A program made the position numbers and the translations under genes. A DNA stretch of 64,000 nucleotides from Urbifossiella limnaea (GTDB taxonomy: Bacteria; Planctomycetota; Planctomycetia; Gemmatales; Gemmataceae), in the NCBI RefSeq assembly GCF_007747215.1, contig NZ_CP036273.1:3022322-3086321 (forward strand). The letters run 5' to 3'. This document shows, one piece after another, positions 1 through 64,000 of the stretch. The notes below the pieces were generated by a model. It did not search any database, was not told the origin of the DNA, and worked only from the letters and a program-made list of their open reading frames with translations. Every line of letters starts with the position of its first letter. Positions within the stretch are counted from its first letter, which is position 1.

Positions 1-3000
1 AGCACCGTGGCCGTGCCCGCCGCCAGGTCGGCGCCGCGGAAGCCGATCACGCTCCGGCTCGCCACGCCTGGGACCGACACGACCAGGTCGGCGAAGTCGT
101 CCCCGTCCAGGTCCTTCGCGACGACCCGGGCGCCGAGCCGCCCCGACGAGTCGGCGGCGAAGAAGTTCGTCAGCGGGTCGGCGATCGCCGCGGCCGGACC
201 GAACAGCAGCTGCGCCCCGGACACGACCAGCACCCGCGGGCTACCGCCGACACCGGGCGTGGTCACCAGGTCGCCGGCACCGTCGCCGTCCACGTCCCCG
301 ACGGCGACGTACACGCCGTCCGTCAACTGCGGTTCGTAGACGAAGAAGTCGCCGACGAGGCGGGTCGGCGTGAGCGTCGGGCGGATCGTGGCGCCGTCGA
401 AGACGGCCACGCGCGGCCCGCCGCCCGGCCCGGCCGCGACCACCACGTCGGCCAGCCCGTCCCGGTTCAAGTCCCCGAGCGCGACCCGTGCGCCGCCGCG
501 GAAGTTGTCGTCGTCGATCCCGAGGAAGCTCGCCAGCGGCGCCCCGGTGGCGCCGCTGAGCACCACCACCCGCGGGCCGCCGGTCAGGTCCGCCGACACG
601 GCGATGTCGGCCCGGCCGTCGCCGTCCACGTCGCCGAGCGCGACGAACGTGCCGCCTGCGAACGCGTCGCCGAACGGGAGGTACGTCGCCACGGTGACGC
701 GGGTCGCACCGTCGATCACGACCACGGTGGCGACGCGGCCGGGGCCGCTCCCGACCACGTAGTCCGGGACGCCGTCCCCGGTCACGTCGGCGACCGCCGC
801 GCGGGCGGGCGTGGAGCCGAACGGGCTGAAGGCCGAGCCGTTCGCGGAGCCGTCCGGGTTGAGCGGGACCACGGTGTTCGCCCCGCTCGGTCCGCCGGAC
901 ACGGCGAACTGCCCGACGGAACTCTGGTCCGGGCCGCCCCGAACCGCGATCGAGAACGGCTGGTCGGCGGTCCCGCTCGCGTTCGTCGCGCGGATGACCC
1001 CCTCGTACCGGCCGACGGTCGTCGGCGTGCCGCTGACCACACCGGTCGTCGGGTCCAGGGCCAGGCCCGCGGGCAACTCGCCCGACGCGAGCGAGTACGT
1101 CGCGGCCGGGAACGCGGACGTGGTCACGGTGAACGAGGCGGGAGCGCTGACCGTCAGTTCTGCCGGCGGTGCGCCGGACGTAATGGTCGGTGCTTCGTTC
1201 ACGGTCAGCGTGAACGCCTGCGTGGCGTCGGGGGCCACGCCGTTGGCCGCGGTGAAGCTGAGTGCGTAGGTGCCGCCGGCCCCCGCGGCCGGGGTGCCGG
1301 CGAGGGTGGCGGTGCCGTCCCCGTTGTCCGTGAACGTCACTCCAGGGGGGAGCGTCCCGGTCCGGCTGATCGTGACGCCTGCCGGGAATGCGGTTCCCGT
1401 GGTCACGGTGAACGTGCCACCCGTCCCGACGAGGAACGTGGCCGCGCTCGCGCTGGTGAAGGTCGGCGCCTCGTTCACGGTCAGCGTGAACGCCTGGGTA
1501 GCGTCGGGGGCCACGCCGTTGGCCGCGGTGAAGCTCAGTGCGTAGGTGCCGCCGGTCCCCGCGGCCGGGGTGCCGGCGAGGGTGGCGGTACCGTCGCCGT
1601 TGTCGGTGAACGTCACACCGGCGGACAGGGTGCCGGTCTGACTGATGGTCACGGCCGTCGGGAAGGCCGCGCCGGTGGTTACGGTGAACGTGCCGGCCGT
1701 CCCTGCGGTAAAGGTGGTGGCGGCCGCGCTGGTGATCGTCGGCGCTTCGTTGACGGTGAGGGTGAACGCCTGGGTCGCGTCCGGTGCGATCCCGTTGGCG
1801 GCGGTGAAGGTGATCGGATAAGTGCCACCGGTCCCGGCGGCCGGGGTGCCGGTCAAAGTTGCGGTTCCGTCGCCGTTGTCCGTGAACGTCACTCCAGCGG
1901 GGAGCGTCCCGGTCCGACTGATTGTCACGGCCGTCGGGAAGGCCGGGCCGGTCGTCACGGTGAACGTCCCGAGCGTCCCGGCCGTGAAGGTGGTGGCAGT
2001 CGCGCTGGTGATCGTCGGCGCTTCGTTGACGGTGAGGGTGAACGCCTGGGTGCCGTCGAGTGCGACGCCGTTGGCGGCGGTGATTGTCAGCGGGTAGGTG
2101 CCGCCGGTCCCCGCGGCCGGGGTGCCCGTCAGCGTGGCCGTGCCGTCGCCGTTGTCGGTGAACGTGACGCCCGCCGGCAGCGCGCCGGTGGCCGACAGGT
2201 CGGCGGTCGGAACGCCGGACGAGGTGATCGTGAACGTCCCGGCTGTCCCGACGGTGAACGTCGCACTGGACACGCTTGTGACGAGCGGGGCGACGCCGAG
2301 CGCCGACGACACCAGCACGCGGTCGAAGTAGATGCGCGTGCCGGTCATCGCGACCCCGCCCGGCGGGGTGTAACTCCCGGAACTCGGCACGAAGCTGTAC
2401 AACTGCTCGGCCAGGAAGATGCGGCCGTCGGCGCTGATGTCGATGCCGCTGAACCCGGAGTCAAGGGCGGCGTCGCTGTTGTAGGTGCTGACGAGGCCGG
2501 ACGGGCCGGCCAGAGTCGCGCCGGGCGGCGTGATGATCCCGTCCGAACTGAGGTCGGCCGTGTTGAAGACGCCGATGGTGGAGTTGGCCGCGAGGTACTG
2601 GGTGACGTAGGCCTTGCCGCCGAACAGGGCCACGTCCATCGCCGCGAACCCGCCCGACCCGTTCGCCCCGCCGGAGACGTTGGCCGAGGTGACACCCGAC
2701 AAGTCCCCAACCGCGGCGCCGGCCGCGGGAATCTTGATGAGGGCGTCGCCGTAAGAAGTCGTGGACTGGAGGCCGCCGGCGACGAAGACCGTGCCGTCGG
2801 CATCGACCGCCAGGTTGTTCAGATACGCGTCGGCGTCGATCGTCTTGAGGTTGACCTTCCCCGGGGTGGCGGGCGCGCCCCAACTCGTGTCGAGCGTGGG
2901 GATGGTCGGGTTGGTGACGTTCCACCGCTCGATCAGGCCGTTCCGCCAGCCGACGTAGGCGTAGTACGACCCCCCGATGGCGACGATGTCGATGCCGTTC

Positions 3001-3503
3001 AGCGTGGACGCGGTCGTGTTCGAGGACACGACGTTGCCCGGAACCGTTCCGAGGTTCGCGCTGTAGATCGACCACCCCTGAGCGAACGAGTTCGTGTTCG
3101 ACGTGTTGATCGCGTAGACGTAGCCGCGGTCGTCGGCCGCCAGCCCCCGGGCGAAGCCGGTCGTGGCGACTCGGCCTTCGAGCCCCGAGGTGTAGGGCGG
3201 GTTGGCGCCGAAGGGGGTCGGCTCGTTGCCGATCAGGGCCGCGTTAACGCCTGCGGACACCTCCCGGATGGCGGCGCTACTCGACCCCTGGATGTAGCCG
3301 GTGTAGGCGTGCTGGTCGTCGCCAGACAGGGCGAGCGACCGGAGGCTGCGTGGCTGGCTGACACTGTCGCGGGTGCCGAAGTAGTCGGACTGCACCTGCC
3401 AGGTGACGGCCGGGAGTACGCGGTCGCCGAGGTGTTCGAGCTCGGGACGGAAGCCGGTCGAACGGGCCTTCGCGACCCGGATCGGGCGGAGAGTGGTGGG
3501 CAT
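1..3503 (-). CDS. Giant secreted Ig-like / FG-GAP repeat protein (C-terminal end outside window)
   Basis: The reading frame is open from an ATG at 3503 to the window edge, giving at least 1167 residues. The N-terminus has basic residues, then ELEHLGDRVLPAV, the short LExLxDRxxPA-type motif common at the start of large planctomycete surface proteins. Residues about 40-395 form a propeller-like region (phrases such as DDRGYVYAINTSNTNS and NNLAVDADGTVFVAGG). Residues about 404-770 are four near-identical 92-residue Ig-like units. Then comes a fifth, diverged putative-Ig domain and, from about residue 860, FG-GAP repeats with calcium-binding style DVDGDGRADIAVS motifs. Such proteins are probably exported and adhesive or structural; the exact role is unknown. 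It lies just outside the mobile element. The domain calls are by eye. Confidence 0.85.
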   Translation of the reverse strand, partial: MPTTLRPIRVAKARSTGFRPELEHLGDRVLPAVTWQVQSDYFGTRDSVSQPRSLRSLALSGDDQHAYTGYIQGSSSAAIREVSAGVNAALIGNEPTPFGANPPYTSGLEGRVATTGFARGLAADDRGYVYAINTSNTNSFAQGWSIYSANLGTVPGNVVSSNTTASTLNGIDIVAIGGSYYAYVGWRNGLIERWNVTNPTIPTLDTSWGAPATPGKVNLKTIDADAYLNNLAVDADGTVFVAGGLQSTTSYGDALIKIPAAGAAVGDLSGVTSANVSGGANGSGGFAAMDVALFGGKAYVTQYLAANSTIGVFNTADLSSDGIITPPGATLAGPSGLVSTYNSDAALDSGFSGIDISADGRIFLAEQLYSFVPSSGSYTPPGGVAMTGTRIYFDRVLVSSALGVAPLVTSVSSATFTVGTAGTFTITSSGVPTADLSATGALPAGVTFTDNGDGTATLTGTPAAGTGGTYPLTITAANGVALDGTQAFTLTVNEAPTITSATATTFTAGTLGTFTVTTGPAFPTAVTISRTGTLPAGVTFTDNGDGTATLTGTPAAGTGGTYPITFTAANGIAPDATQAFTLTVNEAPTITSAAATTFTAGTAGTFTVTTGAAFPTAVTISQTGTLSAGVTFTDNGDGTATLAGTPAAGTGGTYALSFTAANGVAPDATQAFTLTVNEAPTFTSASAATFLVGTGGTFTVTTGTAFPAGVTISRTGTLPPGVTFTDNGDGTATLAGTPAAGAGGTYALSFTAANGVAPDATQAFTLTVNEAPTITSGAPPAELTVSAPASFTVTTSAFPAATYSLASGELPAGLALDPTTGVVSGTPTTVGRYEGVIRATNASGTADQPFSIAVRGGPDQSSVGQFAVSGGPSGANTVVPLNPDGSANGSAFSPFGSTPARAAVADVTGDGVPDYVVGSGPGRVATVVVIDGATRVTVATYLPFGDAFAGGTFVALGDVDGDGRADIAVSADLTGGPRVVVLSGATGAPLASFLGIDDDNFRGGARVALGDLNRDGLADVVVAAGPGGGPRVAVFDGATIRPTLTPTRLVGDFFVYEPQLTDGVYVAVGDVDGDGAGDLVTTPGVGGSPRVLVVSGAQLLFGPAAAIADPLTNFFAADSSGRLGARVVAKDLDGDDFADLVVSVPGVASRSVIGFRGADLAAGTATV
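1186..2290 (-). repeat. Four tandem 276-bp coding repeats (Ig-like units)
   Basis: Within the giant surface-protein gene the same 276-bp unit recurs four times, encoding units that end in TQAFTLTVNEAPTITSA. The middle copies are nearly identical in DNA as well as in protein, which suggests recent duplication or gene conversion. This is coding repetition and not a CRISPR array. Confidence 0.85.
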
Positions 3504-3943
3504 GATTTCGTGCGCTCGCAATCGTGGAAACGTGTCGTGGGGAGTGCTGCAACCGTTATCCGTCGGCGGGGTCGTCAAAACTTGGGGAAGCTGAGCAACT
3601 TAGGTGCCCAGACGTGTCGCGTGGAGCGAGTTCAGCCGACTTGCGCAATACAACCGCATTCTCCGCTGAGAACGGGCTGGGTATAACGGCGGTGGCGAGG
3701 AGAAACTCGGCACGCCCGGCTTAATCAGGAACTTGGACGCCGCGCCAGGCTGCTCGATTCCTTGTCACGTGTTCAATTTTGAACACGATCGTCGCTGAGC
3801 AGAGGTTTGCGCCAACGGCGCGTGTGGCTGCGCACCCGCCGGTAGTGATCCACGAAGCGGGTGGAATGCTTCGGGAAGGATAGGCCGTGATCCTACCTTC
3901 CCAATCGGGGAAGCGGAAGTCGCGGGAGATGAACGGCAGACTG
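3504..3943. other. Intergenic region between the surface-protein gene and the element's left end
   Basis: About 440 bases with no convincing gene. It should hold the promoter of the minus-strand surface-protein gene, but I could not pick clear -35 and -10 boxes. The chromosome-element junction follows at its right edge. Confidence 0.5.
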
Positions 3944-4009
3944 AGCGGAGAGGGCGGGATTCGAACCCGCGGTAGGATTTTACTCCTACGCCGCTTTAGC
4001 AAAGCGGTG
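3944..4009 (-). repeat. Left attachment site: displaced 3' half of tRNA-Ser(GCU)
   Basis: This matches the right-end copy over 66 bp, from just beyond the discriminator base back through the T arm, variable arm and anticodon stem-loop. The 5' half of the tRNA is absent, so this is a remnant and not a working gene. There are only two differences from the intact copy, and they pair with each other in the variable-arm stem (A-U here, G-C in the intact tRNA). It is probably the chromosome's original 3' half, displaced when the element brought its own. Confidence 0.85.
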
Positions 4010-4038
4010 AACTGCACGTCCTGACGGGTTGTCCCACC

Positions 4039-4068
4039 TTGACAGTCCTTGCCAAGCACTGACAATAC
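4039..4068 (+). promoter_or_regulatory. Probable promoter of the integrase gene
   Basis: A perfect TTGACA (4039-4044) is followed after 16-18 bases by AT-rich GACAATAC (4061-4068), a passable -10 region. It lies between the left attachment repeat and the integrase start and points into the element. The same TTGACA plus 18-base layout recurs at 40712 and 42060. Confidence 0.5.
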
Positions 4069-4144
4069 AAGGGAATTGTGCAATCGTCGCTCCCCGATGG
4101 GTTGACCCGGGTTGCCCGTAGTTGACCACCCTTGAGCCCTGTCA

Positions 4145-4165
4145 CAGCAACCACCACAGCAACCA
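4145..4165 (+). repeat. Two CAGCAACCA repeats, possible integrase arm sites (left)
   Basis: Two copies of CAGCAACCA start 12 bp apart (4145 and 4157), directly in front of the ATG at 4167. The same 9-mer occurs three times inside the right end (43747-43783), also with a 12-bp step between the first two. Short direct repeats inside both ends of an element are what arm-type binding sites of lambda-like integrases look like. Confidence 0.6.
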
Positions 4166-4166
4166 C

Positions 4167-5447
4167 ATGGCCCACATCCAGAAAATCGCCATCGTCCGCT
4201 GGGTCGTCTCGGTGCCCGGCGGGAAGGGGAAGAAGAAGTTCAAACGGGGGACCAAGGAGACCCCTGGGGCCGTCGCCCAGCAGACGGAGACCAAGAAATA
4301 CTACCTGTTCGACGGCGGCAAGCGGCTGCGAGCGCTGTACACGGACAAGAAGGCGTCGGAGCAAGCCCTGGCCGACTACGAGAGGGCGAAGGCACGCGGC
4401 GAGGTGGGGATGGTCGACGAGTTCTCGGCCCACTCCCAGACACCGAGTCAGCAGATGGTCGACCGGTACGTCGTCCACTTCCGGACCCAGCCCGGCAACG
4501 ACAAATACAAGGACGAGACCGTCCGTATCCTGCACGAGGTGGTCAACGCCTGTGCGCCGAACAAGCTCTCGGGCCTGACGGCCGAGCGGGTGCAGCAGTA
4601 CCTCGCGGCACTCAAGAAGAAGCCGACCAAATCCCACCCCGACCCCGGTCCTGCCGCTCCGAACACGAAGAAGAAGCACCACTCGGCAGTGAGCGGATTC
4701 ACCCGGTGGTTGTTCGAGAACGGCTACGCCCGGGAGAACGTGATGCTACGGGTGCCGGTCCCCAAGGGCGGCACCCAGCAGAAGGACAAGTTCCGCTCCC
4801 TCCGGCTCAAGGAGTTGAAGCGGCTCTTCAAGGTCGCCCTCACCCGCTGGGTTGAAGAGGCGTTGACCGTCCGGAACGGGCCCCGGAAGGGTAAGCAGGA
4901 GAAGAAGGTTCGCCCCGAGGTACTCGACGAGGCTCGCCTCCGGGGGCGGGGCAGGGCACTCGTCTACCGCACCGCCGCGCTGACGGGCTTGCGGCGGTCC
5001 GAGCTCGCCAAGGTCCGCCTCCGCTACCTCCGGAAGCCGAGGAAGCTGCCGTTTCCCATCTTCGACCTGCCGGGGTCGGTGACGAAGAACAAGAAGCCCG
5101 CGCGGCTCTGGGTGCTCCCGCGACTGGCGATGCGGTTGCGGCAGTGGGCGAAGGAGACGGGCAGGGGACCCGACGACCTGCTGTTCGACGTGCCCGGGAT
5201 TGCCGTCTTCCACGCGGACCGCGAGGCCGCTGGCATCCCCTTGCTCACCGAGCGGGGCAAGGCGTCCTTCCACTCCCTCCGCTCGGCCGGCAACGTCCTC
5301 CTCCGGAAGGCCGAGGTCCCCGTCACCACCCGCCGGCTGTTCATGCGGCACTCGGACCTCAAGCTGACCGACGCGACCTACGACGACGCCTCCCTGCTCG
5401 ACATGAAGGACATCGTCCCGAAGCTGGAGAAGTACAAGTTGGCGTGA
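4167..5447 (+). CDS. Tyrosine recombinase (integrase)
   Basis: A site-specific recombinase of 426 residues that would integrate and excise the element at tRNA-Ser. The N-terminal part is rich in lysine (probable arm-binding domain), followed by a SAM-like core-binding domain (residues about 90-200). The catalytic domain shows TGLRRSEL (first Arg near 276), a lysine after SVTKN, FHSLR (HxxR near 369-372), MRHSD and the nucleophile Tyr in DATYDD (near 404). An in-frame TTG at 4122 would add 15 residues, but those codons are the CAGCAACCA repeats, so I prefer the ATG at 4167. Neither start has a clear Shine-Dalgarno sequence. The gene reads inward from the left attachment site, as is usual for tRNA-integrated elements. 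Confidence 0.93.
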   Translation: MAHIQKIAIVRWVVSVPGGKGKKKFKRGTKETPGAVAQQTETKKYYLFDGGKRLRALYTDKKASEQALADYERAKARGEVGMVDEFSAHSQTPSQQMVDRYVVHFRTQPGNDKYKDETVRILHEVVNACAPNKLSGLTAERVQQYLAALKKKPTKSHPDPGPAAPNTKKKHHSAVSGFTRWLFENGYARENVMLRVPVPKGGTQQKDKFRSLRLKELKRLFKVALTRWVEEALTVRNGPRKGKQEKKVRPEVLDEARLRGRGRALVYRTAALTGLRRSELAKVRLRYLRKPRKLPFPIFDLPGSVTKNKKPARLWVLPRLAMRLRQWAKETGRGPDDLLFDVPGIAVFHADREAAGIPLLTERGKASFHSLRSAGNVLLRKAEVPVTTRRLFMRHSDLKLTDATYDDASLLDMKDIVPKLEKYKLA

Positions 5448-5626
5448 GGTAGGTCGGGATGCTCGCGCAACGAGAGGCCAGCCTGCCGAAGGGGGGTCGC
5501 CCGAGCGAGTACGGCCCACCTCGGCACCGGTCGAGCCGCCCCCTCCGACACGCCCGCGACGACCGCGGCCAGCGACCCGGCGGTGTTCCAGAGGGCAATG
5601 AACTCGGAGTCGGTGACAGCGGTCAT
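5378..5626 (-). CDS. Small FIALWN/PRWAV-family protein, copy 1
   Basis: An 82-residue protein of unknown function. Its first half shows SEFIALWNTAGS and VPRWAVLARATPLRQAG, which match a second small protein at 9051-9275 (DADFIALWNAAGT, VPRWAVVAQAVALRKAG), so this is a real duplicated family in the element. The ATG overlaps the TGA of the upstream membrane-protein gene by four bases (ATGA), indicating translational coupling. The last 20 residues run antisense into the 3' end of the integrase gene and have no counterpart in the paralog, so the stop may have been moved by the junction. The tryptophan and LRxAG pattern suggests a short helical domain. Confidence 0.7.
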   Translation of the reverse strand: MTAVTDSEFIALWNTAGSLAAVVAGVSEGAARPVPRWAVLARATPLRQAGLSLREHPDLPHANLYFSSFGTMSFMSSREASS

Positions 5627-6090
5627 GAAGTAGCGCGGGGAACGGTGCGACTCCATGAGGCTGGTAGGAGCACTCGGCGGAAGGCGAAGAGGATGACGAG
5701 CCCGACCCCCGTTACGACCCTGAGTAACCAGTCGTGGGCGACCAACTCGGGCTGGGACTCCCGCACGGAGTTCGCCCACACCTCGTCGATGGCCCCGATT
5801 CCGTGACGGGCCTCGACCTCTTCCTGGATGCGGTCGTTGTACCCGTCCGTCAGCTCGACCAAGTAGGAGGGCACCAAGCACTGGTCCACCGCCCGTAGCT
5901 CCAGGCCGAGCTGAGCTCGCAAGTTCCGACCCGCGACCTCGTCTACTTCACGGAGCCCGGCCATGTGGCCGTAAATCTTCAGCTTCATGGTGCCGAGGGC
6001 AATGTCCCGCTCGGCTTCGGCCCGCCCGACGGCTCGCCACGGGATAGCCTGGGGCCAGACCAGGGCTGCGACGAGGATGACGGGGAACAT
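5623..6090 (-). CDS. Hypothetical membrane protein with two transmembrane ends
   Basis: 155 residues. A hydrophobic N-terminal segment (VILVAALVWPQAIPW) and a C-terminal one (VVTGVGLVILFAF) flank a charged, helical middle of about 110 residues that would face one side of the membrane. No known family was recognised. It is the first gene of a two-gene unit with the FIALWN-family gene, with a four-base stop/start overlap. The intergenic stretch 6091-6280 separates it from the next minus-strand gene and holds nothing I recognise. Confidence 0.7.
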   Translation of the reverse strand: MFPVILVAALVWPQAIPWRAVGRAEAERDIALGTMKLKIYGHMAGLREVDEVAGRNLRAQLGLELRAVDQCLVPSYLVELTDGYNDRIQEEVEARHGIGAIDEVWANSVRESQPELVAHDWLLRVVTGVGLVILFAFRRVLLPASWSRTVPRATS

Positions 6091-6280
6091 CGAAAGCTCG
6101 GAGTACGGGTCGGAAGTGGTCGTAACTTACCGTCGATAATACCTTGGATGCGGGCCTGCTGGAACCGCCCTAAAATGGGTGCTGGCCCGCCCTTCTTCCG
6201 CCTCCTCGACGCGACCGAGGCTGGGCTCCGGTTGGTCCGCCGCGACTTCGGCGACAGTTCGCTCACACGGGGCGGGGCAT

Positions 6281-7297
6281 TCAGAACCACCGCACGTCCT
6301 TGGGGCTCAAAGCCAGTCGAGCGCCCTCCCGCTCCCACGCTTCACCCGAAGCCGCAAGTTCTCGGAGCCGGGCCACGACCCCTGTGCGAGCCCTGACGGC
6401 CCGCGCCAGTTCGGCGTCCCTGGCGTCCTCCATGTCGTTCCGCTGCTGCTGGCCCGGTTGGAGAGGAAGAAGATGGTGCCCGCCCAGCCAGACCAGCGCC
6501 CGAAGCACCCGTGCCCGGTCCGTCGAGGTCAGGTCGGCCTCCCAGTCGTCGGCCGATTGGTGTGGGGGCGGTGGGCCGCAACGCCCGTGGTTCAGCCAGT
6601 ACCCGTTCCCGACCGCCGCCCCGTCCTCCTGCTCCAGCCGGACGAGGTCGTACCGGTCATCAACCTTCGCGTACCACTGCCGCTCCGGCTCGCCGCCCCC
6701 GTCCTCGGCCGTCCGGACGACCACGACCGGGTCCGGGATGCCGGCCACGGTTTCCAGTCGGGCGCTCTCCAGGTAACGCCGCCAGCCTGTGGTGAACCAG
6801 CCCCGTGCCTGGACCCCGCCGCGGGCGTCCAGCCGGGTCAGTCGGAGCTCGGTGCTCCCCGGGTGCCCCCCGGACGTGTACGGTCGCTCGAACACCACCC
6901 ACCCACCGGACGGGCCACTGGGCCAGACGTACCGCGGGGTGGGCAACACCTCGACCTCGAAGTCGGTGAGAGTCATGTCGTAGCCCAGGCGGCGCTGCTC
7001 TGCCAAAAGCACAATTAGTCGCTCTGGGTCGAGGGTGCGCAGTGCGACCAGCAATGGTCGAAGGCCCCTCTCGCGGATGCCGCGAAGGTCTCGTTCCGAG
7101 AACCGCTGGAGCACTGCGAGCTCCGGGCGTTCAGACGGCGCGACTTCGGCGGGAAGGTATGGGTGTGGTATGGGTGGTGTTGCCGCGACCCAGAGGACGG
7201 CGAGATTGCCCAGCAGCATGAACAGGGCGGTGACGGGTCGGGACGGCCTGACCACGGGCGACCTCCGCAACGGGTCATCCCCATGATACCAGCGCAC
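6281..7297 (-). CDS. Hypothetical protein with N-terminal membrane anchor
   Basis: About 338 residues in a frame with normal codon bias. A hydrophobic stretch near residues 20-40 (TALFMLLGNLAVLWVAA) is a signal anchor or signal peptide. The rest is soluble, with a region of beta strands (residues about 110-220, many aromatic and arginine residues) and a C-terminal alpha-helical segment rich in Arg and Ala. No motif identifies a function. The listed start is a GTG without a good ribosome site; a methionine near residue 27 is an alternative but would cut into the hydrophobic segment. Confidence 0.7.
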   Translation of the reverse strand: MRWYHGDDPLRRSPVVRPSRPVTALFMLLGNLAVLWVAATPPIPHPYLPAEVAPSERPELAVLQRFSERDLRGIRERGLRPLLVALRTLDPERLIVLLAEQRRLGYDMTLTDFEVEVLPTPRYVWPSGPSGGWVVFERPYTSGGHPGSTELRLTRLDARGGVQARGWFTTGWRRYLESARLETVAGIPDPVVVVRTAEDGGGEPERQWYAKVDDRYDLVRLEQEDGAAVGNGYWLNHGRCGPPPPHQSADDWEADLTSTDRARVLRALVWLGGHHLLPLQPGQQQRNDMEDARDAELARAVRARTGVVARLRELAASGEAWEREGARLALSPKDVRWF

Positions 7298-7524
7298 CCA
7301 GAGGGTGCGTCAGCGGTCCGCCGGCTCCCTCCCCAGCTTCCGCCTCATTGCCCCTACCGTGGCGTAGCTCCTCCCGGTCCGACCGCATCCCCAACCGTGG
7401 CGTACAGGTGTGCGAGCGAGAGGGTTGTGCGCGCGCCTCCGGCGGCGTAGCATGCCGGCGTCCGATACGCGGGTGGCGACAACGACCCGTAGGACGCTGT
7501 AGACTCGTCGCCAGGGAGGGTGCC

Positions 7525-7974
7525 ATGACAGCGACCCCAGACCGACTTCTCGGCTTCACTAGCTCCGGGGGAACGACAGCCGCGGTCCGCGGCCCGCGCC
7601 TGACCGAAGTCGAAGCCGCGGCCCTCGACCGGGACCTCGCCGCACTCCTGGCGGGGCCGGGCCTGCCGGTGGTAACCCTCGACCTCGCTGCGGTCTCGTT
7701 CCTGGGTGCCGTGGCGATGGGGCGGTTCGCAGCCCTCAGCCGCGCCACTCGGGCGGCTGGCGGGCGGCTCACCCTGGTCAACGTGGCGCCGCATCTCCGG
7801 CAGGTATTCGCCGTCTGCCGCCTCGGCGGGATGCTCACCCCGGGGGCGGTCGGGACACCGGCGCGGGTGACCCAGGCACTTGCCCACCGGAAGTGGGAGG
7901 AGGCCGGTCAGCCGGGCGGGGACGGGGCCGAGTTCTGGTACGCGGCCGAGCGGGAGTTGCGGGTGGCTGTGTAG
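7525..7974 (+). CDS. STAS-domain protein (anti-sigma-factor antagonist-like)
   Basis: 149 residues. The central region (about 35-110) has the STAS pattern: a strand VVTLDLAAVSFLGAVAMG with the loop where partner kinases phosphorylate Ser or Thr, followed by a helix and the strand GRLTLVNV, then a helix ending VFAVCRL. Proteins of this fold bind anti-sigma or transporter partners. The usual DSSG phospho-loop is replaced by SFLGAV, so classical phosphorylation control may be missing. The ATG at 7525 has a good ribosome site (AGGGAGG, 5 bases upstream); in-frame starts further upstream do not. No anti-sigma factor gene lies beside it. Confidence 0.75.
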   Translation: MTATPDRLLGFTSSGGTTAAVRGPRLTEVEAAALDRDLAALLAGPGLPVVTLDLAAVSFLGAVAMGRFAALSRATRAAGGRLTLVNVAPHLRQVFAVCRLGGMLTPGAVGTPARVTQALAHRKWEEAGQPGGDGAEFWYAAERELRVAV

Positions 7975-7991
7975 CTAGAGCCGGTGCGCGA

Positions 7992-8645
7992 CTACCCGTC
8001 CCCCGGCCCCAGCAACTCGCTCGCACTCGGCGTGACCATGTTCAGCGGCAGGGCGTAGTACCAGGACCGGCCGAGCCGCTCGAAGCCCATCCCGCGGAAG
8101 TACCCCCGCAGCCTCACCGCCGCCGCCCGCCGGTCTGCCTTCCTCTCGTGTGACGGTAGCCACGACTTCGGCACCCCGAGCATCCGACTGGCGGCGTGCC
8201 GAAGGGGGGCGATGTAGCTCACCGCCAGTCCGCACCCGCCGCCGACGAGGTCCACGAACCTCCGCACCGCGAGCAGCCCGAGCTTGAGCTTCCGCCACTT
8301 CGGGTTCAACACGACGTAGTCGAGCACCAGGAGGTCGGACTCCATCGCCTCGAACCGGAGCATCAGGGGCTCGCGGAATGAGTAGCCGTCGGGCTCGTAG
8401 AGGAGGGCGTGGACGTTCGCAAGTTCCTGGCTGTAGGAGTCGCACACGTCGAACAAGGGCTCGCCGGCGTCCTGCGCGAGACCGGCGTGGACGCGGATGG
8501 CGGTGACCCGGCCGACCTTCGTGACCTCCCCGGTGTCGTCGTCGGTGCAGGTGATGACGCCGATGTAGGAGGAGACGAAGTCCGAGGGCTCCCCGTAGGA
8601 CTGGAGACTTCCGCCGGTGCGGATGCTGATGTTGAAGCTTGCCAC
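7992..8645 (-). CDS. GNAT-like acetyltransferase-fold protein
   Basis: 217 residues. The order of elements suggests a GNAT fold: VGRVTAIRVHAGLA, then LLVLDYVVLNPKWRKLKLG (the strand and acetyl-CoA loop region), then a helix LLAVRRFVDLVGGG, and a C-terminal block VRLRGYFRGMGFERLG, which is the typical GFxxxG end of the fold. The strict Q/RxxGxG/A loop is not obvious, so activity is uncertain. The GTG start has GGAGAG eight bases upstream. It converges with the STAS gene, the two being separated by 17 bases. Confidence 0.6.
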   Translation of the reverse strand: MASFNISIRTGGSLQSYGEPSDFVSSYIGVITCTDDDTGEVTKVGRVTAIRVHAGLAQDAGEPLFDVCDSYSQELANVHALLYEPDGYSFREPLMLRFEAMESDLLVLDYVVLNPKWRKLKLGLLAVRRFVDLVGGGCGLAVSYIAPLRHAASRMLGVPKSWLPSHERKADRRAAAVRLRGYFRGMGFERLGRSWYYALPLNMVTPSASELLGPGDG

Positions 8646-8821
8646 GTCCCACTCTCCGGTCGATACCGACGACCGCTCCGGCCCAACCGGACAGAAATGT
8701 CTGGTTTGCGCCTACTCGTGCCGCTTACACTCTGGCTGTACACGTCTTCGGCCGACTCGCAACCCCTCGCCCGCGCCCGACGGCCGTGGGGGTGGCCACC
8801 CTCGGGCGCCGGTTCCCGGTC

Positions 8822-9085
8822 ATGGCTCAACTGTCCCTCGGTGAATCCCGCTGGCGGATGCTCCGTCGTGTCCTGAAGAAGAAGCGGTTCCGGTACGCCG
8901 ACGCCCGGAACATGACCCGGCACGACCAGCAGCACTTCGACTGGCTGCTGGACAACGAGTTCTTCGCGGTCGCCGGGGCCGGGGCGTTCGAGGTGACCGA
9001 CAAGGGGAAGTCCGCGGCCGACCTCGGGGTGTTCGACTGGGAGCCGGCCGCTATGCCGCCGGCGAGGTCGAGGACGGGGGAGTAA
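8822..9085 (+). CDS. Small winged-helix-like protein
   Basis: 87 residues, starting MAQLSLGESRWRMLRRVLKK. The pattern helix, helix, DARNMTRHDQQHFDWLLD, short beta pair (FFAVAGAGAFEVTDKG) is that of a small winged-helix DNA-binding module in which the last two strands form the wing. An in-frame upstream start at 8639 exists, but that extension is low-complexity Pro/Arg and overlaps the promoter region of the divergent GNAT-like gene, so I prefer the ATG at 8822. It overlaps the 3' end of the convergent FIALWN-family gene by 35 bases. Confidence 0.65.
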   Translation: MAQLSLGESRWRMLRRVLKKKRFRYADARNMTRHDQQHFDWLLDNEFFAVAGAGAFEVTDKGKSAADLGVFDWEPAAMPPARSRTGE

Positions 9086-9275
9086 CCGGGCCGCGAGCCT
9101 TCAGAGCGTTCCCGGCCTTCCGCAGGGCGACCGCTTGGGCGACCACCGCCCACCTCGGGACGCGGCCGACCCGGGCGACAACCTGGGCCGTGACCTCGTC
9201 GGTCGTCCCGGCGGCGTTCCAGAGCGCGATGAAGTCCGCGTCCGACAGCTGAGCGAGGCGGTCGAGGTAGGTCAT
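9051..9275 (-). CDS. Small FIALWN/PRWAV-family protein, copy 2
   Basis: 74 residues beginning MTYLDRLAQLSDADFIALWN. It aligns over most of its length with the protein at 5378-5626: FIALWNxAG, VPRWAVxAxAxxLRxAGxxL. Function is unknown. A further in-frame ATG at 9308 exists, but the methionine at 9275 gives the better N-terminus. A TGAGCAGGGAGGG motif lies on the other strand just upstream (9293). Confidence 0.7.
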   Translation of the reverse strand: MTYLDRLAQLSDADFIALWNAAGTTDEVTAQVVARVGRVPRWAVVAQAVALRKAGNALKARGPVTPPSSTSPAA

Positions 9276-9416
9276 TTGGCGGCACCTGGGACTGAGCAGG
9301 GAGGGCAAGATGGTCCCTCTTCTCGTACCCCATGTTGCTCGTGGACGCCCCCGCCCCTCGCTCCGGGAGGAAGTTGACTTGCCCCTCCTGCTGGCTGTTC
9401 TGCCGGCCCAGCCGGC

Positions 9417-10154
9417 TCACCCGCCGGCGGCCGGCTCGATGGCGACCGCGACCGCCCGTACGTCTAAATCCGGGAGCAGATTGGTGGCCCGCAACCGGAC
9501 CCGTCGGAAACTCCCGTCCGAATGGAGGAGCCGGCCGTCCGCCTCGACTCGTTCCCCAGGCCGGAGGAGGAGGTCGGACACCGCCGCTGCCAGCCGCGGG
9601 CGGTCGTCCCGGTGGACCCAGTCGCGGGCGTCGGTGCCCGAGAATACCCCGGGCGGACGACCCAGGAACGCAGCCACCCACGGGCTGGTGTACCGAACGA
9701 GGCGGTCGGCCCCGACCAGGGCGTACCCGCCCGGCCCCCGCTCGACGAACGCCCGGACCAACCGCCGGTCTTCGCGGGCCGCGTCCCCAGCCCGATGCGA
9801 TTCGTCGATATCGGTGCACGTCCCGACCCACCGGAGGAGCCGCCTGTCGGCCCCGAACTCCGGCTCGCCCCGGGACAGGAACCACCGATACTGCCCGTCC
9901 GCCCGTCGGAATCGGTGCTCGGCGAAGAGTGCCCGACTATCTCGAACGGCCGCGGTCCACCGGGCGAGGGTGTCGGTGAGGTCCTCCGGGTGGATGACCC
10001 ACCCCCAGTCCCACCCGAGGAGGTCGTCGGCCGGGACACCGGTGTACTCGGCACACCGGCGGTTGATGTACTCCACGTTCCCGTCCGGTCCGGCTACCCA
10101 GACGAGCTGGGGGAGGGCGTCTAGGGCGCGGAGGGGATGAAAGTCGGGTGACAT
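9417..10154 (-). CDS. Tandem PAS-domain protein without output domain
   Basis: 245 residues. Two PAS domains follow each other. The first (residues about 8-125) shows LPQLVWVAGPDGNVEYINR, WVIHPEDL and the PAC segment RRADGQYRWFLSRG; the second (about 130-240) shows ALVGADRLVRYTSP, WVHRDDRPRL and LLHSDGSFRRVRLRATN. PAS domains sense ligands or light and normally control a kinase, cyclase or HTH domain, but here nothing follows. It may act by binding a partner protein, or it may be a truncated sensor. The in-frame TTG at 10262 would add 36 Pro-rich residues and is unlikely. Confidence 0.8.
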   Translation of the reverse strand: MSPDFHPLRALDALPQLVWVAGPDGNVEYINRRCAEYTGVPADDLLGWDWGWVIHPEDLTDTLARWTAAVRDSRALFAEHRFRRADGQYRWFLSRGEPEFGADRRLLRWVGTCTDIDESHRAGDAAREDRRLVRAFVERGPGGYALVGADRLVRYTSPWVAAFLGRPPGVFSGTDARDWVHRDDRPRLAAAVSDLLLRPGERVEADGRLLHSDGSFRRVRLRATNLLPDLDVRAVAVAIEPAAGG

Positions 10155-10768
10155 GGGAGGGCCACAACTGCCCGGCGTGTAGGGGGACGGCGCGAGCGGG
10201 CGCGGTTGGCGGAACGGGAAGACGAGTCTCGGTAAGTTATCGGGGCTCAAGCCCGTTCGCAAGCGGAAACGGGGGCTAACGTGTTAACCAGGTGGTGGTT
10301 AGCGTGGTTGGACCGGTGGGGTAATCGAGACGATGTAATCACCCCTCGCGGGCGTCCATTCGGAAAATGTGCGGAACCGGCAGCAGCTGCCAGCGGCCCG
10401 GTACTCTCTCCACTGCTCGCCCGCCCACCCGCCCGGAAATGCGAACCACCCGGGCTCGTGGCATTTGCCGCAAGCCCAGGTGGTCGTGTGTCGTTGGAGA
10501 ACGGACCGGCGGTCAGCACCGCCTCTCCCCTCGGTCTGGTCGCCCAGCCCGCCTCCTCTGATGCCGGCATGTAAAGCACACCGCGTGCCAGTTTCGTCAG
10601 CCCCGTCTGTCTGCTTTCGGAAGTCCTGAGCAGGTAATGGAATGGTGCGTGAGACGTGGTCTTTCCCGGTGTCGAGGTGCGGCACCGCCACGCCTCGTCA
10701 GCAAGCACCCGCGACTCTCCCCTGCTCAAGTCCGGAGCACGAGTCGATGACCGTGTAACCTCCAGCCG
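10155..10768. other. Long intergenic stretch without a confident gene
   Basis: About 610 bases. Open frames exist on both strands (for example minus 10299-10691, which includes a CxxC segment in WACGKCHEPGW), but none has both protein-like composition and a ribosome site. A TGAGCAGG motif lies at 10627. An old gene may have decayed here. Confidence 0.4.
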
Positions 10769-11191
10769 TCAGAACAACGGCGGGGTGCCCGGGGTCGGCC
10801 AGGACGCGAGCCGGTAGCCCTTCTTGTCCTTCGGGTTGACCAGCTCACCCATCCGGGTCAACTCGGCCAGCGCCTTCATCACCGTCCCGGGGCCGTGCGG
10901 TGTGCCGGCCTCGCGTAAGGCCCGGACCAATTGCTTGTGCGTCAGCGCCCTCCCACTCGCCCCGATGACCGCCAAGATGTCGGACCGGCACTCGGCCCGC
11001 CCGCCGGTCGCCGTGCGCCGCTCGACGGCAGCGGGCGGCATCCCCTGCGCTGTGCCCCAGACCAGAATCATGCAGGCGAGCTGACCACTCGCGTCGGTGA
11101 CTCGCAGACGCGGCGGGTCCGTGAGCTCAGCGAGATTCCCCAGGAGTTCGCGGGCGGCGCGCTTCACCGCGGCGTGCGGGTCGAGTGGCAT
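10769..11191 (-). CDS. Winged-helix DNA-binding protein
   Basis: 140 residues. The C-terminal half (about 65-135) reads as a winged helix: RSDILAVIGASGRALTHKQ, then LVRALREAG, then GTVMKALAELTRMGEL as recognition helix, and VNPKDKKGYRLASW as the wing. The N-terminal half is helical and ends ILVWGTAQGMPPAAVERR. It is probably a small regulator of the element. No ribosome site is visible before the ATG. Confidence 0.65.
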   Translation of the reverse strand: MPLDPHAAVKRAARELLGNLAELTDPPRLRVTDASGQLACMILVWGTAQGMPPAAVERRTATGGRAECRSDILAVIGASGRALTHKQLVRALREAGTPHGPGTVMKALAELTRMGELVNPKDKKGYRLASWPTPGTPPLF

Positions 11192-11306
11192 GGAAGGAAC
11201 CGGAAGGTCTGCCGCCCCGGCCGTGGGTGGACTTCCTCAGCAGGGAGTGTACAAGACAGAAGGGCACTAGTGAACACCCAATCAGTATCACCTCGGAGAA
11301 GTAGCC

Positions 11307-11639
11307 ATGCCCGAGGAGCCCGACCGCGACTTCTTCCTGCTGACGGCCATCGAGTGGGCGGCGGGCCGAGCCGAGCTCCCGTCCGACACTCGCGCCTACA
11401 TCATCGCCACGGCCGTCGCCCGCGAGGCGGCGCACTGCCACCTCCTGTTCCAGGCCGGCAAGGCCGCCGAGGTGCTCACCCGACTTCGGACGCTCTGCCG
11501 CGACCTGCTCGGCGTCCACCTCCCCGACGCCACGCGGAGCGCGGCGCCGGACGCGGCCCAGACGCTCGGCACCGCGGCCGACTTGTTCCACCGGCTTCGG
11601 CTAGCGGCGGACTTGGCGACTCGCGTGGGGGCGGCGTGA
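11307..11639 (+). CDS. Hypothetical alpha-helical protein
   Basis: 110 residues, almost entirely helical, beginning MPEEPDRDFFLLTAIEWAAG. The frame has good codon bias and a ribosome site (GGAGAAG, 6 bases upstream). Its TGA overlaps the GTG of the following gene (GTGA), so the two are translated together. No known family was recognised. Confidence 0.65.
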   Translation: MPEEPDRDFFLLTAIEWAAGRAELPSDTRAYIIATAVAREAAHCHLLFQAGKAAEVLTRLRTLCRDLLGVHLPDATRSAAPDAAQTLGTAADLFHRLRLAADLATRVGAA

Positions 11640-12223
11640 TATGCGTCGGCATCGCCCTGGCGATGAGCGAGGTCCCCGTCCTGCTCATCGAGAAGCACGG
11701 GCTCATGGAGCGGGTCCACGACCGTGGCGGCGAGCGGGAGGTGCGGTTCCTGTGGCAGGCCCGGCCGACCGTGCTGCCGGTCTGGCACGGTGGGAAGCTG
11801 AAAGTCGTCACCTGGGGCAACCGCGACCGGCGGGAGACGAAGCTGCCGCCGACCGGCTGGACGTGGCAGGAGACGGTCGAGTCGGGGTGGTGGTCCCAGC
11901 TGGCGCCCGAGGAGGTGGTGATTCCAGCGTCGTTCGGCTTTGCCAATGGGGTCTGGTTCAAGCTGAAGGTCGGCGTCCGGGGCCTGCTCGTCCACGACCG
12001 ACAGGGAAAGCCCGTCGTGTTCATGCTCACCCAGCCCGCCACGCGGTACTACGAAATCATGTGCCGGAGCGACTGGGCACCAGTTTTGGTGGATGAGGTC
12101 ATCTGGCGGCTGACGCCGCTATTTGAGACAGGCTCGCGGCGGGTTATCATCCGGACCATGCCCGACGATGTCGCCCCGGTTCTCGCCATCTTTGACCGAC
12201 TTGCGCCACAATTGGTCCGATAA
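11636..12223 (+). CDS. Possible diverged SRAP (YedK/HMCES)-like protein
   Basis: 195 residues from a GTG that overlaps the previous stop codon; a methionine at 11663 is an alternative. The order of segments recalls the SOS-response-associated peptidase fold: PVWHGGKLKVVTWGN (compare WGLxPxW), then VVIPASFGFANGVWF (compare CLIPADGFYEW), then YYEIMCRSDWAPVLV (compare HxRMPxIL). SRAP proteins crosslink to abasic DNA through Cys2. Here the first codons give M-I-C, so the cysteine is at position 3, and the conserved histidine is missing. The match is weak and made from memory; a separate conserved family is equally possible. Confidence 0.45.
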   Translation: MICVGIALAMSEVPVLLIEKHGLMERVHDRGGEREVRFLWQARPTVLPVWHGGKLKVVTWGNRDRRETKLPPTGWTWQETVESGWWSQLAPEEVVIPASFGFANGVWFKLKVGVRGLLVHDRQGKPVVFMLTQPATRYYEIMCRSDWAPVLVDEVIWRLTPLFETGSRRVIIRTMPDDVAPVLAIFDRLAPQLVR

Positions 12224-12285
12224 GCTTGCCAACCTACTGTTAAACATGGCAGAACAGGACCAGAGCCCGGCGACTGGCTATTTCT

Positions 12286-13722
12286 CTATTCTAGTGAAGT
12301 CATCTCCGCACTAGTGAAGTCATCGGCGTATCGCTTCACTGGGGCTTCAACCCCTTCTAGAAGTTCTCGGTACGGCTCGATTGCCTTGCACAACTCGTCA
12401 TGCTTGGCGGGGTCTATCAGGGCGTGGTCGATGAGGGAAACCCGCTTCGGCTTCTCGGGCAGGGCGAACAGGCAGAGAACCAGCGCGTTCCGAAGGTACA
12501 GAATCAACTTGCCCAGCATTTCTTCCATACCGCCGTGCGGCTCAACCACCTTCTTCAGCTGCTTCTCGGTTAGGCTATCGCCGTGAACGTACTTGCTGCG
12601 GATGGTGTAGCCGTCGGCTATTAGTGCCTTTGTCTCGACTGGGTTGATGCCAACGAAGCCCAACAGTTTCGGAAGCCGAATGCTCAGCTTGAAATTAATA
12701 ACGTCCTTGTCCGTCATAAACAGACTTTCAATACCCATCACCGCCTCTGCGATTCGCCACTCTACCAAGCCGACATCCGAAAGGGCTTTCATGTAGCGAT
12801 GGAAAGCAATGGCAAGGTGATTGACCCGAGTCTGTTCGACCTGCGCCAACTCACGCCCGAATCGTTTGGACAGCAGTGCGCACAGCTTGGTAAACCGGGC
12901 GACATTCGACGCCCCTACCCTGGCCGGCGGGTTCTTGTGACCCGGCTCGTCCGTGGTATACATGGAAGCCGGCAAGCCGCCGAATTCGGTATCTCGGTAT
13001 ACCGCCGCCGTGATTGCAACTCCGCTCGGGATGGCAAGCCGCATGATGGCATTCGCCCATTCGGCAATTGCAATCAACTCGGCTTCGTTCTCCTCGAAGT
13101 CGTCGGATTCGCACTTGCCCTCTACCTTGACGAAGGCGTCAACGAAACCCGGGGCAGGGTCCGCACGAAATCCGACCGTCTCTTCGTAGCAAAAATCGGC
13201 TGCGACCGGGCGGCGGAATGTCAGCTTGTAATTTCCGAGTTGAAGTGAAAAAGGCTCATCTTGAACCACCATACCCACGACTTGTAACTCCGGGTGGCTC
13301 TCGAAGGTTCTCGCGCACTTCGGACCTTCGAAAAAGCCCGCCCGCCTCTCCTCCGCTTCCGCTTCGCTCAGCGGCTCGCCCTTGAGCGTGGCTTCGATGT
13401 GTTTGGCCAAGTGCCAGCACAAATTGAACGAGTCAACCCCCTTCGCCAGCAGCTCGGCCGCTTCTGGTTCTTTCTCCAGCGTTTTCGCTACCTTCTTCGC
13501 TGCACTTCCCCAGAGCTCCCGGGTAACAATGCTGTGCTTCCCGGCCCGGCTCGTCATGCCCAGTTTCGGGCTATAGCTGATTTCCGTTGTCGTATGCCGG
13601 CTGACGGTGGCCGCTCCCGGCTTCAGCGTGCCAGCCGCCTTCTGTTCCATCGCCTTCGCAAGGCCGATTTCGGCCAAGCGGCGCAGGAGTACCAAGCAGC
13701 GTTCCCGGTCGGTTGCTTCCAT
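12286..13722 (-). CDS. ApeA-like HEPN-domain protein (possible phage defence)
   Basis: 478 residues. The C-terminal third (about 305-440) resembles the ApeA-type HEPN domain: VNHLAIAFHRYMKALSD, AVMGIESLFMTDKDV, and the RNase motif IRSKYVHGD (R-x4-H). The first 290 residues form a separate beta-rich domain, as in ApeA proteins. HEPN domains are ribonucleases used in abortive infection and toxin systems. The ATG at 13722 has an AAGGAAG ribosome site. The gene is visibly less GC-rich and uses more A/T-ending codons than its neighbours, a sign of separate acquisition. It stands alone, converging with the SRAP-like gene. Confidence 0.7.
   Translation of the reverse strand: MEATDRERCLVLLRRLAEIGLAKAMEQKAAGTLKPGAATVSRHTTTEISYSPKLGMTSRAGKHSIVTRELWGSAAKKVAKTLEKEPEAAELLAKGVDSFNLCWHLAKHIEATLKGEPLSEAEAEERRAGFFEGPKCARTFESHPELQVVGMVVQDEPFSLQLGNYKLTFRRPVAADFCYEETVGFRADPAPGFVDAFVKVEGKCESDDFEENEAELIAIAEWANAIMRLAIPSGVAITAAVYRDTEFGGLPASMYTTDEPGHKNPPARVGASNVARFTKLCALLSKRFGRELAQVEQTRVNHLAIAFHRYMKALSDVGLVEWRIAEAVMGIESLFMTDKDVINFKLSIRLPKLLGFVGINPVETKALIADGYTIRSKYVHGDSLTEKQLKKVVEPHGGMEEMLGKLILYLRNALVLCLFALPEKPKRVSLIDHALIDPAKHDELCKAIEPYRELLEGVEAPVKRYADDFTSAEMTSLE
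12291..12324 (+). repeat. 14-bp direct repeat at the end of the HEPN gene
   Basis: CTAGTGAAGTCATC occurs at 12291 and again at 12311, a 20-bp step, overlapping the last codons and stop of the HEPN gene. It could be slippage or the scar of the cargo's insertion. Confidence 0.5.
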
Positions 13723-14092
13723 GGTACTTCCTTCTGTGCGTGTCCCTGAACTACGCCAACGGGAAAGACGGTCAATCCCCGGGCGAGGTTCGGGTTTCCA
13801 GTCAGTCGAGAGCGCAACTGCCAAGATGGCTGGACGAGCGGTGCAGGTAATCTGATGCACTGCGACCTGAGCAGGAGGGTGTAACGGTCAACCCCTCACC
13901 ACCTCTCTGCGCCCACAGGGCGTCCACCCCAAAAGCTCCAGCCCACCGTAACCGCTGCACCCTCGGGACCTTGCGCCCCCGGCTTTTCTTCGCCCGGACA
14001 CCTCCCTGCTCACCCGCTAGAACCCTCCGCTCCCCCGCTCGCGTTACCGGACCGCCCACCAGTCGAGCGGTTGACCTGCCGAGGATTCCTGA
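13723..14092. other. Intergenic region
   Basis: About 370 bases between divergent genes with no supported gene. It carries the promoters for both sides, a TGAGCAGGAGGG motif on the plus strand (13868) and TGAGCAGGGAGG on the minus strand (14013-14002). No ribosome-linked start follows either copy directly. Confidence 0.4.
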
Positions 14093-14479
14093 GTGCCGAC
14101 CGTCCGCCTGACCGAGACCACGACCCGAGGCGTCTTCCAGGGGAGCAACGGCTGCTTGTACGAGCGGTCGGACGGGGTGGAACGAAAGTGCAGCCGGTGC
14201 GGGCGGTGGACCCAGACGACCTACCGCTGGGCGGACCAGAACATCTGCGACCGCCACCTCCGGGTGGTAACTTGGGCCGTCATCCGGGTGACGACCACCT
14301 TCGCATTCCGGCCGCTCCCGGCGGCGGTCTACGGCGACCCGCCCCCTGCTCGGGTTTTGCGAAGGGGCGACACGCTCGTCGTGGGCGGGGTTCCGACCCG
14401 GGTAGGCCGGTTCGACCGCTTCCCGCTGACCACCGGCGGGTTCGTCATGGTCCCCAGGAGCCGGTGGGCTTGGGCGTGA
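14093..14479 (+). CDS. Small zinc-ribbon protein
   Basis: 128 residues from a GTG with GAGG upstream. The N-terminal half has KCSRCGRWTQTTY and NICDRH, a CxxC plus CxxH arrangement likely to bind zinc. The rest is beta-rich, with a hydrophobic strand VVTWAVIRVTTTFAF. Function unknown. It precedes the small HTH-like gene by 26 bases, probably in one transcript. Confidence 0.6.
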   Translation: MPTVRLTETTTRGVFQGSNGCLYERSDGVERKCSRCGRWTQTTYRWADQNICDRHLRVVTWAVIRVTTTFAFRPLPAAVYGDPPPARVLRRGDTLVVGGVPTRVGRFDRFPLTTGGFVMVPRSRWAWA

Positions 14480-14505
14480 ACCACATCATCATCAAGGAGA
14501 CGCCG

Positions 14506-14706
14506 ATGGAAGTTGAGACGGCAGAACTGACCGAGGTCCAGCGCCGCGAGTTGTTTGCAGCCCTGGTCGCCGCACAGGACGAGGGCCTGGGTGTGAAGAA
14601 GTCGCGGCAGGCTGTCGCGGCCCGGTTCGGGGTGGACGCCGAGACGGTGGTCGAAGTCGAGGACGAGGGCCTCGACAAGGAGTGGCCACCGCTCGGCAAG
14701 AAGTAA
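14506..14706 (+). CDS. Small HTH-like acidic protein
   Basis: 66 residues. The core VKKSRQAVAARFGVDAETV is a plausible helix-turn-helix, followed by an acidic tail. The ATG has a strong ribosome site (AAGGAG). Function unknown; possibly a regulator or recombination directionality factor, which are often this small. Confidence 0.65.
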   Translation: MEVETAELTEVQRRELFAALVAAQDEGLGVKKSRQAVAARFGVDAETVVEVEDEGLDKEWPPLGKK

Positions 14707-14720
14707 CGGCCAGCCCGGGG

Positions 14721-15368
14721 TCAGGCCGTGCGGATGCCGGCAACGAGGTCGAGGTACTGGGCGAACGCCTCCGGCCCGCCGCACGCGCGGACCGCCTCGG
14801 CCACTTTCCGGGCCTGCTCGACCCCGCCGCTCGCCGCCACCGCGCCGTTCACCAGGGCGACGTTCGACAATACGGTGGTCACCGCGACCGGGGCCGGGGC
14901 CTGGGCGACGGGTGCCGCGACCGGAGCGCTGGCGGGCTTCGACGGGGCCACCGCAGCCTTCGGGGTCTGACCCGGCTTCCGCTTCAGCTCGCCCCGGATG
15001 TTGTAGACCGAGGCGCGGATGCTCGTGTCCGAGGCAGTGAGACCCTGGGCCTTCGCCTTAGCGACGACCTCGTCGGCGCTCAGGTCCAGGTCGGCCGACA
15101 GGATGGCCCGGACGACCGACGAGACGGACGGGCTCGCGGGCTTCGCCGGCGCGGTCGTGCGGGCCGCGGCCAGGACCGGCTTCGCGGCGGGGACCTTCTG
15201 CTTGAGCTTCTTCCGAACGGTGTAGACGGTCCCGCGGATGACCGCGTCGGGAGCCTTCAGGCCCTTGGCCTTGGCCTTCGTGATGACCTCGTCGGCGCTC
15301 AGGTTGATGTTGGACGAGAGGATGTCGCGGACGACGGACCAGACGGTCGGGGCTGGCGCGGTGGCCAT
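14721..15368 (-). CDS. Protein with two tandem winged-helix-like repeats
   Basis: 215 residues. Two 50-residue repeats are obvious: VWSVVRDILSSNINLSADEV...VRKKLKQK (residues 9-59) and VSSVVRAILSADLDLSADEV...IRGELKRK (residues 82-132). They are joined by a Pro/Ala linker and followed by another Ala-rich linker and a helical C-terminal domain. The repeat looks like a small DNA-binding module with basic ends, so the protein may bridge or bend DNA. No partner gene is evident. Confidence 0.7.
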   Translation of the reverse strand: MATAPAPTVWSVVRDILSSNINLSADEVITKAKAKGLKAPDAVIRGTVYTVRKKLKQKVPAAKPVLAAARTTAPAKPASPSVSSVVRAILSADLDLSADEVVAKAKAQGLTASDTSIRASVYNIRGELKRKPGQTPKAAVAPSKPASAPVAAPVAQAPAPVAVTTVLSNVALVNGAVAASGGVEQARKVAEAVRACGGPEAFAQYLDLVAGIRTA

Positions 15369-15505
15369 GTAGGACGGACTCCGGGGCGACGTGGGTGGGG
15401 CCGTCCTGCCCTGGGGGTTCTCCTCACAGGTGTCGTAGTGTCACGTCGGTCCGGCGACAACCCCCACTGGTGTCAGGGCTTACGCATCCGGGCGGTCGGA
15501 CTGGA

Positions 15506-15706
15506 CTACTTCCCGTCGCTGGAGAGCCACTGGGCGAGGGCGTCCGCGGCATCGTCAGCAGGAGGAGCCTGGGGCTCGGCGGCTGGCGTCGGCGCGGACG
15601 ACTTGCGGGCCTTCCACTCCGCGAACCACTTCGACGTGGAGGACCCGAGGGCGTGGCCCGTGCCGGCCGTCTGGTCGTGCGAGAAGGTGAGAGTGCTGAC
15701 GTTCAT
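15506..15706 (-). CDS. Small hypothetical protein
   Basis: 66 residues starting MNVSTLTFSHDQTAGTG, with a central SKWFAEWKARK helix and an Ala/Asp-rich tail ending AQWLSSDGK. The frame continues upstream with poor composition, and an AAGG element precedes the chosen ATG. Function unknown. Confidence 0.55.
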   Translation of the reverse strand: MNVSTLTFSHDQTAGTGHALGSSTSKWFAEWKARKSSAPTPAAEPQAPPADDAADALAQWLSSDGK

Positions 15707-15886
15707 GGACCTTCGTGATTGTGAGGGTGAAGACGTTTGCGGGGCCGCTATGGTGTTCCGCGCCGGGGTGGTCAACCCCAAGCCCTGCTGCGCAGGTGGG
15801 CGGCGGGTTGGGGCCGAGCATGAGGGTAATCATCTCGGCACGGCAAGAAAGATGAGCGGGTCGGGCGGATTATCTGGGGGCGCCGG

Positions 15887-16036
15887 TCAGGCGCCCCAGT
15901 ACCGGGCGGCGAACCGCTCGGCCCTTCGCTTCGCGTACCAGCGGCACTTCGCCTCGCTGCCCACCAGCCGCCGCTTCCTGCTGACATCGCCCTGCTTCTT
16001 AATGGCTGTATCCCCCTGCGAGGAGTACCACACCAT
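15887..16036 (-). CDS. Very small basic protein
   Basis: 49 residues, starting MVWYSSQGDTAIKKQGD and ending RRAERFAARYWGA. It is strongly basic with many aromatic residues, as in small nucleic-acid-binding proteins. It lies 30 bases downstream of the membrane-protein gene stop at 16067, and the frame is closed upstream by a stop, so the ATG at 16036 is the only standard start. No clear ribosome site. Confidence 0.5.
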   Translation of the reverse strand: MVWYSSQGDTAIKKQGDVSRKRRLVGSEAKCRWYAKRRAERFAARYWGA

Positions 16037-16066
16037 TGAACGGTACAGGACCCGCGGCTTGCGCCA

Positions 16067-16591
16067 TCAGGACGACTGAGCGGTGTCCGGCACGACGGCG
16101 TCATCGCCCCGCACGTGTCGCCGCGCGCCGCACCCCTGGGCTGCGCGGAGCACGAGGAGGAGGCCCGCCAGCACAGCGGCCGTCACCGCCAGCGGGCTCC
16201 GCACCCGCCACGAGTACGCGGGCGGCTCGACCGGCGACCAGTCCACCGAGTCGATGACCCCGCCCGGGTACTGCGCCGTCGGCACGCCCGGCTTCCCGAG
16301 CATGGTCTCGTACCCGTCCACCACGGTGATGCGCCCGTGGTAGGTGGTCCAGGTGATGACCCGGGGTAGGGCGCAGCTGAAGCTGAACGTCGTGCTCCGG
16401 TCGTGCTCCAGGCGGTAGTCCTCGGGCGGGGCGCCGACAACCCTCTCGGCCTCGGCCAGTGTCATCCCCGCGCGGAGCCGGTCGGCCACTTCTCGGCTGG
16501 TGTCCGGGCCGGCCCGGGCGAACCAGATGCCGGTGAGGATGCCCCACGCCAGGATGCCGAGGAGGGCGACGGGCGTCATAAACCGGAACAT
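16067..16591 (-). CDS. Membrane protein with SmpA/BamE-like segment
   Basis: 174 residues. An N-terminal transmembrane helix (PVALLGILAWGILTGIWF) is followed by a short domain with LRAGMTLAEAERVVGAPPEDY, which matches the GMTxxEVxxLLGxP signature of SmpA/BamE-type domains. Another hydrophobic helix (LAVTAAVLAGLLLVL) lies near the C-terminus, which ends basic. The domain would therefore sit outside the membrane between two helices. No ribosome site before the ATG; the next methionine is four residues on. Confidence 0.65.
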   Translation of the reverse strand: MFRFMTPVALLGILAWGILTGIWFARAGPDTSREVADRLRAGMTLAEAERVVGAPPEDYRLEHDRSTTFSFSCALPRVITWTTYHGRITVVDGYETMLGKPGVPTAQYPGGVIDSVDWSPVEPPAYSWRVRSPLAVTAAVLAGLLLVLRAAQGCGARRHVRGDDAVVPDTAQSS

Positions 16592-16669
16592 ACACTGACC
16601 CGGGCGGCGTGTGTTTCGCAACTGTAGGTCACGTAAAGGTTCGCTGCGGTCGGCTGAGCAGGGGGCACC

Positions 16670-17374
16670 ATGACCGAGTCCGATTGGGCCACCTCGACCG
16701 ACCCCCTTGCGATGCTCTCGTTCCTCCGGGACCGCGGGCCGGTGAGCGAGCGGAAGTTGCGGCTGTTCGCCGTCTCGTGCTGCCGCCTCATCTGGCCGCT
16801 CATCGACGACGCGACGAGCCGACGGGCAGTCGAGGTCGCGGAGCGGTTCGCGGACGGCCTCGCCACCGACCGGGACCTCATCGTCTTCTCCCGCGGCAGG
16901 TACTTCGAGGCCAAGACGCTGTCGAACACCTTGTCGAGCGCGACCGCAGCGGCTGGGTGGGCAGTCTCGTCGCCGTTCGACGTTCGAGAAGTGGAGTTGA
17001 GTGCACGGCACGCCCAAGACGCTTCGTACTTCAACGCCTCGACCACGACCGACTACGAGAACGAGGCAGGTGCCATCGAGCGAATGCTCAACGGTGCTAA
17101 AGAAGCCGCCAGACGCGAGCAGTGCGACGCACTGCGCGACATCTTCGGCAACCCCTTCCACCCCGTCGTCTTCTCCCCCGAGTGGCGCACCGAGGCCGTC
17201 GTGGCCCTGGCCCGCGGCATCTACGAGGAGCGGGCGTGGGACAGGATGCCCGTCCTGGCGGACGCTCTTGAGGACGCAGGTTGCGACTGCATCGAGTTGC
17301 TGGAGTACTGCCGGGGGCCGAACACTCACGTTCGAGGCTGCTGGCTGGTAGACTTGGTGCTGGGCAAGACCTGA
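16670..17374 (+). CDS. Conserved Gemmataceae hypothetical protein (RKLRLFA/LADALEDAG family)
   Basis: 234 residues. The N-terminal motif SERKLRLFAVSCCRLIW, the middle RRAVEVAERFADG and the C-terminal VLADALEDAGCDCIELLEYCRG followed by VRGCWLVDLVLGK are hallmarks of a large paralogous family in Gemmata relatives whose function is unknown. Its C-terminal module (WRTEAVV...VLADALEDAGC) recurs in the protein at 32245-33096. The ATG follows TGAGCAGGGGG closely, and its own TGA stop is the first part of the next TGAGCAGGAGAGC motif. Confidence 0.75.
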   Translation: MTESDWATSTDPLAMLSFLRDRGPVSERKLRLFAVSCCRLIWPLIDDATSRRAVEVAERFADGLATDRDLIVFSRGRYFEAKTLSNTLSSATAAAGWAVSSPFDVREVELSARHAQDASYFNASTTTDYENEAGAIERMLNGAKEAARREQCDALRDIFGNPFHPVVFSPEWRTEAVVALARGIYEERAWDRMPVLADALEDAGCDCIELLEYCRGPNTHVRGCWLVDLVLGKT

Positions 17375-17402
17375 GCAGGAGAGCACCACTCGGAGACCGA
17401 CC

Positions 17403-17972
17403 ATGACGCCTCGCCTGCTCACCGTCGCCTTCCTCGCCGCCGCGTGCCCGGTCGCCGCCGCCCCCATCCCCGAGGCCGCAAAGGAGCAGCCCCTCTACTT
17501 CCCGACAACGGTCGGGGCGAAGTGGGTGTACGAGCGCGCGGGCGTGGAGCAGGAGCCGGTCCGGGTCGTGTCAGTTGAGAAGTCGGGTAAAGAGGTGGTC
17601 GTAAGTCGGGCCGGGGCCGACGGAACCGCGTGGCGGTATGCGAAGGTGTTCGTGTCGCCTGCCGGGCTGCGGGAGAGTCGGTTGACACCAACGGGTAAGT
17701 CGGAGGTGGTGTGGGTGCTGAAGCTGCCGCTGAAGGCTGGAGAGTCGTGGGCCGTTGGCGAAATGAAGAGGACGGTACACGGGCCGGAGGCGGTGGACGT
17801 GCCGGCAGGTCGGTTCCAGGCCGTAAAGGTCGTCGACGAGCACGATAGCGGGGCACAACTGGTGGCGTGGTACGCGCCGGGTGTCGGACGGGTGAAGCAG
17901 GCGTCGGTCTCCCCGAAGGGGAAGGAGACTGTCACCCTGTTGCTGAAGTCGTTCACCCCGGGCCGGCCCTAG
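17403..17972 (+). CDS. Secreted paralog 1 of 3 (YFPTTVGAKWVY family)
   Basis: 189 residues. A signal peptide (MTPRLLTVAFLAAACPVAAA) precedes the mature domain, which starts with PLYFPTTVGAKWVYERAG. Later conserved parts are WVLKLPLKAGESW, VDVPAGRFQAVKV and AWYAPGVGRVKQ, ending in LLLKSFTPGR. The same order occurs in the next two genes, so this is a tandem triplication. The cysteine at residue 15 falls inside the signal rather than at a clear lipobox. Probably a periplasmic or surface beta-sandwich protein; ligand unknown. Confidence 0.75.
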   Translation: MTPRLLTVAFLAAACPVAAAPIPEAAKEQPLYFPTTVGAKWVYERAGVEQEPVRVVSVEKSGKEVVVSRAGADGTAWRYAKVFVSPAGLRESRLTPTGKSEVVWVLKLPLKAGESWAVGEMKRTVHGPEAVDVPAGRFQAVKVVDEHDSGAQLVAWYAPGVGRVKQASVSPKGKETVTLLLKSFTPGRP

Positions 17973-18059
17973 CCGCATCAGCAGGAAGGCCTTCCAGACT
18001 TCCCGCCTCGGCGCCGCCGCCCGGACCGGGTACGCTGCGGCGACCCGTGGAGGCCCAGG

Positions 18060-18695
18060 ATGATGCGCCTGCTCGCCGCTCTCGCCGTCGGTCTCGTTCT
18101 GGTGACCGCTGACGCCCCGGCTGCTCCTGTCGCCCCGCCGCCGCGGGAGGTCGCACACTACTTCCCGACGACGGTAGGGGCGAGGTGGGTCTATGTGCTG
18201 AGCAGAGAGGGCGAGCGGGACATCGAATCCGAGTTGGAGGTGACCGCCGTCCGGAACCGGCGAGACGGGGCCAGGGCAGTGACGACCTACCACAAGTACG
18301 GGGCGGGGTACGTCCCATACCAGATGCTGAACGTGTCCGCGCGGGGCGTCGGGGTGGTCGCGGCCATCGGTGGCGACTTCGGGGAACCGTTCTGGCTGCT
18401 CCGGACGCCCGCCGAGGCCGGGAAGAAGTGGGACGTGGTCCTCGACATCGTCGGGGTCGGCGTCGTGCGGACGGCGAAGGCGACGGCCCACGGCCCCGAG
18501 TGGGTCGAGGTCCCGGCCGGCAAGTACAGGGCTGTCCGAGTGGAGATGGACCTCACCTTCCGCGACGAGCGCCGCGTGACGACGACGTGGTACGCGGCCG
18601 GAATTGGGATGGTGAAGGAGAAGGTTGAGGAAGTGAATGGCACCACGGTCGAAGTGCTGAAGTCCTTCACCCCCGGCAAGGACGCAACCCCGTGA
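18060..18695 (+). CDS. Secreted paralog 2 of 3 (YFPTTVGARWVY family)
   Basis: 211 residues. A signal peptide (MMRLLAALAVGLVLVTADAPAA) is followed by HYFPTTVGARWVYVLSREG, the family signature. It shares the WLLRTPAEAGKKWD, VEVPAGKYRAVRV and TWYAAGIGMVKE blocks and the ending VLKSFTPGKD with its neighbours. It is longer than copy 1, with an inserted segment around residues 70-100. Its stop overlaps the GTG of copy 3. Confidence 0.75.
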   Translation: MMRLLAALAVGLVLVTADAPAAPVAPPPREVAHYFPTTVGARWVYVLSREGERDIESELEVTAVRNRRDGARAVTTYHKYGAGYVPYQMLNVSARGVGVVAAIGGDFGEPFWLLRTPAEAGKKWDVVLDIVGVGVVRTAKATAHGPEWVEVPAGKYRAVRVEMDLTFRDERRVTTTWYAAGIGMVKEKVEEVNGTTVEVLKSFTPGKDATP

Positions 18696-19276
18696 CCAAG
18701 CTCACCCTCCCCCTCCTGCTCATCTTCTTCACGGCGCTAGCCGCGGCGGCGCCCATCCCGGACGCGGCGAAGGCGACGGTGCTGTACTTCCCGACGAAGG
18801 TCGGGGCGAAGTGGACGTACACCCACAGCTACAAGAACCTACCGGAACACGAGACGGTCGATGGCGTGGTCGCCGTCGAGGAGGGGGCCGAAGGGACCAA
18901 GGTCGTCACCATCGGCCGACTCGCAGCAAAGGGTGGCCTCGGCCCGAACTGGCGGATGGTGGTTTCCAGCCGAGGGCTCTTCTGGAGCGAGAATCTGGCC
19001 AACGGGGGGCGACCCGACGACTCGGTGTGCGCCCTGAAACTCCCTCACCGGGATGGGCAGACCTGGATGCCCGGAGGACCGGACGCACGGGCGACGGCGT
19101 GGGGCCCGGTGCGGGTCACGGTCCCCGCCGGGGAGTTCAGCTGCATCCAGGTCGTGTCCCGGTGGCAACTTCTGCCGCCCGCGACCGAGTGGTATGCCCC
19201 AGGCGTCGGCCTCGTGAAGCGGCAGTCCCCCGACGCACTTGCCGTCCTGAAGTCCTTCGCCCCGGCGAAAGATTGA
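18692..19276 (+). CDS. Secreted paralog 3 of 3 (YFPTKVGAKWTY family)
   Basis: 194 residues from a GTG that overlaps the previous TGA by four bases. Signal peptide MTKLTLPLLLIFFTALAAAA, then LYFPTKVGAKWTYTHSY, LKLPHRDGQTW, VTVPAGEFSCIQV and EWYAPGVGLVKR, ending VLKSFAPAKD. It follows the same plan as copies 1 and 2, so all three arose by duplication and have since diverged. They are probably co-expressed and may assemble together or offer alternative surface forms. Confidence 0.75.
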   Translation: MTKLTLPLLLIFFTALAAAAPIPDAAKATVLYFPTKVGAKWTYTHSYKNLPEHETVDGVVAVEEGAEGTKVVTIGRLAAKGGLGPNWRMVVSSRGLFWSENLANGGRPDDSVCALKLPHRDGQTWMPGGPDARATAWGPVRVTVPAGEFSCIQVVSRWQLLPPATEWYAPGVGLVKRQSPDALAVLKSFAPAKD

Positions 19277-19306
19277 CCCGCGGGTCCGCGGGAAGGGGAA
19301 GAACGA

Positions 19307-19336
19307 CGAGGCCCGCAGCACTCGCCGCGGGCCTCG
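19307..19336. terminator. Hairpin between convergent genes
   Basis: CGAGGCCCGC (19307-19316) pairs perfectly with GCGGGCCTCG (19327-19336) around a 10-base loop. It lies between the stop of the third secreted paralog and the stop of the convergent DJ-1/PfpI gene, as expected for a shared terminator. No T-tract follows, so it may work poorly as an intrinsic terminator. Confidence 0.5.
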
Positions 19337-19369
19337 GTGGATGAGCAGGGAGGTGTGCCGGCGGGCCGC

Positions 19370-20086
19370 TCAGGCACCCGCCTTCAGCTTCTTGACCACC
19401 GCCTCGCCCACCCCCGCCGCGCTCGCCGGATTCTGTCCCGTGATGAGCAGGCCGTCCTCGACGACGTAGCTCTTGAAGGGCACGCTCGACTTGTCGTAGT
19501 CGGCCCCCCGCTTCTTGAGCTCCTCCTCCAAGTTGTACGGCACCGCATCTTCACGCTTCGCCAGTCCCTCCTCCGTCCACGAGAACCCGGTCAGCTTCTT
19601 GCCGCGGACAAGGTAGTCGCCACCGCTCAGCTTCATCTCCAGCAGTCCGGCGGGGCCGTGGCAGACGGCCGACACGACCTTGCCGGCCTCGAACAGCCGG
19701 GTCGTCAACTCGGCCAAGGCAGCGCTCTTCGGGAAGTCGAAGCAGACCCCGTGGCCCCCGGTCATGTAGATGGCGTCGTAGTCCGTCGGGTCGGCGCCCC
19801 GGACCTTCATCGTGTTCACGAGCCGGTCCATGAACGCCCGGTCGGCGTAGTGCTCGTGGACCTTCCCTGGGAGCCCGACGGCGTGGCCCATCTCCTGCAA
19901 CATCAGGCTCTCGGGGTCGATGGGGACGTAGCCCCCCGCCGGGCTGGCGATGTCCACCCGGTAGCCGGCTTCCTCCACCACGTCGAGGAAGTGGGTCAGC
20001 TCCCCGAGCCACAGCCCGGTCCGGTAGCCGACCTTCTCGTACTCCCCGACGTTGGTGACGACTGCCAGGATGCGGTTCGTCGGCAT
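19370..20086 (-). CDS. DJ-1/PfpI family protein (Hsp31/glyoxalase III-like)
   Basis: 238 residues. The fold is clear: RILAVVTNVGEY, GYRVDIASPAGGYVPIDPES, DYDAIYMTGGHGVCFDFP, and the nucleophile elbow VSAVCHGPAGLLE with its catalytic Cys. The size and insertions match the Hsp31-like branch, whose members act as glyoxalase III (methylglyoxal to lactate) or as holding chaperones. An acidic residue early in the chain (EYEK) could assist the Cys. The methionine at 20086 starts a typical N-terminus; the 21 residues in front of it in the open frame are unlike the family. It is an ordinary metabolic gene among hypothetical cargo. Confidence 0.88.
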   Translation of the reverse strand: MPTNRILAVVTNVGEYEKVGYRTGLWLGELTHFLDVVEEAGYRVDIASPAGGYVPIDPESLMLQEMGHAVGLPGKVHEHYADRAFMDRLVNTMKVRGADPTDYDAIYMTGGHGVCFDFPKSAALAELTTRLFEAGKVVSAVCHGPAGLLEMKLSGGDYLVRGKKLTGFSWTEEGLAKREDAVPYNLEEELKKRGADYDKSSVPFKSYVVEDGLLITGQNPASAAGVGEAVVKKLKAGA

Positions 20087-20148
20087 GAGAGCCCTCCACG
20101 GTGTGGTGTGAGAGGCTGTGGCAAGTTTCGGGCCAGTTCGAGCGCTCA

Positions 20149-20736
20149 CTACGGGGCGAGCGTGGGGTCCCCCAGTATCTCAGCAACGGCCCGCTGCACC
20201 CGCCGCTTCCGGTCCGCCGAGACGGGGACTCCCGCTAGCATCATCAAGTAGAACGGGCGCAAGTCGAGAGGCAGCTGCTGGTCGATGAGCAGGGAGAGCT
20301 CGGAGCCGATGGCCTCGGGCTCGACCGACGACGGGGTCGTCATCCCCAGGATGGGCTCGATGCCGAGCGGCCTTGCGACGTTGGCCTTCGCCTTGTTCCG
20401 CGCCAGCCACTTCGCGTACGGGCGGCAGTGCTCGCCGTCGGCGCAGGGCGTCCCCTCGTGACAGCTTCTGCACGGTGGGTCTCGTCGGCTGACGTGGTCA
20501 CGATAGTAGTTGAGTGCCCGGTTCTTGGCATTGGTCATCAGGAAGCTCTCCAGGCGGCGGTTGGGGTCGTAAGCCGGGATTGCCTCAAGACTCCAGACGA
20601 TTACTTGTTGTGAGAAGTCCTCGGGCGAGCCGACGTGGGTGCCGAACTTGCGGTACAGGACCTTGGCGGCGTGAGCGGTCGCGGCGAGGAACTCGGCCTC
20701 GCTGATAGTCGGAGGCAACGTCACCTCGACGACCAC
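20149..20736 (-). CDS. Sigma-70-like factor with cysteine cluster
   Basis: 195 residues. Residues about 35-85 read as sigma region 2: EDFSQQVIVWSLEAIPAYD, RRLESFLMTNAKNRALNYYRDHV. Directly after comes an insert with four cysteines and a histidine (CRSCHEGTPCADGEHCRPY), likely to bind a metal. A short region-4-like stretch follows (LPLDLRPFYLMMLAGVPVSADRKRRVQRAVAEIL). The cysteine insert is unusual and could make promoter choice respond to redox or metals. The GTG start lies inside the 3' end of the upstream gene (16-base overlap), implying coupled translation. Probably directs RNA polymerase to element promoters. Confidence 0.65.
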   Translation of the reverse strand: MVVEVTLPPTISEAEFLAATAHAAKVLYRKFGTHVGSPEDFSQQVIVWSLEAIPAYDPNRRLESFLMTNAKNRALNYYRDHVSRRDPPCRSCHEGTPCADGEHCRPYAKWLARNKAKANVARPLGIEPILGMTTPSSVEPEAIGSELSLLIDQQLPLDLRPFYLMMLAGVPVSADRKRRVQRAVAEILGDPTLAP

Positions 20737-21026
20737 CGATTGAAGTCCCAGCGGTCAATGTCGTCGGCTGAATCGGTCTCGGCGGACGGGGCCATGTCGT
20801 CCAGCCCGAAGCAGGCTGCGATGCCCTGCTCGACGGCCGACGGGGCCGGGGTCGAGGCCGGGCTGGCCGGTGCTTCAGGGGCAAGCAGGTCGCGCCCCTC
20901 GTGGTTCAGCACGGTCGCCTTCCCGTTGTTCAGGACGACCGACGACAGGCCGTGCAGGATGCGGCCACCGACGCTCCCGCCGGTGAACTGCTTCGTTGCC
21001 GTGTCGTAGATGAGATGCAGCTTCAT
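20721..21026 (-). CDS. Hypothetical protein upstream of the sigma factor
   Basis: 101 residues starting MKLHLIYDTATKQFTGGSVG, with a beta-rich first half and an Ala/Pro-rich second half ending DDIDRWDFNRWSSR. The ATG has a strong GAGGAG ribosome site. Its 3' end overlaps the sigma-factor start by 16 bases, so it may be co-regulated with that factor or even modulate it. No family recognised. Confidence 0.65.
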   Translation of the reverse strand: MKLHLIYDTATKQFTGGSVGGRILHGLSSVVLNNGKATVLNHEGRDLLAPEAPASPASTPAPSAVEQGIAACFGLDDMAPSAETDSADDIDRWDFNRWSSR

Positions 21027-21131
21027 GTTCTCCTCGTGGGTGGATGCCGCCGGCCGGGCCGACGACATTTCTTGAATCTTCTGTCTCAGCGCGCTCGTTG
21101 TGTCACCGCCGGCTTCTGGCGCCCACGGCGC

Positions 21132-21644
21132 TCACTCGACGTGCTTCCAGGCCTGTCGCGCTAGCACCTTGTCGACCGACCGGACGGAGACACCGAACGC
21201 CGCCGCGAGGGCGACCGAGGTCTCACCGGCTCGCCCCTGCGCTCGCATCGCGCGCACCCGGTCGTCCGTCAGCTTCGCGGCCGGGTTGCGCTCGCCCTTC
21301 ATGTGGTCGAAGGGGACCAAGCGCATCTGGTGCGCGAGGCGGACGTTTTGACCGATGGTCAGCCAGACCAAGTTCTGGGGCCGGTTGTCGTCCTTCACCG
21401 CGTTGATGTGGTGGCAGACGTAGCGTGACGGGGGCGGACCGAGGAAGGCGAGGGCAACCAGCCGATGCACGGCGGCGCTCCTGCGTCCCCGCTCGCCGCG
21501 GACGTTGACCTGCTTGTACCCCTTGTGGGTCGTGGTGCCGTCGAGGATGTGGTTCCGCCGGGTGTTCCGGATGCGGCCGAACGAACTCGCCTCGTAGCCT
21601 GGGAAGCCCGGGATGGACTTCCACTCCTCTTCGTTGCTCGTCAT
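21132..21644 (-). CDS. NUMOD4/HNH endonuclease
   Basis: 170 residues. It starts with a NUMOD4 motif (EEWKSIPGFPGYEASSFGRI), continues with the HNH_3-type core AVHRLVALAFLG, YVCHHINAVKDDNRPQNLVWLT, and ends with a helix-turn-helix-like segment (ETSVALAAAFGVSVRSVDKV). This layout is typical of free-standing homing-type endonucleases found in phages and mobile elements. The start at 21644 is set by GGAGGT seven bases upstream. It may promote its own spread or nick competing DNA. Confidence 0.85.
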   Translation of the reverse strand: MTSNEEEWKSIPGFPGYEASSFGRIRNTRRNHILDGTTTHKGYKQVNVRGERGRRSAAVHRLVALAFLGPPPSRYVCHHINAVKDDNRPQNLVWLTIGQNVRLAHQMRLVPFDHMKGERNPAAKLTDDRVRAMRAQGRAGETSVALAAAFGVSVRSVDKVLARQAWKHVE

Positions 21645-21860
21645 GGTGTTGACCTCCATCAGGGAACTACCCCGGGTGGCCCGCTCGACTTCTCATTTGG
21701 TTTGGCGGCTTTCCGCAACTGATGTGCTTGCAGGAGGAAGGGGAAACCGGGTCAATGGACGACTGCGTACTGCCAAATCGGGAGCCGCCTTGAGGGTGCG
21801 GAACGAGCACCTTCGGCGGGCGTCTCAGCAGAACCTGGATGGTGAGCAGGGGAGGCCGCT

Positions 21861-22454
21861 GTGGAGTGGCAGCAGACCATCGCCGGCCTCCTACTGGCCC
21901 TCGGCAGCTGGGTGTCCCTGCTGAACTGGGTCGTGCTCCTCGTGTCCTGGCGCACCGGCAAGTTCCACTCGGCCATCCCCTTCGTCGGCGGGTTCTGCCT
22001 CGGTGTCGGCGCCCTACTGCTCCCACCGCTCCGGCCGTACGCCTGGGCGGCGGTCCTCCTCGACTGGGGGACCATCGTGGTCGTCCTGTCCCTCCCGAGC
22101 GTCGTGCAGGAGTTGTGGGAGACCAGCTGGTTCAACTTGGTGGAGGAGTGCGTTGGGGTGCGGGGCCGGACGACCGTCCGGTTGCGTCTCTTCCGCCGTG
22201 GGGTCGTCGTCATCAACTGGGACATCGCCCGACCGAAGGGCGAGCACGGGCTGGTCGGCATGGGCCAACTCGGCCGCTGGGAGCAGGGCGAAGACCGACT
22301 CACACTGCGGCTGGGTGACGACGAGGCCGTCCTCGTGCCGCTGGACGGCCCCCCGGGGTGGCGACCGTCGGTCTGGTTCGGGTTCTGTCGGAACTCGGAG
22401 GACCTGTATGGCGACGGGCTGGAGCTCCGGCGACGGTATCCGACTGCGACCTGA
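21861..22454 (+). CDS. Hypothetical membrane protein
   Basis: 197 residues from a GTG preceded by GGGGAGG. Three hydrophobic segments occupy the first 90 residues (TIAGLLLALGSWVSLLNWVVLLV, PFVGGFCLGVGALLLPP, WAAVLLDWGTIVVVLSL). A soluble domain of about 100 residues follows, with LRLFRRGVVVINWDI and GEDRLTLRLGDDEAVLVPL. Function unknown. A TGAGCAGGGGAGG motif supplies its ribosome site. Confidence 0.65.
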   Translation: MEWQQTIAGLLLALGSWVSLLNWVVLLVSWRTGKFHSAIPFVGGFCLGVGALLLPPLRPYAWAAVLLDWGTIVVVLSLPSVVQELWETSWFNLVEECVGVRGRTTVRLRLFRRGVVVINWDIARPKGEHGLVGMGQLGRWEQGEDRLTLRLGDDEAVLVPLDGPPGWRPSVWFGFCRNSEDLYGDGLELRRRYPTAT

Positions 22455-22469
22455 ACTCGGCCGTCCTCG

Positions 22470-22850
22470 TCAGGCGTCGCTCACGTCGAGCGACCCCCCA
22501 TCGACCACGAACTCCAGCAGCCGCTTCAGGAGCCGCGCCTGGGCGGGCTGGGCGAAGAAATCCCGCAGCTGCCCTTCGGCTGAGATGCCGCTCGACCCGC
22601 GGGGGCCGGCTACAATCTTGGCCTTCCTGCTCATGGCCTCCTTCAAGGCACGCGCGAACTCGACCGTGTGCGACGGCATGAACGACCCGCGTGGAGCGCG
22701 AAACCCGGTCGTCTCAGCGAGGGCGACGGCCTTCCGGAAGCTGACCGCCGGCAGCACAAGCATCTTACCTGGCTTGTCTTCGTCGAACTCGGCCTCGGAG
22801 CTCACGAACCGAGTGGTGTTCAAGGTCAAACGGACCTTCTTCAGCTGCAT
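22470..22850 (-). CDS. Hypothetical protein
   Basis: 126 residues starting MQLKKVRLTLNTTRFVSSEA. The first half is beta-rich, the second half helical (VEFARALKEAMSRKAKIV, ARLLKRLLEFVVDGG). GAGG lies five bases before the ATG. No family recognised. It converges with the membrane-protein gene upstream on the plus strand. Confidence 0.6.
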   Translation of the reverse strand: MQLKKVRLTLNTTRFVSSEAEFDEDKPGKMLVLPAVSFRKAVALAETTGFRAPRGSFMPSHTVEFARALKEAMSRKAKIVAGPRGSSGISAEGQLRDFFAQPAQARLLKRLLEFVVDGGSLDVSDA

Positions 22851-23060
22851 GGAACCTCGTGGGGTGTGTTGGCGCCCCGCGGCCAAGCACCAGGAAAGTT
22901 GTCCGAGACCTGACCCGACCTCGGGGGCGCGTCAGTCAATACACCGCGGTACTCCAAGAGCCTCGAAGAATCTCGGGACGCCCGACCCACCAAACCCTCG
23001 TGGTGGGACCGGCCCGGTGTATTTACCCAGTGGGAACCCTGAATCCGAGTAGAGGAGTCG

Positions 23061-23246
23061 ATGAAGAAGTACGCGGTAGCGCTGGACCCGGTCGCCGTAG
23101 GGCGGATGCGAGAGGAGTCTCGAAAAATCGCAGCCAGGGAGAACCGGGATGTGTCCTGGGTCAGCCTGCTGCGGGGGTTGATGACGGACTACTTGGCGGG
23201 CCGACAGAACGTCGTCGTGCCGGCCCCGACCGGGAGCGGCCGGTGA
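23061..23246 (+). CDS. Small ribbon-helix-helix-like protein
   Basis: 61 residues beginning MKKYAVALDPVAVGRMREES and continuing into a helix (DVSWVSLLRGLMTDYLAG). A short N-terminal strand followed by two helices is the layout of ribbon-helix-helix antitoxins. The ATG has GAGGAG four bases upstream. Its TGA overlaps the GTG of the next gene (GTGA), as in toxin-antitoxin pairs. The link to that class is only by size and layout. Confidence 0.55.
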   Translation: MKKYAVALDPVAVGRMREESRKIAARENRDVSWVSLLRGLMTDYLAGRQNVVVPAPTGSGR

Positions 23247-23542
23247 GCCAGTACAGCATCACTCTCTCGCCGAATGCCTGGGAGCATCGGCCGAAGGCGT
23301 TCAAGATGCAGGAGAAGGACTGGCAGACTGCCGCGGAGGTTGTGCGGCGGCGGGGTTATAGCCCTTCCGCGTTCGCCGGGCTCGACCGCCGCAGCACGAA
23401 GCTGTTCGGGGAACTGCTCGGGCAGGCTCTTGAGCAGGGAACCGTGCCGAGGGGGACTCACGACATGCTGGGCCGGCTACACACGTTCCTGGCGGGCGCC
23501 GGCGCCGGCGGGTTCGTGATTACGCGGGGCTGGGCGTGGTGA
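23243..23542 (+). CDS. Hypothetical protein coupled to the RHH-like gene
   Basis: 99 residues from a GTG overlapping the stop of the preceding small gene. It begins MSQYSITLSPNAWEHRPKAF, has a helical middle (STKLFGELLGQALEQG) and ends in a hydrophobic GGFVITRGWAW. It may be the toxin-like partner of a two-gene module, but no toxin fold was recognised. Confidence 0.5.
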   Translation: MSQYSITLSPNAWEHRPKAFKMQEKDWQTAAEVVRRRGYSPSAFAGLDRRSTKLFGELLGQALEQGTVPRGTHDMLGRLHTFLAGAGAGGFVITRGWAW

Positions 23543-23566
23543 CGGCCGGCGGGTTACCCTTCCTAC

Positions 23567-23806
23567 TCATTCGACCATCGACCAGTGGTCGTCCCCGCTC
23601 TCGTCGTAAGACCGCCGTTCCACACCGCCGGTCCGGCACCTGAAGTAGGCCAGCTGCCGGACGGCGGTCCCGTCACGGGTGACGACCCAGAAGTACGAGT
23701 ACCCGCCCTCGGCCTGTCCGTCGTCTGACCAGACTTCGACGGCGGGATGAACCTCGACCAACTGATTGAACGCGACGGTGGCCCGCACCGCCTCCTCGGC
23801 TGACAT
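23567..23806 (-). CDS. Small hypothetical protein
   Basis: 79 residues with the pattern EEAVRATVAFNQLVEVHPAV, WSDDGQAEGGYSYFWVVTRDG, then RQLAYFRCRTG. A helix followed by beta strands with aromatic residues recalls small NTF2-like or immunity-type folds, but this is a guess. It ends a minus-strand run of three or four genes. Confidence 0.55.
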   Translation of the reverse strand: MSAEEAVRATVAFNQLVEVHPAVEVWSDDGQAEGGYSYFWVVTRDGTAVRQLAYFRCRTGGVERRSYDESGDDHWSMVE

Positions 23807-23815
23807 CAGCGTTCC

Positions 23816-24295
23816 TCACTCGCTCGGCGGGTAGAACTCCCGCCCGTCGTCCGGGTGGGTGACGGTGAGCCGGAACCGCAGGTCGCGCACGAACAAGTCC
23901 ACGGCCTTGCCCACCTCCGGGCTCGCCACTGCTCTCGCACAGGCTTGAAAGTACGCTTCGGCCACTTCCCGATGCTCACCCGTGGTCCCAGCCGCTGCCT
24001 CGTAGGCCGGCCGCATCTCCTGGCCCAGTTCGGCCACCGGGGTCCAGGCGGGAAGCTCGTCGGTGTACCAGTACCGACCCCACGCCGCCATCTCCCGCGG
24101 GTCGAGCAGTCTCCCGTCGGCGTCCGCCTCGGCGGCGGTCAAGATGCCCAACTGGAGGATGCCGTTCCACGGGTGGCAGTCGACCGCCAGTCGGACGACC
24201 GGGACGCCCAGGAGGTCGGCTGCGGCCTCGGTGAGGGCGGCGGCGAGGGCCGCGGCGAGCCGGCGGGTCCAGGCGTCGGGGACGGGCGCGTCGAT
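23816..24295 (-). pseudogene. Hypothetical protein gene with a broken or non-standard start
   Basis: The protein-like frame (about 159 residues; IDAPVPDAWTRRLAAAL, VVRLAVDCHPWNGILQLG, LFVRDLRFRLTVTHPDDG) is open up to the preceding stop, but its upstream part contains no ATG, GTG or TTG for 48 codons. A well-placed ATG at 24303, with a GAGAGG ribosome site, is one base out of frame: ATGCGACC then ATCGACGCG. Either one base was lost just after the start codon, or translation begins at ATC (24295), or there is a sequence error. A TTG at 24151 would give a 111-residue short form. The gene follows the preceding one by 25 bases. Confidence 0.5.
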
Positions 24296-24320
24296 GGTCG
24301 CATCCTCTCGGCAGGGCCGG

Positions 24321-25007
24321 CTACGACTTCCACTCGGCCCAGTGCTCGACCACGACGCCGCCCCGCACCACTGCGAGCCCGGAGACGTATGCGAAGGAGT
24401 TCCGGTCCCCGAACTCGTACTCCCACAACTCGTCGCCGGGCCGGAGCTTCGCGCTCACCTCGGCCTCCCGCTCCTTGGCTCGCTCCCGCAACGGCTTCGG
24501 GAGCTTGCTCCAGTCGTCGCCCAGCCACTTGAGGACGTACTCCCGGTAGGTGGTCCTCCGCTTGAGCGAGGCCGTCACCGGGTCGCGGGAGCGACTGCCG
24601 TTGGCCTCCTGCCACGCGGCCTCGGCTTCCCGGCACGCGGGGCAGTACCAGACCTCGACGAACGGACCCGGAGACCGACCGCCCTGGGTGTAGAACGGCC
24701 CGGACGCAGCGTTCGGGAACCGGTCGCGCCTGGTGCGGAGGTACTCATCGGCGTAGGCGACGTGCCCCCCAATGACCTCGGCTGTGCCGGCCATCAACTC
24801 GTCACCGTGGAGCTCGCACACTCGGAGCGCGGCGAAAATTTCGTCGCCGCCCAGCCGAAGGTCGGGGCGAGCGTCGAAGAACCGGTTGAGCTCCCGCTCG
24901 TGCCAGTACCGGAGCCGACCGGCCTGCCGAGCCTGCCGCACGAACTTCCGGTACTCGTCCGCGCCGAGGAAGGCGGCGAGGTCCAAACGGAACGTCGCGG
25001 CGTCCAT
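24321..25007 (-). CDS. Hypothetical protein
   Basis: 228 residues. The N-terminal half is helical and charged (LDLAAFLGADEYRKFVRQAR, RELNRFFDARPDLRLGGDE). The middle has one CxxC (VWYCPACREAEAAW), which could bind metal with other ligands. The C-terminal end is beta-rich (ELWEYEFGDRNSFAYVSG, AVVRGGVVVEHWAEW). AGAGG lies seven bases before the ATG. It is upstream of the gene with the broken start. Confidence 0.6.
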   Translation of the reverse strand: MDAATFRLDLAAFLGADEYRKFVRQARQAGRLRYWHERELNRFFDARPDLRLGGDEIFAALRVCELHGDELMAGTAEVIGGHVAYADEYLRTRRDRFPNAASGPFYTQGGRSPGPFVEVWYCPACREAEAAWQEANGSRSRDPVTASLKRRTTYREYVLKWLGDDWSKLPKPLRERAKEREAEVSAKLRPGDELWEYEFGDRNSFAYVSGLAVVRGGVVVEHWAEWKS

Positions 25008-25023
25008 GACACGGCCTCTGGCC

Positions 25024-25122
25024 TCACTCGAAGTTGTACACGGTCACGCTCACCCCACGTCCGCACAGCTGCTCCGCGACGAGCGGCTCGACGCGGCTCC
25101 AGTCGCCGCCGGCGTTTGACAC
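25024..25122 (-). CDS. Possible 32-residue peptide gene
   Basis: A short frame from a GTG encodes 32 residues ending VSVTVYNFE, with composition like a real protein and a stop 17 bases before the next gene's start codon. It may be a remnant of a longer gene. No ribosome site stands out. Confidence 0.3.
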   Translation of the reverse strand: MSNAGGDWSRVEPLVAEQLCGRGVSVTVYNFE

Positions 25123-25145
25123 CGCGCCAGACGGTCGAGTTCGGG

Positions 25146-25526
25146 TCAGCCGCCCGAGCGGGGAAACCGCTCAGCCGTGAGACGGAAGAACCCGTGCCCG
25201 AGGAAGATGAGCCCCATCCCGCCCGTCAAGGCGGTCAGCATCACGTGCACTTCCTTGTACGTCCAGACGGCGAGGGCCAGGAACAGGACGCCCATCACGA
25301 CCCCGAGCATTCCCGAGGACCACACCTGGCGGTCCGCGGTTCGCATCACCCGGGCGTTGCTGTCCACCATGCGGCCGAGCAGGAGGACCCGGTCCTCACA
25401 CGCCCCCGGGCACGCGAGCCCGGCCCCGGTGTCGGCCGCGCACGCGGCGCAGACGCCCTTCCCGCAGGCCCGGCAGATGCCGACCGCCGGCGCGGCCTGG
25501 TGGGCGAAGCAGTTCATCTGTGCCAC
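25146..25526 (-). CDS. B-box-type zinc-finger membrane protein
   Basis: 126 residues. The N-terminal 45 residues have the spacing CFAH, CRAC, CAAC, CPGAC, as in the B-box zinc-binding region found in many short membrane proteins of bacteria. Two hydrophobic helices follow (SGMLGVVMGVLFLALAVW and VMLTALTGGMGLIFLGHG). It probably sits in the membrane with the zinc domain in the cytoplasm. A second methionine at residue 4 is an equally good start. Confidence 0.75.
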   Translation of the reverse strand: MAQMNCFAHQAAPAVGICRACGKGVCAACAADTGAGLACPGACEDRVLLLGRMVDSNARVMRTADRQVWSSGMLGVVMGVLFLALAVWTYKEVHVMLTALTGGMGLIFLGHGFFRLTAERFPRSGG

Positions 25527-25535
25527 CCGGGTCGT

Positions 25536-25733
25536 CTACGGGGCCGTCTTGAGCAAGACGGCCGGCACGCCATCATCCCGGCTCAACCGCCCCGGTACAA
25601 CCACCAACCCATTCAAGTCGCACCACACCGCCCGGCCGGCTCCGTCGCCGCCCCGCACCTCGCTCCGGGGCATCGGTCGAGCCGCCCGTGATGTTCCGCT
25701 GGGTTTAGGTGAGACTGGGGCACCTCGAAACAC
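25536..25733 (-). CDS. Possible small protein or gene fragment
   Basis: The end of this frame (GRAVWCDLNGLVVVPGRLSR, DDGVPAVLLKTAP) looks like real protein, but the beginning is Pro/Arg-rich and has no ribosome site. It could be the tail of a decayed gene. It lies ten bases upstream of the B-box protein gene. Confidence 0.3.
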   Translation of the reverse strand: MFRGAPVSPKPSGTSRAARPMPRSEVRGGDGAGRAVWCDLNGLVVVPGRLSRDDGVPAVLLKTAP

Positions 25734-25999
25734 CCATCGCTCCTGCTCCCCTGTCGCTCCCGTGACGGCCGGGGCGCCCGCCTCCGGGTAATGGAAAAAC
25801 CCCCCTATATGTCAGTGCCCCCGACGACGTGTCGGTGGCCGCGGCCGGCGAAACCGGCCACGTCGTGCCGGAACACTCGTGGCCGAAAAGGCCGCGGGCC
25901 GGGCGACACCCCCGCGAGCCGCGGGCCGACGTTCGGCCCCGGGGAACGCGGGACACACTCCCCGACTCGGGTTTACCCGGTCGGGCCGGAGGAATCACA
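25734..25999. other. Intergenic region at a composition change
   Basis: About 265 bases with no gene. An AT-rich patch (GGAAAAACCCCCCTATATG, around 25793) is followed by extremely GC-rich DNA that continues through the next two genes and the insertion sequence. It may mark the edge of a separately acquired cassette. Confidence 0.4.
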
Positions 26000-26356
26000 A
26001 TGTCCGACCCCTTCATGTCCGCCCTGCTCGGTGCCCGCGAGGTCAAGGCGTCCGCCCGCGTCAAGCACGGTAACGAGACCCGCACCATCGTCATGCGGGA
26101 CACCGTCCCGACCGACCTGTCCGACGGGGCGTTCATGGACGCCGCCCGCTCGGGCGGGGTCAACCTGTCCGTCCGGGTCAACACGTCGGACGACCGCGCC
26201 CGCACCATCACCGGCAAGGACGTGCGGGGCGCCGCCGCGGCGTCCGCTACCGGGGCCGTGCTCGGGTACGTCGCGGGCGAAGTGCCGGACGCGGTCAAGC
26301 GGCGGGGCCGGGCGACCCCGTCCGTGAACGGGACGCCGGCCGAAGCCCAGTCGTGA
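26000..26356 (+). CDS. Hypothetical protein
   Basis: 118 residues starting MSDPFMSALLGAREVKASAR. A beta-rich region with TRTIVMRDTVPTDLSDGAFM and VNLSVRVNTSDDRARTITG is followed by an Ala/Gly-rich helix (GAAAASATGAVLGYVAGEV). GGAGG lies seven bases before the ATG. No family recognised. It and the next gene are more GC-extreme than the rest of the element. Confidence 0.6.
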   Translation: MSDPFMSALLGAREVKASARVKHGNETRTIVMRDTVPTDLSDGAFMDAARSGGVNLSVRVNTSDDRARTITGKDVRGAAAASATGAVLGYVAGEVPDAVKRRGRATPSVNGTPAEAQS

Positions 26357-26444
26357 CCCGCCCGCGGAGTGGTCCCGGCACGCCCGCCGGGACTAACGCG
26401 CCGTCCGGTCACAAGCCCGGACGCGGGAACCCTGGAGTCTACTC

Positions 26445-26960
26445 GTGCGATACAACCCCCGCGGCAGCATCGTCCGCACGATGCGACTGACCGACCGTGA
26501 GACGACGGACGACGGCGCGGAGGTCGTCCGCACCATCTCCGGCGCCGGCGTCATCGTCCGCATCCAGCCGGCCGTCCCGGGGATGAAACCCGGCGCCGTC
26601 CGTCGGGCGTTCGTCCGGGCCGCGGAAGCGCTGGGGTGCGTCCCGACCGCGGTGGAGTTCAACCACGGGCACTACGACGCCGCCGGGAAGCCCATCAGCG
26701 ACGGCGCCCCGTCGGCGTATCAGGTCATCGGGAACGTGCCGGACCTGTTGCGGCTCGTGGAACACTTCTCCGTTTCGGGCTGGCACTACGCCATGTCCGT
26801 CCCGGTGCGGGTGAACGCCCAGGGCGCCGGCCCGGAAAAGGTCCGTCCGTCTTCGGGAAGTGCGTTCGGAAAACCCGAGACCGTCCGCGGAACCGCGGCC
26901 CAGCTGTACCGCGACCGAACCGACCGGCACGCCGCCGCGGTCAAGGCCGGCGAGTTGTAG
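26445..26960 (+). CDS. Hypothetical protein
   Basis: 171 residues from a GTG with GGAG seven bases upstream. Features include VVRTISGAGVIVRIQPAV, GAVRRAFVRAAEALGCV, and VPDLLRLVEHFSVSGWHYA, suggesting a small alpha/beta domain. The C-terminus is basic and low-complexity. Its transcription terminator appears to be the hairpin now split from it by the insertion sequence at 27000. Confidence 0.55.
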   Translation: MRYNPRGSIVRTMRLTDRETTDDGAEVVRTISGAGVIVRIQPAVPGMKPGAVRRAFVRAAEALGCVPTAVEFNHGHYDAAGKPISDGAPSAYQVIGNVPDLLRLVEHFSVSGWHYAMSVPVRVNAQGAGPEKVRPSSGSAFGKPETVRGTAAQLYRDRTDRHAAAVKAGEL

Positions 26961-26988
26961 ACAGAGACCGACAACACGAACCGCATCG

Positions 26989-26999
26989 GCCCGGGGGTC
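26989..26999 (+). repeat. Target-site duplication, left copy
   Basis: GCCCGGGGGTC directly left of the insertion sequence; the same 11 bases lie directly right of it (28497-28507). Duplications of about this length are normal for the IS4 family. Confidence 0.8.
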
Positions 27000-28496
27000 C
27001 AGGCCATTCACGGTGACGCATCCCGGTCGTAAGCCGTCCGCTGGCAGGGACTTGGCCAAGCCAGGGAGAGGGCGCGCCCATGCTGTTCGGTGGGGTCTTC
27101 GAGCGGTTCCTAGAGGAGAGCCCGCTCAGCGTGATGTCCCGGGCGACCATCGAGCACGCCCTCTCGGCCTCGGCCCTCGACGCGCTGTTCGACCGGACCG
27201 CCGAGCGCGGGTACACCCGGGAGTTGCTGTTCTCCACGACGGTCGATCTGATGACCCTGGTGGTCGGCGGCAAGGCCCTCCACGTCCAGGCCGCCTACCG
27301 GCACCTGCGGGACCGCGTCCCGGTCACCCTCAAGTGCGTCTACGACAAGCTCCGGAACATCGAGACGGGCGTGTCCGCGGGGCTGGTCGCGCACGTGTCG
27401 GGCCGGTGCGAGGGGCTGATCACCGCGCTGGGCGGGGGGTGCAAGAGCCTGCTGCCGGGCTACCGGGTGCGGGTCCTCGACGGCAACCACCTGGCCGCCA
27501 CCCAGCGGCGGCTGGGCGTCACCCGGGGGCACACCGCCGGCCCCTTGCCCGGGCAGAGTTTGGTCGTGCTCGACCCGGCCCTGATGCTGGTCACCGACAT
27601 CGTCCCGTGCGAGGACGCCCACACCCAGGAGCGGGCGCTGATCGACCAGATTGTGCCGCTGGTGCGGGAGCGGGACGTGTGGGTCGCGGACCGCAACTTC
27701 TGCACGGCGGAGTTCCTGTGTGAGGTGGCCGCCCGGCGGGCCTACGTCGTCATCCGACGCCACGGGAACCTGAGCGTCGAGGCCGAAGCCGGGTACGGGG
27801 CCGAGGTCGCGACGGACCGGGGCTGGGTGGGCGAGCGGCGGGTCTGGGTCTGCTGGGGTGGGGCGCGGTTGGTGCGCCTGCGGCAGGTGCGGGTGCGGCT
27901 GCGGGCGCCGACCGCGGACGGGGACGCGGAGGTGGAGATCCTGACCAACCTGCCGGCGAAGGTGCCGGCCAAGAAGGTGGCCGAGATCTACCTCAAGCGG
28001 TGGAAGATCGAGGGGGCCTTCCACGAGTTGACAGTCGCCTTGAACTGTGAGGTGAACACCCTGGGGTACCCCAGGGCCGCGCTGTTCGGGTTCTGCGTGG
28101 CGGTGGCCGCGTACAACGTGCTGGCCGTACTGAAGGCGGCCCTGCGGGCGGTGCATGGTGAGAAGAAGGTGCAGGAGGAGGTGTCGGGGTATTACCTGGC
28201 GCTGGAGTGGGCGATGGTGTACGCGGGGATGATGATCGCCCTGCCCGCGTCGGAATGGGAGGCGTTCGGTCCGATGCCCAGCCCGGAGTTGGCCGGCCAC
28301 CTCCGCGAGTGGGCGGGCAAGGTCGACCTTGGGAGGATCAAGAAAGCGCCGCCCCGGAAGCCGACGAGGACGGCGACCCGACGGATCAAGGACAAGAGCC
28401 CACATGTTTCCACGGCCCGGTTGCTCGACGAGGGGAAGAAGACCCGTCAGGCGAAAGTCAGCCGGAATCCGTGAGTCTCACACCGTGAATGGCCTG
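27000..28496 (+). mobile_element. IS4-type insertion sequence with intact ends
   Basis: 1,497 bp bounded by perfect 16-bp inverted repeats, CAGGCCATTCACGGTG (27000-27015) and CACCGTGAATGGCCTG (28481-28496), flanked by an 11-bp target duplication. It carries one full-length transposase gene. Intact ends, gene and duplication indicate a recent, probably still active copy. It inserted into the stem-loop that follows the gene ending at 26960. Confidence 0.9.
27080..28474 (+). CDS. IS4-family DDE transposase
   Basis: 464 residues. The catalytic acids can be placed: D in VRVLDGNHLAATQRR, D in VWVADRNFCTAEF, and E in the YREK-type motif IYLKRWKIEGAFHELTVAL. The beta-rich insertion typical of IS4 transposases lies between the second D and the E. 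A basic C-terminus (PRKPTRTATRRIKDK) follows. AGGGAGAGG lies upstream of the ATG. The gene fills the IS almost completely. Confidence 0.92.
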   Translation: MLFGGVFERFLEESPLSVMSRATIEHALSASALDALFDRTAERGYTRELLFSTTVDLMTLVVGGKALHVQAAYRHLRDRVPVTLKCVYDKLRNIETGVSAGLVAHVSGRCEGLITALGGGCKSLLPGYRVRVLDGNHLAATQRRLGVTRGHTAGPLPGQSLVVLDPALMLVTDIVPCEDAHTQERALIDQIVPLVRERDVWVADRNFCTAEFLCEVAARRAYVVIRRHGNLSVEAEAGYGAEVATDRGWVGERRVWVCWGGARLVRLRQVRVRLRAPTADGDAEVEILTNLPAKVPAKKVAEIYLKRWKIEGAFHELTVALNCEVNTLGYPRAALFGFCVAVAAYNVLAVLKAALRAVHGEKKVQEEVSGYYLALEWAMVYAGMMIALPASEWEAFGPMPSPELAGHLREWAGKVDLGRIKKAPPRKPTRTATRRIKDKSPHVSTARLLDEGKKTRQAKVSRNP

Positions 28497-28530
28497 GCCC
28501 GGGGGTCAAACCCCGGGCCGTTTTCGTTTT
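28496..28530 (+). terminator. Rho-independent terminator regenerated by the IS insertion
   Basis: GGCCCGGGG (28496-28504) pairs with CCCCGGGCC (28511-28519) around GTCAAA and is followed by GTTTTCGTTTT. Half of the stem (GCCCGGGGGTC) is the target duplication also present left of the IS at 26989, so the hairpin originally terminated the gene ending at 26960. Confidence 0.8.
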
Positions 28531-28886
28531 CAGGCGTCCGCCAGATGCGGCCGGGCGGCGTCCCGCACGCGGCCCGGGTTCGCCCGACGCGCGTGATGTC
28601 GCCCGGTTGCTCACGCGGTCGCGCGGGATGCGCCCACTCGCGCGGGTTTTTGACCGCGCGCTGTCTCGTTCATTTTAATTCGGTCTTCGGTCCGTAGGTC
28701 TCGGGCCGTTTGCCCTTCCTGCTCAGCAACGGACACCACGAACAACTCACAGGCCGAAACGGCGGGTCCGCCCGCCGTCCGCGTGTCAGGCACGCGCCGA
28801 CGAGGCCGGTTCACCTCAACTACGCGGGGCGGGGTGCTGTCACACCCCGCCCCGCTGGTTTTCCCCAGCTGTCACTGGAGAAGACG
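28531..28886. other. Intergenic region upstream of the GP88-like gene
   Basis: About 350 bases without a supported gene. An AT-rich patch (TCGTTCATTTTAATTCGG, near 28667) is the most likely promoter area. It is followed by a strong hairpin at 28824-28862. Confidence 0.4.
28824..28862 (+). terminator. Strong hairpin with T-rich tail before the GP88-like gene
   Basis: GCGGGGCGGGGTG (28824-28836) pairs perfectly over 13 bp with CACCCCGCCCCGC (28843-28855), followed by TGGTTTTCC. It sits only 24 bases before the next start codon, so it may be an attenuator of that gene rather than a plain terminator. Confidence 0.6.
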
Positions 28887-29738
28887 ATGGCGAAGGTACG
28901 TCCCAGGAAGGCGACGGTCAATGTCCGTGTCGAGACGAACTCCCAGGTCAGCATCACCGTTCGAGTCAAGTCTGAGCAGGAGAGGTTGGCGTTGAAGTTC
29001 GGCCAGGGCAACGCGAAGCTCTCGCAGGCCATCACCACGTTCAGCCTGCCCGCCGGCCACAGCTGCCCGTTCGCGCGCCAGTGCCTGAGCAAGTCGGACC
29101 GCGGAACCGGCATCATCAGGGACGGGAAGCACGTCCGCTTCCGGTGTTACGCCGCCACGATGGAGGCGCGGCGCCCCTCGGTGCGGCGGGCGCGGTGGCA
29201 TAACTACGACCAGCTGCGGGCGTGCCGGTCGGCCGAGGAGATGGCCCGGCTCATCCTCGACTCGCTGACCCCGTTCGCCGGGTGGGTGCGGGTCCACGAC
29301 TCCGGCGAGTTCTACTCGCAGGTCTACTTCGACGCCTGGGTGTTGGTCGCCCAGACCCGGCCGAGGACGACCTTCTACGCCTACACGAAGGCGCTCCCGT
29401 TCTGGCTCCAGCGGCTCGCCCTGGTCGGTGACGGGTACGAGCCGGGCGCCGTTCCGAACCTCGTGCTGACGGCCTCCCACGGCGGGACGCACGACCACTT
29501 CATTCGGGAGCACCGGCTCCGGTCGGCCAGCGTCGTGTACTCCCAGGTCGAGGCCGACGACCAGGGCCTGGAGGTCGACCACGACGACACGCACGCGATG
29601 GAGCACGGGTACGACTTCGCCTTGCTCTTGCACGGCCAGCAGCCGGCCGGGAGTGAGGCCGCGAAGGCCGCGCGGGCTCTGCGGGACGCCGGGTTCAGCG
29701 GGTACGGCAAGTCGCGGTTCCCCTTGAGCGTCATCTAG
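28887..29738 (+). CDS. GP88-like phage-type protein
   Basis: 283 residues. The conserved core matches the GP88 family first named from mycobacteriophage: LKFGQGNAKLSQAITTFSLP, AGHSCPFARQCLSKSD, RFRCYAATMEARRPSVRRAR, then WVRVHDSGEFYSQVYFDAW and PNLVLTASHGG. Several conserved cysteines suggest a metal site. The biochemical role of GP88 proteins is not established; they occur in phages and other mobile elements. The ATG at 28887 has GGAGAAG upstream. It follows a strong hairpin that could attenuate it. Confidence 0.75.
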   Translation: MAKVRPRKATVNVRVETNSQVSITVRVKSEQERLALKFGQGNAKLSQAITTFSLPAGHSCPFARQCLSKSDRGTGIIRDGKHVRFRCYAATMEARRPSVRRARWHNYDQLRACRSAEEMARLILDSLTPFAGWVRVHDSGEFYSQVYFDAWVLVAQTRPRTTFYAYTKALPFWLQRLALVGDGYEPGAVPNLVLTASHGGTHDHFIREHRLRSASVVYSQVEADDQGLEVDHDDTHAMEHGYDFALLLHGQQPAGSEAAKAARALRDAGFSGYGKSRFPLSVI

Positions 29739-29764
29739 CCCACGTCCATCAGCAGGAGAGCAGC

Positions 29765-30016
29765 ATGGCCGCGAAGAACAGGTTGCCGCCGTCGGTCGTG
29801 TCCGGCCTGCGGCTCGTCTGGCAGCTGGCCGCGTCGGTCCGCGAGGCCGTTGCCGAGGTCGTGGAGGACGACGTGGTGGACGACGACAAGTGCGAGGAGG
29901 CCATCACCCACGCCCGGGACATCGGCGCCCTGGTGAACCGCATCCTCCGCGGGGCCGGGGCCGAGGGACTGGGGGACATTCGGCCGCTGGACGGGGCCGG
30001 GACGGACGACAGGTAG
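29765..30016 (+). CDS. Small hypothetical helical protein
   Basis: 83 residues, starting MAAKNRLPPSVVSGLRLVWQ, with an acidic stretch EVVEDDVVDDDKCEEA in the middle. Mostly helical. The ATG is preceded by the element's TCAGCAGGAGAGCAGC motif, which provides AGGAG at good distance. Function unknown. Confidence 0.65.
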   Translation: MAAKNRLPPSVVSGLRLVWQLAASVREAVAEVVEDDVVDDDKCEEAITHARDIGALVNRILRGAGAEGLGDIRPLDGAGTDDR

Positions 30017-30041
30017 CCCCCCGAATGCGGGAGGACGGTCG

Positions 30042-30389
30042 TCACCCGCCAGGGAGAAGGGTCCGTCCGCTGTGTTCCTCGACGACCTCCCACCGGAGGA
30101 AGGTGGCGACCAGCCGGGCCAGGGCCTCGTACCAGTCCTCGTCACCATCCCCGCACACGATTTCCACGACGTTGATAGTCGAAGGTAGGTCGTTACTGAC
30201 GGCGTAGTTCCCGGTCATGCTCGCCTGCGCGAGAACGAGGGAGACCCACGGTGAACCGGGTGCGTTCCGGAACTCCACCGACTTATCCTGCATGAGTTCG
30301 GGCAAGCTCCGGAGGTACTCGACCAGCGGCCCGAGTGGGGTGGACCGGGAGTAGTTCGGGTCCGGCCGGATGGTCAGATACCACGACAT
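30042..30389 (-). CDS. Small hypothetical protein
   Basis: 115 residues, starting MSWYLTIRPDPNYSRSTPLG. The order is strand, helix (LVEYLRSLPEL), strands (SVEFRNAPGSPWVSLVLAQ, TINVVEIVCGDG), helix (WYEALARLVATFLRWEVVE), a compact alpha/beta fold. No family recognised. It is convergent with the preceding plus-strand gene, 25 bases away. Confidence 0.6.
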   Translation of the reverse strand: MSWYLTIRPDPNYSRSTPLGPLVEYLRSLPELMQDKSVEFRNAPGSPWVSLVLAQASMTGNYAVSNDLPSTINVVEIVCGDGDEDWYEALARLVATFLRWEVVEEHSGRTLLPGG

Positions 30390-30558
30390 CGCCGCTACCT
30401 CGTGTGGCAGCAGTCCATCCTACCACCCCGCCATCCACTTGCCGGACTGGCGGGACCTCCTCGGCGACCGCCCCGTCCCGCTGACCAACCTGTTCCTAAT
30501 CCCACGGACCGCCCCCCGGCGACGGCGGTGGCGTCCGGCCACGCACGGAGTCTGCATC

Positions 30559-30987
30559 ATGCGCGTCGTGAAGCCGGTGACGTTGAAGCGGAACACCGCC
30601 CGGCTGCTGGCGGTCGCCCGTCGCCTCGCCGCCGGGGCCATCTCGCAGAACAAGGCCGAGTTCCACGCCGTCGGCCGGGCCGTCCTCCGCGCCGTCCTGG
30701 GCCACCTGGGCGTCGAGGGCGACGTTCGGTCCTGCAAAGGTGGGCCGGCCGTGGCCGGCGAGGTCATCCTGCACACCGAAGCCGTGTACGTCTGCTTGAC
30801 GGTGCCGTACGGCGGCGGGCTCCAGTTCTACTACCGGACGGTTAAGGGCCGGACGGACTACTGCGGCGGCACGAACAACTGGTTCACGTTCGAGAGGCTT
30901 GCGGGCGACCCGCTGGCGTTCGTCGAGAGCCTGCGCGGCCTGTGCCCTCATCTTCAGCAGGAGAGCAGCCATGTAGACGGCCGCTGA
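30559..30987 (+). CDS. Hypothetical protein
   Basis: 142 residues starting MRVVKPVTLKRNTARLLAVA. The N-terminal half is helical; the C-terminal half is beta-rich (EAVYVCLTVPYGGGLQFYYR, NNWFTFERLAG) and ends RGLCPHLQQESSHVDGR. The last 17 bases overlap the ribosome site motif and start codon of the next gene, so the original stop may have been lost and the reading frame extended. GGAG lies nine bases before the ATG. Confidence 0.6.
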   Translation: MRVVKPVTLKRNTARLLAVARRLAAGAISQNKAEFHAVGRAVLRAVLGHLGVEGDVRSCKGGPAVAGEVILHTEAVYVCLTVPYGGGLQFYYRTVKGRTDYCGGTNNWFTFERLAGDPLAFVESLRGLCPHLQQESSHVDGR

Positions 30988-31189
30988 CCTCCTGCGTGCC
31001 CTCGCCCACCTCCACGCGGGTCTGCCCGTCGCGTTGCTGGTGATGCAGACCGACGGCGACCAGTACGCGATGCCGGTCGAGCGGGTCGTGAAGCGGCCGG
31101 CGGCGGTGGTGCTGAAGCGGTACGGGCTCGAAGTCGACCTCGACCGCAACGGGCCGGTCGCCCTGGTGTCCGCCATCGAGCACGATTGA
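30971..31189 (+). pseudogene. Small gene with TAG as its second codon
   Basis: An ideal start (AGGAGAGCAGCC then ATG at 30971) is followed at once by TAG. After that codon the frame runs 70 sense codons with protein-like composition (LLRALAHLHAGLPVALLVMQ, YAMPVERVVKRPAAVVLKRY, VALVSAIEHD) and stops at 31189, twelve bases before the next gene. The amber codon suggests an inactivated gene, suppression, or a start codon used only to drive reinitiation. The next standard start in frame is a GTG at about codon 23, followed by an ATG. The protein is unknown. Confidence 0.6.
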
Positions 31190-31200
31190 GGACAAGGCCA

Positions 31201-31427
31201 TGAACATCATCACCGTGGGCGCCCGCGTGAAATACCGGCGGACGTTCCTCCAGTCCATCAGCTGCTTCACCGGCCCGCTGCCGTACGCAAGGGGCCGGGT
31301 TGTCGACATCACGAGCTTGGGAAAGGACATCCTCCTGGCCCGCATTGCCTGGGACGGCCTGGGCAACGTGCCCGAGCGGGTCAACGCCGCCAACCTGACG
31401 TACGAGAGCGACCCCGAGCGGGCCTGA
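31201..31427 (+). CDS. Small conserved hypothetical protein
   Basis: 75 residues: KYRRTFLQSISCFTGPLPYA, RGRVVDITSLGKDILLARIA, ERVNAANLTYES. This looks like a small SH3-like beta barrel, and similar short proteins are, as I recall, common in Gemmata relatives. Function unknown. GAGGACAAGG precedes the ATG. It lies twelve bases after the amber-interrupted gene. Confidence 0.65.
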
Positions 31428-31451
31428 CGGACGACGAGTTCGAGCATCAGC

Positions 31452-31483
31452 CGAGGAGGCCGCGACGGCCTCCTCGTTCGTTT
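31452..31483 (+). terminator. Rho-independent terminator
   Basis: CGAGGAGGCC (31452-31461) pairs with GGCCTCCTCG (31467-31476) around GCGAC and is followed by TTCGTTTC. It ends the transcript of the preceding small genes. Confidence 0.75.
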
Positions 31484-31504
31484 CACCCCCACCAGGAGAC
31501 CAAC

Positions 31505-32005
31505 ATGGACACCGTCACCACCCTGCCCGCGAAGTTGCGGCGGCTCAAGGAGGCCCGGCTCAGGCAGCACGTCGCGTCCGAGAAGGACTCGGCGCTGGCG
31601 AACGTGAAGTATTACGCCCGGCTGGTGCAGCAGTACACGGACGCGCTGGAGAAGGCAGAGGAGGCGACCGCCGAGAAGGTCGAGAAGTGGGCCGAGGCCC
31701 TGTTCCTGCTCAAGCGGGCCGGGTTCAAGGCCCGGACGACGACCTACGGCCTGGACATCGCCATCGACATCAAGGAGAAGAGGCTCGCGGACGTGACCCG
31801 GGTTCTGGGGCACCTGGACGAGGCGACGATGGACAAGGAGGTCGTCGACGGCGAGAAGCGGCTCGTGCGGGTCAGCATCAGCCCGGCGAGGTACAAGTTC
31901 GTGACGGTCAGGTACGTCCGGAAGCTCAAGGACGGCGACCAGTGCCGCATCGTCACGACCGAGGTTCCCGCGCGAGTCGAGTTCGCCCTGGTCTGCGACC
32001 GCTAA
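31505..32005 (+). CDS. Hypothetical coiled-coil protein
   Basis: 166 residues starting MDTVTTLPAKLRRLKEARLR. A long charged helix (residues about 10-70, with VKYYARLVQQYTDALEKAEE) likely forms a coiled coil. A beta-rich part follows (LVRVSISPARYKFVTVRYVR, RIVTTEVPARVEFALV). CAGGAG precedes the ATG. Function unknown. Confidence 0.65.
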   Translation: MDTVTTLPAKLRRLKEARLRQHVASEKDSALANVKYYARLVQQYTDALEKAEEATAEKVEKWAEALFLLKRAGFKARTTTYGLDIAIDIKEKRLADVTRVLGHLDEATMDKEVVDGEKRLVRVSISPARYKFVTVRYVRKLKDGDQCRIVTTEVPARVEFALVCDR

Positions 32006-32244
32006 GCCGAGACGGAATCCGGGCGTTCACCCGAAGGTGTCTTGTCTTGGCCGGGTTGCCGGAGTGGGCTGTCCCATCTGAGCGGCCTGACGTGCTTGCT
32101 GTTCATCGTGTGGAGGAGCAGTCACCCACCACCCCACTGTTCTCTGCTAAACAGTACGCGCGCCGAGCGACTAACGGCAACCACTTCGGCAAGATTCCGC
32201 CTCTCGACATCCTGAACTCAACCACCTTCAGCAGGGAGAACGGC

Positions 32245-33096
32245 ATGGGTACGCGCGCGATGATTCTGGTCCTCGGCCAGACCGACGACCACCAGACTCT
32301 GGGCCGGGACAAGGACGCGGTGAAGGCCATCCGCCTCCACAACCACGGCGACGGCGGGCCGACCAACATCCTCGACGACCTTGTGGAGGCCACCCGCTAC
32401 TGCGAGGGCTTCCTCCTCAAGCGGATGGCGTACCTGAGCCACCGGCTGGGGCGGGACGCCACGGCTTTCGACCTGCCGGCCTGCGTCTGGGCCGAGAGCG
32501 TGAAGTTCGCCGGGCTGGGGGTGTTCGGGCCGACGACCATCCACGACGCGGTGAACGTCGAGGACCGACACGACCCGGGTGCGCCGCGGGCGGTCTTCAT
32601 GGGGGACGCCGCCCTGGACGACAACCTGCGGTGGGGAAACCAAGGCGACTTGGAGTGGTTGTACCTCATCGACGTGAAGGCCAGCACCATCACGGTCTAC
32701 GGCGGCGACTACGGGGACCCAGAGGAGCACCTGGGCGTCGGCCCGGTGGACCCCCGCCTGGAAACATTGTCGTTCGAGGACAGCTACCAGCCCACGCGCC
32801 TCATCCAGATTACCCGAGCCATGAAGAGCCTGCGGGACGCGGGCTGGTCCATCACCCCCGGCAAGCGGAAGCGGGGCCTGACCACCACGTGGTTGAACAA
32901 GCTGCTCTACCGGGCGGTGTGCAAGCTGACCGTGGACATCCCGGACGACTGGAGGACCGAGGCGGTATTCGGACTGACGAGCGGCATCCTCAACGACCGG
33001 GTCTGGGGTCGGTGCGGGGTGCTCGCGGACGCCCTGGACGACGCGGGCTGTAACGACGGCGAGTTGCTGGCGGGTCTTCGTGCCCTCGCCGCCTGA
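32245..33096 (+). CDS. Hypothetical protein sharing the LADALDDAG module
   Basis: 283 residues. The first 170 residues begin MGTRAMILVLGQTDDHQTLG and contain ATRYCEGFLLKRMAYLSHRL and LEWLYLIDVKASTITVYGGD. The C-terminal 60 residues (DDWRTEAVFGLTSGILNDRV, then GVLADALDDAGCNDGELLAG) match the end of the protein at 16670-17374, so the module is shared between two different proteins of the element. Start set by TCAGCAGGGAGAACGGC before the ATG. The 239 bases upstream (32006-32244) hold no gene I can support. Confidence 0.65.
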   Translation: MGTRAMILVLGQTDDHQTLGRDKDAVKAIRLHNHGDGGPTNILDDLVEATRYCEGFLLKRMAYLSHRLGRDATAFDLPACVWAESVKFAGLGVFGPTTIHDAVNVEDRHDPGAPRAVFMGDAALDDNLRWGNQGDLEWLYLIDVKASTITVYGGDYGDPEEHLGVGPVDPRLETLSFEDSYQPTRLIQITRAMKSLRDAGWSITPGKRKRGLTTTWLNKLLYRAVCKLTVDIPDDWRTEAVFGLTSGILNDRVWGRCGVLADALDDAGCNDGELLAGLRALAA

Positions 33097-33172
33097 CGCC
33101 TACCACCTTCAGCAGGAGGGCCGTTCGGCCCGACTCCATCCCGTTCCCACCACTGACAACAGGAGGCCCTCC

Positions 33173-33367
33173 ATGAGGGACCCGCCACCCGTACGCGCCG
33201 ATGCCGACTGGCTGAACCGTCGACCACCCATCGCGCGCCGTCGGCCGCTCTTCGTCGCGTGCCACCACTGCGGAAGGCGCTTCCCGGCCTGGACGTGCGC
33301 GGCTTGTCAGCTGACGGTCTGCGAAACCCACCGCGACGGTTGCCCGGAATGCGGGACCGAGCGGTAG
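33173..33367 (+). CDS. Small zinc-ribbon protein
   Basis: 64 residues. The C-terminal half carries ACHHCGRRFPAWTCAACQLT and VCETHRDGCPECG: four CxxC or CxxH groups, enough for two zinc sites. AGGAGG is placed six bases before the ATG. A further TCAGCAGGAGGG motif lies at 33109. Possibly a nucleic-acid- or protein-binding adaptor. Confidence 0.65.
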   Translation: MRDPPPVRADADWLNRRPPIARRRPLFVACHHCGRRFPAWTCAACQLTVCETHRDGCPECGTER

Positions 33368-33406
33368 CTTCCCGACTTCCCTGAACCCCTCGACCCGAGG
33401 TGCTTC

Positions 33407-33535
33407 GTGACCGAGCCGCATGTGCTCGCAGTCCTCCTGTTGGCTGGCGCGCTCCAGACGGACTTCTTCGCGGTCGTCTTCGCGCTGGCGTTCGTCATCG
33501 CCTTCCTCCTCGCCGCCATCTTGGGCGACGACTGA
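33407..33535 (+). CDS. Small membrane protein
   Basis: 42 residues from a GTG with GAGG six bases upstream. Nearly all of it is one or two hydrophobic segments (VLAVLLLAGAL, FAVVFALAFVIAFLLAAILG) ending DD. Likely a single-span or hairpin membrane peptide. Confidence 0.5.
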   Translation: MTEPHVLAVLLLAGALQTDFFAVVFALAFVIAFLLAAILGDD

Positions 33536-33613
33536 CCCCTGCTGTTTCCTGCTCACCCGCCCGCCACGGCACCCGTGCGCGGCCGGGCCTTCGTTCCCTC
33601 CATCGAGTGCCCC

Positions 33614-34237
33614 ATGATTCAGTTCAGCTGCCCGACCTGCTACTCCCGCTACACCGTCGACGACGACCGTACCGGCCAACGAACGACCTGCCCGCGGTGT
33701 CGGACCCGACTCGTCGTCCCAGTTCCGGCCTCGACTCGGAGCCGGCCCCCGGCGAAGGCCGTCGTCATGCTCGCCGCGATGTTCGTCGGCGGGCTCGCCG
33801 TCATCGGCCTCGGCGTGTACCTCGTCATCGTGCTACGGCCGAACCCGACCAAGGAACAGGTCGAGTCCCGCCTGCGCGAGACGCTGCCCCCCGGATACGA
33901 GGACTTCAAGACAGTGAGCTACGACCGGGAGCGCGGGGACCTCAAGTTCACCGTGACCTACCGCGACCACTTCGCTCCTGCGGGCGTCACCTACACGGTC
34001 AGCCGCTACCGGGGGCTGGAGGGGGGTCGCGGGGGCGGCGGGTGGCGCGTCTGTGTGGAGGGTCGAAAAAGGCTGTTGGAGCGGCCGTTCGAGCGGTGGC
34101 TGGTGGTGGAAGCGGTCTTCGACAGCAGCGGCAAGATGGTCCACAAGCAGGGGCTGACGACCGCGGGGCCTGCCGAGGCGGCGGCGAACGAGGAGCGGGC
34201 GTGGCTAATCGCGCTGGCGGTTCACGGGGCGTTCTGA
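33614..34237 (+). CDS. Zinc-ribbon membrane-anchored protein
   Basis: 207 residues. An MJ0042-type zinc ribbon opens the protein (FSCPTCYSRYTVDDD, TCPRCRTRLVVP), then a transmembrane helix (VVMLAAMFVGGLAVIGLGVY, residues about 52-72). The rest is a soluble domain outside the membrane with EQVESRLRETLPPGYEDFKT and GDLKFTVTYRDHFAPAGVTY. This cytoplasmic zinc ribbon plus external domain is frequent in planctomycetes. Function unknown. No clear ribosome site. Confidence 0.7.
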   Translation: MIQFSCPTCYSRYTVDDDRTGQRTTCPRCRTRLVVPVPASTRSRPPAKAVVMLAAMFVGGLAVIGLGVYLVIVLRPNPTKEQVESRLRETLPPGYEDFKTVSYDRERGDLKFTVTYRDHFAPAGVTYTVSRYRGLEGGRGGGGWRVCVEGRKRLLERPFERWLVVEAVFDSSGKMVHKQGLTTAGPAEAAANEERAWLIALAVHGAF

Positions 34238-34370
34238 ACCGTGACGTGAACCCACCCCCCGGTCTCGCGCGTCAAGCCGACGCGGAGGGCCTGACGCGAG
34301 TGCCAGCATCGGCTACAGTGCCGTGGCCGGGGTGACACAGGGCGCCGGGACCGACCGCTGGAGGGCTGGC

Positions 34371-35699
34371 GTGACTGCCATCTACTACCCGGACTGCGAG
34401 GCCACGTCCGAGGACGGCCGGTACACACTCGAAGCCCGGTCGCCGCACAACGGAACTATTCCGTACCGTGACGGGCGGATGCCGATGGACGAGTTCCCCG
34501 CCAAGTACCGCCAGCACCAGCGGAACTTCCGATACCGGCTGCTCGACAACCGCGCGGCGGACCGGACGAGCCCGGACGGAATGGGCGTCATCTGGGAGCG
34601 GTGGCAACCGCTGCGGGAAAACTCGCCCCATGAAGTCGTGGTCTCTCCGGCCGGGTGGGCCGTCATCCGCACTCACGGGTTCGCGCCCGAGGTCATCGCC
34701 GTCGGGCCGGACGGTCGGGACCGAGCTCGGGTCCGCATCGCCGGGGCCGACTGGGACCGCGACGAGCCAGACGAAGATGAGAAGCCCAAAGCGCGAGAGG
34801 GCGTCGACTGGGTACTCCATCGGGCGTCCTTCTCCACCGCCGGGGTGTACTGGGCGGGCGACTCGTGGCGGTTCTTCTTCGAGCACGACAGCGCGCCGTA
34901 CTTCTCGTGGCGGACGGCCTGGGGGGAGCGACTGGTCATCGACCTCGGCAAGGGGGTGCCGTACACGGGGGAGGGGCAGGTTCCTCCCGAACTCCACCGG
35001 GCAGCGACCGACGAGGAGAGGAGGCTGGTCGTTCAGTTCTTGGCGGGCATGACCCTCCGGATGGAGGAGGTCCGCGCTCTCATCAGCAGACGGGTGGCTG
35101 AGAACTACGCCGAGGACCCGCTGCTCCCCGACACCTTCCGGGTTCGAGCCGCCATCCACCTCGTCGGCGTTCACCGGCTCCGGGAGTGCGTCCCGTACCT
35201 ACGCGCGTGGGAGGCCGTCGACTGGATGTCGTACTCCACGAGTTCGACCGCGTTGCGCCGGCACTGGTCCCTGGACGGGCAGATGTTCCGGCCGGTCGTC
35301 CACCACGCCCTGAAATTGCTCGGTGAAGTCCCGCGAGGCTTCCCGACCTACTACTTCGGTGCCGGTGAGTTCGGCGTCTCGCGGGAGCGGATGCACATGC
35401 CCGAACTCCTCGCGGACCGGCGCGACCGGGCGGCGGATGTGCAGCCGGGGATGGCCGCGGCGGACGTGCTCGGGCTCGTCGGGTCGCCGGACTTCGTCCG
35501 GCAGTGGTCGCGGAAGGTGGGGAAGCGTTACGAGTGGTCGGAGGTGTGGGAGTACGACTTCATCGAGGGGGAATCCTGGACGACGCTCCGGCTGACCTGG
35601 GACCAGGACGGGCAGGCGTGCCGGTTGACGGCCGTCGAACCGGTCCCGCCCGACTGGCTGGACAGCGACGAGCGGGTGTCCGAGTACCTGCGGCACTGA
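34371..35699 (+). CDS. Large hypothetical protein
   Basis: 442 residues. No domain was recognised. The N-terminal part is beta-rich (YTLEARSPHNGTIPYRDGRM, GVIWERWQPLRE, VVVSPAGWAVIRTHGF), resembling a propeller or sandwich. The middle is helical and contains VRAAIHLVGVHRLRECVPYL, a HEAT-like helix. Near the C-terminus GMAAADVLGLVGSPDFV recalls the SmpA/BamE-type GMxxxxVxxLxGxP motif. I chose the GTG at 34371 because GGAGG lies seven bases upstream; a GTG at 34323 is in the same frame. Its TGA is part of the TGAGCAGGGAGG motif that serves the next gene. Confidence 0.6.
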   Translation: MTAIYYPDCEATSEDGRYTLEARSPHNGTIPYRDGRMPMDEFPAKYRQHQRNFRYRLLDNRAADRTSPDGMGVIWERWQPLRENSPHEVVVSPAGWAVIRTHGFAPEVIAVGPDGRDRARVRIAGADWDRDEPDEDEKPKAREGVDWVLHRASFSTAGVYWAGDSWRFFFEHDSAPYFSWRTAWGERLVIDLGKGVPYTGEGQVPPELHRAATDEERRLVVQFLAGMTLRMEEVRALISRRVAENYAEDPLLPDTFRVRAAIHLVGVHRLRECVPYLRAWEAVDWMSYSTSSTALRRHWSLDGQMFRPVVHHALKLLGEVPRGFPTYYFGAGEFGVSRERMHMPELLADRRDRAADVQPGMAAADVLGLVGSPDFVRQWSRKVGKRYEWSEVWEYDFIEGESWTTLRLTWDQDGQACRLTAVEPVPPDWLDSDERVSEYLRH

Positions 35700-35713
35700 G
35701 CAGGGAGGCCTCT

Positions 35714-36556
35714 GTGACGGACGAAACCGCCCTGCTCGCCGCGGTCGTCGCTGCCCCGGACGACGAGACGCCGCGCCTCGTTCTTGCCGACTGGTGGGAC
35801 GACTATAACCGCCCGGACCGGGCTGACTTCGTCCGCATCGAGTGCCAGCTCGCCCGTCTCCTCGCCGCCCACCCCCACCCGTACCAGCTGGTCGCCCGAG
35901 CCCGCTCGATGCTGTGCATCTCCGACCGCGAGTTCCGCTTCGAGGGGAATCTCGACCCGGCACTGGAGGAGCAGGACCAAGAACTGGTTCGGCTGCGGGG
36001 CTGGGATTGGGATGGAGGCGTGTCTTCGCTCGTGGAGTACGTCGGCTTCCGGCGGGGGTTCGTTGAGGAGGTCGGGATGAGCGGTCGCGCGTTTCTACGC
36101 AGCGCCAACGAGATGTTCGCCCGCGCCCCGGTCCGCCACGTCAGCTTCTCCCGCACGCCGACGGCGCTCCTGCCCGAGCTGACGGCCTGTCCGTACCTCG
36201 GCAGGCTCCGGTCGGCCAGCTTCGCACACAAGGCCATCGGCCCAGCCGGGGCCGCGTACCTCGCGCGGTGCCCGCATCTGTGCAACCTGGAGGAGCTCGA
36301 CCTGACCCACTGCCGCATCGGGGACGGCGGGCTGGCTGCGATTGCAGGCTCGCCGCGCCTGACGCGGCTGACCGCCCTCGACCTGTGGAACAACGACCTC
36401 TCCGATGCGGGGGCGGACACGCTCATGTCGTCTCCGGTATTGTCCCGGCTGGCCTACGTCCGGCTCGGGGTCAACCGGTTCAGCAGGGAGAGCGAGGGTG
36501 CTTTGCGAGAGTCGTTCGGGTCGCGGGCGGACTTCCGGATGCCGGGCGACCCGTGA
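35714..36556 (+). CDS. TIGR02996-domain leucine-rich-repeat protein
   Basis: 280 residues. The N-terminus (ETALLAAVVAAPDDETPRLV, LADWWDDYNRPDRADFVRIE) is the TIGR02996 repeat-companion domain, a planctomycete hallmark. Residues about 170-265 contain leucine-rich repeats (LCNLEELDLTHCRIGDGGLA, LTALDLWNNDLSDAGADTL). Such proteins are thought to bind other proteins. The GTG start follows TGAGCAGGGAGG by five bases, and the upstream stop codon overlaps that motif. Confidence 0.8.
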   Translation: MTDETALLAAVVAAPDDETPRLVLADWWDDYNRPDRADFVRIECQLARLLAAHPHPYQLVARARSMLCISDREFRFEGNLDPALEEQDQELVRLRGWDWDGGVSSLVEYVGFRRGFVEEVGMSGRAFLRSANEMFARAPVRHVSFSRTPTALLPELTACPYLGRLRSASFAHKAIGPAGAAYLARCPHLCNLEELDLTHCRIGDGGLAAIAGSPRLTRLTALDLWNNDLSDAGADTLMSSPVLSRLAYVRLGVNRFSRESEGALRESFGSRADFRMPGDP

Positions 36557-36774
36557 AGCTCGACGTTCACTGCCGCCCTCGCCTCCCGCATCGTCCTGAA
36601 CGGCTCGTACCGCCGCCACCCGCGCTCCTCGCGCCAGCCGCCCCAGAGTGTTCCCTCCTTGAAGAGCCACCACTGGTTCTTCATCCAGCTTCGCACCGCC
36701 CACCGGCCGTCGGTGGTCGTGTAGTGGCCGGCGCCGAGTCGACGCCAGCCGATGTGGTTGTTCATCGCCTCCAT
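36454..36774 (-). CDS. Small tryptophan-rich protein
   Basis: 106 residues. The first 70 (NNHIGWRRLGAGHYTTTDGR, WAVRSWMKNQWWLFKEGTLW, RRYEPFRTMREARAAV) have strong protein character with many Trp and Arg residues, as in small KTSC-like or DUF-type beta domains. The last third is antisense to the end of the LRR gene and is less convincing. The start may be either of two methionines three codons apart. Confidence 0.55.
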   Translation of the reverse strand: MEAMNNHIGWRRLGAGHYTTTDGRWAVRSWMKNQWWLFKEGTLWGGWREERGWRRYEPFRTMREARAAVNVELHGSPGIRKSARDPNDSRKAPSLSLLNRLTPSRT

Positions 36775-36919
36775 CGTGTGTTGTGAGCAGGAGAGGGGTC
36801 CAGCCTGCGCCGCCCCATGCCAGATACCGTTTGTCCTGAAGGGCTTGTGTCACAGCCGACCGCGAAGAGATGTCAAATCATTGACAAGAACTTTGAGTAG
36901 AAACCCCGGGCGGCGAGGG
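36775..36919. promoter_or_regulatory. Intergenic inverted repeat after the primase gene
   Basis: TGTCAA-ATCA-TTGACA (36871-36886) is a perfect 6-bp inverted repeat with a 4-base loop, 34 bases past the primase stop. It could be an operator or a weak terminator. A TGAGCAGGAGAGG motif lies at 36784 without a following plus-strand gene. Confidence 0.4.
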
Positions 36920-37954
36920 TCAAGCCGCGAGCCACCTCGTCACCTCCGCGGCCGGAATCTCGCCCACGTCCTTGTACCCACTCGGCGGATGCCGGACGGT
37001 CGCGCTGACGCCTTCCCGACGGAGCAAGGTCACAATCGACGCGGCGGCGCGGGTGCCGGCCGGGTCGTTGTCGAACGCCACCACAACGGGCTTGTTCAGG
37101 ACGGCGAGCTTGAGTGCCTGCGGCACGGAAAGGTCGGTCCCGAACCCGGCGACAGCGACGACGCCCGCCTCGGCCGCGCGGAGCACGTCCGTGACGCCCT
37201 CGACCAGCAGGACGAACGGGCTGACGGACCGGACGGCCGCGGCGTAGTTGAACAGGTAGTCGCCCTTCGGAAAGCCCTGGGGGAACCACCACCTGGGCTC
37301 CCCCCGCGCGCAGCTGTCGGCCGGGTGGTGGCACTTCGAGCAAGTGCCGCAGGGCGGCTTCGTCGAGCGGTAGACGGCGCCGACGCAGGCGTGGCCGCGG
37401 TCGTCGTACACGGGGGCTACCGCCCACCCGTACCTCCGGGACTCCCCGATGTCGTAGCGGTCGAGCACGGCGGGCGAGAACCCCCGGCTCAGGAAGTACG
37501 GGGAGGGGAGGAGGAGCCGCCGCCGGACTTCCGCACGGGTCAGCGACAGGGTCGGCCGCGTCGGCCGCTCAGCGGGTTGGCGGACGGCCGTGGGGCGGTC
37601 GCCCTCGCGGGCGAGGAAGTCCTCGACGAAGGCGACGGCCTTGGCCATCGTCGCCGGCCGGTCGGGGTCGCCCGTCAGCGCCCCTCGGACCAGCCCCAGG
37701 AGGTTCCCCTTCAGCTTCGCGGCCTTGTGACACCTGTGGGAGTGGCAGGCCCAGTAGACGGGGAACTTCTCCCCGTCGGTCCCCACCACGAAGTTCGTGT
37801 CCGCCCCCTTGTGGACCGGGCACCGGCCCCGGAAGCGGTCCCCGCCCGGGTAGCCCTTCACCTCGCACCCGAGCTCGGCCAGCAACTCGTCCAGTCGGCC
37901 GGACGCCAGCACGGCAGCGGACAACTCGTTGTTGGCCGCGTTCCAGTTCTCCAT
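36920..37954 (-). CDS. DnaG-like primase (CHC2 zinc finger and TOPRIM)
   Basis: 344 residues. The zinc-binding domain shows RCPVHKGADTNFVV and YWACHSHRCHK (residues about 44-80). The TOPRIM domain shows LLVEGVTDVLRAAEAG with the catalytic Glu, and VVAFDNDPAGTRAA with the metal-binding DxD-type acids (residues about 240-300). A second cysteine group (CGTCSKCHHPADSC) lies between them. It is about half the length of chromosomal DnaG and lacks the helicase-binding C-terminal domain, as in phage and plasmid primases. It would lay RNA primers for the element's own replication. AGGAG precedes the ATG. It is the last gene of the minus-strand replication block. Confidence 0.85.
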   Translation of the reverse strand: MENWNAANNELSAAVLASGRLDELLAELGCEVKGYPGGDRFRGRCPVHKGADTNFVVGTDGEKFPVYWACHSHRCHKAAKLKGNLLGLVRGALTGDPDRPATMAKAVAFVEDFLAREGDRPTAVRQPAERPTRPTLSLTRAEVRRRLLLPSPYFLSRGFSPAVLDRYDIGESRRYGWAVAPVYDDRGHACVGAVYRSTKPPCGTCSKCHHPADSCARGEPRWWFPQGFPKGDYLFNYAAAVRSVSPFVLLVEGVTDVLRAAEAGVVAVAGFGTDLSVPQALKLAVLNKPVVVAFDNDPAGTRAAASIVTLLRREGVSATVRHPPSGYKDVGEIPAAEVTRWLAA

Positions 37955-38192
37955 CTAGCTCCTGTTGCTCCGCTGGTAAGGCGGGAAGAGGGGAGGAGAG
38001 GCGAGGGGCGGGCCACCCCGCGACAGCCCCCACCCTTCCTTCCGCCTTACCCGCAAGGACGTGTAGCCTGTCGGTCGGCCTCGTTTGGCGAGTTTGACCT
38101 CCCGTGGCGAGCCGGCCCATGCCGGTCGCTCCGAATCATCTACTGAAAGGGTAATCGTTCCCAACTGGCTCAACTGGCGGCACGAAATCCCG
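37955..38192. other. Gap between primase and sigma-factor genes
   Basis: 238 bases. An open frame on the minus strand (37955-38173, TTG start, 72 residues beginning MSQLGTITLSVDDSERPAW) has fair composition in its first half but low-complexity sequence later. I list it as possible only. Confidence 0.3.
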
Positions 38193-38849
38193 CTACCCGG
38201 CGATTTTCCGGCTCACCCCGTAGAACGCCCGCAGCATTGCGATGGCCGCGTTGTGCCGGCGGCGGACGGTCCCCCGGTCGAGCCCCAACGCGACCGCCAC
38301 CTCCCGGAGCGAGTACCGCTCCCAGTACGTCATCCGGACCACGACGAACTCGTCAGGGGCGAGTCGACCGAGGGCCTCGGGGAGGGCGTCGACCCACTCC
38401 CGCTCGACCCGGTCGTAGGGGCTCCCCCCGTCCCGCCGGAGCCGCCGCTCGGCCCCGGGCGTGAGTTCCTCCCGGCGAACCCTTCTGCGCCGCCGCTTGG
38501 CCTCCCGCCGGAGCCGGTCGAGGACCCGGTACTCCAGCTGGGCCTTGAACAGGTTGGCGAAGTGGCCCCCCAGCGGGAGCCGGTCGTGGCACTTGGCAGG
38601 GTCGAACGTCCGAAACAGTCCCCGCGGCCGCGACCCAGGGAAGCCGAGGGTCGTGTACATCGCCTCGACGAACTCCTCCTCGGTGAGGCGGTCGCGGAAC
38701 CGGGGGTAGACCGTCTTGAAGGCGAGGTTGAACAACCGCAGGGGGTTGGGTGGCGCCCACCGACACCGCTCGGCCGAGTAGTAGTCTGCAAACTCCCGGT
38801 ACAGCCGCTTCCTCGCCGCGGCCGACGCATGGTTCGTCTGGCTCATCAA
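38193..38849 (-). CDS. Sigma-70 family RNA polymerase sigma factor
   Basis: 218 residues. Region-2-like helices lie between about 30 and 125 (HFANLFKAQLEYRVLDRLRR and a basic run). Region 4 is clear at the C-terminus: ALGRLAPDEFVVVRMTYWER followed by the helix-turn-helix YSLREVAVALGLDRGTVRRR. It is an ECF-size factor without an anti-sigma neighbour. Its start overlaps the stop of the AAA+ ATPase gene by four bases, so it is made together with the replication proteins and may direct transcription of the element. Confidence 0.8.
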   Translation of the reverse strand: MMSQTNHASAAARKRLYREFADYYSAERCRWAPPNPLRLFNLAFKTVYPRFRDRLTEEEFVEAMYTTLGFPGSRPRGLFRTFDPAKCHDRLPLGGHFANLFKAQLEYRVLDRLRREAKRRRRRVRREELTPGAERRLRRDGGSPYDRVEREWVDALPEALGRLAPDEFVVVRMTYWERYSLREVAVALGLDRGTVRRRHNAAIAMLRAFYGVSRKIAG

Positions 38850-39835
38850 GCTGACACGCTCGTCCCGGCCTCCGTCTCACCGGCCGACAGCTGAGACACT
38901 TGAGACAGCTGAGACGCGGCCGTCCCGACCAGGGCCAAGGCCCTGTACAGCTCAGCCCGGGACTTCCCCGTCTCGGCCTGCCATGCCACAAGTCGCTCCG
39001 GCGCCGGCAGATGGGCGATGCGGCCGGCCACCTCGACCTCCTGGGCGTTCCTCTGCGCGCGGACACCGAAGCCGCCCAGCGGAGCAACCACCCGCTCCTT
39101 CATCCGGCTCTCCAGCAGGTCGAGCCAGTGTGTCACCGACGACCCGTTCTCGAACTGGATGCGGTCCTTGAACGTGTTGACCAACAGGCGCAGGTCGAGG
39201 TTCCGCCGCAGCCGACTCGACCGAGCGATGATTTCCTCGGCCACCTCCGAGCACTCGTCCGGCGACAGCGCGTATGGCCCGTGGTCGTGCCCCTTCCGGG
39301 CGATGACCCGCATCAGCGCCGCAACCTCTTCGTTGGTAGGGAGATACTGCAAGCACGGAACGCGGGTCTTGATGGCCCGCAGCTGCGGGAGGTCGTCGAG
39401 CCCGCAGTTGGCCACCAGGATGATGCCGCCGGTGAAGACGAACTCGTCGCGGAGGGGGCCGGTCTGCCAGCACACCAGCCTCTCCTGCTTACCGTCCCGG
39501 CCGACCTGCCCCCAGAGGGCCGACCGCAGAACGCCGGACGTGGTCTTGTCCGCGAACATGGCCTCGGCGTCCTCGATGACGTGGACGGCGTCGGGGAAGT
39601 CCCGAAGGAGCTTGAACAGGCCCTTGCCCGTCAACCGGCTGTTCGTCAGCTTGTAGGGCGTGCCCAGTTGCTGGAGGGTCTGCTCGACCGTGTAGCTCTT
39701 GGAGGTGCCGCCCTCACCCCACAAGTAAAACCCGGTCTGATACCCCTCGGCCACGCCCTGGACCCTGTCCCGGATGAGTTGCTGCTTGTGCTCCAGGGAC
39801 TCCAGCAGGGCGGCGTCCCGGTCGTCGGTCGTCAA
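38846..39835 (-). CDS. AAA+ ATPase, helicase or loader-like
   Basis: 329 residues. Walker A: YLWGEGGTSKSYTVEQ (residues about 38-53); Walker B: AVHVIEDAEAMF (about 86-97); sensor 1: GGIILVANCGLDDL (about 137-150). A region resembling sensor 2 with RRNLDLRLLVNTFKDRI follows. The C-terminal tail is Ser/Ala-rich. Being encoded with a primase, it is likely the element's replicative helicase or a helicase loader. A TTG start is supported by AGGAG five bases upstream. Its stop overlaps the sigma-factor start (ATGA). Confidence 0.75.
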   Translation of the reverse strand: MTTDDRDAALLESLEHKQQLIRDRVQGVAEGYQTGFYLWGEGGTSKSYTVEQTLQQLGTPYKLTNSRLTGKGLFKLLRDFPDAVHVIEDAEAMFADKTTSGVLRSALWGQVGRDGKQERLVCWQTGPLRDEFVFTGGIILVANCGLDDLPQLRAIKTRVPCLQYLPTNEEVAALMRVIARKGHDHGPYALSPDECSEVAEEIIARSSRLRRNLDLRLLVNTFKDRIQFENGSSVTHWLDLLESRMKERVVAPLGGFGVRAQRNAQEVEVAGRIAHLPAPERLVAWQAETGKSRAELYRALALVGTAASQLSQVSQLSAGETEAGTSVSA

Positions 39836-39875
39836 AGTGTCTCCTGGTAAGGGGTTAAGGGGGCGGTCTGCGCCG

Positions 39876-40010
39876 TCACGGCGCGCACCCGCCCGTTGGG
39901 TCGATGTTGACCCGCTCGATGGTCAAGTCGTTGGCGTGAGTGTTAGCCGGGTCCGATTCGTCCGCGCGCAGCCGGGAACGCCGGCCCCGCTGCACGACGC
40001 CTACGGTCAA
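39876..40010 (-). CDS. Possible 44-residue protein in the replication operon
   Basis: A frame from a TTG at 40010 encodes TVGVVQRGRRSRLRADESDP, ANTHANDLTIERVNIDPTGG, ending CAP. The composition is protein-like and it sits between two operon genes. No strong ribosome site, so it may be a remnant. Confidence 0.35.
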   Translation of the reverse strand: MTVGVVQRGRRSRLRADESDPANTHANDLTIERVNIDPTGGCAP

Positions 40011-40050
40011 CTTCTGTCCAGCTAGGTCTTGGTCAGTCGAAGGGTGGGGG

Positions 40051-40473
40051 TCACCACCGGTCGCGGTCGGGCACGTCGGCGCCCGGAATCCCGCGGGTGA
40101 ACGGCAGGTACTCCTCGGTCCGCTCGACGTGGTGGAAGGTGGCGTAGCCGCTCGCGGTGAACAGCCGGACCTGCCCGTAGCTCCCGGCCTCGATGTCCCA
40201 CCCGTCCGGCAGGACCGCGGCGAGGTAGGACTTCGTCTCGCACCACACCTTTGCCACGAGCGACTCGTTCTCGACCTCGACGCCGCCCTTGAACATGGCG
40301 ACCCGGAGGAGGTCCAAGTCGTCGTGCATGGCGTCGTAGTCGGCCTCGACCATGTCGATGCCGGCCCGCAGCAGGACCTCGAACACGGTCCGCTCGGCGT
40401 CCACAGCCTGAACTTCCTGCTCATTCTCCCTCGCGCTCGTCCTCAAGCTCTTGTCCCTCCAGTAGTTGCGCAC
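40051..40473 (-). CDS. Hypothetical protein heading the replication operon
   Basis: 140 residues from a GTG. Begins MRNYWRDKSLRTSAREN and continues with helices (TVFEVLLRAGIDMVEADYDA) and strands (LPDGWDIEAGSYGQVRLFTA). No family recognised. It is first in the minus-strand order 40473 to 36920 that includes the ATPase, sigma factor and primase, so a role in replication control is possible by position only. Confidence 0.55.
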   Translation of the reverse strand: MRNYWRDKSLRTSARENEQEVQAVDAERTVFEVLLRAGIDMVEADYDAMHDDLDLLRVAMFKGGVEVENESLVAKVWCETKSYLAAVLPDGWDIEAGSYGQVRLFTASGYATFHHVERTEEYLPFTRGIPGADVPDRDRW

Positions 40474-40711
40474 CCCGGCCCAGGCGGCGTTGTTCCGCTG
40501 GAGCGCACGGCCCCGAGGGCCTACGAGGTGCTGGTGTGGTTGTTGACCCGAATCGAGCCGACCGGCCGATTGCGGCAGGGCTCGTTCGTCGAGGTTTCGC
40601 CTGATGGTAACCTGACTTTGAGGTCTGTCAACTAGCTCCCGCGGCTAAATCGACCGCGAGCGTCGCAGCTGACTCGCGTCGACGCGAGCGGAGAAGTCGT
40701 TTCCACCCCCA
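40474..40711. other. Divergent intergenic region of the replication block
   Basis: About 240 bases between the leftward replication operon and the rightward ParB-like gene. No gene is supported. This would be a natural place for a replication origin or partition site, but I see no clear iterons. Confidence 0.35.
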
Positions 40712-40741
40712 TTGACAGATTCACAACCCGTGGTCTGATAC
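40712..40741 (+). promoter_or_regulatory. Promoter P1 upstream of the ParB-like gene
   Basis: TTGACA (40712-40717), an 18-base spacer containing AACCCGTGGTC, then TGATAC (40736-40741). It is almost the same sequence as the promoter at 42060-42089. The predicted transcript would have a leader of about 37 bases before the ATG at 40785. Confidence 0.7.
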
Positions 40742-40784
40742 AGGGGTCTACGGACACCCCGTGGCCCCCGTCCAAGGAGAGAGA

Positions 40785-41867
40785 ATGCCGAAGAGGAGCG
40801 AGACCATCAGCGGCCGAGAACCGGCGGGCCGAGCGGTCCTGCCCGTCCGTGGGTACCTCTTCTTGGCGGAACTCCGGATGGAAGTCTCCGCCCGGGTCCG
40901 GGTGAAGCCCTGCCCGGACACAATCACGCGGTACGCGGAGGTACTGGCCGACGACCAGAGCTTCAGCCCGGTGGTGGTCTTCCGCGACCCGGACGGCGTG
41001 CTCTGGCTGGCCGACGGGTGGCATCGGGTCGAGGCCGCGAAGGTGGCCGGGCGGGACAAGCTCGTCTCGGAGATTCACGAGGGAAGCGAGGCGGACGCCT
41101 TCTTGTACGCCGCCCAGGCCAACCTGAAGCACGGGCTGGCTGCGACCAAAGCCGACCGCAAGCAAGTCGCCACCCTCCTGCTCAGGAGCCCGGAGTGGGG
41201 GGCGTGGGGCGACCGGGAGATTGGCCGTCTGAGCGGGCTGAACGACAAGACGGTAGCCACACTCCGTAAGGAGCTATCCGCGGAAAATCCGCAGAAGCCA
41301 TCCGCGGAAATTCCGCAGATGAGGGTTGTGCGCCGGAAGGGCACCACCTACACGATGGCGACGGGTCAAGCAAAGACGGCGATACCAAACACCAGCGGTG
41401 CGTCCGTCTCGAACTCACCCAATACGGACCAGCGACCCGAAGTCCCATCCACTCCGGTGGTTGAGGGACCGGCCGACCCTGCCCCGCCGATTCACGACGC
41501 CGCGCCCGAGCTCGTGTCGGCCCCACCGAGCGGACCACCCGTCGATGTTGCCCCGCCCGCGCCCGCGGCACGGACCCGGGACTGGGCGACGGACCCGTTG
41601 GACATCGACTTCATGATTGACAGCGGGCTGCTGTTCGAGCTCAACCGGAGGGTGCTTCACCCATTCGGAATCCGCTTGGTCGTCCGGGTTGCCGACACCG
41701 GGGAGAAGTCGTGGGGGTTGAAGGACTGTCGGTCCGACCCGCGGTCGTTGTCGTTCCCCCCGGCAGTACAGGCGCAGGCGGAGGAGAAGTTCGCCCGGTT
41801 CCTTGAGGCGTTCGGACGGGCGCAGCTCGACCGGCCGGCGCGAAGAGAAGAAAGTATTGGGTCGTGA
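40785..41867 (+). CDS. ParB/Srx-like nuclease-fold protein
   Basis: 360 residues. Residues about 30-150 fit the ParB N-terminal and HTH regions: TITRYAEVLADDQSFSPVVV, WLADGWHRVEAAKVAGRDKL (compare the DGxHRxxA box), VLYAAQANLKHGL-type box AFLYAAQANLKHGLAATKAD, then the helix-turn-helix DREIGRLSGLNDKTVATLRK. A Pro/Ala-rich linker of about 110 residues separates a C-terminal domain (DPLDIDFMIDSGLLFELNRR). It could act in partition, in gene regulation or as a replication accessory. No ParA is beside it. AAGGAGAGAG precedes the ATG, and promoter P1 lies just upstream. Confidence 0.75.
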   Translation: MPKRSETISGREPAGRAVLPVRGYLFLAELRMEVSARVRVKPCPDTITRYAEVLADDQSFSPVVVFRDPDGVLWLADGWHRVEAAKVAGRDKLVSEIHEGSEADAFLYAAQANLKHGLAATKADRKQVATLLLRSPEWGAWGDREIGRLSGLNDKTVATLRKELSAENPQKPSAEIPQMRVVRRKGTTYTMATGQAKTAIPNTSGASVSNSPNTDQRPEVPSTPVVEGPADPAPPIHDAAPELVSAPPSGPPVDVAPPAPAARTRDWATDPLDIDFMIDSGLLFELNRRVLHPFGIRLVVRVADTGEKSWGLKDCRSDPRSLSFPPAVQAQAEEKFARFLEAFGRAQLDRPARREESIGS

Positions 41868-42059
41868 CGTGGCGGCACCGAATACATCACGATTGGCATG
41901 GTGATGCCCGCCACCGCTCGACGGGCCGATGGCGTGTTGGGCGACAGCTCCGAGCCGCAATGCTTATAAATGTAATCGGTTAGGACCGATTTCGGCCCCG
42001 TTATTCAACGCATCTAATCACGAGTTTCTCGTCCTCGGCCCACCTTTTATTTCAACGTA
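41868..42059. other. AT-richer spacer with an inverted repeat
   Basis: About 190 bases that are clearly less GC-rich than the surroundings. AATCGGT-TAGG-ACCGATT (41974-41991) is a perfect 7-bp inverted repeat with a 4-base loop, a possible terminator of the ParB-like gene or an operator. Confidence 0.45.
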
Positions 42060-42089
42060 TTGACAGATGCGGAAACCGTGGTCTGATAC
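42060..42089 (+). promoter_or_regulatory. Promoter P2 upstream of the HExxH-HTH operon
   Basis: TTGACA (42060-42065), an 18-base spacer containing AACCGTGGTC, then TGATAC (42084-42089). Over 30 bases it differs from promoter P1 mainly at a few spacer positions. The first gene starts 254 bases downstream, leaving a long untranslated leader. Confidence 0.7.
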
Positions 42090-42342
42090 GGACGGCGACT
42101 ACCCGTACGAATCCACCCAACGCCCTCCGGTTCGAGCCTGAAGTCCACACTCCGGCTCGTCGCAGCCGTCGCGGGCCGTCCCCGCGCAGGGTGAGTCCTC
42201 GGCCCGACCTCCATCGTCGGTGGTAGCATCGGCCCTGGCGCCACAGGGGCATCTGACAGAACTTGAGCAGCGAGGTCATCCACGAGGCCCATGGGCCGAC
42301 GTGCCCCGCTGCGCGCCTTCATCCCCCTACCTGGAGAGCATC

Positions 42343-43161
42343 ATGCTCAAGTACGCTTGTTCGGATACGGCGATGGACACCGCTTACCACGAGGCCGGCC
42401 ATGTGGTCGCCGGGATGGGCCTCGGGTGCCGGCCGGAGGAGGTTTACATCCGCGAGGACTCGTCCGGCGGGGTGAGGTGGCTGGACTGGGCCGAGGGCCA
42501 GTCCATCGCCCAGGTCCGGCGGGAGCTCGTCCACCTCGTGGCCGGTCCGCTGGCCGAGTTCCTCCACGAGGCCGAGGAGTCGATGTACACCCGCTCGCGC
42601 TGGGCCGACCGACTTGACCCGGGCGACTGGGAGGTGTCGTGGCGCTTGCTGAGCGCCCGCATCCGCCGCGGCGAGACCGGGGACGAGGCGGCGAGGTGCG
42701 ACACGGCCGAGGCCTGGTTCCTCGCCCGGGAGGTGTGCCGCCGGTTGACGTTGCACGACGCCGGGAGGTGGGACGAGCGGCGTGTACGGGCCGACATCCT
42801 GCACCAGCACGGCCGGGCCGACTTCTACTGGGTGACCGGGCCGTTCGTCGCCGTCCGCGAGGGCGACCCGTCGGCTGACGAGTTCGAGATGTTGGGCGAC
42901 GAGGAAGACAGCGAGATGTCGTTCCGGCCCACCGGCCCCATCACCCCGCCCGAGGTCGCCCCGGCCGAGGTGCTGGCGGAAGTCGTCCGCGCCGAGCGGT
43001 GGGCCGAGCGGCTGTTGCGGCGGCGGTGGGCGGCGGTGACAGCCGTGGCCGAGGCCCTCTACCGGAGCAAGAGCGGGTCGTTGACGGGGAAGCGGGTGCA
43101 GACCCTCATCTCCTCGGCCGACCGCTCGTCTCGAAGCAGGGCCAAGAGGGCGTCAGCATGA
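42343..43161 (+). CDS. HExxH-motif protein (zinc-peptidase-like)
   Basis: 272 residues. The N-terminus has AYHEAGHVVAGMGLG, the HEAGH zinc-peptidase signature seen in FtsH-type and related proteases, followed by a helical domain with HLVAGPLAEFLHEAEES, whose acidic residues may give the third zinc ligand. The rest is helical and acidic, with a basic end. GGAGAG is placed before the ATG at 42343. Its TGA overlaps the ATG of the HTH gene. A protease next to a DNA-binding regulator near an attachment site recalls the ImmA-ImmR switch of some integrative elements, but the sequences are not obviously related. Confidence 0.65.
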   Translation: MLKYACSDTAMDTAYHEAGHVVAGMGLGCRPEEVYIREDSSGGVRWLDWAEGQSIAQVRRELVHLVAGPLAEFLHEAEESMYTRSRWADRLDPGDWEVSWRLLSARIRRGETGDEAARCDTAEAWFLAREVCRRLTLHDAGRWDERRVRADILHQHGRADFYWVTGPFVAVREGDPSADEFEMLGDEEDSEMSFRPTGPITPPEVAPAEVLAEVVRAERWAERLLRRRWAAVTAVAEALYRSKSGSLTGKRVQTLISSADRSSRSRAKRASA

Positions 43162-43745
43162 GCCGAGTGAAGGAGGACTTGCTCCACGCCGAGGAGGACG
43201 CCGAGTCTGCGGCGTGGACGGCGAGCCCGGAGGGTCGGGCCGAGAAGGAACGAGCGACCCGGGCACAGGCGGCGGCTGACGCGGAGCGGGCACGTCGGGA
43301 GCAAGCCTGGGCGTCCGAGCGCCCGGTCGAGTGGGCCGAATGGCAGCGGTTGCAGCCCCTGCTCGTCCCCGTCATCGACTTCGGGGGCGACATGCGGTTC
43401 GACTTCGACAACTTCCTGATGGAGGTCGGTCGAGCCCCCTCGCCTGCTCACCGGGTCGTCCGCAAGGCCAAGGCTCTCCCGTACAAGCAAGGGAACCTGC
43501 GCTGGAAGGCGGCAACCCCGCCGAAGACTAACCCGTCACCGGCGCCTTCAAGGGCTGCGGCCCAGGCTGCGAGCGACTTCCTCACCAAGCAGGAGGTTGC
43601 AGACCGCCTTCAGGTCTCGACTCGGACGGTGTCCCGGTGGAGGTCTGAGGGCCTGCTGAAGGAGTTCCGCCGGGGGCAGGTTCTCCGCTTCAAGCTGGAG
43701 GACGTGGAGGCGTTCGAGGCGAAGGGTCGGAGTGGGCGCCGATGA
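43158..43745 (+). CDS. HTH protein, excisionase-like, next to the right attachment site
   Basis: 195 residues. A long charged N-terminal helix (AEEDAESAAWTASPEGRAEK, AAADAERARREQAWASERPV) leads to a C-terminal HTH of the excisionase/MerR type: DFLTKQEVADRLQVSTRTVS, RWRSEGLLKEFRRGQVLRFK, LEDVEAFE. Excisionase-like HTH domains commonly bind arm regions next to att sites; here the CAGCAACCA repeats begin at the very stop codon. Start overlaps the previous stop (ATGA). Likely a directionality factor or regulator of integration. Confidence 0.75.
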   Translation: MSRVKEDLLHAEEDAESAAWTASPEGRAEKERATRAQAAADAERARREQAWASERPVEWAEWQRLQPLLVPVIDFGGDMRFDFDNFLMEVGRAPSPAHRVVRKAKALPYKQGNLRWKAATPPKTNPSPAPSRAAAQAASDFLTKQEVADRLQVSTRTVSRWRSEGLLKEFRRGQVLRFKLEDVEAFEAKGRSGRR

Positions 43746-43746
43746 A

Positions 43747-43783
43747 CAGCAACCACAGCAGCAACCAAGGTGTGCAGCAACCA
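43747..43783 (+). repeat. Three CAGCAACCA repeats, possible integrase arm sites (right)
   Basis: Copies start at 43747, 43759 and 43775. The first two have the same 12-bp step as the two copies at the left end (4145 and 4157). They lie 58-94 bp inside the right attachment repeat. Confidence 0.6.
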
Positions 43784-43806
43784 GAAGTGAGCAAGCCAGT
43801 CAATGA

Positions 43807-43838
43807 AAAGCCGCCGCAAACCCTGCGGCGGCTTTATG
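43807..43838. terminator. Bidirectional terminator at the element's right end
   Basis: AAAGCCGCCGCA (43807-43818) pairs with TGCGGCGGCTTT (43824-43835) around AACCC. With A-rich sequence before and T-rich sequence after, it should stop transcription from both sides, separating element transcripts from the tRNA gene. Confidence 0.75.
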
Positions 43839-43842
43839 TTAG

Positions 43843-43931
43843 CGGAGAGGGCGGGATTCGAACCCGCGGTAGGGTTTTACCCCTACGCCGCTTTAGCAAA
43901 GCGGTGCTTTCGACCACTCAGCCACCTCTCC
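43843..43931 (-). tRNA. tRNA-Ser(GCU)
   Basis: 89 bases reading GGAGAGGTGGC at the 5' end and CCTCTCCG at the 3' end. The anticodon loop TTGCTAA gives anticodon GCU. A long variable arm, as expected for tRNA-Ser, is present (GTAGGGGTAAAACCCTAC), and the T arm has GGTTCGAATCC. The CCA end is not encoded. The 3' 64 bases are shared with the left attachment remnant, so this tRNA is probably a hybrid: chromosomal 5' half and element-supplied 3' half. Confidence 0.95.
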
Positions 43932-44022
43932 GTTCGCCGCGGACTCAGGCCCGCGACGACGTACCGCAATCTTAGCACCCGACCCCGGGCCGACAATCCG
44001 CCCGGTCGCGTTTTCGAACACC

Positions 44023-44865
44023 TCACGCGGTCGCCAGGCACTCTCGTAGGAATCGCACGCCGTGCTCGATGTCGCGGAAGCGGTCCTCCTGCGACCCCAC
44101 CTCGCGCTCGATGCACAGCGGACCGCGGTATCCCACCCGCTTCAACGCCTTCACGAACCCGGCCGTGTTCGTCTGCCCCGTGCCGAGCGGCACCTCGGCG
44201 CCCCACACCCCCGGCCGCGGCGGCCGGTTCGCGTCCTTCACGTGGACGCTGCGGATGTCCGGGGCCAGCAGGTCGAGCACCGCCAGCGGGTCGTCCTTGT
44301 CGTAGAGGAGCATGTTCGCCGGGTCGAAGTTCACTTTCAGGTTCGGACACTTCAGGTCGTCCAGGGTTCGCCGCAGCAGCGCCGCCGACTCTTGCCCCGT
44401 CTCGAACGCCACGGTGATGCCAGCGCTGCCGGCCAGTTCAGCCACCGTCGTGAGCGTGTCCAGGAACGGCTTGCGGTCGTCGGAGCCGACCTCGGGGATG
44501 AAGCCGGCGTGCAGCATGAGGTCGCTCAGGCCCAACTCCCGCGTGCGGGCCAGAGCCCACTTCAGGCGCGACAGGCGGTCCGGGCGCGTGGCCGGGTCGC
44601 CGAAGCCGCCGGTCTTCTCGATCGTCGCCGGGGTGGTGTAGTCCTCGCCGGGGAAGCCGAGCATTGCCCCGCTCATGCGGAATCCGGCCGCGACCGCCGC
44701 CGCGGGCATGGCGTCGCCCTCGGCCCAGGAGGCGTGGTGCGGGTCGCCGCACGCGATCTGCACCACGTCGACGCCGAGTCGGTCCAGGAACCCCTTCAAC
44801 TCCGGAATACTCGTCACCTGCAACGACCAACTGCACACCCCGATCGCCAGCGGCTCGATGGCCAT
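44023..44865 (-). CDS. Sugar phosphate isomerase/epimerase family protein
   Basis: 280 residues, an AP-endonuclease-2-type TIM barrel. Recognisable strands and ligand loops are IGVCSWSLQV, VDVVQIACGDPHHASW, LMLHAGFIPE, GITVAFETGQESAA, LKVNFDPANML with its metal-binding residues, IRSVHVKDANRP and GPLCIEREVG. Related enzymes isomerise sugars or inositol derivatives. It is divergent from the Gfo/Idh/MocA gene across a 133-base gap, and such pairs often act on the same sugar. GGAG lies seven bases before the ATG. First chromosomal gene beyond the element. Confidence 0.85.
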   Translation of the reverse strand: MAIEPLAIGVCSWSLQVTSIPELKGFLDRLGVDVVQIACGDPHHASWAEGDAMPAAAVAAGFRMSGAMLGFPGEDYTTPATIEKTGGFGDPATRPDRLSRLKWALARTRELGLSDLMLHAGFIPEVGSDDRKPFLDTLTTVAELAGSAGITVAFETGQESAALLRRTLDDLKCPNLKVNFDPANMLLYDKDDPLAVLDLLAPDIRSVHVKDANRPPRPGVWGAEVPLGTGQTNTAGFVKALKRVGYRGPLCIEREVGSQEDRFRDIEHGVRFLRECLATA

Positions 44866-44998
44866 TTCCGTCTCCGATTTCGGTTCGCGGCTCGTGCGGT
44901 GATTATGGCGAGCGCCCCACCCGTCCGCCAGCGCCTTTCGCCGGGGCGACACCCGACGTATACTCGCCCTCGTCCGTTCCTCCCACCACCGGGTCGTC

Positions 44999-46318
44999 AT
45001 GTCGCACCGCACCACCCGCCGGCGCTTCCTCGCCGCCGCCCCCGCCGCTCTCGCCGCCCCGATGTACGTCCGGGCGCAGAACGCGAACAGCCGGCTGAAC
45101 CTGGCCGTGATCGGTGTCGCCGACCGCGGCGCGGCGAACCTCGCCGGCGTGCAGCACGAGAACGTCGCCGTCCTGTGCGACATCGACCCGGCCCGGCTCG
45201 ACGCCGCGAAGGCCCGCTTCCCGATGGCGGAAACGTTCATCGACTACCGCCAGCTGTTCGACCGCGCGAGCAACCGGTTCGACGCCGTCGTGATCAGCAC
45301 GCCGGACCACTCGCACTGCCTGCCCGCGGCGCTGGCCATGACCCGCGGCAAGCACGTCTACTGCGAGAAGCCGCTGGCGTACTCCGTGGCCGAGTGCCGG
45401 CTCATGCGCAAGCTCGCCGTCGAGCGGAAGCTCGTGACGCAGATGGGGACGCAGATTCACGCCGGCGACAACTACCGCCGCGTGGTCGAGATCGTGCGGG
45501 CGGGGCTGCTCGGCAACGTGCGGCGGGTTCACGTGTGGCTCGCGGGGAAGCCGCCGGCGGGAGTGCGGAAGGGGCCGAAGGCCAGCCCGAAGCTCGACAT
45601 CGACCTGTGGGCCGGCCCGTCCACGACGCCGCTGTTCGACGCCGAGCACCCCGGCAGCCCGCACGCCAGCCCGAGCCGCCCGTGGCCGCACTTCCACTGG
45701 CGGTACTGGTGGGAGTTCGGCGGCGGGCAGCTGGCCGACTTCGGCTGCCACTTCATGGACCTGCCGGCGTGGGCGCTGAACCTCGGCCTGCCGACGCGAG
45801 TCGAGGCTACCGGCCGCAAGACGTACCAGGGCGACAACACCGTCCCCGACGTGATGCAGGTCGATTACCGATTCCCGGCCGCGGCCGGCCGCGGCGAGGT
45901 GCATCTGACGTGGTACCACGGCGTCCAGGGGCCGGCGCTCGACGGCTCGGTGCGGCACGAAGGGTTCGGCTCCGGCGTGTTGTTCGAAGGCGACAAGGCA
46001 CAGCTGCTGGCCGACTACGGCAAGCTGCGCGTGCTGCCGGACGCCGCCGCGCGTGACTTCAAGGCGCCGCCGCGGTCCATCCCGGCGTCGATCGGGCACC
46101 ACCGCGAGTGGACCGAAGCGGTGAAGACCGGCGGCCCGACGACGTGCAACTTCGACTACTCCGGCCGGCTCGCGGAGGCGGTGTTGCTGGGGAACGTGGC
46201 CTACCGCGCCGGCCGACCGATTACTTGGAACGCCGAGACGGGCCGCACCGACTCGGCGGACGCGGACCGCTACCTGGCGCGGGAGTACCGCCGCGGGTGG
46301 GAACTGCCCGGCACCTGA
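44999..46318 (+). CDS. Gfo/Idh/MocA-family oxidoreductase with Tat signal
   Basis: 439 residues. A twin-arginine signal (TTRRRFLAAAPAALAAP) implies folded export with bound NAD(P). The Rossmann fold begins RLNLAVIGVADRGAANLAG, the family motif HVYCEKPLAYSVAECRLM is intact with its catalytic Lys, and the C-terminal sheet domain follows (YWWEFGGGQLADFGCHFMDL). Many planctomycete members of this family act on sugars outside the cytoplasm. It starts GTCATG 133 bases from the divergent isomerase gene. Confidence 0.88.
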   Translation: MSHRTTRRRFLAAAPAALAAPMYVRAQNANSRLNLAVIGVADRGAANLAGVQHENVAVLCDIDPARLDAAKARFPMAETFIDYRQLFDRASNRFDAVVISTPDHSHCLPAALAMTRGKHVYCEKPLAYSVAECRLMRKLAVERKLVTQMGTQIHAGDNYRRVVEIVRAGLLGNVRRVHVWLAGKPPAGVRKGPKASPKLDIDLWAGPSTTPLFDAEHPGSPHASPSRPWPHFHWRYWWEFGGGQLADFGCHFMDLPAWALNLGLPTRVEATGRKTYQGDNTVPDVMQVDYRFPAAAGRGEVHLTWYHGVQGPALDGSVRHEGFGSGVLFEGDKAQLLADYGKLRVLPDAAARDFKAPPRSIPASIGHHREWTEAVKTGGPTTCNFDYSGRLAEAVLLGNVAYRAGRPITWNAETGRTDSADADRYLAREYRRGWELPGT

Positions 46319-46388
46319 CGCCGCCGGTTCGCCTTGCCCCACCCCCGCCGTCGTGCTATTCCCCCCTCCCACGCGGGAGGGTACGCAC

Positions 46389-47621
46389 ATGGCGGAGGCG
46401 AAAAAGGGCGGCTGGCTAAAAGCCGCCGTCGTCGGCGTGTTGGGCCTCGGCGGCGGCGCCGCCGGCACGTACACCACCGCCCTGATCGACAAGGTGGTCA
46501 AGCCGCCGCTACCGGTCGCCAACTTCGCGGCCGCCGCGGACGGCCTCACCGTCACCTGTCAGAACCACGCCACCGGTGAGACCGGCTGGTGGGACTTCGG
46601 CGACGGCAGCCCGCTCGAGCCGTTCACGCCGTCCGTCCCGTCCGTCACGCACACCTACACCAAGGCCGGCAACTACAGCATCAAGCTTGTCGTCCGCAAC
46701 TTCACCGCCGACGAGAACGAGCGGTCCGTGGGCGTGGAGGTGGGCGGGGGCGCGAAAACCGGTCCGCGCCTGCTCCCGAGGATCTCGACGTTCGCCGTCA
46801 GCCCGGTGTCGTCGGCCTCGGTCGCGCCTGCCACCTTCCGCCTCACCGCCGACGTGTCCGACGCCGACAACTGCGTCTTCGACTACGGCGACGGCCGGCT
46901 CGAGGTCGCCGGCGGCGGCAGGATCGACCGGCTCGTCACGTTCGATAAACCAGGCGCGTTCCCGATCCAGCTGATGGCGCACAACGCCACCGCCGCCGCG
47001 AAGCAGGCCCAGTCCGTGAAGGTGGACGCGCCCGCCGAGGGAACACTCGTCGCCGTCCTGCGCGTGCTCGACAGCGGCACGCGTGTCGAGCGGCAGACGC
47101 ACAACGAAACGGTCGCGGTGCCCGCCCCGAAGGACTCGCGCCGGGCGGCCTTCACCCGCGCCATCCCGGCGCGGCCGGGGGCGGTGCTCGTGAGTGCGGT
47201 CGCCGCCGGGAACGTAGCCGGCGTGCGAAACCTCCGGGTGGAGGTCAGTGCCGACCGAAAGTCCGCCGTCGTGACCGGTGAGTGGGCGGGGAAGGGCGGG
47301 TCGGACGTGCTCGTGCCCGTGCAACTCGTCGAGGAGCGGACGACGACCGTGCAGGGGATGCCGGAGACGATCACCGGCGTGTTCGCCACCTTTGGCAGCC
47401 GCACGACTCTGACTCTCCCACTGCCGCCGGCCCCGACCGGAATCGCGAACCCGCGTCGCAAGATGTCACTGGAAATTCGTCAGTCGGGTCCCGCCGGCAC
47501 CGGCCGCGTCGTCGCGGCGGCGCCGGACGTGACGTTCCCGTGGACCGGCCGCGTCGCCGCCTTCGTGCCGGTGCGGGCCGAAGTGGTCGGCGGCCAGGTC
47601 GTGCTCACCGCCGGCAACTGA
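46389..47621 (+). CDS. PKD-domain protein with N-terminal membrane anchor
   Basis: 410 residues. A basic start (MAEAKKGGWLK) precedes a hydrophobic anchor (AAVVGVLGLGGGAAGTYTTA). A PKD domain follows with WWDFGDGSPLEPFTPSVPSV and THTYTKAGNYSIKLVVRN, then a second, diverged PKD-like domain (CVFDYGDGRLEVAGGG). The C-terminal part is beta-rich and unassigned. PKD domains are beta sandwiches on exported proteins. GGGAGG precedes the ATG at 46389. Confidence 0.75.
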   Translation: MAEAKKGGWLKAAVVGVLGLGGGAAGTYTTALIDKVVKPPLPVANFAAAADGLTVTCQNHATGETGWWDFGDGSPLEPFTPSVPSVTHTYTKAGNYSIKLVVRNFTADENERSVGVEVGGGAKTGPRLLPRISTFAVSPVSSASVAPATFRLTADVSDADNCVFDYGDGRLEVAGGGRIDRLVTFDKPGAFPIQLMAHNATAAAKQAQSVKVDAPAEGTLVAVLRVLDSGTRVERQTHNETVAVPAPKDSRRAAFTRAIPARPGAVLVSAVAAGNVAGVRNLRVEVSADRKSAVVTGEWAGKGGSDVLVPVQLVEERTTTVQGMPETITGVFATFGSRTTLTLPLPPAPTGIANPRRKMSLEIRQSGPAGTGRVVAAAPDVTFPWTGRVAAFVPVRAEVVGGQVVLTAGN

Positions 47622-47682
47622 TCCGCTGTCCGCCGGGGGTGGGGTCGCTAAACCGTCAGCACCCACCCCGCGGAGCCGTGCC

Positions 47683-48531
47683 GTGCCCTCTCCCCTCACC
47701 GCCGAGCAAGTCCGCGAGTACCACGACGCCGGCTCCGTGCTGGCGAAGGGCTTCTTCGACGCCGCCGAAATCGACCTGCTGCGCCGGGCCGCGAAGGAAG
47801 ACCACGAGCTGGACCGGCGCTCGTTCGGCCGGGCCGACGGCGAGGGCGGCGTGGTGCGGCTGAGCCTGTGGAACCACCCCGGCGACGGCGTGTACGGCAT
47901 GTTCGCGCGGTGCGCGAGGCTGGTCCGCAGCTGCGAGGCGCTGCTGGGCGGCGAGGTGTACCACTACCACTCGAAGATGATCCTCAAGGACGCGAAGGTC
48001 GGCGGCGCCTGGGCGTGGCACCAGGACTACGGCTACTGGTACCAGAACGGCGTGCTCGAACCGCTTCTCACCAGCGTGTTCATCGCCGTGGACCCGTGCA
48101 CGCGGGCGAACGGCTGCCTCCAGGTGGTGACGAACTCGCACCACTGCGGCCGCATCACGCACGTCCTCACCGGCGACCAGGCCGGGGCCGACCGCGAGCG
48201 CGTGGCCGAGGTGCTGAAGCGGCCGGAGCGGTTCCCGCTGGTGTACGTCGAGATGGACCCCGGCGACGCGCTGTTTTTCCACCCGAACCTGTTGCACCGC
48301 TCCGATCAGAACACGTCGGACCACCCGCGCTGGGCGATGATCTGCTGCTACAACGCGGCGCGGAACGACCCGTACAAGGACAGCCACCACCCGCGGTACA
48401 CGCCGCTGAAGGTGGTGCCGGACGCGGCAATCCGCGAGGTGGGGGTGAAGCGCTTCGCCGACTCGGGCGACGTGGCGTGGCTCGAAGACCAGCGGGACAG
48501 CAGCGCGAAGTCGCTGCTCGACCGTGAATGA
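47683..48531 (+). CDS. Phytanoyl-CoA dioxygenase (PhyH) family protein
   Basis: 282 residues of the Fe(II)/2-oxoglutarate dioxygenase class. The double-stranded beta helix shows YHYHSKMILKDAKVGGAWAW followed by HQDYGYWYQNG (the HxD iron ligands), then ALFFHPNLLHRSDQNTSDHP with the second His and the Arg/Ser region for 2-oxoglutarate. GTG start. Substrate unknown; family members hydroxylate many small molecules. Confidence 0.85.
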   Translation: MPSPLTAEQVREYHDAGSVLAKGFFDAAEIDLLRRAAKEDHELDRRSFGRADGEGGVVRLSLWNHPGDGVYGMFARCARLVRSCEALLGGEVYHYHSKMILKDAKVGGAWAWHQDYGYWYQNGVLEPLLTSVFIAVDPCTRANGCLQVVTNSHHCGRITHVLTGDQAGADRERVAEVLKRPERFPLVYVEMDPGDALFFHPNLLHRSDQNTSDHPRWAMICCYNAARNDPYKDSHHPRYTPLKVVPDAAIREVGVKRFADSGDVAWLEDQRDSSAKSLLDRE

Positions 48532-48540
48532 CGCGACGAC

Positions 48541-49734
48541 TTAGCCGCCCGCGTACAGCTCCAGCATCTCGAACTGCTTTCCAAAGTCGTGCTCCGTCAC
48601 CCCGACGGGGCTCTTGAAGAAGCACGCCAGGTGGCCCATCGTTCCGCTCTCGCCGCGGCGCTGGGCCAGCAGTGACAACCGGGCCACGTCCAGCACCAGC
48701 GGCGCCGCCAGGAGCGAGTCGCAGCCCTGCCACGTGAACTGCAGCGTCATCTTCGTGCCGAGAAACCCCTCGAAGTGGACGTGGTCCCACGCCGTCTTCC
48801 AGTCGTCCAGCGATTCCACGTACTCGATCGACACCAGCGACTGCGGCCGGTAGCCGAGCAACTCCGCGAGCAGCGCGTCCTTGCTCCGCACCTTGCTCGC
48901 CTTGTTCTCGGGGTCGTTCAGCACCTGCCCGTCGCGGTTGCCGAGGATGTTGTGGCCGACCCAGCTGTGAACGCGCAGGTTCCGCCGGGCGAACATCGGC
49001 GCCAGCACCGACTTCAGCAGCGTCTCACCGGTCTTCAAGTCCTGCCCGGCGAGGGGCACGCCGCGGGCGCGGGCCAAACCTTCGATTGCGGGCAGCGACG
49101 CCCCGCGCGACGGCGTCAGGTTCACGTACGGGAACCCGGCGTCGATCGCGGCGTAGGCGTAGAGCGTGCTCGTCGGCAGCGCCGTCGTCGACTTCTCCAG
49201 CGCGGCGGCGAGGCGGTCTGCGGCGTCGCACTCGGGGCCGGGCTCGAACGGCGGCTCGGTCGAGGCGGCGTTCACGACGACGAGTTGGTCGAGCTTGTGC
49301 GCTTGCTGGAAGGCGCGGAGGTCGCGCTGCACCAACTCGACGGCGGCCTTCGGACTGGGTACGGCGCGCACGTCCGGTCGGTCGGCCAGGGCGGCGAGTG
49401 CGGCGTTAGGCCGGAACGATACGCCGGGGCGGACGTTCGCCGACCACGCCTCCAGATCCGGGGCGCACGCCGAAATCGTCCGCTCGTCGAAGACGTTGGA
49501 CCGACGGTGGAGTTCGCGCACCGCCGACAGCAGCGTCGCCTGGCGCACGTCGTGACCGCCGACGACGAAGGCCGCGGGCTCGTCCAGGTCCAGGGCGGCG
49601 AGGCGGGGTAGGGCGGTGACGAGGCCGGTGGTCGGGGTGAGGCCGCGGGTCAGCGCGGCGAGCCCCAGGGCGGTCGTGGCGCTGACGCCGCCGCAGGCAC
49701 CGATCATCCACAGTCCGACGCGCCGCTGGGCCAT
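48541..49734 (-). CDS. Inositol-3-phosphate synthase-like protein
   Basis: 397 residues. The N-terminal dinucleotide fold starts VGLWMIGACGGVSATTALG. The family signature lies late in the chain: VGHNILGNRDGQVLNDPENK followed by SKVRSKDALLAELLG, with lysines that act in catalysis. Other conserved parts are LVVVNAASTEPPF and PYVNLTPSRGASLPAIE. It would convert glucose-6-phosphate to inositol-3-phosphate, or a related substrate, with NAD. Related genes are used in bacteria for inositol lipids. Confidence 0.82.
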   Translation of the reverse strand: MAQRRVGLWMIGACGGVSATTALGLAALTRGLTPTTGLVTALPRLAALDLDEPAAFVVGGHDVRQATLLSAVRELHRRSNVFDERTISACAPDLEAWSANVRPGVSFRPNAALAALADRPDVRAVPSPKAAVELVQRDLRAFQQAHKLDQLVVVNAASTEPPFEPGPECDAADRLAAALEKSTTALPTSTLYAYAAIDAGFPYVNLTPSRGASLPAIEGLARARGVPLAGQDLKTGETLLKSVLAPMFARRNLRVHSWVGHNILGNRDGQVLNDPENKASKVRSKDALLAELLGYRPQSLVSIEYVESLDDWKTAWDHVHFEGFLGTKMTLQFTWQGCDSLLAAPLVLDVARLSLLAQRRGESGTMGHLACFFKSPVGVTEHDFGKQFEMLELYAGG

Positions 49735-49811
49735 GTCCGGGGGGTCCGTCGAGGGGAGGTGAGCGCGGGCGGGCAGGCGTTCTTATATTCTCGCGGGGCC
49801 GACGCGCGGAT

Positions 49812-51038
49812 TCAAGTTGCGGGCACCGCCTCACGGCCGCCGAGCGACCGGAACAACCGGACCCCCACGACCGCCAGCACCGGGATGCTCAGCTGGAAAA
49901 GCACGGGCCACCCCAGGAATCGCTTTTGCACGAGCGTCGCCGTGGTACTTACGGTGAGTGCGAGCCAGGCGACCGTGAACCACGTGAGCCACGTGTCGCG
50001 GCGGGCCGGCAGGCGTTCCCACAGCACCACGGCCGCGGCGAACAGGAGCGCCCACTCGTAGATGAGTGTGTGCGGCGACGCCCAGAGCGTCACGAACACG
50101 GCGGCCGGGAACATCACCGCGAGCGCCCCGCCCGTCCGGAGACGTAACCACGCCGCGGCGCCGACCGCGGCCGCGGTGGCGAGCAGCGTCAACGACATCA
50201 GGAGCTCAGCGGCCGCGCCCGGAAGGAGGACGGCCCAGAATTTCCGCGGCGAGTGCAAGTTCCACTCGTTCTCGCCGCCGTAGGTCACGTTAGCCCGGAG
50301 CGTCTCGACGAACGCCCGACTCGCCTCCGGAATGACGAGCCAGCTGACCGCCGCCAACAGAAACCCCGTGGCGGCGACGCCGAGCCACTCCCACCGGTGC
50401 CGCCGCGGGGCCAGCCCCCACCACACGAACAGGCCGATGAGCAACTGCGGCTTGTACCACAGCAAACCCGCGGCGAGCCCGGCCGCGAAGGGCCGCCGGT
50501 CGGCAGCCAGCCGGTAGACGGCGGCGTAGACGGCGAGGCTCAGCGGCGTGTTCTGCCCGAACGTGATCGCCGTGAATACCGGGTAGAACGCCAGCGCCCG
50601 CGCGAAGGTGCGCCACGGCCGCGCCGGCCGGAGGCACCACACCGCGAAGCCGATCGCCGCGAAGCTGACGGCCATCCACACGAGCACGCTGCCGACGAAC
50701 GGCAACCCGGCTGTGGGGACGTACAGCAGGGCGTAGAACGGCGGGTTTCGGTAGGCCATGTGGTACGGCCACTCGCCGTCCGCGCGGACGGCGTTCTGCT
50801 GCACCTCGCCGATGGCGTCGGGCGTGTACAACTCGCCGGGCCGGCCGTCACGAAGGAGCGTGGCGGCGGAGTAGAACGCGATGTGGTCCGCGCACAGGAG
50901 CATCCCCTCGGCGTCGCGCTTCCACGCGGGAGTACCAAGCGCCAGGCTGCCGATCCAGACGGACCACACGGCGACCGCGGTCGCCCAGGCGATCCACAGC
51001 CGGTCGCGCAGCCAGGAGGCCGTGGTCGCGTCGGTCAT
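49812..51038 (-). CDS. GT87-family (DUF2029) membrane glycosyltransferase
   Basis: 408 residues with about ten hydrophobic segments. The first loop has the acidic CADHIAFYSAATLLRDGRP, typical of GT-C enzymes where an Asp-containing loop is catalytic, followed by YRNPPFYALLYVPTAGLPF. Later, FAAGLAAGLLWYKPQLLIGL is the usual KPQ segment of the family. These use polyprenyl-linked sugars. It overlaps the aroB start-stop junction by four bases and is probably co-transcribed with it. Confidence 0.82.
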   Translation of the reverse strand: MTDATTASWLRDRLWIAWATAVAVWSVWIGSLALGTPAWKRDAEGMLLCADHIAFYSAATLLRDGRPGELYTPDAIGEVQQNAVRADGEWPYHMAYRNPPFYALLYVPTAGLPFVGSVLVWMAVSFAAIGFAVWCLRPARPWRTFARALAFYPVFTAITFGQNTPLSLAVYAAVYRLAADRRPFAAGLAAGLLWYKPQLLIGLFVWWGLAPRRHRWEWLGVAATGFLLAAVSWLVIPEASRAFVETLRANVTYGGENEWNLHSPRKFWAVLLPGAAAELLMSLTLLATAAAVGAAAWLRLRTGGALAVMFPAAVFVTLWASPHTLIYEWALLFAAAVVLWERLPARRDTWLTWFTVAWLALTVSTTATLVQKRFLGWPVLFQLSIPVLAVVGVRLFRSLGGREAVPAT

Positions 51039-52120
51039 GGCGCGGCCAGCACGTCGCGGACGAGGGCTTCCGGCACGTCGTCGAACAGACGCACCTCGCC
51101 GAGCCGCGTCGGCAGGATGAACCGCAGATTGCCGCCGGCCGCCTTTTTGTCGCGACGCATCACGGCGATCAGCTCATCCATCGGCCACTCGGGCTTCGAA
51201 GCGGTGGGTAGGCCGAACTTCGTCAGGAGCGCGAGTTGCCGTTGACCGAGAACCGGGCCGATAAGCCCGTGGCGTTCCGCCAGCCGTGCCGCGCACACCA
51301 TTCCGGCGGCGACCGCCTCGCCGTGCAGCCAGCCGCCGTACCCGCCGACCGTCTCGAAGGCGTGGGCGAACGTGTGGCCGTAGTTCAGCACCGCCCGGAG
51401 GCCGGTTTCCTCGCGCTCGTCCTTCTCCACGACATCGGCCTTGAGCCGACAAGACCTGCCGACGACGTGCCGAAGCGTCGCCGGTTCGCGGGCCAGCAGG
51501 TCTCCAGCGTTCGCCTCCAGGTCGTCGAAGAAGGGCTCATCGAGAATGACGCCGTACTTCACGACCTCGGCGAGGCCGCTCCGGAACTCTCGGTCGGGGA
51601 GTGTGTCGAGGAAGGCGGTATCGATCCACACGCCGGCCGGCTGGTGGAACGCCCCGATGAGGTTCTTCCCCTTCGGGTGGTTGACGCCGGTCTTGCCGCC
51701 GACCGACGAATCGACCATCGCCAGCATCGTGGTCGGCACCATGAGCAGCGGCAGGCCGCGGTTGTACGTCGCGGCCGCGAACCCGCCGAGGTCGCCGACG
51801 ACGCCGCCCCCGACGGCCACGACCGCGGTGCGGCGGTCGGCGGTCATCGCGTACAGCGCGTCGTACAGGTTCGACAACTCGGCGAGGGACTTCGTCCCTT
51901 CGCCGGCGGGGACGGTGACACTGGCGGTGCGGAAGCCGTTGGCTCGGAGCGTGGCTTCTACGTCGTTGGCAAGGGAGGCGGTGTTGGCGTCGGAAACGAC
52001 GAGCGCCGCTGTGGACGCGGGCAGCGCGCGGCGGGCGAACGGGCCGACGCCGGCGGGCTGCGCGGTCGTCAGGGCGATCTCGTAAGACCGCGGCCCGAGG
52101 CGGACGTGGACGGACTCCAT
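51035..52120 (-). CDS. aroB: 3-dehydroquinate synthase
   Basis: 361 residues, the normal length. It converts DAHP to 3-dehydroquinate in the shikimate pathway. Clear family blocks: VVAVGGGVVGDLGGFAAATY, RGLPLLMVPTTMLAMVDSSV, GGKTGVNHPKGKNLIGAFHQ (NAD and substrate binding), and the zinc ligands in LNYGHTFAHAFE and WLHGEAVAAGMV. A standard chromosomal gene. Confidence 0.95.
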   Translation of the reverse strand: MESVHVRLGPRSYEIALTTAQPAGVGPFARRALPASTAALVVSDANTASLANDVEATLRANGFRTASVTVPAGEGTKSLAELSNLYDALYAMTADRRTAVVAVGGGVVGDLGGFAAATYNRGLPLLMVPTTMLAMVDSSVGGKTGVNHPKGKNLIGAFHQPAGVWIDTAFLDTLPDREFRSGLAEVVKYGVILDEPFFDDLEANAGDLLAREPATLRHVVGRSCRLKADVVEKDEREETGLRAVLNYGHTFAHAFETVGGYGGWLHGEAVAAGMVCAARLAERHGLIGPVLGQRQLALLTKFGLPTASKPEWPMDELIAVMRRDKKAAGGNLRFILPTRLGEVRLFDDVPEALVRDVLAAP

Positions 52121-52210
52121 CCCGGCATTTCACGACGCCACCGCGGCATCGCCAAGAGTGCGGGCGGTTTTCGCTGGACGGGCACCCGTCGAGCGGCGAA
52201 ACAGGAGCGG

Positions 52211-54718
52211 ATGGGCGAGCCGACCGCGACCGCCGAACCCGCCTGGCGCGAGTTCGCCCGCGCGCCGCTCGTGCCGGTCGCGCTCGCCGCAGCAGTCGGG
52301 TTAGTGCTTGATCGGTACGCGGGTGGGCCGCTCGCCGCGGAACTGCTCACGGCCGGAGCCGGTATCGTGGCGTGGGGCGTCAGTCGGCGGGCGGCGTGGC
52401 TGTGGCTCGCTGCAGCCGGCGTTGCCGCGGCCCACCATCACACGCACCGTGCTGCCTTCGACGCGGACGACATCGCGGCCTTCGCCACCGCCCGGCCGGC
52501 ACCGGCGCGCGTCCGCGGCACCCTCGACGAGGAGCCCGCCCGCTTTCGGCCGCCGCGGCCGGACCCACTCCTGGGCCGGCCGTCGCCGGCGACCGCGTCG
52601 ACGACTCTAGCCGTGACTGCTGTCGAGACGCGCGACGGCTGGCGCCCCGCGAGCGGCCGCGCCCGGCTGACCGTCGACGGCCGACTCGACGGGCTTCACC
52701 TCGGCGACACGGTCGAGGTGGTGGCGCTGCTGTCGCTGCCGGACGGCCCATCGAACCCGGGCGAACTCGATTACGCCTCCCTGCTCCGGGACCGCCGCGT
52801 CACCGCGTCACTCCGCGGCCGCGGCTCGACCGAAGCGGTGACGCGGCTCGACGAGGGGTGGCGGCACTCGCCGCTGGGCTGGGTCGCGGCCCTGCGCGGC
52901 TCGGGGGCGCGCACGCTCTCGGATGCGATCGACCCCGGCGAGGCCGGGCTCGCCGCGGCGCTCCTGCTCGGCGACGGTACCGCGCTCGACCGCGCCGAGT
53001 GGGACGCGTACGTCCGCACCGGCGTCGTCCACGTGCTGGCGATTTCGGGCCAACACCTCGTCGTCCTCGGTTGGTTCGCGTGGCTCGTACTGCGTGTCGC
53101 CGGCGTGCGGCGGAGGCGCGGCGCCTGGGTCGTGGCGCTGCTCCTGGTCGGCTACGCGGTACTGACCGGCGGACGGCCGTCGGCGGTACGCGCGGCAGTG
53201 ATGGTGTCGGTCGTGTGCGGCGCGATCGTCCTCCGCCGTCCGCAGCGGCCGGCGAACTCCTTCGCGCTGGCCTGGCTGATCGTGCTCGGCTTCAACCCCG
53301 CCGACCCGTTCACCGCCGGCTGTCAGCTGTCGTTCGTGTCCGTGTTTGTGCTCGTGTGGGGGGCCGGTCGCTGGCTCGCGCCGCGCCCGCTCACGCCGCT
53401 GGAGGAACTGGTTGAGGACTCGCGGACGCTACCGGAGAAACTCATCCGCCGCGGCGCTCGGTGGGCGGCTGTCGGCTTTGCGGTGAGCCTCATACTCGCC
53501 GCCGCGAACGGCCCGCTTGTACTCGCGTGGCAGAACATCGCCTCGCCGGTCGGCGTGGTGCTCGGTCCGCCGCTGGTGTTGCTGACGTCGGTCGCTCTGG
53601 TCGCGGGGTTTGTTGTGCTTCTCACGGCGCCGCTGGCCGGGTGGCTGGCGTGGCCCTTCGCCCGCGCCACCGAGTGGTGCCTCGCCGGCTGCGGGTGGCT
53701 GGTCGATCTCGCGGAGCGGACCCCTGGCGGCTGGGTGTACGCGCCCGCCCCGCCGGCGTGGTGGCTCGTCGGCTTCTACGCCGCCGTCGCGGTCGTCGTG
53801 CTGCTCGACGGGCGCGGCCGCCGCGTCGCCGTGGCGGCGACCGCGGCGTGGCTGCTACTCGGCCTCGCGCCGCCGGCCCGGCAACTGCCCGCGGACGAAC
53901 TGCGCGTCACGTTCCTCCACGTCGGGCACGGCGGGTGTGTCGTACTCGAACCGCCGGACGGTCGCGTCGTCCTCTACGACGCGGGGACTACGCTCGGGCC
54001 GGACGCGATCCGCCGCACGGTCGCGCCGTTTCTGTGGCACCGCGGCGTCCGGCGCGTGGACGAGGTGTTCGTGTCGCACGCCGACCTCGACCACTACAAC
54101 GGTCTGCCTGCGCTCCTCGACCGATTCCCGGTCGGGCTCGTCACGCTGACGCCGAGCTTCCGCGACCGGCCAACCCCGGCCGTGCGAGCGACGCTGGAGT
54201 ACCTGGAGAAACGGACCGTGCCGACGCGGGTGGCCTCGGCCGGGAACGTGTTCGCTGCGGGGGGTGTGACGCTCGAGGTGCTACACCCCCCGGCCGACGG
54301 CCCGCCGGGCGAGGAGAACGTCCGAAGCCTGGTGCTACTCGTCCGCCACGCGGGAAATACCGTCCTGCTGACCGGCGACCTGGAGGGAGAGGGGCAGGAT
54401 CGCGTGACGCGACTGCCGGCGCCCCATGTTGACGTGATGCTCGCCCCGCACCACGGGGCGAAAGACGCGAACACGCGGCGAGCCGGCGTCGACCGCTGGG
54501 AGCCAGGCCCGATCGCGCTGTGGGCGCGGCCGCGACTCGCGGTGTCGTGCCAGAAGGCGGGGCCCACGGACCACCTGCGTGTCGCGTACGGCGCGGTCGG
54601 AGCCGACGTGTGGGACACGCCGACCGCCGGGGCGATCGTGCTCCGGAGTCACCCGTCGGGACTGGTGGTGGAGGCGTTTCGGACGGGGGAGGTGCGGGTG
54701 GTGCGGCGGGGCTGGTGA
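52211..54718 (+). CDS. comEC: ComEC/Rec2-family DNA-uptake channel protein
   Basis: 835 residues. An N-terminal domain with an OB-like part (RARLTVDGRLDGLHLGDTVE) is followed by the competence domain with many membrane helices (VVHVLAISGQHLVVLGWFAW, VRAAVMVSVVCGAIVLRRPQ). The C-terminal metallo-beta-lactamase domain begins LRVTFLHVGHGGCVVLEPP and has the metal motif VSHADLDHYNG and a later MLAPHHGAKD. ComEC carries single-stranded DNA across the inner membrane in natural transformation. AGGAGC precedes the ATG. All three domains are present. Confidence 0.92.
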   Translation: MGEPTATAEPAWREFARAPLVPVALAAAVGLVLDRYAGGPLAAELLTAGAGIVAWGVSRRAAWLWLAAAGVAAAHHHTHRAAFDADDIAAFATARPAPARVRGTLDEEPARFRPPRPDPLLGRPSPATASTTLAVTAVETRDGWRPASGRARLTVDGRLDGLHLGDTVEVVALLSLPDGPSNPGELDYASLLRDRRVTASLRGRGSTEAVTRLDEGWRHSPLGWVAALRGSGARTLSDAIDPGEAGLAAALLLGDGTALDRAEWDAYVRTGVVHVLAISGQHLVVLGWFAWLVLRVAGVRRRRGAWVVALLLVGYAVLTGGRPSAVRAAVMVSVVCGAIVLRRPQRPANSFALAWLIVLGFNPADPFTAGCQLSFVSVFVLVWGAGRWLAPRPLTPLEELVEDSRTLPEKLIRRGARWAAVGFAVSLILAAANGPLVLAWQNIASPVGVVLGPPLVLLTSVALVAGFVVLLTAPLAGWLAWPFARATEWCLAGCGWLVDLAERTPGGWVYAPAPPAWWLVGFYAAVAVVVLLDGRGRRVAVAATAAWLLLGLAPPARQLPADELRVTFLHVGHGGCVVLEPPDGRVVLYDAGTTLGPDAIRRTVAPFLWHRGVRRVDEVFVSHADLDHYNGLPALLDRFPVGLVTLTPSFRDRPTPAVRATLEYLEKRTVPTRVASAGNVFAAGGVTLEVLHPPADGPPGEENVRSLVLLVRHAGNTVLLTGDLEGEGQDRVTRLPAPHVDVMLAPHHGAKDANTRRAGVDRWEPGPIALWARPRLAVSCQKAGPTDHLRVAYGAVGADVWDTPTAGAIVLRSHPSGLVVEAFRTGEVRVVRRGW

Positions 54719-54766
54719 CGCCCGACGCCCACTCGCCTCGGCGGGTGGGCGGGCGTCGGGCGCGAG

Positions 54767-57280
54767 TCACTCCTTCGTGGCCGCCATCGGCGGCTCCGGC
54801 GGCGTCAGGTCGCCCTTCGAGTTGTACGGCTGCCACGCCAGGCCGAGGGCCAGCGCCCGGTCGCGCTTCGCCACGATGGCCCACGGCGTCCCCTTGTACG
54901 TGGTGATCATCGCGTCGAAGATTTCGTGCGCCTCCACGAGGTACTGCTTCTCCTTCTTCACCTTCATCGTCGGGCTGGACACCAGCCGATACCCGTCGTG
55001 CAACTTCGGGTCGCGGGCCGGCAGCACCTCGGTCTTGATGTTGCCCAGCGCCAGGTTGTACTCGTGGAGGTACGCCAGCCGGGCTTTCGCGTGGGCCACC
55101 GCGTAGTCGTAGTGGGCCTGCCACCGCTTCGACTGCTGGGGCTTTTTCGGCTCGACCGCCTCCAGGAGGAACAGCACCTGCTCGACCCGCGGCGTCGCCA
55201 CGGCCAGGTAGTCCTGTTCGCGGCCGACCTCCTTCTTGAGGCGCTCGTCGATGACCCCGGTGAACGAGTCGCGGAGCTTCCCGCGGCCGGAGTCGCCCCA
55301 CACGTCGCGCATCGTCTCGAAGCCCTCGACGACCGCCAGTTGGAAGGCGTACTTCTCCTTGTTCCCGGGCATCTTCATCTCGCTGACGGAGACGTCGGCC
55401 TTGTACGCGGCGAGCGTGTCGGCCGGGAACGGGAACGCCCCCAACTCGGCGATCGCGTCGTCGCCGGTGATCGGCGGCAGCGCGAACTCCGCCACCAGGT
55501 CGGCCACCGACGCACCCTTCGGCGGGGCCGGCATCTCGAACCGCTTCGCCGGCGCCTCGTCCTTGTTGGCCGCTGTGAGCGCCTGCGGGGCGGTGCCGTA
55601 GACCTTCACCGTCTGGGCGAACTTGCCGCCCTTCTCGCCGGACGACGCCAGCGCGGCGGCCTCGTTCACCTTCTTCGCCAGCGTCGCGGCCCAGTCGTCC
55701 ACCGGGATCGGGTCGTTCTCGCCGAGGTTCTTGCCGCCGCCCTTCACGAAGCGGGTGAGGTCGAGGAAGGCACTCCCGGCGATCTTCTTGTTCAGGTCGA
55801 GCGTGTCGAACGACTGGTTGTAATACTCCAGGGCGTTCTCACCGGGTTGGCACGTGAGAATGACCTGCACGCCGGCCGGTGCCGGCTCGGTGAGGAGCTT
55901 GGCGACCGCCTCGCTCATCGGCTCGCTGCCGGGCCTCAAGCGGCCGCGTTCCGGGTTGTACCGGCACACGTCCCACACAATCACCTTCTGCGTCGCCTTG
56001 CAGGCCTTCACCTTGGCGAACACGTCGGCAACGGGGATGAGCGTCTCCACGTCCTCGGGGTCGCCCTCCATCGGCACCAGGAACGCCTCCTCCTTGTCTT
56101 CCATCTTCTTGGTGAAGACGTGGCCGCCGTAGTACATGACGATGCGGTCCTGCGGGCGGCAGGTGTCGAGGAACAGGTCGATGGCCCCGGCCATCACCGG
56201 CTTCATCGGCTGCTCCTTGTCGGAGACGACGAACGCCTGGTTGTTGTCCTTGTCCCGCGGCACTCGCCACTCGTGGGCGAGGCGGTTCGCGGCGTGCAGC
56301 GTCAGGTCCGGCCCCTTGCTGCCGTTTACCATCGACGCCGTCGTCAGCGGGTTGAGGTAGAGGTAGTTGCTGACCTGGATGAACAGCAGCCGCCGCGGCA
56401 GGCCGGACGAGCCGGTCACCAGCGGCGAACGGTTCGGGTTCGACGCGGGGCCGCCCTTCGGGTTACCCGGGTCGGGGTTCGTCGGGTGGTTGTTGGCCTG
56501 CTCCTTCAGCTTCTTGAAGTACGGCACCCCGACGGCGACCCCGGCGACGAGGCTGACCGCGAGCGCGACGGCGACGCCGATCCACGCCGCCTTGCTGCTG
56601 CCGCGGCCGCGCTGGTAGCCGGCCTTGCCGCGGCTGTGGGCGGCGGTTGCCTCCGAGACGGCCTTGAACTCTTTGCCGGGCTTGAACCCGTTTACCGACT
56701 CGGGCACAGGGGCGGGCGTCGGTGGCAGGGGCGCCACGGGGGCGGGGACTGGGGCGGGTTGGGGGTATGCCGCCGCGGTCGGGTCGTACGGCGCCGGCTG
56801 CGGGTAGCCCGGGGGTGGGCCGTAGCCGGGTGGCATGGGATACGGGTAGCCCGGGGGTGGGCCGTAGCCGGGTGGCATGGGATACGGGTAGCCCGGGGGT
56901 GGGCCGTACCCGGGCGGCATGGGATACGGGTAGCCCGGGGGTGGGCCGTACCCGGGCGGCATGGGATACGGATAGCCCGGGGGTGGGCCGTACCCGGCGG
57001 GGTGATACGCGGCGGGGTCGTAGGCCGGCGGGGGTGGGGCTACGCCGCCGACATCGGGGTCAAACGGGTTGTACGCAGCCGGTCGCGTCGGGCCGAGTTC
57101 CGCAAAAGCGTTGTCCGCCGGCTGCTCGACGGGGGCCGCCGGCGCGGGCGTGTCGCCGGCGCTCTTGGTACGCACGACGGCCCCGCACTTCTTGCACTTC
57201 ACCGACTGCCCCGCCCACTTGGCAGGAATCTTCAGGCCGGTGTTACAGCTCGGGCAGGTCGCGCGGATCGTCCCGTCCAT
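54767..57280 (-). CDS. Caspase-like protein with zinc ribbon and GYGPPP repeats
   Basis: 837 residues. Order of parts: an MJ0042-type zinc ribbon (CPSCNTGLKIPAKWAGQSVK, then CKKCG), a Pro/Tyr-rich stretch with 14-residue repeats (GYGPPPGYPYPMPP, residues about 95-165), a transmembrane helix near 229-251, then a caspase-like domain. The probable catalytic His is in VMYYGGH (about residue 386) and the Cys in VIVWDVCRYNP (about 437), matching the caspase/metacaspase order. A C-terminal helical region follows. Similar caspase-like proteins are frequent in planctomycetes and may act in stress or cell death; the target is unknown. Confidence 0.8.
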   Translation of the reverse strand: MDGTIRATCPSCNTGLKIPAKWAGQSVKCKKCGAVVRTKSAGDTPAPAAPVEQPADNAFAELGPTRPAAYNPFDPDVGGVAPPPPAYDPAAYHPAGYGPPPGYPYPMPPGYGPPPGYPYPMPPGYGPPPGYPYPMPPGYGPPPGYPYPMPPGYGPPPGYPQPAPYDPTAAAYPQPAPVPAPVAPLPPTPAPVPESVNGFKPGKEFKAVSEATAAHSRGKAGYQRGRGSSKAAWIGVAVALAVSLVAGVAVGVPYFKKLKEQANNHPTNPDPGNPKGGPASNPNRSPLVTGSSGLPRRLLFIQVSNYLYLNPLTTASMVNGSKGPDLTLHAANRLAHEWRVPRDKDNNQAFVVSDKEQPMKPVMAGAIDLFLDTCRPQDRIVMYYGGHVFTKKMEDKEEAFLVPMEGDPEDVETLIPVADVFAKVKACKATQKVIVWDVCRYNPERGRLRPGSEPMSEAVAKLLTEPAPAGVQVILTCQPGENALEYYNQSFDTLDLNKKIAGSAFLDLTRFVKGGGKNLGENDPIPVDDWAATLAKKVNEAAALASSGEKGGKFAQTVKVYGTAPQALTAANKDEAPAKRFEMPAPPKGASVADLVAEFALPPITGDDAIAELGAFPFPADTLAAYKADVSVSEMKMPGNKEKYAFQLAVVEGFETMRDVWGDSGRGKLRDSFTGVIDERLKKEVGREQDYLAVATPRVEQVLFLLEAVEPKKPQQSKRWQAHYDYAVAHAKARLAYLHEYNLALGNIKTEVLPARDPKLHDGYRLVSSPTMKVKKEKQYLVEAHEIFDAMITTYKGTPWAIVAKRDRALALGLAWQPYNSKGDLTPPEPPMAATKE
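56806..57000 (-). repeat. 42-bp tandem coding repeats
   Basis: A 42-bp unit encoding GYGPPPGYPYPMPP is repeated about four and a half times inside the caspase-like gene. Copies differ by single bases (TAGCCGGGTGG versus TACCCGGGCGG), so the number could vary between strains. Confidence 0.8.
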
Positions 57281-57449
57281 CCGTGTGTCCCTCGTTTCCC
57301 TCTTGGAGTCGATTCTAGCAGACGAAGTTCCCGATGCGAAACGCCGTGGCCGTATTCCCGTTAGAACCCCCACTACCCGCCCCGCCGGGTTGCCGGCGGC
57401 GGGCGGCGTCGGCATCCTGACCCCGTGCCGCACACCCGGAGGGCCACCC

Positions 57450-58448
57450 GTGCAAGCAGTGCTCATCGACGGCGACGGGATCGGCCCAGAGGTCACCGCC
57501 GCGGCCTGCCGCGTCGTCGCCGCCGCGGGGGTGAAGGTCGATTGGATTCGGGCCCCCGCCGGAGCCGCCGCCGCGGCCGACTACGGCGACCCGCTCCCCG
57601 ACGAAACCTTGGAGCTCATCCGCCGCTACCGCGTGGCACTGAAGGGGCCGGTAACCACGCCCGTCGGCCGCGGCTTCCGCTCCGTCAACGTCCGGCTGCG
57701 GCAGGGGCTCGACCTGTTCGCGAGCGTGCGGCCGGTCACGTCGCTGGCCGGGGTGACGACGCCGTACGAGAACGTGGACCTGGTCGTGGTCCGCGAGAAC
57801 ACCGAGGGGCTGTACGCCGGGCTGGAGCACGAGGTGGTGCCGGGCGTGGTGGAGAGCGTGCGGCTGGTGACGCGGGCGGCGGCGGAGCGGATCGTGCGGT
57901 TCGCGTTCGAGCTGGCCCGCGCCCGCGGCCGGCGCGTCGTCACCTTCTGCCACAAGGCCGACGTGATGCGGCTTTCGGACGGCCTGTTCCTGGAGTGCGC
58001 CCGCGCCGTGGCCGACGACTACCCGTTCGTGCTGTTCGACGAGAAGGCCATCGACAACGTCTGCCTGGAGCTGGCGGCCGACCCCACGCGGTTCGACGTG
58101 CTGGTGATGGAGAACCAGTTCGGCGACCTGATCTCGGACCTGTGCGCGGGGCTGGTGGGCGGCCTGGGCGTGGTGCCGGGGGCGAATATCGGCGGCCGGA
58201 ACGCGGTGTTCGAGGCCGTCCACGGCAGCGCGCCGGACATCGCGGGGACGGGGCGGGCGAACCCGATCGCCGTGGTTCGCAGTGCGGCGATGCTACTGGA
58301 CCACGTGGGCCGGCACGAGGCGGCGGCGCAGATCGAGCGGGCGGTGGCGGCGACGCTCCAGGCGGGCGTGGGGCTGACGCCCGACCTAGGCGGCAGCGGC
58401 ACCACGGCCACGCTCACCGACGAACTGGTGCGGCAGGTCGCGCGGTGA
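57450..58448 (+). CDS. Isocitrate/isopropylmalate dehydrogenase family protein
   Basis: 332 residues. The signature residues are present: LIDGDGIGPEVT, the substrate loop VRENTEGLYAGLE, the catalytic Tyr region (VTFCHKADVMRLSDG), the metal-binding Asp pair in VLVMENQFGDLISDL, and the nucleotide site AVFEAVHGSAPDIAGTGRAN. The RENTEG sequence is typical of NAD-dependent isocitrate and homoisocitrate dehydrogenases rather than leuB. GTG start with GGAGG upstream. Likely an NAD-linked isocitrate dehydrogenase. Confidence 0.87.
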   Translation: MQAVLIDGDGIGPEVTAAACRVVAAAGVKVDWIRAPAGAAAAADYGDPLPDETLELIRRYRVALKGPVTTPVGRGFRSVNVRLRQGLDLFASVRPVTSLAGVTTPYENVDLVVVRENTEGLYAGLEHEVVPGVVESVRLVTRAAAERIVRFAFELARARGRRVVTFCHKADVMRLSDGLFLECARAVADDYPFVLFDEKAIDNVCLELAADPTRFDVLVMENQFGDLISDLCAGLVGGLGVVPGANIGGRNAVFEAVHGSAPDIAGTGRANPIAVVRSAAMLLDHVGRHEAAAQIERAVAATLQAGVGLTPDLGGSGTTATLTDELVRQVAR

Positions 58449-58452
58449 CGCG

Positions 58453-60786
58453 CTACGGTGGCTCTGGCCTCGGGGCGTACAGTGCGATCTGCCGGGCCGC
58501 GCGAAACGTCACCGCGATCGACTTGCCGTCTGGCGAGAATCGCGGAATCGGTTGGTCGCTGCCACCCTCCCGCGGGGGTGAGATGCGGCCGAGCTTCTTT
58601 CCGCTCGCCACCTCCAGCACGTCCACGTGCCACTGCACGCCGTCGCGCAGCTCCGAAATCGGCACCGCCAGCAGCGATCCGTCCGGCGAGAGTGATGCCA
58701 CGGCAGGCTGATACGGCGCCCGCAGTGGCCGCACGATCTCGCCCGTCCTGCCGTCGACGACGTTTGTCTCGAGCGAGCTCGTGAGCTTGCCGTAGAACAC
58801 GACCCGGCCGCCGTCGGCCGAAACCGACGCCACGCTATTCGTCGGCTGCGGCCCCTTACCACCCCACTCGAGGTCCTTTTCGCCGGACGGCAGCTTGTAC
58901 CACGCCGCCTTACCGGTGCCGTTCACCACAAATACCCGCAACTCGTCCGGCGTGAACGAGATGTGCCCCGACCCGGACGACGCCAGCCAGTTCCCCTCGA
59001 TCACGTCCTTGCCGGTGGTCGTGTCCATGACCCGGAACTGCCCCGCCGTGCCACTCATCGGCGACTGCCGACCGTGCGCCGTGTAGCGGCCCGTGGGCGA
59101 CACGGCCTTGTACGAAGCGTAGGTCTGCTTCCCGGGGATGGACAACTGCGGGAACACGAGGTCGGACGCAGGCGCCCCGGTCCGGGCCATCCACACCTTC
59201 ACGTTCCCGTCCTTACCGGACGACGCCACGCGGTCGGCGAACGGGGCCACCCAGCCGAGGGACTCGCTCCCCGGGTGCCCAGCATACCCGGGGAGCGGGG
59301 TGCCGTCGGCGGAGTCGTAGGCCAGAATCAGGCCCGTGGTGCCGCCGTGTTGGAGGAGGATCGCGCCGTCGCGGGTGAACGTCGGCGCGAATTCCGGCCT
59401 GAGCGCGAGCTGCCCCACGTCCGCCGGGGCCGTCCAGCGCGCCTTCAGCGCCGGAGGCGGGGCGGGCCGCGGCGTCGGCGTGATCGTCGGCGGCGGCATC
59501 GGGAACGGGCCGGCCTGCGGGAACGGGCCGGCCTGCGGGAACGGGCCGCCGAAGGCATTCGGCGGCAGCGCGTCGGGCACAGGGCTGAGCGGTGTGGGTA
59601 GCGGACTCGACGCGGCCGGCGGATCGCCCTTGAGCGTGAACACGGACAGTTCGCCGTCGGTCGGGTCGCGGACGGCCACGGCCCTGCCATCAGCGCGCAC
59701 CGCGACGTTCTCGCCGTCCGCACCCACCTTCTCGCGGCCCAGCTCGATACCGGTACGGGTGTCGGTCACGATTGCGGTTCCGTCCCTCACCTCGATCAAC
59801 CGGCGGCCGTCCGCGCTGACGTGCGACGGGCCGGAAGCCAAGTCGAAGCTGAGGCGGCGGAGCACCTGGCCGGTCTTGCCGTCGAGAACGTACCGGCCGC
59901 GATCCAGGCCGACCGGAGCTCCGGCGTACAGGATCACGCCGCCGTCCGCGGACATCGACAGCAGAGGCGTCGGCACCCGGGCGTCCGGATATTGCCAACC
60001 CCCGTCGAGCGCCCCGCCGGGCACCTTCAGCCACCGGCACCGGCCCATCGGCTCGGCGACGAACAGCCGGGTGCCGTCGGCCGTGAACTTCGCGCTGCCG
60101 GGCTCCCAGAAGCCGGCCCCGATCGTCTGAGCGGAGGCGGTGTCGAACAAGCGAAACATGTTGCTCCCCGGCGGCCCGCCGGACGGATTTTTCGACCCGA
60201 CGAAGGCGTGCCTGCCGTCGGGGCTGAGGGCGAACTTCGTGACGCTCCGCGGCACCGGCGGCGGGAGCATCTGCCGCGGGAGGAGTTCGCCCGCCTGCGT
60301 CCCTGTCACGTGGAACACGACCGGAAACGGGTACGTCGGCGTGGTCACCATCACGCGCTCGGTGCCGATCGGAAGCAACTCGCCGCCGACCGGCGGCACG
60401 CCGGTGCCGGCGATGCGGGCCGTCTGCGTGCCGGTGTTGGCGTCGAACACGCGCACCCCGCCGCCGTCCTGGGCGAACAACCGCTTGCCGTCGTCGGACA
60501 GGAGCAAGAACGCTCCCTTTACCGGGGGGCCGCCGGGTGTCGTCCAGCGCTTCTCGAATGTGATCGGCTTCGTCGTAAGCGGCTCGGGCTGCGGGACAGG
60601 CTCCGGCGCCGGCGGGGGCGGCTCCTCCGGCGGGTGCTCGGCGACCTGCGGCCCCGGTTGGAAGGCGAAGAACACGAGTGCTCCCACGCCCCCGCCGCAC
60701 ACGAGCATCGCGCTGCCGAGCACAGCGAGGAGGATGAGCACTTGAGCGCCGGCGGACGGACGTCGGGACGGTGTCGAACCCGGCAT
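58453..60786 (-). CDS. Membrane-anchored WD-like beta-propeller protein
   Basis: 777 residues. An N-terminal membrane helix (GAQVLILLAVLGSAMLVCGG) is followed by a Pro/Glu-rich linker. Two propeller blocks of WD-like repeats follow (LLLSDDGKRLFAQDGGGVRV, KFALSPDGRHAFVGSK, then later ISFTPDELRVFVVNG, FSPDGKSIAVTF), separated by a Pro-rich hinge with GPFPQA repeats at 59498-59550. Such proteins are common in Gemmata and probably bind proteins outside the membrane. No enzymatic motif is seen. Confidence 0.75.
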   Translation of the reverse strand: MPGSTPSRRPSAGAQVLILLAVLGSAMLVCGGGVGALVFFAFQPGPQVAEHPPEEPPPPAPEPVPQPEPLTTKPITFEKRWTTPGGPPVKGAFLLLSDDGKRLFAQDGGGVRVFDANTGTQTARIAGTGVPPVGGELLPIGTERVMVTTPTYPFPVVFHVTGTQAGELLPRQMLPPPVPRSVTKFALSPDGRHAFVGSKNPSGGPPGSNMFRLFDTASAQTIGAGFWEPGSAKFTADGTRLFVAEPMGRCRWLKVPGGALDGGWQYPDARVPTPLLSMSADGGVILYAGAPVGLDRGRYVLDGKTGQVLRRLSFDLASGPSHVSADGRRLIEVRDGTAIVTDTRTGIELGREKVGADGENVAVRADGRAVAVRDPTDGELSVFTLKGDPPAASSPLPTPLSPVPDALPPNAFGGPFPQAGPFPQAGPFPMPPPTITPTPRPAPPPALKARWTAPADVGQLALRPEFAPTFTRDGAILLQHGGTTGLILAYDSADGTPLPGYAGHPGSESLGWVAPFADRVASSGKDGNVKVWMARTGAPASDLVFPQLSIPGKQTYASYKAVSPTGRYTAHGRQSPMSGTAGQFRVMDTTTGKDVIEGNWLASSGSGHISFTPDELRVFVVNGTGKAAWYKLPSGEKDLEWGGKGPQPTNSVASVSADGGRVVFYGKLTSSLETNVVDGRTGEIVRPLRAPYQPAVASLSPDGSLLAVPISELRDGVQWHVDVLEVASGKKLGRISPPREGGSDQPIPRFSPDGKSIAVTFRAARQIALYAPRPEPP

Positions 60787-60880
60787 GGCTTCGGCTCCTG
60801 CGGCTGTGTTTGTGATACCACACCGCCGCCCGCGCCGGAAGCGCCCGCCCGTAGGATGACTTAGCCCCCGGAGCCGCGAC

Positions 60881-62320
60881 ATGCCCGACGCCCTGCCGTT
60901 CGACCTGGTTGTGATCGGCGCCGGCCCCGGCGGCGTTGCCGCGGCCGAGACCGCCGCGCTGCTTGGTCGCAAGGTTGCGATCGTGGAGGCGACGCCGCTC
61001 GTCGGCGGGGCCGCGGTCAACACCGGCACCATCCCCAGCAAGACGCTCCGCGAGACGGCCCTGGCCCTCAGCGGCGTCCGCAGCAGGGCGCTGCACGGCG
61101 TGGACCTCTCGCTCCGCCGCGGACTCACGGTCAACGACCTGCTCCGCCACGAGCGCGCGGTCAAGGCCACCGAGGCGACGCAGATGCGCGCCCGCCTCGA
61201 CGCCTACGGCGTCACCGTCGTCCACGGCACCGGCGGCTTCCACGACGCACACACCGTCCGCGTCGTGCGGCCGACCCCACCCGGCGGCGAGGTGTACCTC
61301 CGCGGCGAGAAGGTGCTGGTGGCGACCGGCTCCACACCGGCGCGGCCGACCCTGTTCCCGTTCCAGTCGAACCGCGTCCACGACTCCGACGAGCTGCTGT
61401 ACATCTCGGCCCTGCCGCGGTCGCTGGCCGTCATCGGGGCCGGCGTCATCGGCAGCGAGTACGCCTGCATGTTCGCCGCCCTCGGCACCCGCGTCCATCT
61501 CGTCGACGGCCGCGACAAACTGCTGCCGTTCCTCGACCCCGACCTGTCGGCGGCGCTGCAAGGCGCGATGACCGCCGGCGGCATCCGCTTCTGGTGGAAC
61601 GAGAAGGTGGCGAAGTGCGACACGCCGCGGATCGGCGAGACGACGCTGACGCTGACCAGCGGGGCCGAGTTGCAGGTGGACCAGGTCCTGGTGTGCGCCG
61701 GTCGGTCGGCCCGCACGGTGGAGCTGAACCCGGCGGCGGCGGGCTTCGAACTGACGCCGAAGGGGCTGATCGCGGTGGACGAGCACTTCCGCACCACGGT
61801 GCCCCACGTCTACGCGGTCGGCGACGTGATCGGCTTCCCGGCGCTGGCGAGCACGAGCGCCGAACAGGGGCGGGTGGCGGCGTGCCACATGTTCGGGTCG
61901 GACGAGAAGGACGCGGTGGCGAAGTTCCTGCCGGCCGGGATTTACACGATCCCGGAGGTGAGCGCCGCCGGGCTGACGGAGCCGGAGGCCTTGGCGGCGG
62001 GGCACGCGGTGGTGGTCGGCCGGGCCGACTACGCCCAGAACCCGCGCGGCAAAATTATCGGCGACAAGTCCGGCTTCCTAAAGCTGGTGTTCGACGCGGC
62101 GGACATGAAGCTGCTGGGCGTCCACGTGATCGGCGAGCAGGCGAGCGAACTGGTACACATCGGACTGCTGGCGCTGATGGCCGGCGGCGGGGCGAAGCTG
62201 TTCCTGGACACGTGCTTCAACTACCCGACGCTCGGCGACCTGTACAAGCTGGCGACGCACGACGCCCTGATCCGGCGAGCCCGGCACGCCGGCCGCATCC
62301 CGCGCGCGGTGGTGAGTTAG
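60881..62320 (+). CDS. sthA: Soluble (Si-specific) NAD(P) transhydrogenase
   Basis: 479 residues. FAD-binding start FDLVVIGAGPGGVAAAETAA. The segment GGAAVNTGTIPSKTLRETAL lacks the paired redox cysteines of lipoamide dehydrogenase and carries TGTIPSKTLRE, which marks the SthA class. The NAD domain has SLAVIGAGVIGSEYACMFAA, and the dimerisation domain follows (GIYTIPEVSAAGLTEPEA). It transfers hydride between NADPH and NAD. Confidence 0.9.
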   Translation: MPDALPFDLVVIGAGPGGVAAAETAALLGRKVAIVEATPLVGGAAVNTGTIPSKTLRETALALSGVRSRALHGVDLSLRRGLTVNDLLRHERAVKATEATQMRARLDAYGVTVVHGTGGFHDAHTVRVVRPTPPGGEVYLRGEKVLVATGSTPARPTLFPFQSNRVHDSDELLYISALPRSLAVIGAGVIGSEYACMFAALGTRVHLVDGRDKLLPFLDPDLSAALQGAMTAGGIRFWWNEKVAKCDTPRIGETTLTLTSGAELQVDQVLVCAGRSARTVELNPAAAGFELTPKGLIAVDEHFRTTVPHVYAVGDVIGFPALASTSAEQGRVAACHMFGSDEKDAVAKFLPAGIYTIPEVSAAGLTEPEALAAGHAVVVGRADYAQNPRGKIIGDKSGFLKLVFDAADMKLLGVHVIGEQASELVHIGLLALMAGGGAKLFLDTCFNYPTLGDLYKLATHDALIRRARHAGRIPRAVVS

Positions 62321-62332
62321 CTCAGCGAGCAC

Positions 62333-63628
62333 CTATCCCTTGACGGCGTAGCAGAACAGCAGCTCCTGGTCGCGGATGTACAGGTGGCCGTTGGCGACCA
62401 CCGGGTGCGTCCACAGCATCCCCTGCGGCTTCCGCAGCTTCGACGTCGCCGGTAGCGACAGCCGGCCCGCTTCTTTCCAGCCGTCGGTCGCGGCGTCGAG
62501 CAGCACCACGGCCCCGCCCTTCTCGGCGGCGCAGTAGAGTTTCCCGTCGGCGGCCGAGATCACCCCGCGGCCCAGCGCCTTCCCCTCGGTCCATAGCACC
62601 TTGCCCGTCTTGAACTCGGCGCACACCCAGCCGCCCTGCTCGGAGTGGCCGTACAGGTGGTCGCCGAGCAGCACCAGACCGCCGTCGCGGTTCTGAATCT
62701 CCTTCGAGGCGTACTGCTTCGTCGCCGTCAGCTTGCCGCCCGCGCCGGGGGCGACGGTTACGGCCTCGATCCCCTCGCCGAAGCCGACACTCACCGCGAC
62801 GACGCCGTCGCGCACGACCGGAGTCGAGATCACCACGTCGTCGAACGCCGTGGCGCGGTCGTGCCGCCACAGGAGTTCGCCCTTCAGACCGACGCCGACG
62901 AGCCCCTTGTTCGTGGCGCTCACGTACTGCGGCACGCCGCCGAGCTTCGCCGCCACCGGCGACGAGTACGGCGCCTGCTCCGGTACGTCGGCGCTGCGCC
63001 ACAGCAGCTTTCCGGTCGTCTTGTCGAGCCCGGCAAACAGGCCGCGTTTGCCCCCTACCACGCATACGAGCGTGCTGCCGTCCACGAGCGGGGCGGCGCT
63101 GTTCCCCCAGCCCAGCGGCGACGGCTGCGTCAGGCCGCCGCCGATCGGGTTCACCTCGCCGCCGAAGTCCTTGGCGTAGTTCGCGCGCCACAGTTCTTTC
63201 CCGGTCTTGGCCTCGACGCAGACGAGGTCGCCGAAGCCGCCGAGGGCGTAGACGCGGTCCCCGTCCACGGTGGGGGTGACGCTTGGGCCGGCGTTCCAGC
63301 TGTTTCCTTGCCACGTGAACAGCGGGCCGATCTTCGCCGACCACAGCACCGCCGCCGGGGTCTTTGTCAGGTCGAGGGCGTAGACGTACTCGTCACCGCC
63401 CTTGCCGCCGCAGGTGTAGAGGCGGTCGCCGACCACCGCCGGGCCGGCGTAGCCGACACCGCCCTCGGCGAACGTCCACAGCAGCTTCGGGCCGCCGGCC
63501 GGCCACGACTTCAGGAGTCCGGTGTCGGCGGAGTGCCCGTCGCGCGCCGGGCCGCGGAACTGCGGCCAATCGGCCGCGAGTGCGAGGGTGGGTGCGAGTG
63601 CAAGAAGGAGTGCGGCGCGGCGGAGCAT
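62333..63628 (-). CDS. Secreted PQQ-like beta-propeller protein
   Basis: 431 residues. Signal peptide MLRRAALLLALAPTLALA with cleavage before ADWPQFRGPARDG, the standard beginning of this planctomycete group. At least six propeller blades follow with the WxG-type ends (KTPAAVLWSAKIG, KTGKELWRANY, TTGKLLWRSAD, KTGKVLWTEGK). It is probably periplasmic and structural or binding, with no PQQ cofactor motif. The ATG at 63628 has GGGAGAG upstream. Confidence 0.82.
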   Translation of the reverse strand: MLRRAALLLALAPTLALAADWPQFRGPARDGHSADTGLLKSWPAGGPKLLWTFAEGGVGYAGPAVVGDRLYTCGGKGGDEYVYALDLTKTPAAVLWSAKIGPLFTWQGNSWNAGPSVTPTVDGDRVYALGGFGDLVCVEAKTGKELWRANYAKDFGGEVNPIGGGLTQPSPLGWGNSAAPLVDGSTLVCVVGGKRGLFAGLDKTTGKLLWRSADVPEQAPYSSPVAAKLGGVPQYVSATNKGLVGVGLKGELLWRHDRATAFDDVVISTPVVRDGVVAVSVGFGEGIEAVTVAPGAGGKLTATKQYASKEIQNRDGGLVLLGDHLYGHSEQGGWVCAEFKTGKVLWTEGKALGRGVISAADGKLYCAAEKGGAVVLLDAATDGWKEAGRLSLPATSKLRKPQGMLWTHPVVANGHLYIRDQELLFCYAVKG

Positions 63629-63735
63629 GGTGACTCTCCCGAAGGGTGGGGTGATCGTACCCCGGGGGTTCGCGCCACGCCAGCGGCAATGACTGTGATG
63701 GCACCGGCCCCGGCCGGCGGGTAAGATGCCGAGAC

Positions 63736-64000
63736 ATGGCGAACAAACCACCCCCGCCGGACCCCGCCGCGGCCGAGTACACGGTCGTCGCGCGGCGCTA
63801 CCGGCCTCAACAGTTTGCCGAGCTCATCGGCCAGGAGCACGTCGCCCAGGCGCTCGTGAACGCCCTGCAGTCGGGCCGCGTCGCCCACGCCTACCTGTTC
63901 ACCGGCGCCCGCGGCGTCGGCAAGACGAGCGCCGCCCGCATCCTGGCCAAGGCGCTCAACTGCGAGACCGGCACCACCCCCACGCCGTGCGACAAGTGCG
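63736..64000 (+). CDS. dnaX: DNA polymerase III gamma/tau subunit (3' end outside window)
   Basis: The first 88 residues are visible. [20 protein letters not shown] is the classic DnaX start, and the Walker A motif [20 protein letters not shown] follows. The zinc-binding region begins at LNCE and PCDKC. It is the clamp-loader ATPase of the chromosomal replicase. Divergent from the PQQ-propeller gene. Confidence 0.95.

Follow-up and report, generated by a model that had tools for sequence, protein, structure and literature searches.

A candidate replication-initiation module with an iteron-like array inside its AAA+ ATPase gene in a tRNA-Ser-integrated element of Urbifossiella limnaea

Introduction

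Does an integrated element in the genome of Urbifossiella limnaea carry its own machinery for initiating replication, and which DNA sequence would that machinery recognize? Little is known about the replication of mobile elements in Planctomycetes, and the question is raised by a locus in which genes for a primase, a sigma factor and an ATPase are read leftward and genes for a ParB-like protein and a HExxH-HTH pair are read rightward. In an initial annotation, this arrangement was taken for a module serving both replication and partition, with the sigma gene tied into the replication operon. The window analyzed here is a stretch of 64,000 nucleotides (NZ_CP036273.1, positions 3,022,322 to 3,086,321) from a 7.8-Mb single-contig genome of the family containing Gemmata; Gemmata sp. 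IIL30 and Zavarzinella formosa are among its named relatives.

Results

The module lies at one end of an integrated element

The 66-bp repeats, the tRNA-Ser gene and the integrase delimit an integrated element of 39.9 kb (~40 kb), and the module occupies its right end (Table 1), upholding the initial annotation on this point. The borders are those of a tRNA-gene integrative element, with direct repeats and an integrase inside them at one end. The left repeat is called by ARAGORN as a degraded tRNA-Ser (3944-4009); the integrase gene begins 113 bp inside it, and the residues R..HxxR..RHS..Y of the enzyme were identified by eye. A second genome from the genus has the same tRNA-Ser att copy next to a related integrase, and the contig concerned (G091:C1028) encodes a homologue of the ATPase as well, which indicates that this tRNA gene has been used repeatedly. 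A search for the empty site via the joined flanks found the right flank to be 77-85% conserved in five congeners and the left flank not to be conserved, and the isolated att copies of the congeners suggest separate insertions. The scanned ORFs of the element yielded no genes for phage structure or conjugation, and no packaging or phage-interference genes were recognized in it.

Table 1. Features of the element and its right-end module, in window coordinates
Feature	Position	Strand	Evidence or remark
attL-type copy, 3' part of tRNA-Ser(GCT), 66 bp	3944-4009	-	97% direct repeat with 43841-43906
Tyrosine integrase, next to left end	4122-5447	+	phrog_1 integrase, E 7e-23
DnaG-type primase, CHC2-like zinc finger and TOPRIM, without helicase domain	36920-37954	-	
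Sigma-70/ECF-like sigma factor	38193-38846	-	ATG overlaps ATPase stop as TGATG
AAA+ ATPase, candidate replication initiator	38846-39835	-	AlphaFold, Foldseek
Single opposed copy of array word	38875-38879		
Iteron-like array of three TCTCA-N4 copies (period 9), within 3' end of ATPase gene	38892-38914	-	
140-aa leftward ORF (p140)	40051-40473	-	coding-like GC3 0.96
Sigma-70-like promoter TTGACA-16-TACCAT, p140-AAA-sigma side	40604-40631	-	consensus match only
16-bp perfect palindrome CTCGCGTCGACGCGAG, candidate operator between divergent promoters	40673-40688	.	
Promoter-like element copy 1, TTGACA-N18-TGATAC, before ParB-like gene	40712-40741	+	
ParB-like DNA-binding protein, likely start 40785	40761-41867	+	phrog_1033, E 2e-8
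Promoter-like element copy 2, before HExxH gene	42060-42089	+	
HExxH protein (HEAGH), putative metallopeptidase	42343-43161	+	motif by eye
HTH_17/excisionase-type protein, adjoins right end	43158-43745	+	HTH_17, E 2e-11; phrog_66 excisionase, E 6e-10
attR, 66-bp repeat inside intact tRNA-Ser(GCT) 43842-43931	43841-43906	-	

Gene content and organization of the module

The leftward primase, sigma factor and P-loop ATPase were confirmed, as were the rightward ParB-like protein and HExxH-HTH pair. The primase matches Toprim_2 (E 1.5e-11), phrog_47 DNA primase (E 2e-28), TIGR01391 in part and DnaG in the PDB (2au3, E 2e-9), and the sigma factor matches TIGR02937 (E 2e-13, above cut-off) and Sigma70_r4 (E 2e-9); in 102 genomes of the order, no close relatives of either protein were found. 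All module ORFs are intact and show a strong coding bias. Neither p140 nor the HExxH protein has a significant family match in Pfam and PHROG profile searches.

The junctions between these genes depart from the four-base overlaps reported for the leftward genes, most of which proved mistaken. The ATPase and sigma genes meet at TGATG, a one-base overlap with the ATG start that extends to four bases (TTGA) only if TTG is taken as the sigma start, and 238 bp (37955-38192) separate the sigma gene from the primase gene. The only ATGA overlap in the module is that of the HExxH and HTH genes (43158-43161). The 140-aa ORF separates the ATPase gene from the divergent region (40474-40711) that all these genes had been thought to share. 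The ParB-like gene follows a 30-bp promoter-like element (40712-40741); the HExxH-HTH pair does not use the divergent region and has its own, near-identical copy of this element (42060-42089). Since the 7.8-Mb genome has no TTGACA-N17-19-TGATAC sites other than these two, the genes for the ParB-like and HExxH proteins are probably under common regulation. No iterons were found in 41868-42342, and the divergent region, where iterons had been anticipated, contains none.

The partition function proposed for the module is not supported by its sequence. The ParB-like protein matches a single phage ParB-like family (phrog_1033) and not the Pfam ParB model, no ORF with a ParA-type P-loop was found in the element and no parS-like repeats were found in the intergenic regions of the module, leaving a ParABS system unsupported. 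The suggested coupling of a sigma factor to replication fares similarly: the window's sigma factor, used as a query, has no match in the neighborhoods of 35 other ATPases of the family, and its adjacency to the ATPase is seen in the window's element only, leaving a general sigma-replication coupling unsupported.

The ATPase belongs to an AAA+ family with a C-terminal HTH

Homologues of the ATPase are present in 28 of the 102 genomes of the order and many more occur across the class. The protein has no significant Pfam, NCBIfam or PDB sequence-family match, its sole profile match being phrog_1250 (E 5e-10), a family of unknown function. Phage, plasmid and IMG/VR searches returned no close relatives in plasmids or viral contigs; the phage matches are remote, to uncharacterized T4-like and jumbo-phage proteins, and the T4-like AAA+ proteins of the nrdC.10/nrdC.11 region (phrog_1250) are its only phage relatives in both sequence and structure. 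In about half of 35 neighborhoods, inspection of the sequences revealed a recombinase of the serine or tyrosine type near the ATPase. The open-access literature searched yielded no description of the family, which is not proof of absence.

An AlphaFold model (pLDDT 83.5, ten sequences) contains Walker A and B motifs, sensor 1 (N143), sensor 2 (R216), a candidate arginine finger (R158), a lid and a C-terminal HTH (278-305), and sensor 1 is immediately preceded by a hairpin (117-134). Foldseek retrieves NorQ/CbbQ, RuvB, RFC and ORC chains at modest TM-scores, together with phage AAA+ proteins. The best solved-structure matches, RuvB and NorQ-CbbQ (MoxR), have the lid and the pre-sensor-1 hairpin in common with the ATPase but differ from it in gene context, lack sequence similarity and reach a TM-score of only ~0.45. 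In the AAA+ classification, SF3 proteins have a pre-sensor-1 hairpin without a C-terminal lid, and the initiator clade has an extra helix between alpha2 and beta2 and no such hairpin (PMC5039278). The hairpin places the ATPase in the pre-sensor-1 superclade, and the lid helices that follow sensor 1 exclude an SF3 helicase or Rep. A DnaB-type helicase with a RecA-type core is ruled out by the AAA+ core with lid, and initiator-clade DnaA, DnaC or Orc by the presence of the hairpin and the absence of the extra helix in this one AlphaFold model. The question of helicase or loader, which structure prediction was to decide, thus receives a partial answer: as modeled, the protein is built like a ring motor of the AAA+ type, resembling neither DnaB nor DnaC/DnaA.

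A repeat array accompanies the ATPase gene

The repeat array of the module is found within the ATPase gene, at its 3' end. Its sequence, TCTCAGCTGTCTCAAGTGTCTCA, encodes SQLSQVS on the minus strand and contains all three TCT codons of the gene, TCT being a rare serine codon (11 of 335 serine codons in 18 genes). The TCTCA-N4 triple is the only one in the 7.8-Mb genome, where the reversed-pattern control gives 0. As a specific signal by itself across the 102 genomes, the triple was rejected, since it gave 15 matches and the reversed pattern 6; it is significant only because of its position relative to the ATPase gene. Around the ATPase stop of 36 loci, TCTCA/TGAGA is the top-enriched 5-mer (53 versus 11 expected), with TCTCA pairs spaced 8 or 9 bp in 9 of the 36 loci (0.04 expected) and a second word, TGTCA/GTCAA, in 5 loci (<=0.02 expected).

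Across the family, the arrays often lie at the 3' end of the gene or just upstream, with a period of 8 or 9 bp, and they reach seven to eight copies in L038. Arrays within the gene (the window, L031 and L032) have a 9-bp period, which keeps the reading frame, and those outside it mostly an 8-bp period. Several loci (L037, L044, L046, L047, L156 and others) have arrays 5' of the ATPase gene or in its promoter region. Of the family members examined, no more than about half have a recognized array. An in-gene TCTCA pair in L045, which has a different helix type, was counted as chance. The AT content beside the window's array is 32%, and no AT-rich melting region adjoins it.

Array word and recognition helix change together

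The HTH of the ATPase appears to be matched to the array word of its own gene. In a first set of loci, the HTH ends in TGKS-x-A/P/K where the word is TGAGA and in TGKS-x-R where it is TGTCA (11 versus 6 loci; Fisher p 8e-5, uncorrected for ancestry beyond two tree-forced switches). A tree of the ATPase body minus the HTH requires two or more switches of the word, one in L047 within the TGTCA group and one in L039 within the TGAGA group, and each of these is accompanied by a change of the helix residue. After this prediction had been written down, an out-of-sample set of 40 loci was assembled, almost all of them from other orders; the prediction was obeyed in all four new loci with either word (L156, L163, L171, L177). 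Pooling both sets, TGAGA occurs with TGKSxA/P/K/S and TGTCA with TGK(S/C)xR (13 versus 8; Fisher p=5e-6, again with no ancestry correction beyond the two tree-forced switches). Two further classes, seen post hoc, combine KSTFYKR-type helices with TGGAA arrays (L165, L166, L167, L172) and FYER/WYDR helices with CGGAA arrays (L173, L183). We regard binding of the array by the ATPase as highly probable.

The primase beside the ATPase has been exchanged

Gemmata sp. IIL30 (L031/L086), which holds the nearest relative of the module, carries five genes syntenic with the window's element, of which gp88 is 72% identical and the others 39-55%. Its ATPase (L031), which follows the syntenic genes, is 77% identical and keeps the array, and a Prim-Pol (PF09250, E 3e-18) occupies the place of the window's sigma factor and TOPRIM primase. 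The primase slot is exchangeable beside a conserved ATPase and array. Most other loci of the family have no recognizable primase beside the ATPase; a PolA-like polymerase read by eye from motifs in L032 and L047 found no backing in PDB and PHROG profile searches.

Discussion

The replication part of the initial annotation is well supported by the att repeats, the integrase and the conjunction of a primase with an AAA+ ATPase whose position-conserved arrays apparently co-vary with its HTH. We favor, with moderate confidence, the interpretation that the module is the replication-initiation cassette of the tRNA-Ser-integrated element, composed of an iteron-binding AAA+ initiator and an exchangeable primase. 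Following excision, presumably by the integrase and the HTH_17 excisionase-like protein, the ATPase would use its C-terminal HTH to bind the iteron array with which its own gene ends, form a ring on it and open or remodel the DNA, and the adjacent DnaG-type primase would prime synthesis, with the polymerase and probably also DnaB supplied by the host. We infer that the element would replicate once excised, with the array acting as an origin and not merely as an operator and with a possible role for the sigma factor.

This scheme has partial precedents. The replication origins of PICIs have iterons immediately 3' of rep (PMC6092414). The pri-rep-ori arrangement of PICIs and SaPIs combines integration, int, an excisionase-like gene, a primase with an initiator ATPase and short iterons 3' of the initiator, and the window's element resembles it, with a candidate initiator and an iteron-like array in the corresponding roles. 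The window's element differs in its length of 40 kb, in the AAA-sigma-primase gene order, in an AAA+ protein with lid and C-terminal HTH instead of an SF3/helicase Rep, in having no recognized packaging or phage-interference genes, and in an array that is partly coding sequence of the ATPase gene, whose 3' end it occupies, without an AT-rich core between two iteron sets. DnaA, with its 9-mer boxes, is likewise an AAA+ protein with a C-terminal HTH that reads short repeated boxes, as is predicted here for the ATPase, which however belongs to the pre-sensor-1 hairpin group, has no sequence match to DnaA and is associated with boxes at a fixed 8- or 9-bp period. In lambda, the iterons of ori are part of the coding sequence of O, the initiator gene, the product of which is not an ATPase. 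The window's array is similarly placed inside the coding sequence of a candidate initiator, and the sequences are unrelated.

The main rival to the replication reading is pure autoregulation, in which the ATPase would bind the arrays just to regulate transcription, its ATPase activity would serve, for example, integrase-complex remodeling, and the primase would be an unrelated neighbor. The arrays found in ATPase promoter regions and the lack of a neighboring primase in most relatives are what this explanation leads one to expect, but many arrays, including the window's, are situated at the gene's 3' end or beyond it and can comprise as many as seven to eight copies, a poor site for a promoter operator, and the two nearest loci pair the same ATPase with different primase types. 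We regard autoregulation alone as unlikely, and consider it reasonably probable that array binding serves replication.

Rather less probable still is an inert module in an element that has decayed, whether a genomic island or the remnant of a prophage. Its transposase, its many unknown ORFs and the absence of phage structural and conjugation genes among the scanned ORFs are in keeping with decay; against it stand the intact ORFs with strong coding bias, the 97% identity of the att repeats, and the retention of catalytic residues and array. A combined replication and partition module with sigma coupling as a general design can draw on the ParB-like fold match, a genuine sigma factor and the overlapping ATPase-sigma junction, yet the missing ParA-type P-loop and parS-like repeats, the 238 bp between sigma and primase and the lack of a sigma factor beside 35 other ATPases make it very improbable.

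Beyond this locus, the replication-initiation reading would extend to a so far undescribed family of AAA+ initiators in the mobile elements of the class, with 8-bp iterons in or beside their own gene (9 bp for in-gene copies), a recognition-helix code with at least four words (TGAGA, TGTCA, TGGAA, CGGAA) and interchangeable primases, a generalization for which we judge the chances to be about even. The pairing of a DnaG-type primase in one element and an archaeo-eukaryotic Prim-Pol in another with the same ATPase and syntenic flank provides a clear natural example of one primase replacing another, and the match between word and helix constitutes a falsifiable protein-DNA code that marks candidate origins in dozens of elements.

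Element cargo and arrays in other genomes

Besides its putative replication genes, the integrated element carries the genes listed in the table, among which the DUF3108_like ORFs are cargo in the form of tandem paralogues; GP88 has a counterpart, conserved to 72%, in the element of Gemmata sp. IIL30 that is syntenic with this one. Long direct repeats at 1180-2258 and 56801-57000 lie in the chromosomal flanks and are not element DNA.

Additional genes of the element
Feature	Window position	Remarks
Three adjacent ORFs, DUF3108_like matches	17403-19276	two of three directly overlapping
Second sigma-70 region 2 protein	20149-20736	adjoins DJ-1/PfpI protein
GP88 protein	28710-29738	PF17338, E 6e-44

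Near the AAA+ ATPases of two relatives lie mutually homologous 490-aa proteins (L032:11333-12805 and L047:11801-13270), whose motifs resemble family A polymerases by eye, an identity unconfirmed in profile searches. At another locus, L115 (G094:C4:842142-842249), a RecA-like ATPase gene without kinship to the AAA+ family ends in a 9-bp TCTCACCCG array (ETGETGETGETG tail); a second array in opposed orientation lies 76 bp from it, and a further one 3.2 kb away. This gene possibly displays the iteron habit of the AAA+ family in a different replication ATPase.

Integration site

The tRNA-Ser att sequence occurs as isolated copies of 66-70 bp in three congeners (G089, G091 and G092), which suggests a hot spot for integration in the genus.

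Follow-up and report, generated by a model that had tools for sequence, protein, structure and literature searches.

Two promoter-like sequences of 30 bases near one end of a mobile element of Urbifossiella limnaea form a real, constrained pair. The element, about 39.9 kb in size, is integrated in a tRNA-Ser gene and lies within the window, by which the whole analysed stretch of 64,000 nucleotides is meant. The sequence TTGACAGAT-N8-CGTGGTCTGATAC occurs twice, both times on the forward strand, and the copies, termed P1 and P2 (Table 1), share 26 of their 30 bases. Twin sequences at exactly these places had been noticed in a sequence-only reading of the DNA. They were confirmed, and the pattern TTGACAGATN{14,20}TGATAC, with two matches in the window, was not found in any of 100 dinucleotide shuffles. 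The interpretation tentatively preferred, with a chance close to even, is that of two functional promoters kept matched, from which a ParB/StrR-like regulator and an operon for an HExxH and an excisionase-like protein would be expressed together.

The likeness of the two boxes begins one base upstream of TTGACA and ends abruptly outside the box. It is made up of two blocks, ATTGACAGAT and CCGTGGTCTGATAC, which are identical over 10 and 14 contiguous bases, respectively. Between TTGACA and TGATAC, 14 of 18 bases agree; the almost identical 18-base spacer described earlier is more precisely a pair of identical blocks separated by a diverged middle. If a spacer of 16 bases is considered, 12 of 16 positions agree (P ~1.6e-4 for one random spacer pair of the same composition). 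All four differences are located in the middle of the spacer within 7 bases, for which P = 0.018 was calculated for four random differences in 30, the 7-base span having been chosen post hoc with the data already seen. The flanking sequences are unrelated, with 19 of 60 identical positions upstream and 35 of 120 downstream, about 29% being expected from composition. Since the flanks are unrelated and the differences cluster in the middle of the spacer, the -35 and -10 faces of the boxes look constrained.

Searching for TTGACA-N12-GTGGTCTGATAC with at most three mismatches yielded the twins as the sole matches in the window and, in the whole 7.8-Mb genome, one further site with three mismatches. 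A third copy with fewer than three mismatches is present neither in the window nor in the rest of the genome. A relaxed scan gave six candidates, the twins and four weak ones, compared to one to eight in ten shuffles, and the best of the weak candidates, at 12192 (+), begins inside a predicted gene.

Table 1 Features of the element and of the region around the twin boxes
Feature	Position	Strand	Remarks
att repeat, left copy	3944..4009		in tRNA-Ser(GCT) 3947-4039 (-); 66 nt, 97% identical
Tyrosine-type integrase	4167..5447	+	just inside left end; PHROG integrase 5.8e-23
Toprim DNA primase	36920..37954	-	Pfam and PHROG profiles
ECF-type sigma factor	38193..38846	-	overlaps AAA-like gene; TIGR02937 50.3 bits (cut-off 42.9); Sigma70_r4
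AAA-like protein	38846..39835	-	P-loop GEGGTSKS (motif by eye); no Pfam family; element-family marker
Small ORF	40051..40473	-	first of leftward operon after PL; DUF6878 below cut-off
PL, divergent third promoter	40604..40631	-	TTGACA-N16-TACCAT; leads into replication operon
Perfect 16-bp palindrome	40673..40688		CTCGCGTCGACGCGAG; between PL and P1; candidate operator
Twin box 1 (P1)	40712..40741	+	predicted register: -35 TTGACA 40712-40717; TGG 40731-40733; -10 TCTGAT 40734-40739; then AC
ParB-like protein	40785..41867	+	first gene after P1; PHROG ParB-like 2e-8; StrR/ParB homologues
Twin box 2 (P2)	42060..42089	+	predicted register: -35 TTGACA 42060-42065; TGG 42079-42081; -10 TCTGAT 42082-42087; then AC
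Leader from P2 to HExxH start	42090..42342	+	~250 nt
HExxH (HEAGH) protein	42343..43161	+	first gene after P2; homologue in G016
HTH_17/excisionase-like protein	43158..43745	+	overlaps end of HExxH gene; HTH_17 44.5 bits (cut-off 27)
att repeat, right copy	43841..43906		in tRNA-Ser(GCT) 43842-43931 (-); 66 nt, 97% identical

Direct repeats in a tRNA gene at both ends, with an integrase beside one of them, characterise the element as a tRNA-integrated mobile element. Gene calling relied on a home-made script based on codon usage, and gene starts are approximate. Profile searches covered 20 of the 52 predicted element proteins for Pfam, ten for PHROGs and seven for NCBIfam. P1 is followed after 43 bases, which include AAGGAGAGAG, by the ATG of the ParB-like gene. 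Homologues of the encoded protein are named ParB N-terminal domain protein or streptomycin-operon regulator; no Pfam ParB match was obtained for it, and a PDB sequence search returned nothing at E up to 1. A structure model of this protein has three helices at residues 122 to 167, a block with pLDDT of ~72-92 in an otherwise low-confidence model, and a central HTH is likely to be present according to the model. Models computed from the single sequence were too poor for fold searches, both for this protein (pLDDT 43) and for the sigma factor (pLDDT 54). ParB-fold proteins are often encoded by orphan genes on mobile elements and some act in transcription, as reported in PMC12704722. Judged by its relatedness to StrR/ParB-type regulators, the protein appears to be a reasonable candidate regulator. 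For the HExxH protein, no family match was detected in Pfam or PHROGs. The HTH_17 protein downstream matched the PHROG excisionase profile (6.4e-10), scored 28.7 against a cut-off of 28.8 with TIGR01764 (excise domain) and gave marginal matches only in a PDB sequence search; its gene ends 95 bases from the right att repeat. A structured leader upstream of the HExxH gene was considered and rejected, the fold of 42095-42345 having a z of +0.74 and the sequence no Rfam match. An AT-richer spacer between the two units had also been proposed. Such a region exists, 42000-42099 having 49% GC whereas the remaining 100-base bins between 40400 and 42499 range from 59 to 79%, but it is short.

The position of the -10 region was re-evaluated. 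TGATAC after an 18-base spacer had been assumed, and TCTGAT after 16 bases is preferred here. The textbook -10 sequence is TATAAT, which is matched by TGATAC at two of six positions and by TCTGAT at four of six. Sites of the type TTGACA-N12..22-TNNNAT were detected 32 times in the genome, compared to nine with a reversed control, from which it follows that some of the matches may be due to chance. With the three element sites left out, 29 host sites remained, and a spacing of 16 was the commonest (8 of 29; P = 0.0035), followed by 17 (six sites), 22 (five) and 18 (four), with two sites each for 13, 14 and 15. The narrower pattern TTGACA-N14..20-TANNAT yielded 11 sites, none with the control, and TTGACA-N10..18-TGN-TNNNAT seven, again none with the reversed pattern. 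The twins account for two of these seven, and another, TTGACA-N16-TAGCAT with CGTGG before the -10, is located at the head of an ORF. Thus, TCTGAT preceded by TTGACA and a 16-base spacer with TGG at its end matches host usage more closely than TGATAC at a distance of 18 bases. The hexamer TCTGAT itself may be usable in this host, as suggested by a single example, TTGACA-N17-TCTGAT, the end of which is 37 nt from a downstream ATG with GGAGGG; a second site, TTGACA-N22-TCTGAT, overlaps a start codon and was discarded. The -35 of P1 and P2 is an exact TTGACA, and PL has TTGACAGA and the 16-base spacing in common with them. The A at the second -10 position is absent from TCTGAT of the twins and present in five of eight host sites with N16; its absence is partly offset by TGG and by the host site with TCTGAT after N17. 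A default promoter scan requires this A and did not call the twins. Without the usual A, the twin promoters are probably weak alone.

The sequence-only reading had suggested looking for the same box in related elements. The AAA-like protein, which may mark a so far undescribed mobile element family within the same bacterial family, was used to find them. Forty-two matches including its own were obtained in 27 of 95 genomes of the family, the own genome included, and wide regions, often partial contigs, were taken around 14 of the other 41. In most of these regions no other gene of the element was found near the AAA-like gene. Two elements, G009 and G016, are clearly related, each having matches (E up to 1e-4) to 17 of the 52 genes predicted for the element. 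The 14 regions and L094, one distant locus encoding a ParB-like homologue and the only one detected in IMG/VR, were examined for pairs of TTGAC sites; G026 has no TTGAC site at all. No pair reaching 26 of 30 was found in any of these regions, the best pairs having 18 to 23, and the pair with 23 of 30 in G016 is located at the 3' ends of two coding-like stretches resembling each other. In G009 the HTH_17 gene is divergent from the AAA-like gene and adjoins the integrase gene; neither a ParB-like nor an HExxH gene nor the box is present between the HTH_17 and AAA-like genes. In G016 the HExxH homologue is preceded by TTGACAAGATGCAAAGTGTAATTTATTAT, an unrelated TTGACA-17-TATTAT promoter unlike the box. 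Together with the AAA-like protein, many further genes of the element are shared by the closest relatives, whereas the box is not. Since it is absent from related regions, the box belongs to this element or to a narrow lineage and does not characterise the family as a whole. Spacer divergence in otherwise similar elements had been named in advance as refuting the idea; the result does speak against a family-wide box and is compatible with a lineage-specific one.

As a credible site the box was found in the own genome only among 392 genomes of the phylum. A looser pattern with 18 fixed positions and up to three mismatches matched in 74 of 95 family genomes; those beyond the own genome are regarded as background, all having two or three mismatches among the matches listed. 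With 23 fixed positions, three of 392 phylum genomes were hit, the own genome, G463 with two mismatches, both in the -35 part, and G201 with three mismatches and a position inside an ORF. The box was not detected in viral_contigs, and genome_contigs yielded two matches, a Lederbergia and a Ruminococcus record. HExxH and AAA-like proteins were not found in IMG/VR, nor was the AAA-like protein among plasmids.

Several other features of the element were observed in passing. In both G009 and G016, a second sigma-like protein (20149-20736, minus strand; Sigma70_r2 above cut-off) is conserved along with its neighbours, unlike the ECF-type sigma factor. A Gp88 family protein (28887-29738, plus strand) is 73% identical in the G009 element, and a DDE transposase-like gene is located within the element at 27080-28474 (+). 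A Type-P5 twister ribozyme (26364-26420, plus strand; 48.1 bits, gathering cut-off 37.6) sits between two small element genes, 26000-26356 and 26445-26960; no Rfam match was obtained for the corresponding gaps of G016 and G009.

According to the preferred interpretation of a matched promoter pair, RNA polymerase, most likely with the host primary sigma factor, would bind TTGACA and, beyond the 16-base spacer with the extended -10 TGG at its end, TCTGAT. The other bases that are conserved (GAT behind the -35, CCG ahead of TGG and AC behind the -10) could set promoter strength or allow a common activator to act. In the circular, excised form, the order calculated from the coordinates is P2, HExxH gene, HTH_17 gene, attP and integrase gene, all in one direction, with about 320 bases between the HTH_17 stop and the integrase start. 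Transcription from P2 would then continue past the excisionase-like gene and across attP as far as the integrase gene, by which control of excision would be tied to the same signal. Sequence, uniqueness, gene order and spacing preference are what we observed; promoter activity, the sigma factor, co-regulation, the activator and read-through are what we infer. The twins resemble RpoD promoters with an extended -10 in TTGACA, near-consensus spacing, TGN before the -10 and the position of P1 upstream of a ribosome binding site and ATG; they differ in lacking the second-base A and in the conservation of spacer bases between copies. By -35 and spacing, the primary sigma factor is probably the reader. 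Against a primary-sigma pair stand the distance of P2 from its gene and the missing box in related elements.

The ECF-type sigma factor of the element is another possible, dedicated reader. PL would be transcribed with the primary sigma factor into the leftward operon, which includes the sigma gene, and the sigma factor would then read the twins, a regulon of two promoters, as TTGACA-N15-GTCTGA, by which the ParB-like regulator would be switched on along with the excision operon. This cascade is unlikely, with an appreciable remaining chance. The sigma factor is genuine by its NCBIfam score, and PL has an A at the second position of its -10, TACCAT, which the twins do not have. GTCTGA, as present in the twins, resembles an ECF-type -10. 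Sigma factor and box were each found in the own genome only: homologues of the sigma factor (E up to 1e-12) were detected in none of the 94 other family genomes and none of the 391 other phylum genomes, with up to 31 and up to seven best candidates scored per genome, respectively, so that the sigma factor, like the box as a credible site, occurs in one of 95 and one of 392 genomes. In PMC8103513, E. coli RpoE is described to require a C at the -10, in line with the cascade, but of the ECF hallmarks given there, AAC at -35, CGT at -10 and autoregulation for around 55% of ECFs, the first and the last are not seen here. The -35 is TTGACA without AAC, and no further box is present upstream of the sigma operon; at the expected place of the -10, GGTCTGAT has GTC, not CGT. 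The twins resemble ECF promoters of group IV (RpoE-type) in the GTCTGA-like -10, the strict conservation of two blocks and an ECF sigma factor encoded by the element. The second sigma-like protein is an unlikely reader, since G009 and G016, in which it is conserved, are both devoid of the box. From the conserved spacer, a repressor or dedicated sigma site had been predicted. The box is element-specific, promoter-placed and conserved beyond the hexamers, from which a shared regulator or sigma specificity may fairly be deduced, but it lacks a dyad and an autoregulatory copy, and relatives do not have it. A fuller version of the cascade resembles lytic phages with late sigma factors: an early primary-sigma promoter would serve the replication operon and the ECF sigma gene, and the latter a private regulon of two promoters for partition or regulation and for excision, with the integrase reached via attP in the circle. 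It is also to be considered unlikely.

Slightly less probable still is a neutral copy or coincidence, i.e. a promoter stretch copied once whose remaining likeness has no regulatory meaning. There are two copies only and no conservation in any relative, and the 11 N16 sites offer 55 spacer pairs, the next best of which already agrees at 10 of 16 positions. Yet the flanks are at background identity next to two blocks of identical bases, the differences are clustered, and neither the rest of the genome nor the other phylum genomes yielded a further credible copy.

The spacer bases could also constitute an operator in both promoters, bound by a repressor (the ParB-like protein, the HTH_17 protein or another) in a lysogeny-like switch, as had been proposed. 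Conservation of the spacer in two promoters of one element and the presence of DNA-binding proteins in both units would fit, as would the arrangement upstream of P1. The divergent PL/P1 pair with the palindrome in between comes closest to a switch; the window contains five palindromes of at least 16 bp, and this one occurs once and is not repeated at P2. Inverted-repeat symmetry of the boxes is not above that of shuffles (257 and 217 of 300 shuffles equal it), and the missing dyad argues against a classical dimeric repressor operator. In temperate phages such as lambda, PL and PR are paired early promoters with repressor operators in the spacer. The element likewise has two promoters with like spacers, but the twins are co-directional instead of opposed, and neither a CI/Cro-type repressor nor virion genes were found among the 20 element proteins scanned with Pfam, ten of them also with PHROGs. 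The switch is weakly supported and quite improbable.

Among known systems, elements integrating into tRNA genes with a tyrosine recombinase and an HTH_17 gene are similar in having the integrase at one end, the HTH_17 gene at the other and, here, 66-nt att repeats in tRNA-Ser, but differ in that the control module of this element contains HExxH and ParB-like proteins. No promoter mapping for comparison was found in the literature on this bacterial lineage, which is not to claim that none has been printed. The matched pair provides two precise promoter predictions for the module that controls this mobile element. As an arrangement it is useful though fairly ordinary, and the result is orderly rather than surprising. 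Co-regulation of the two, if it holds, would point to the genes deciding between staying integrated and excising, and if the ECF sigma factor reads the twins, the element would have a minimal regulon of its own.
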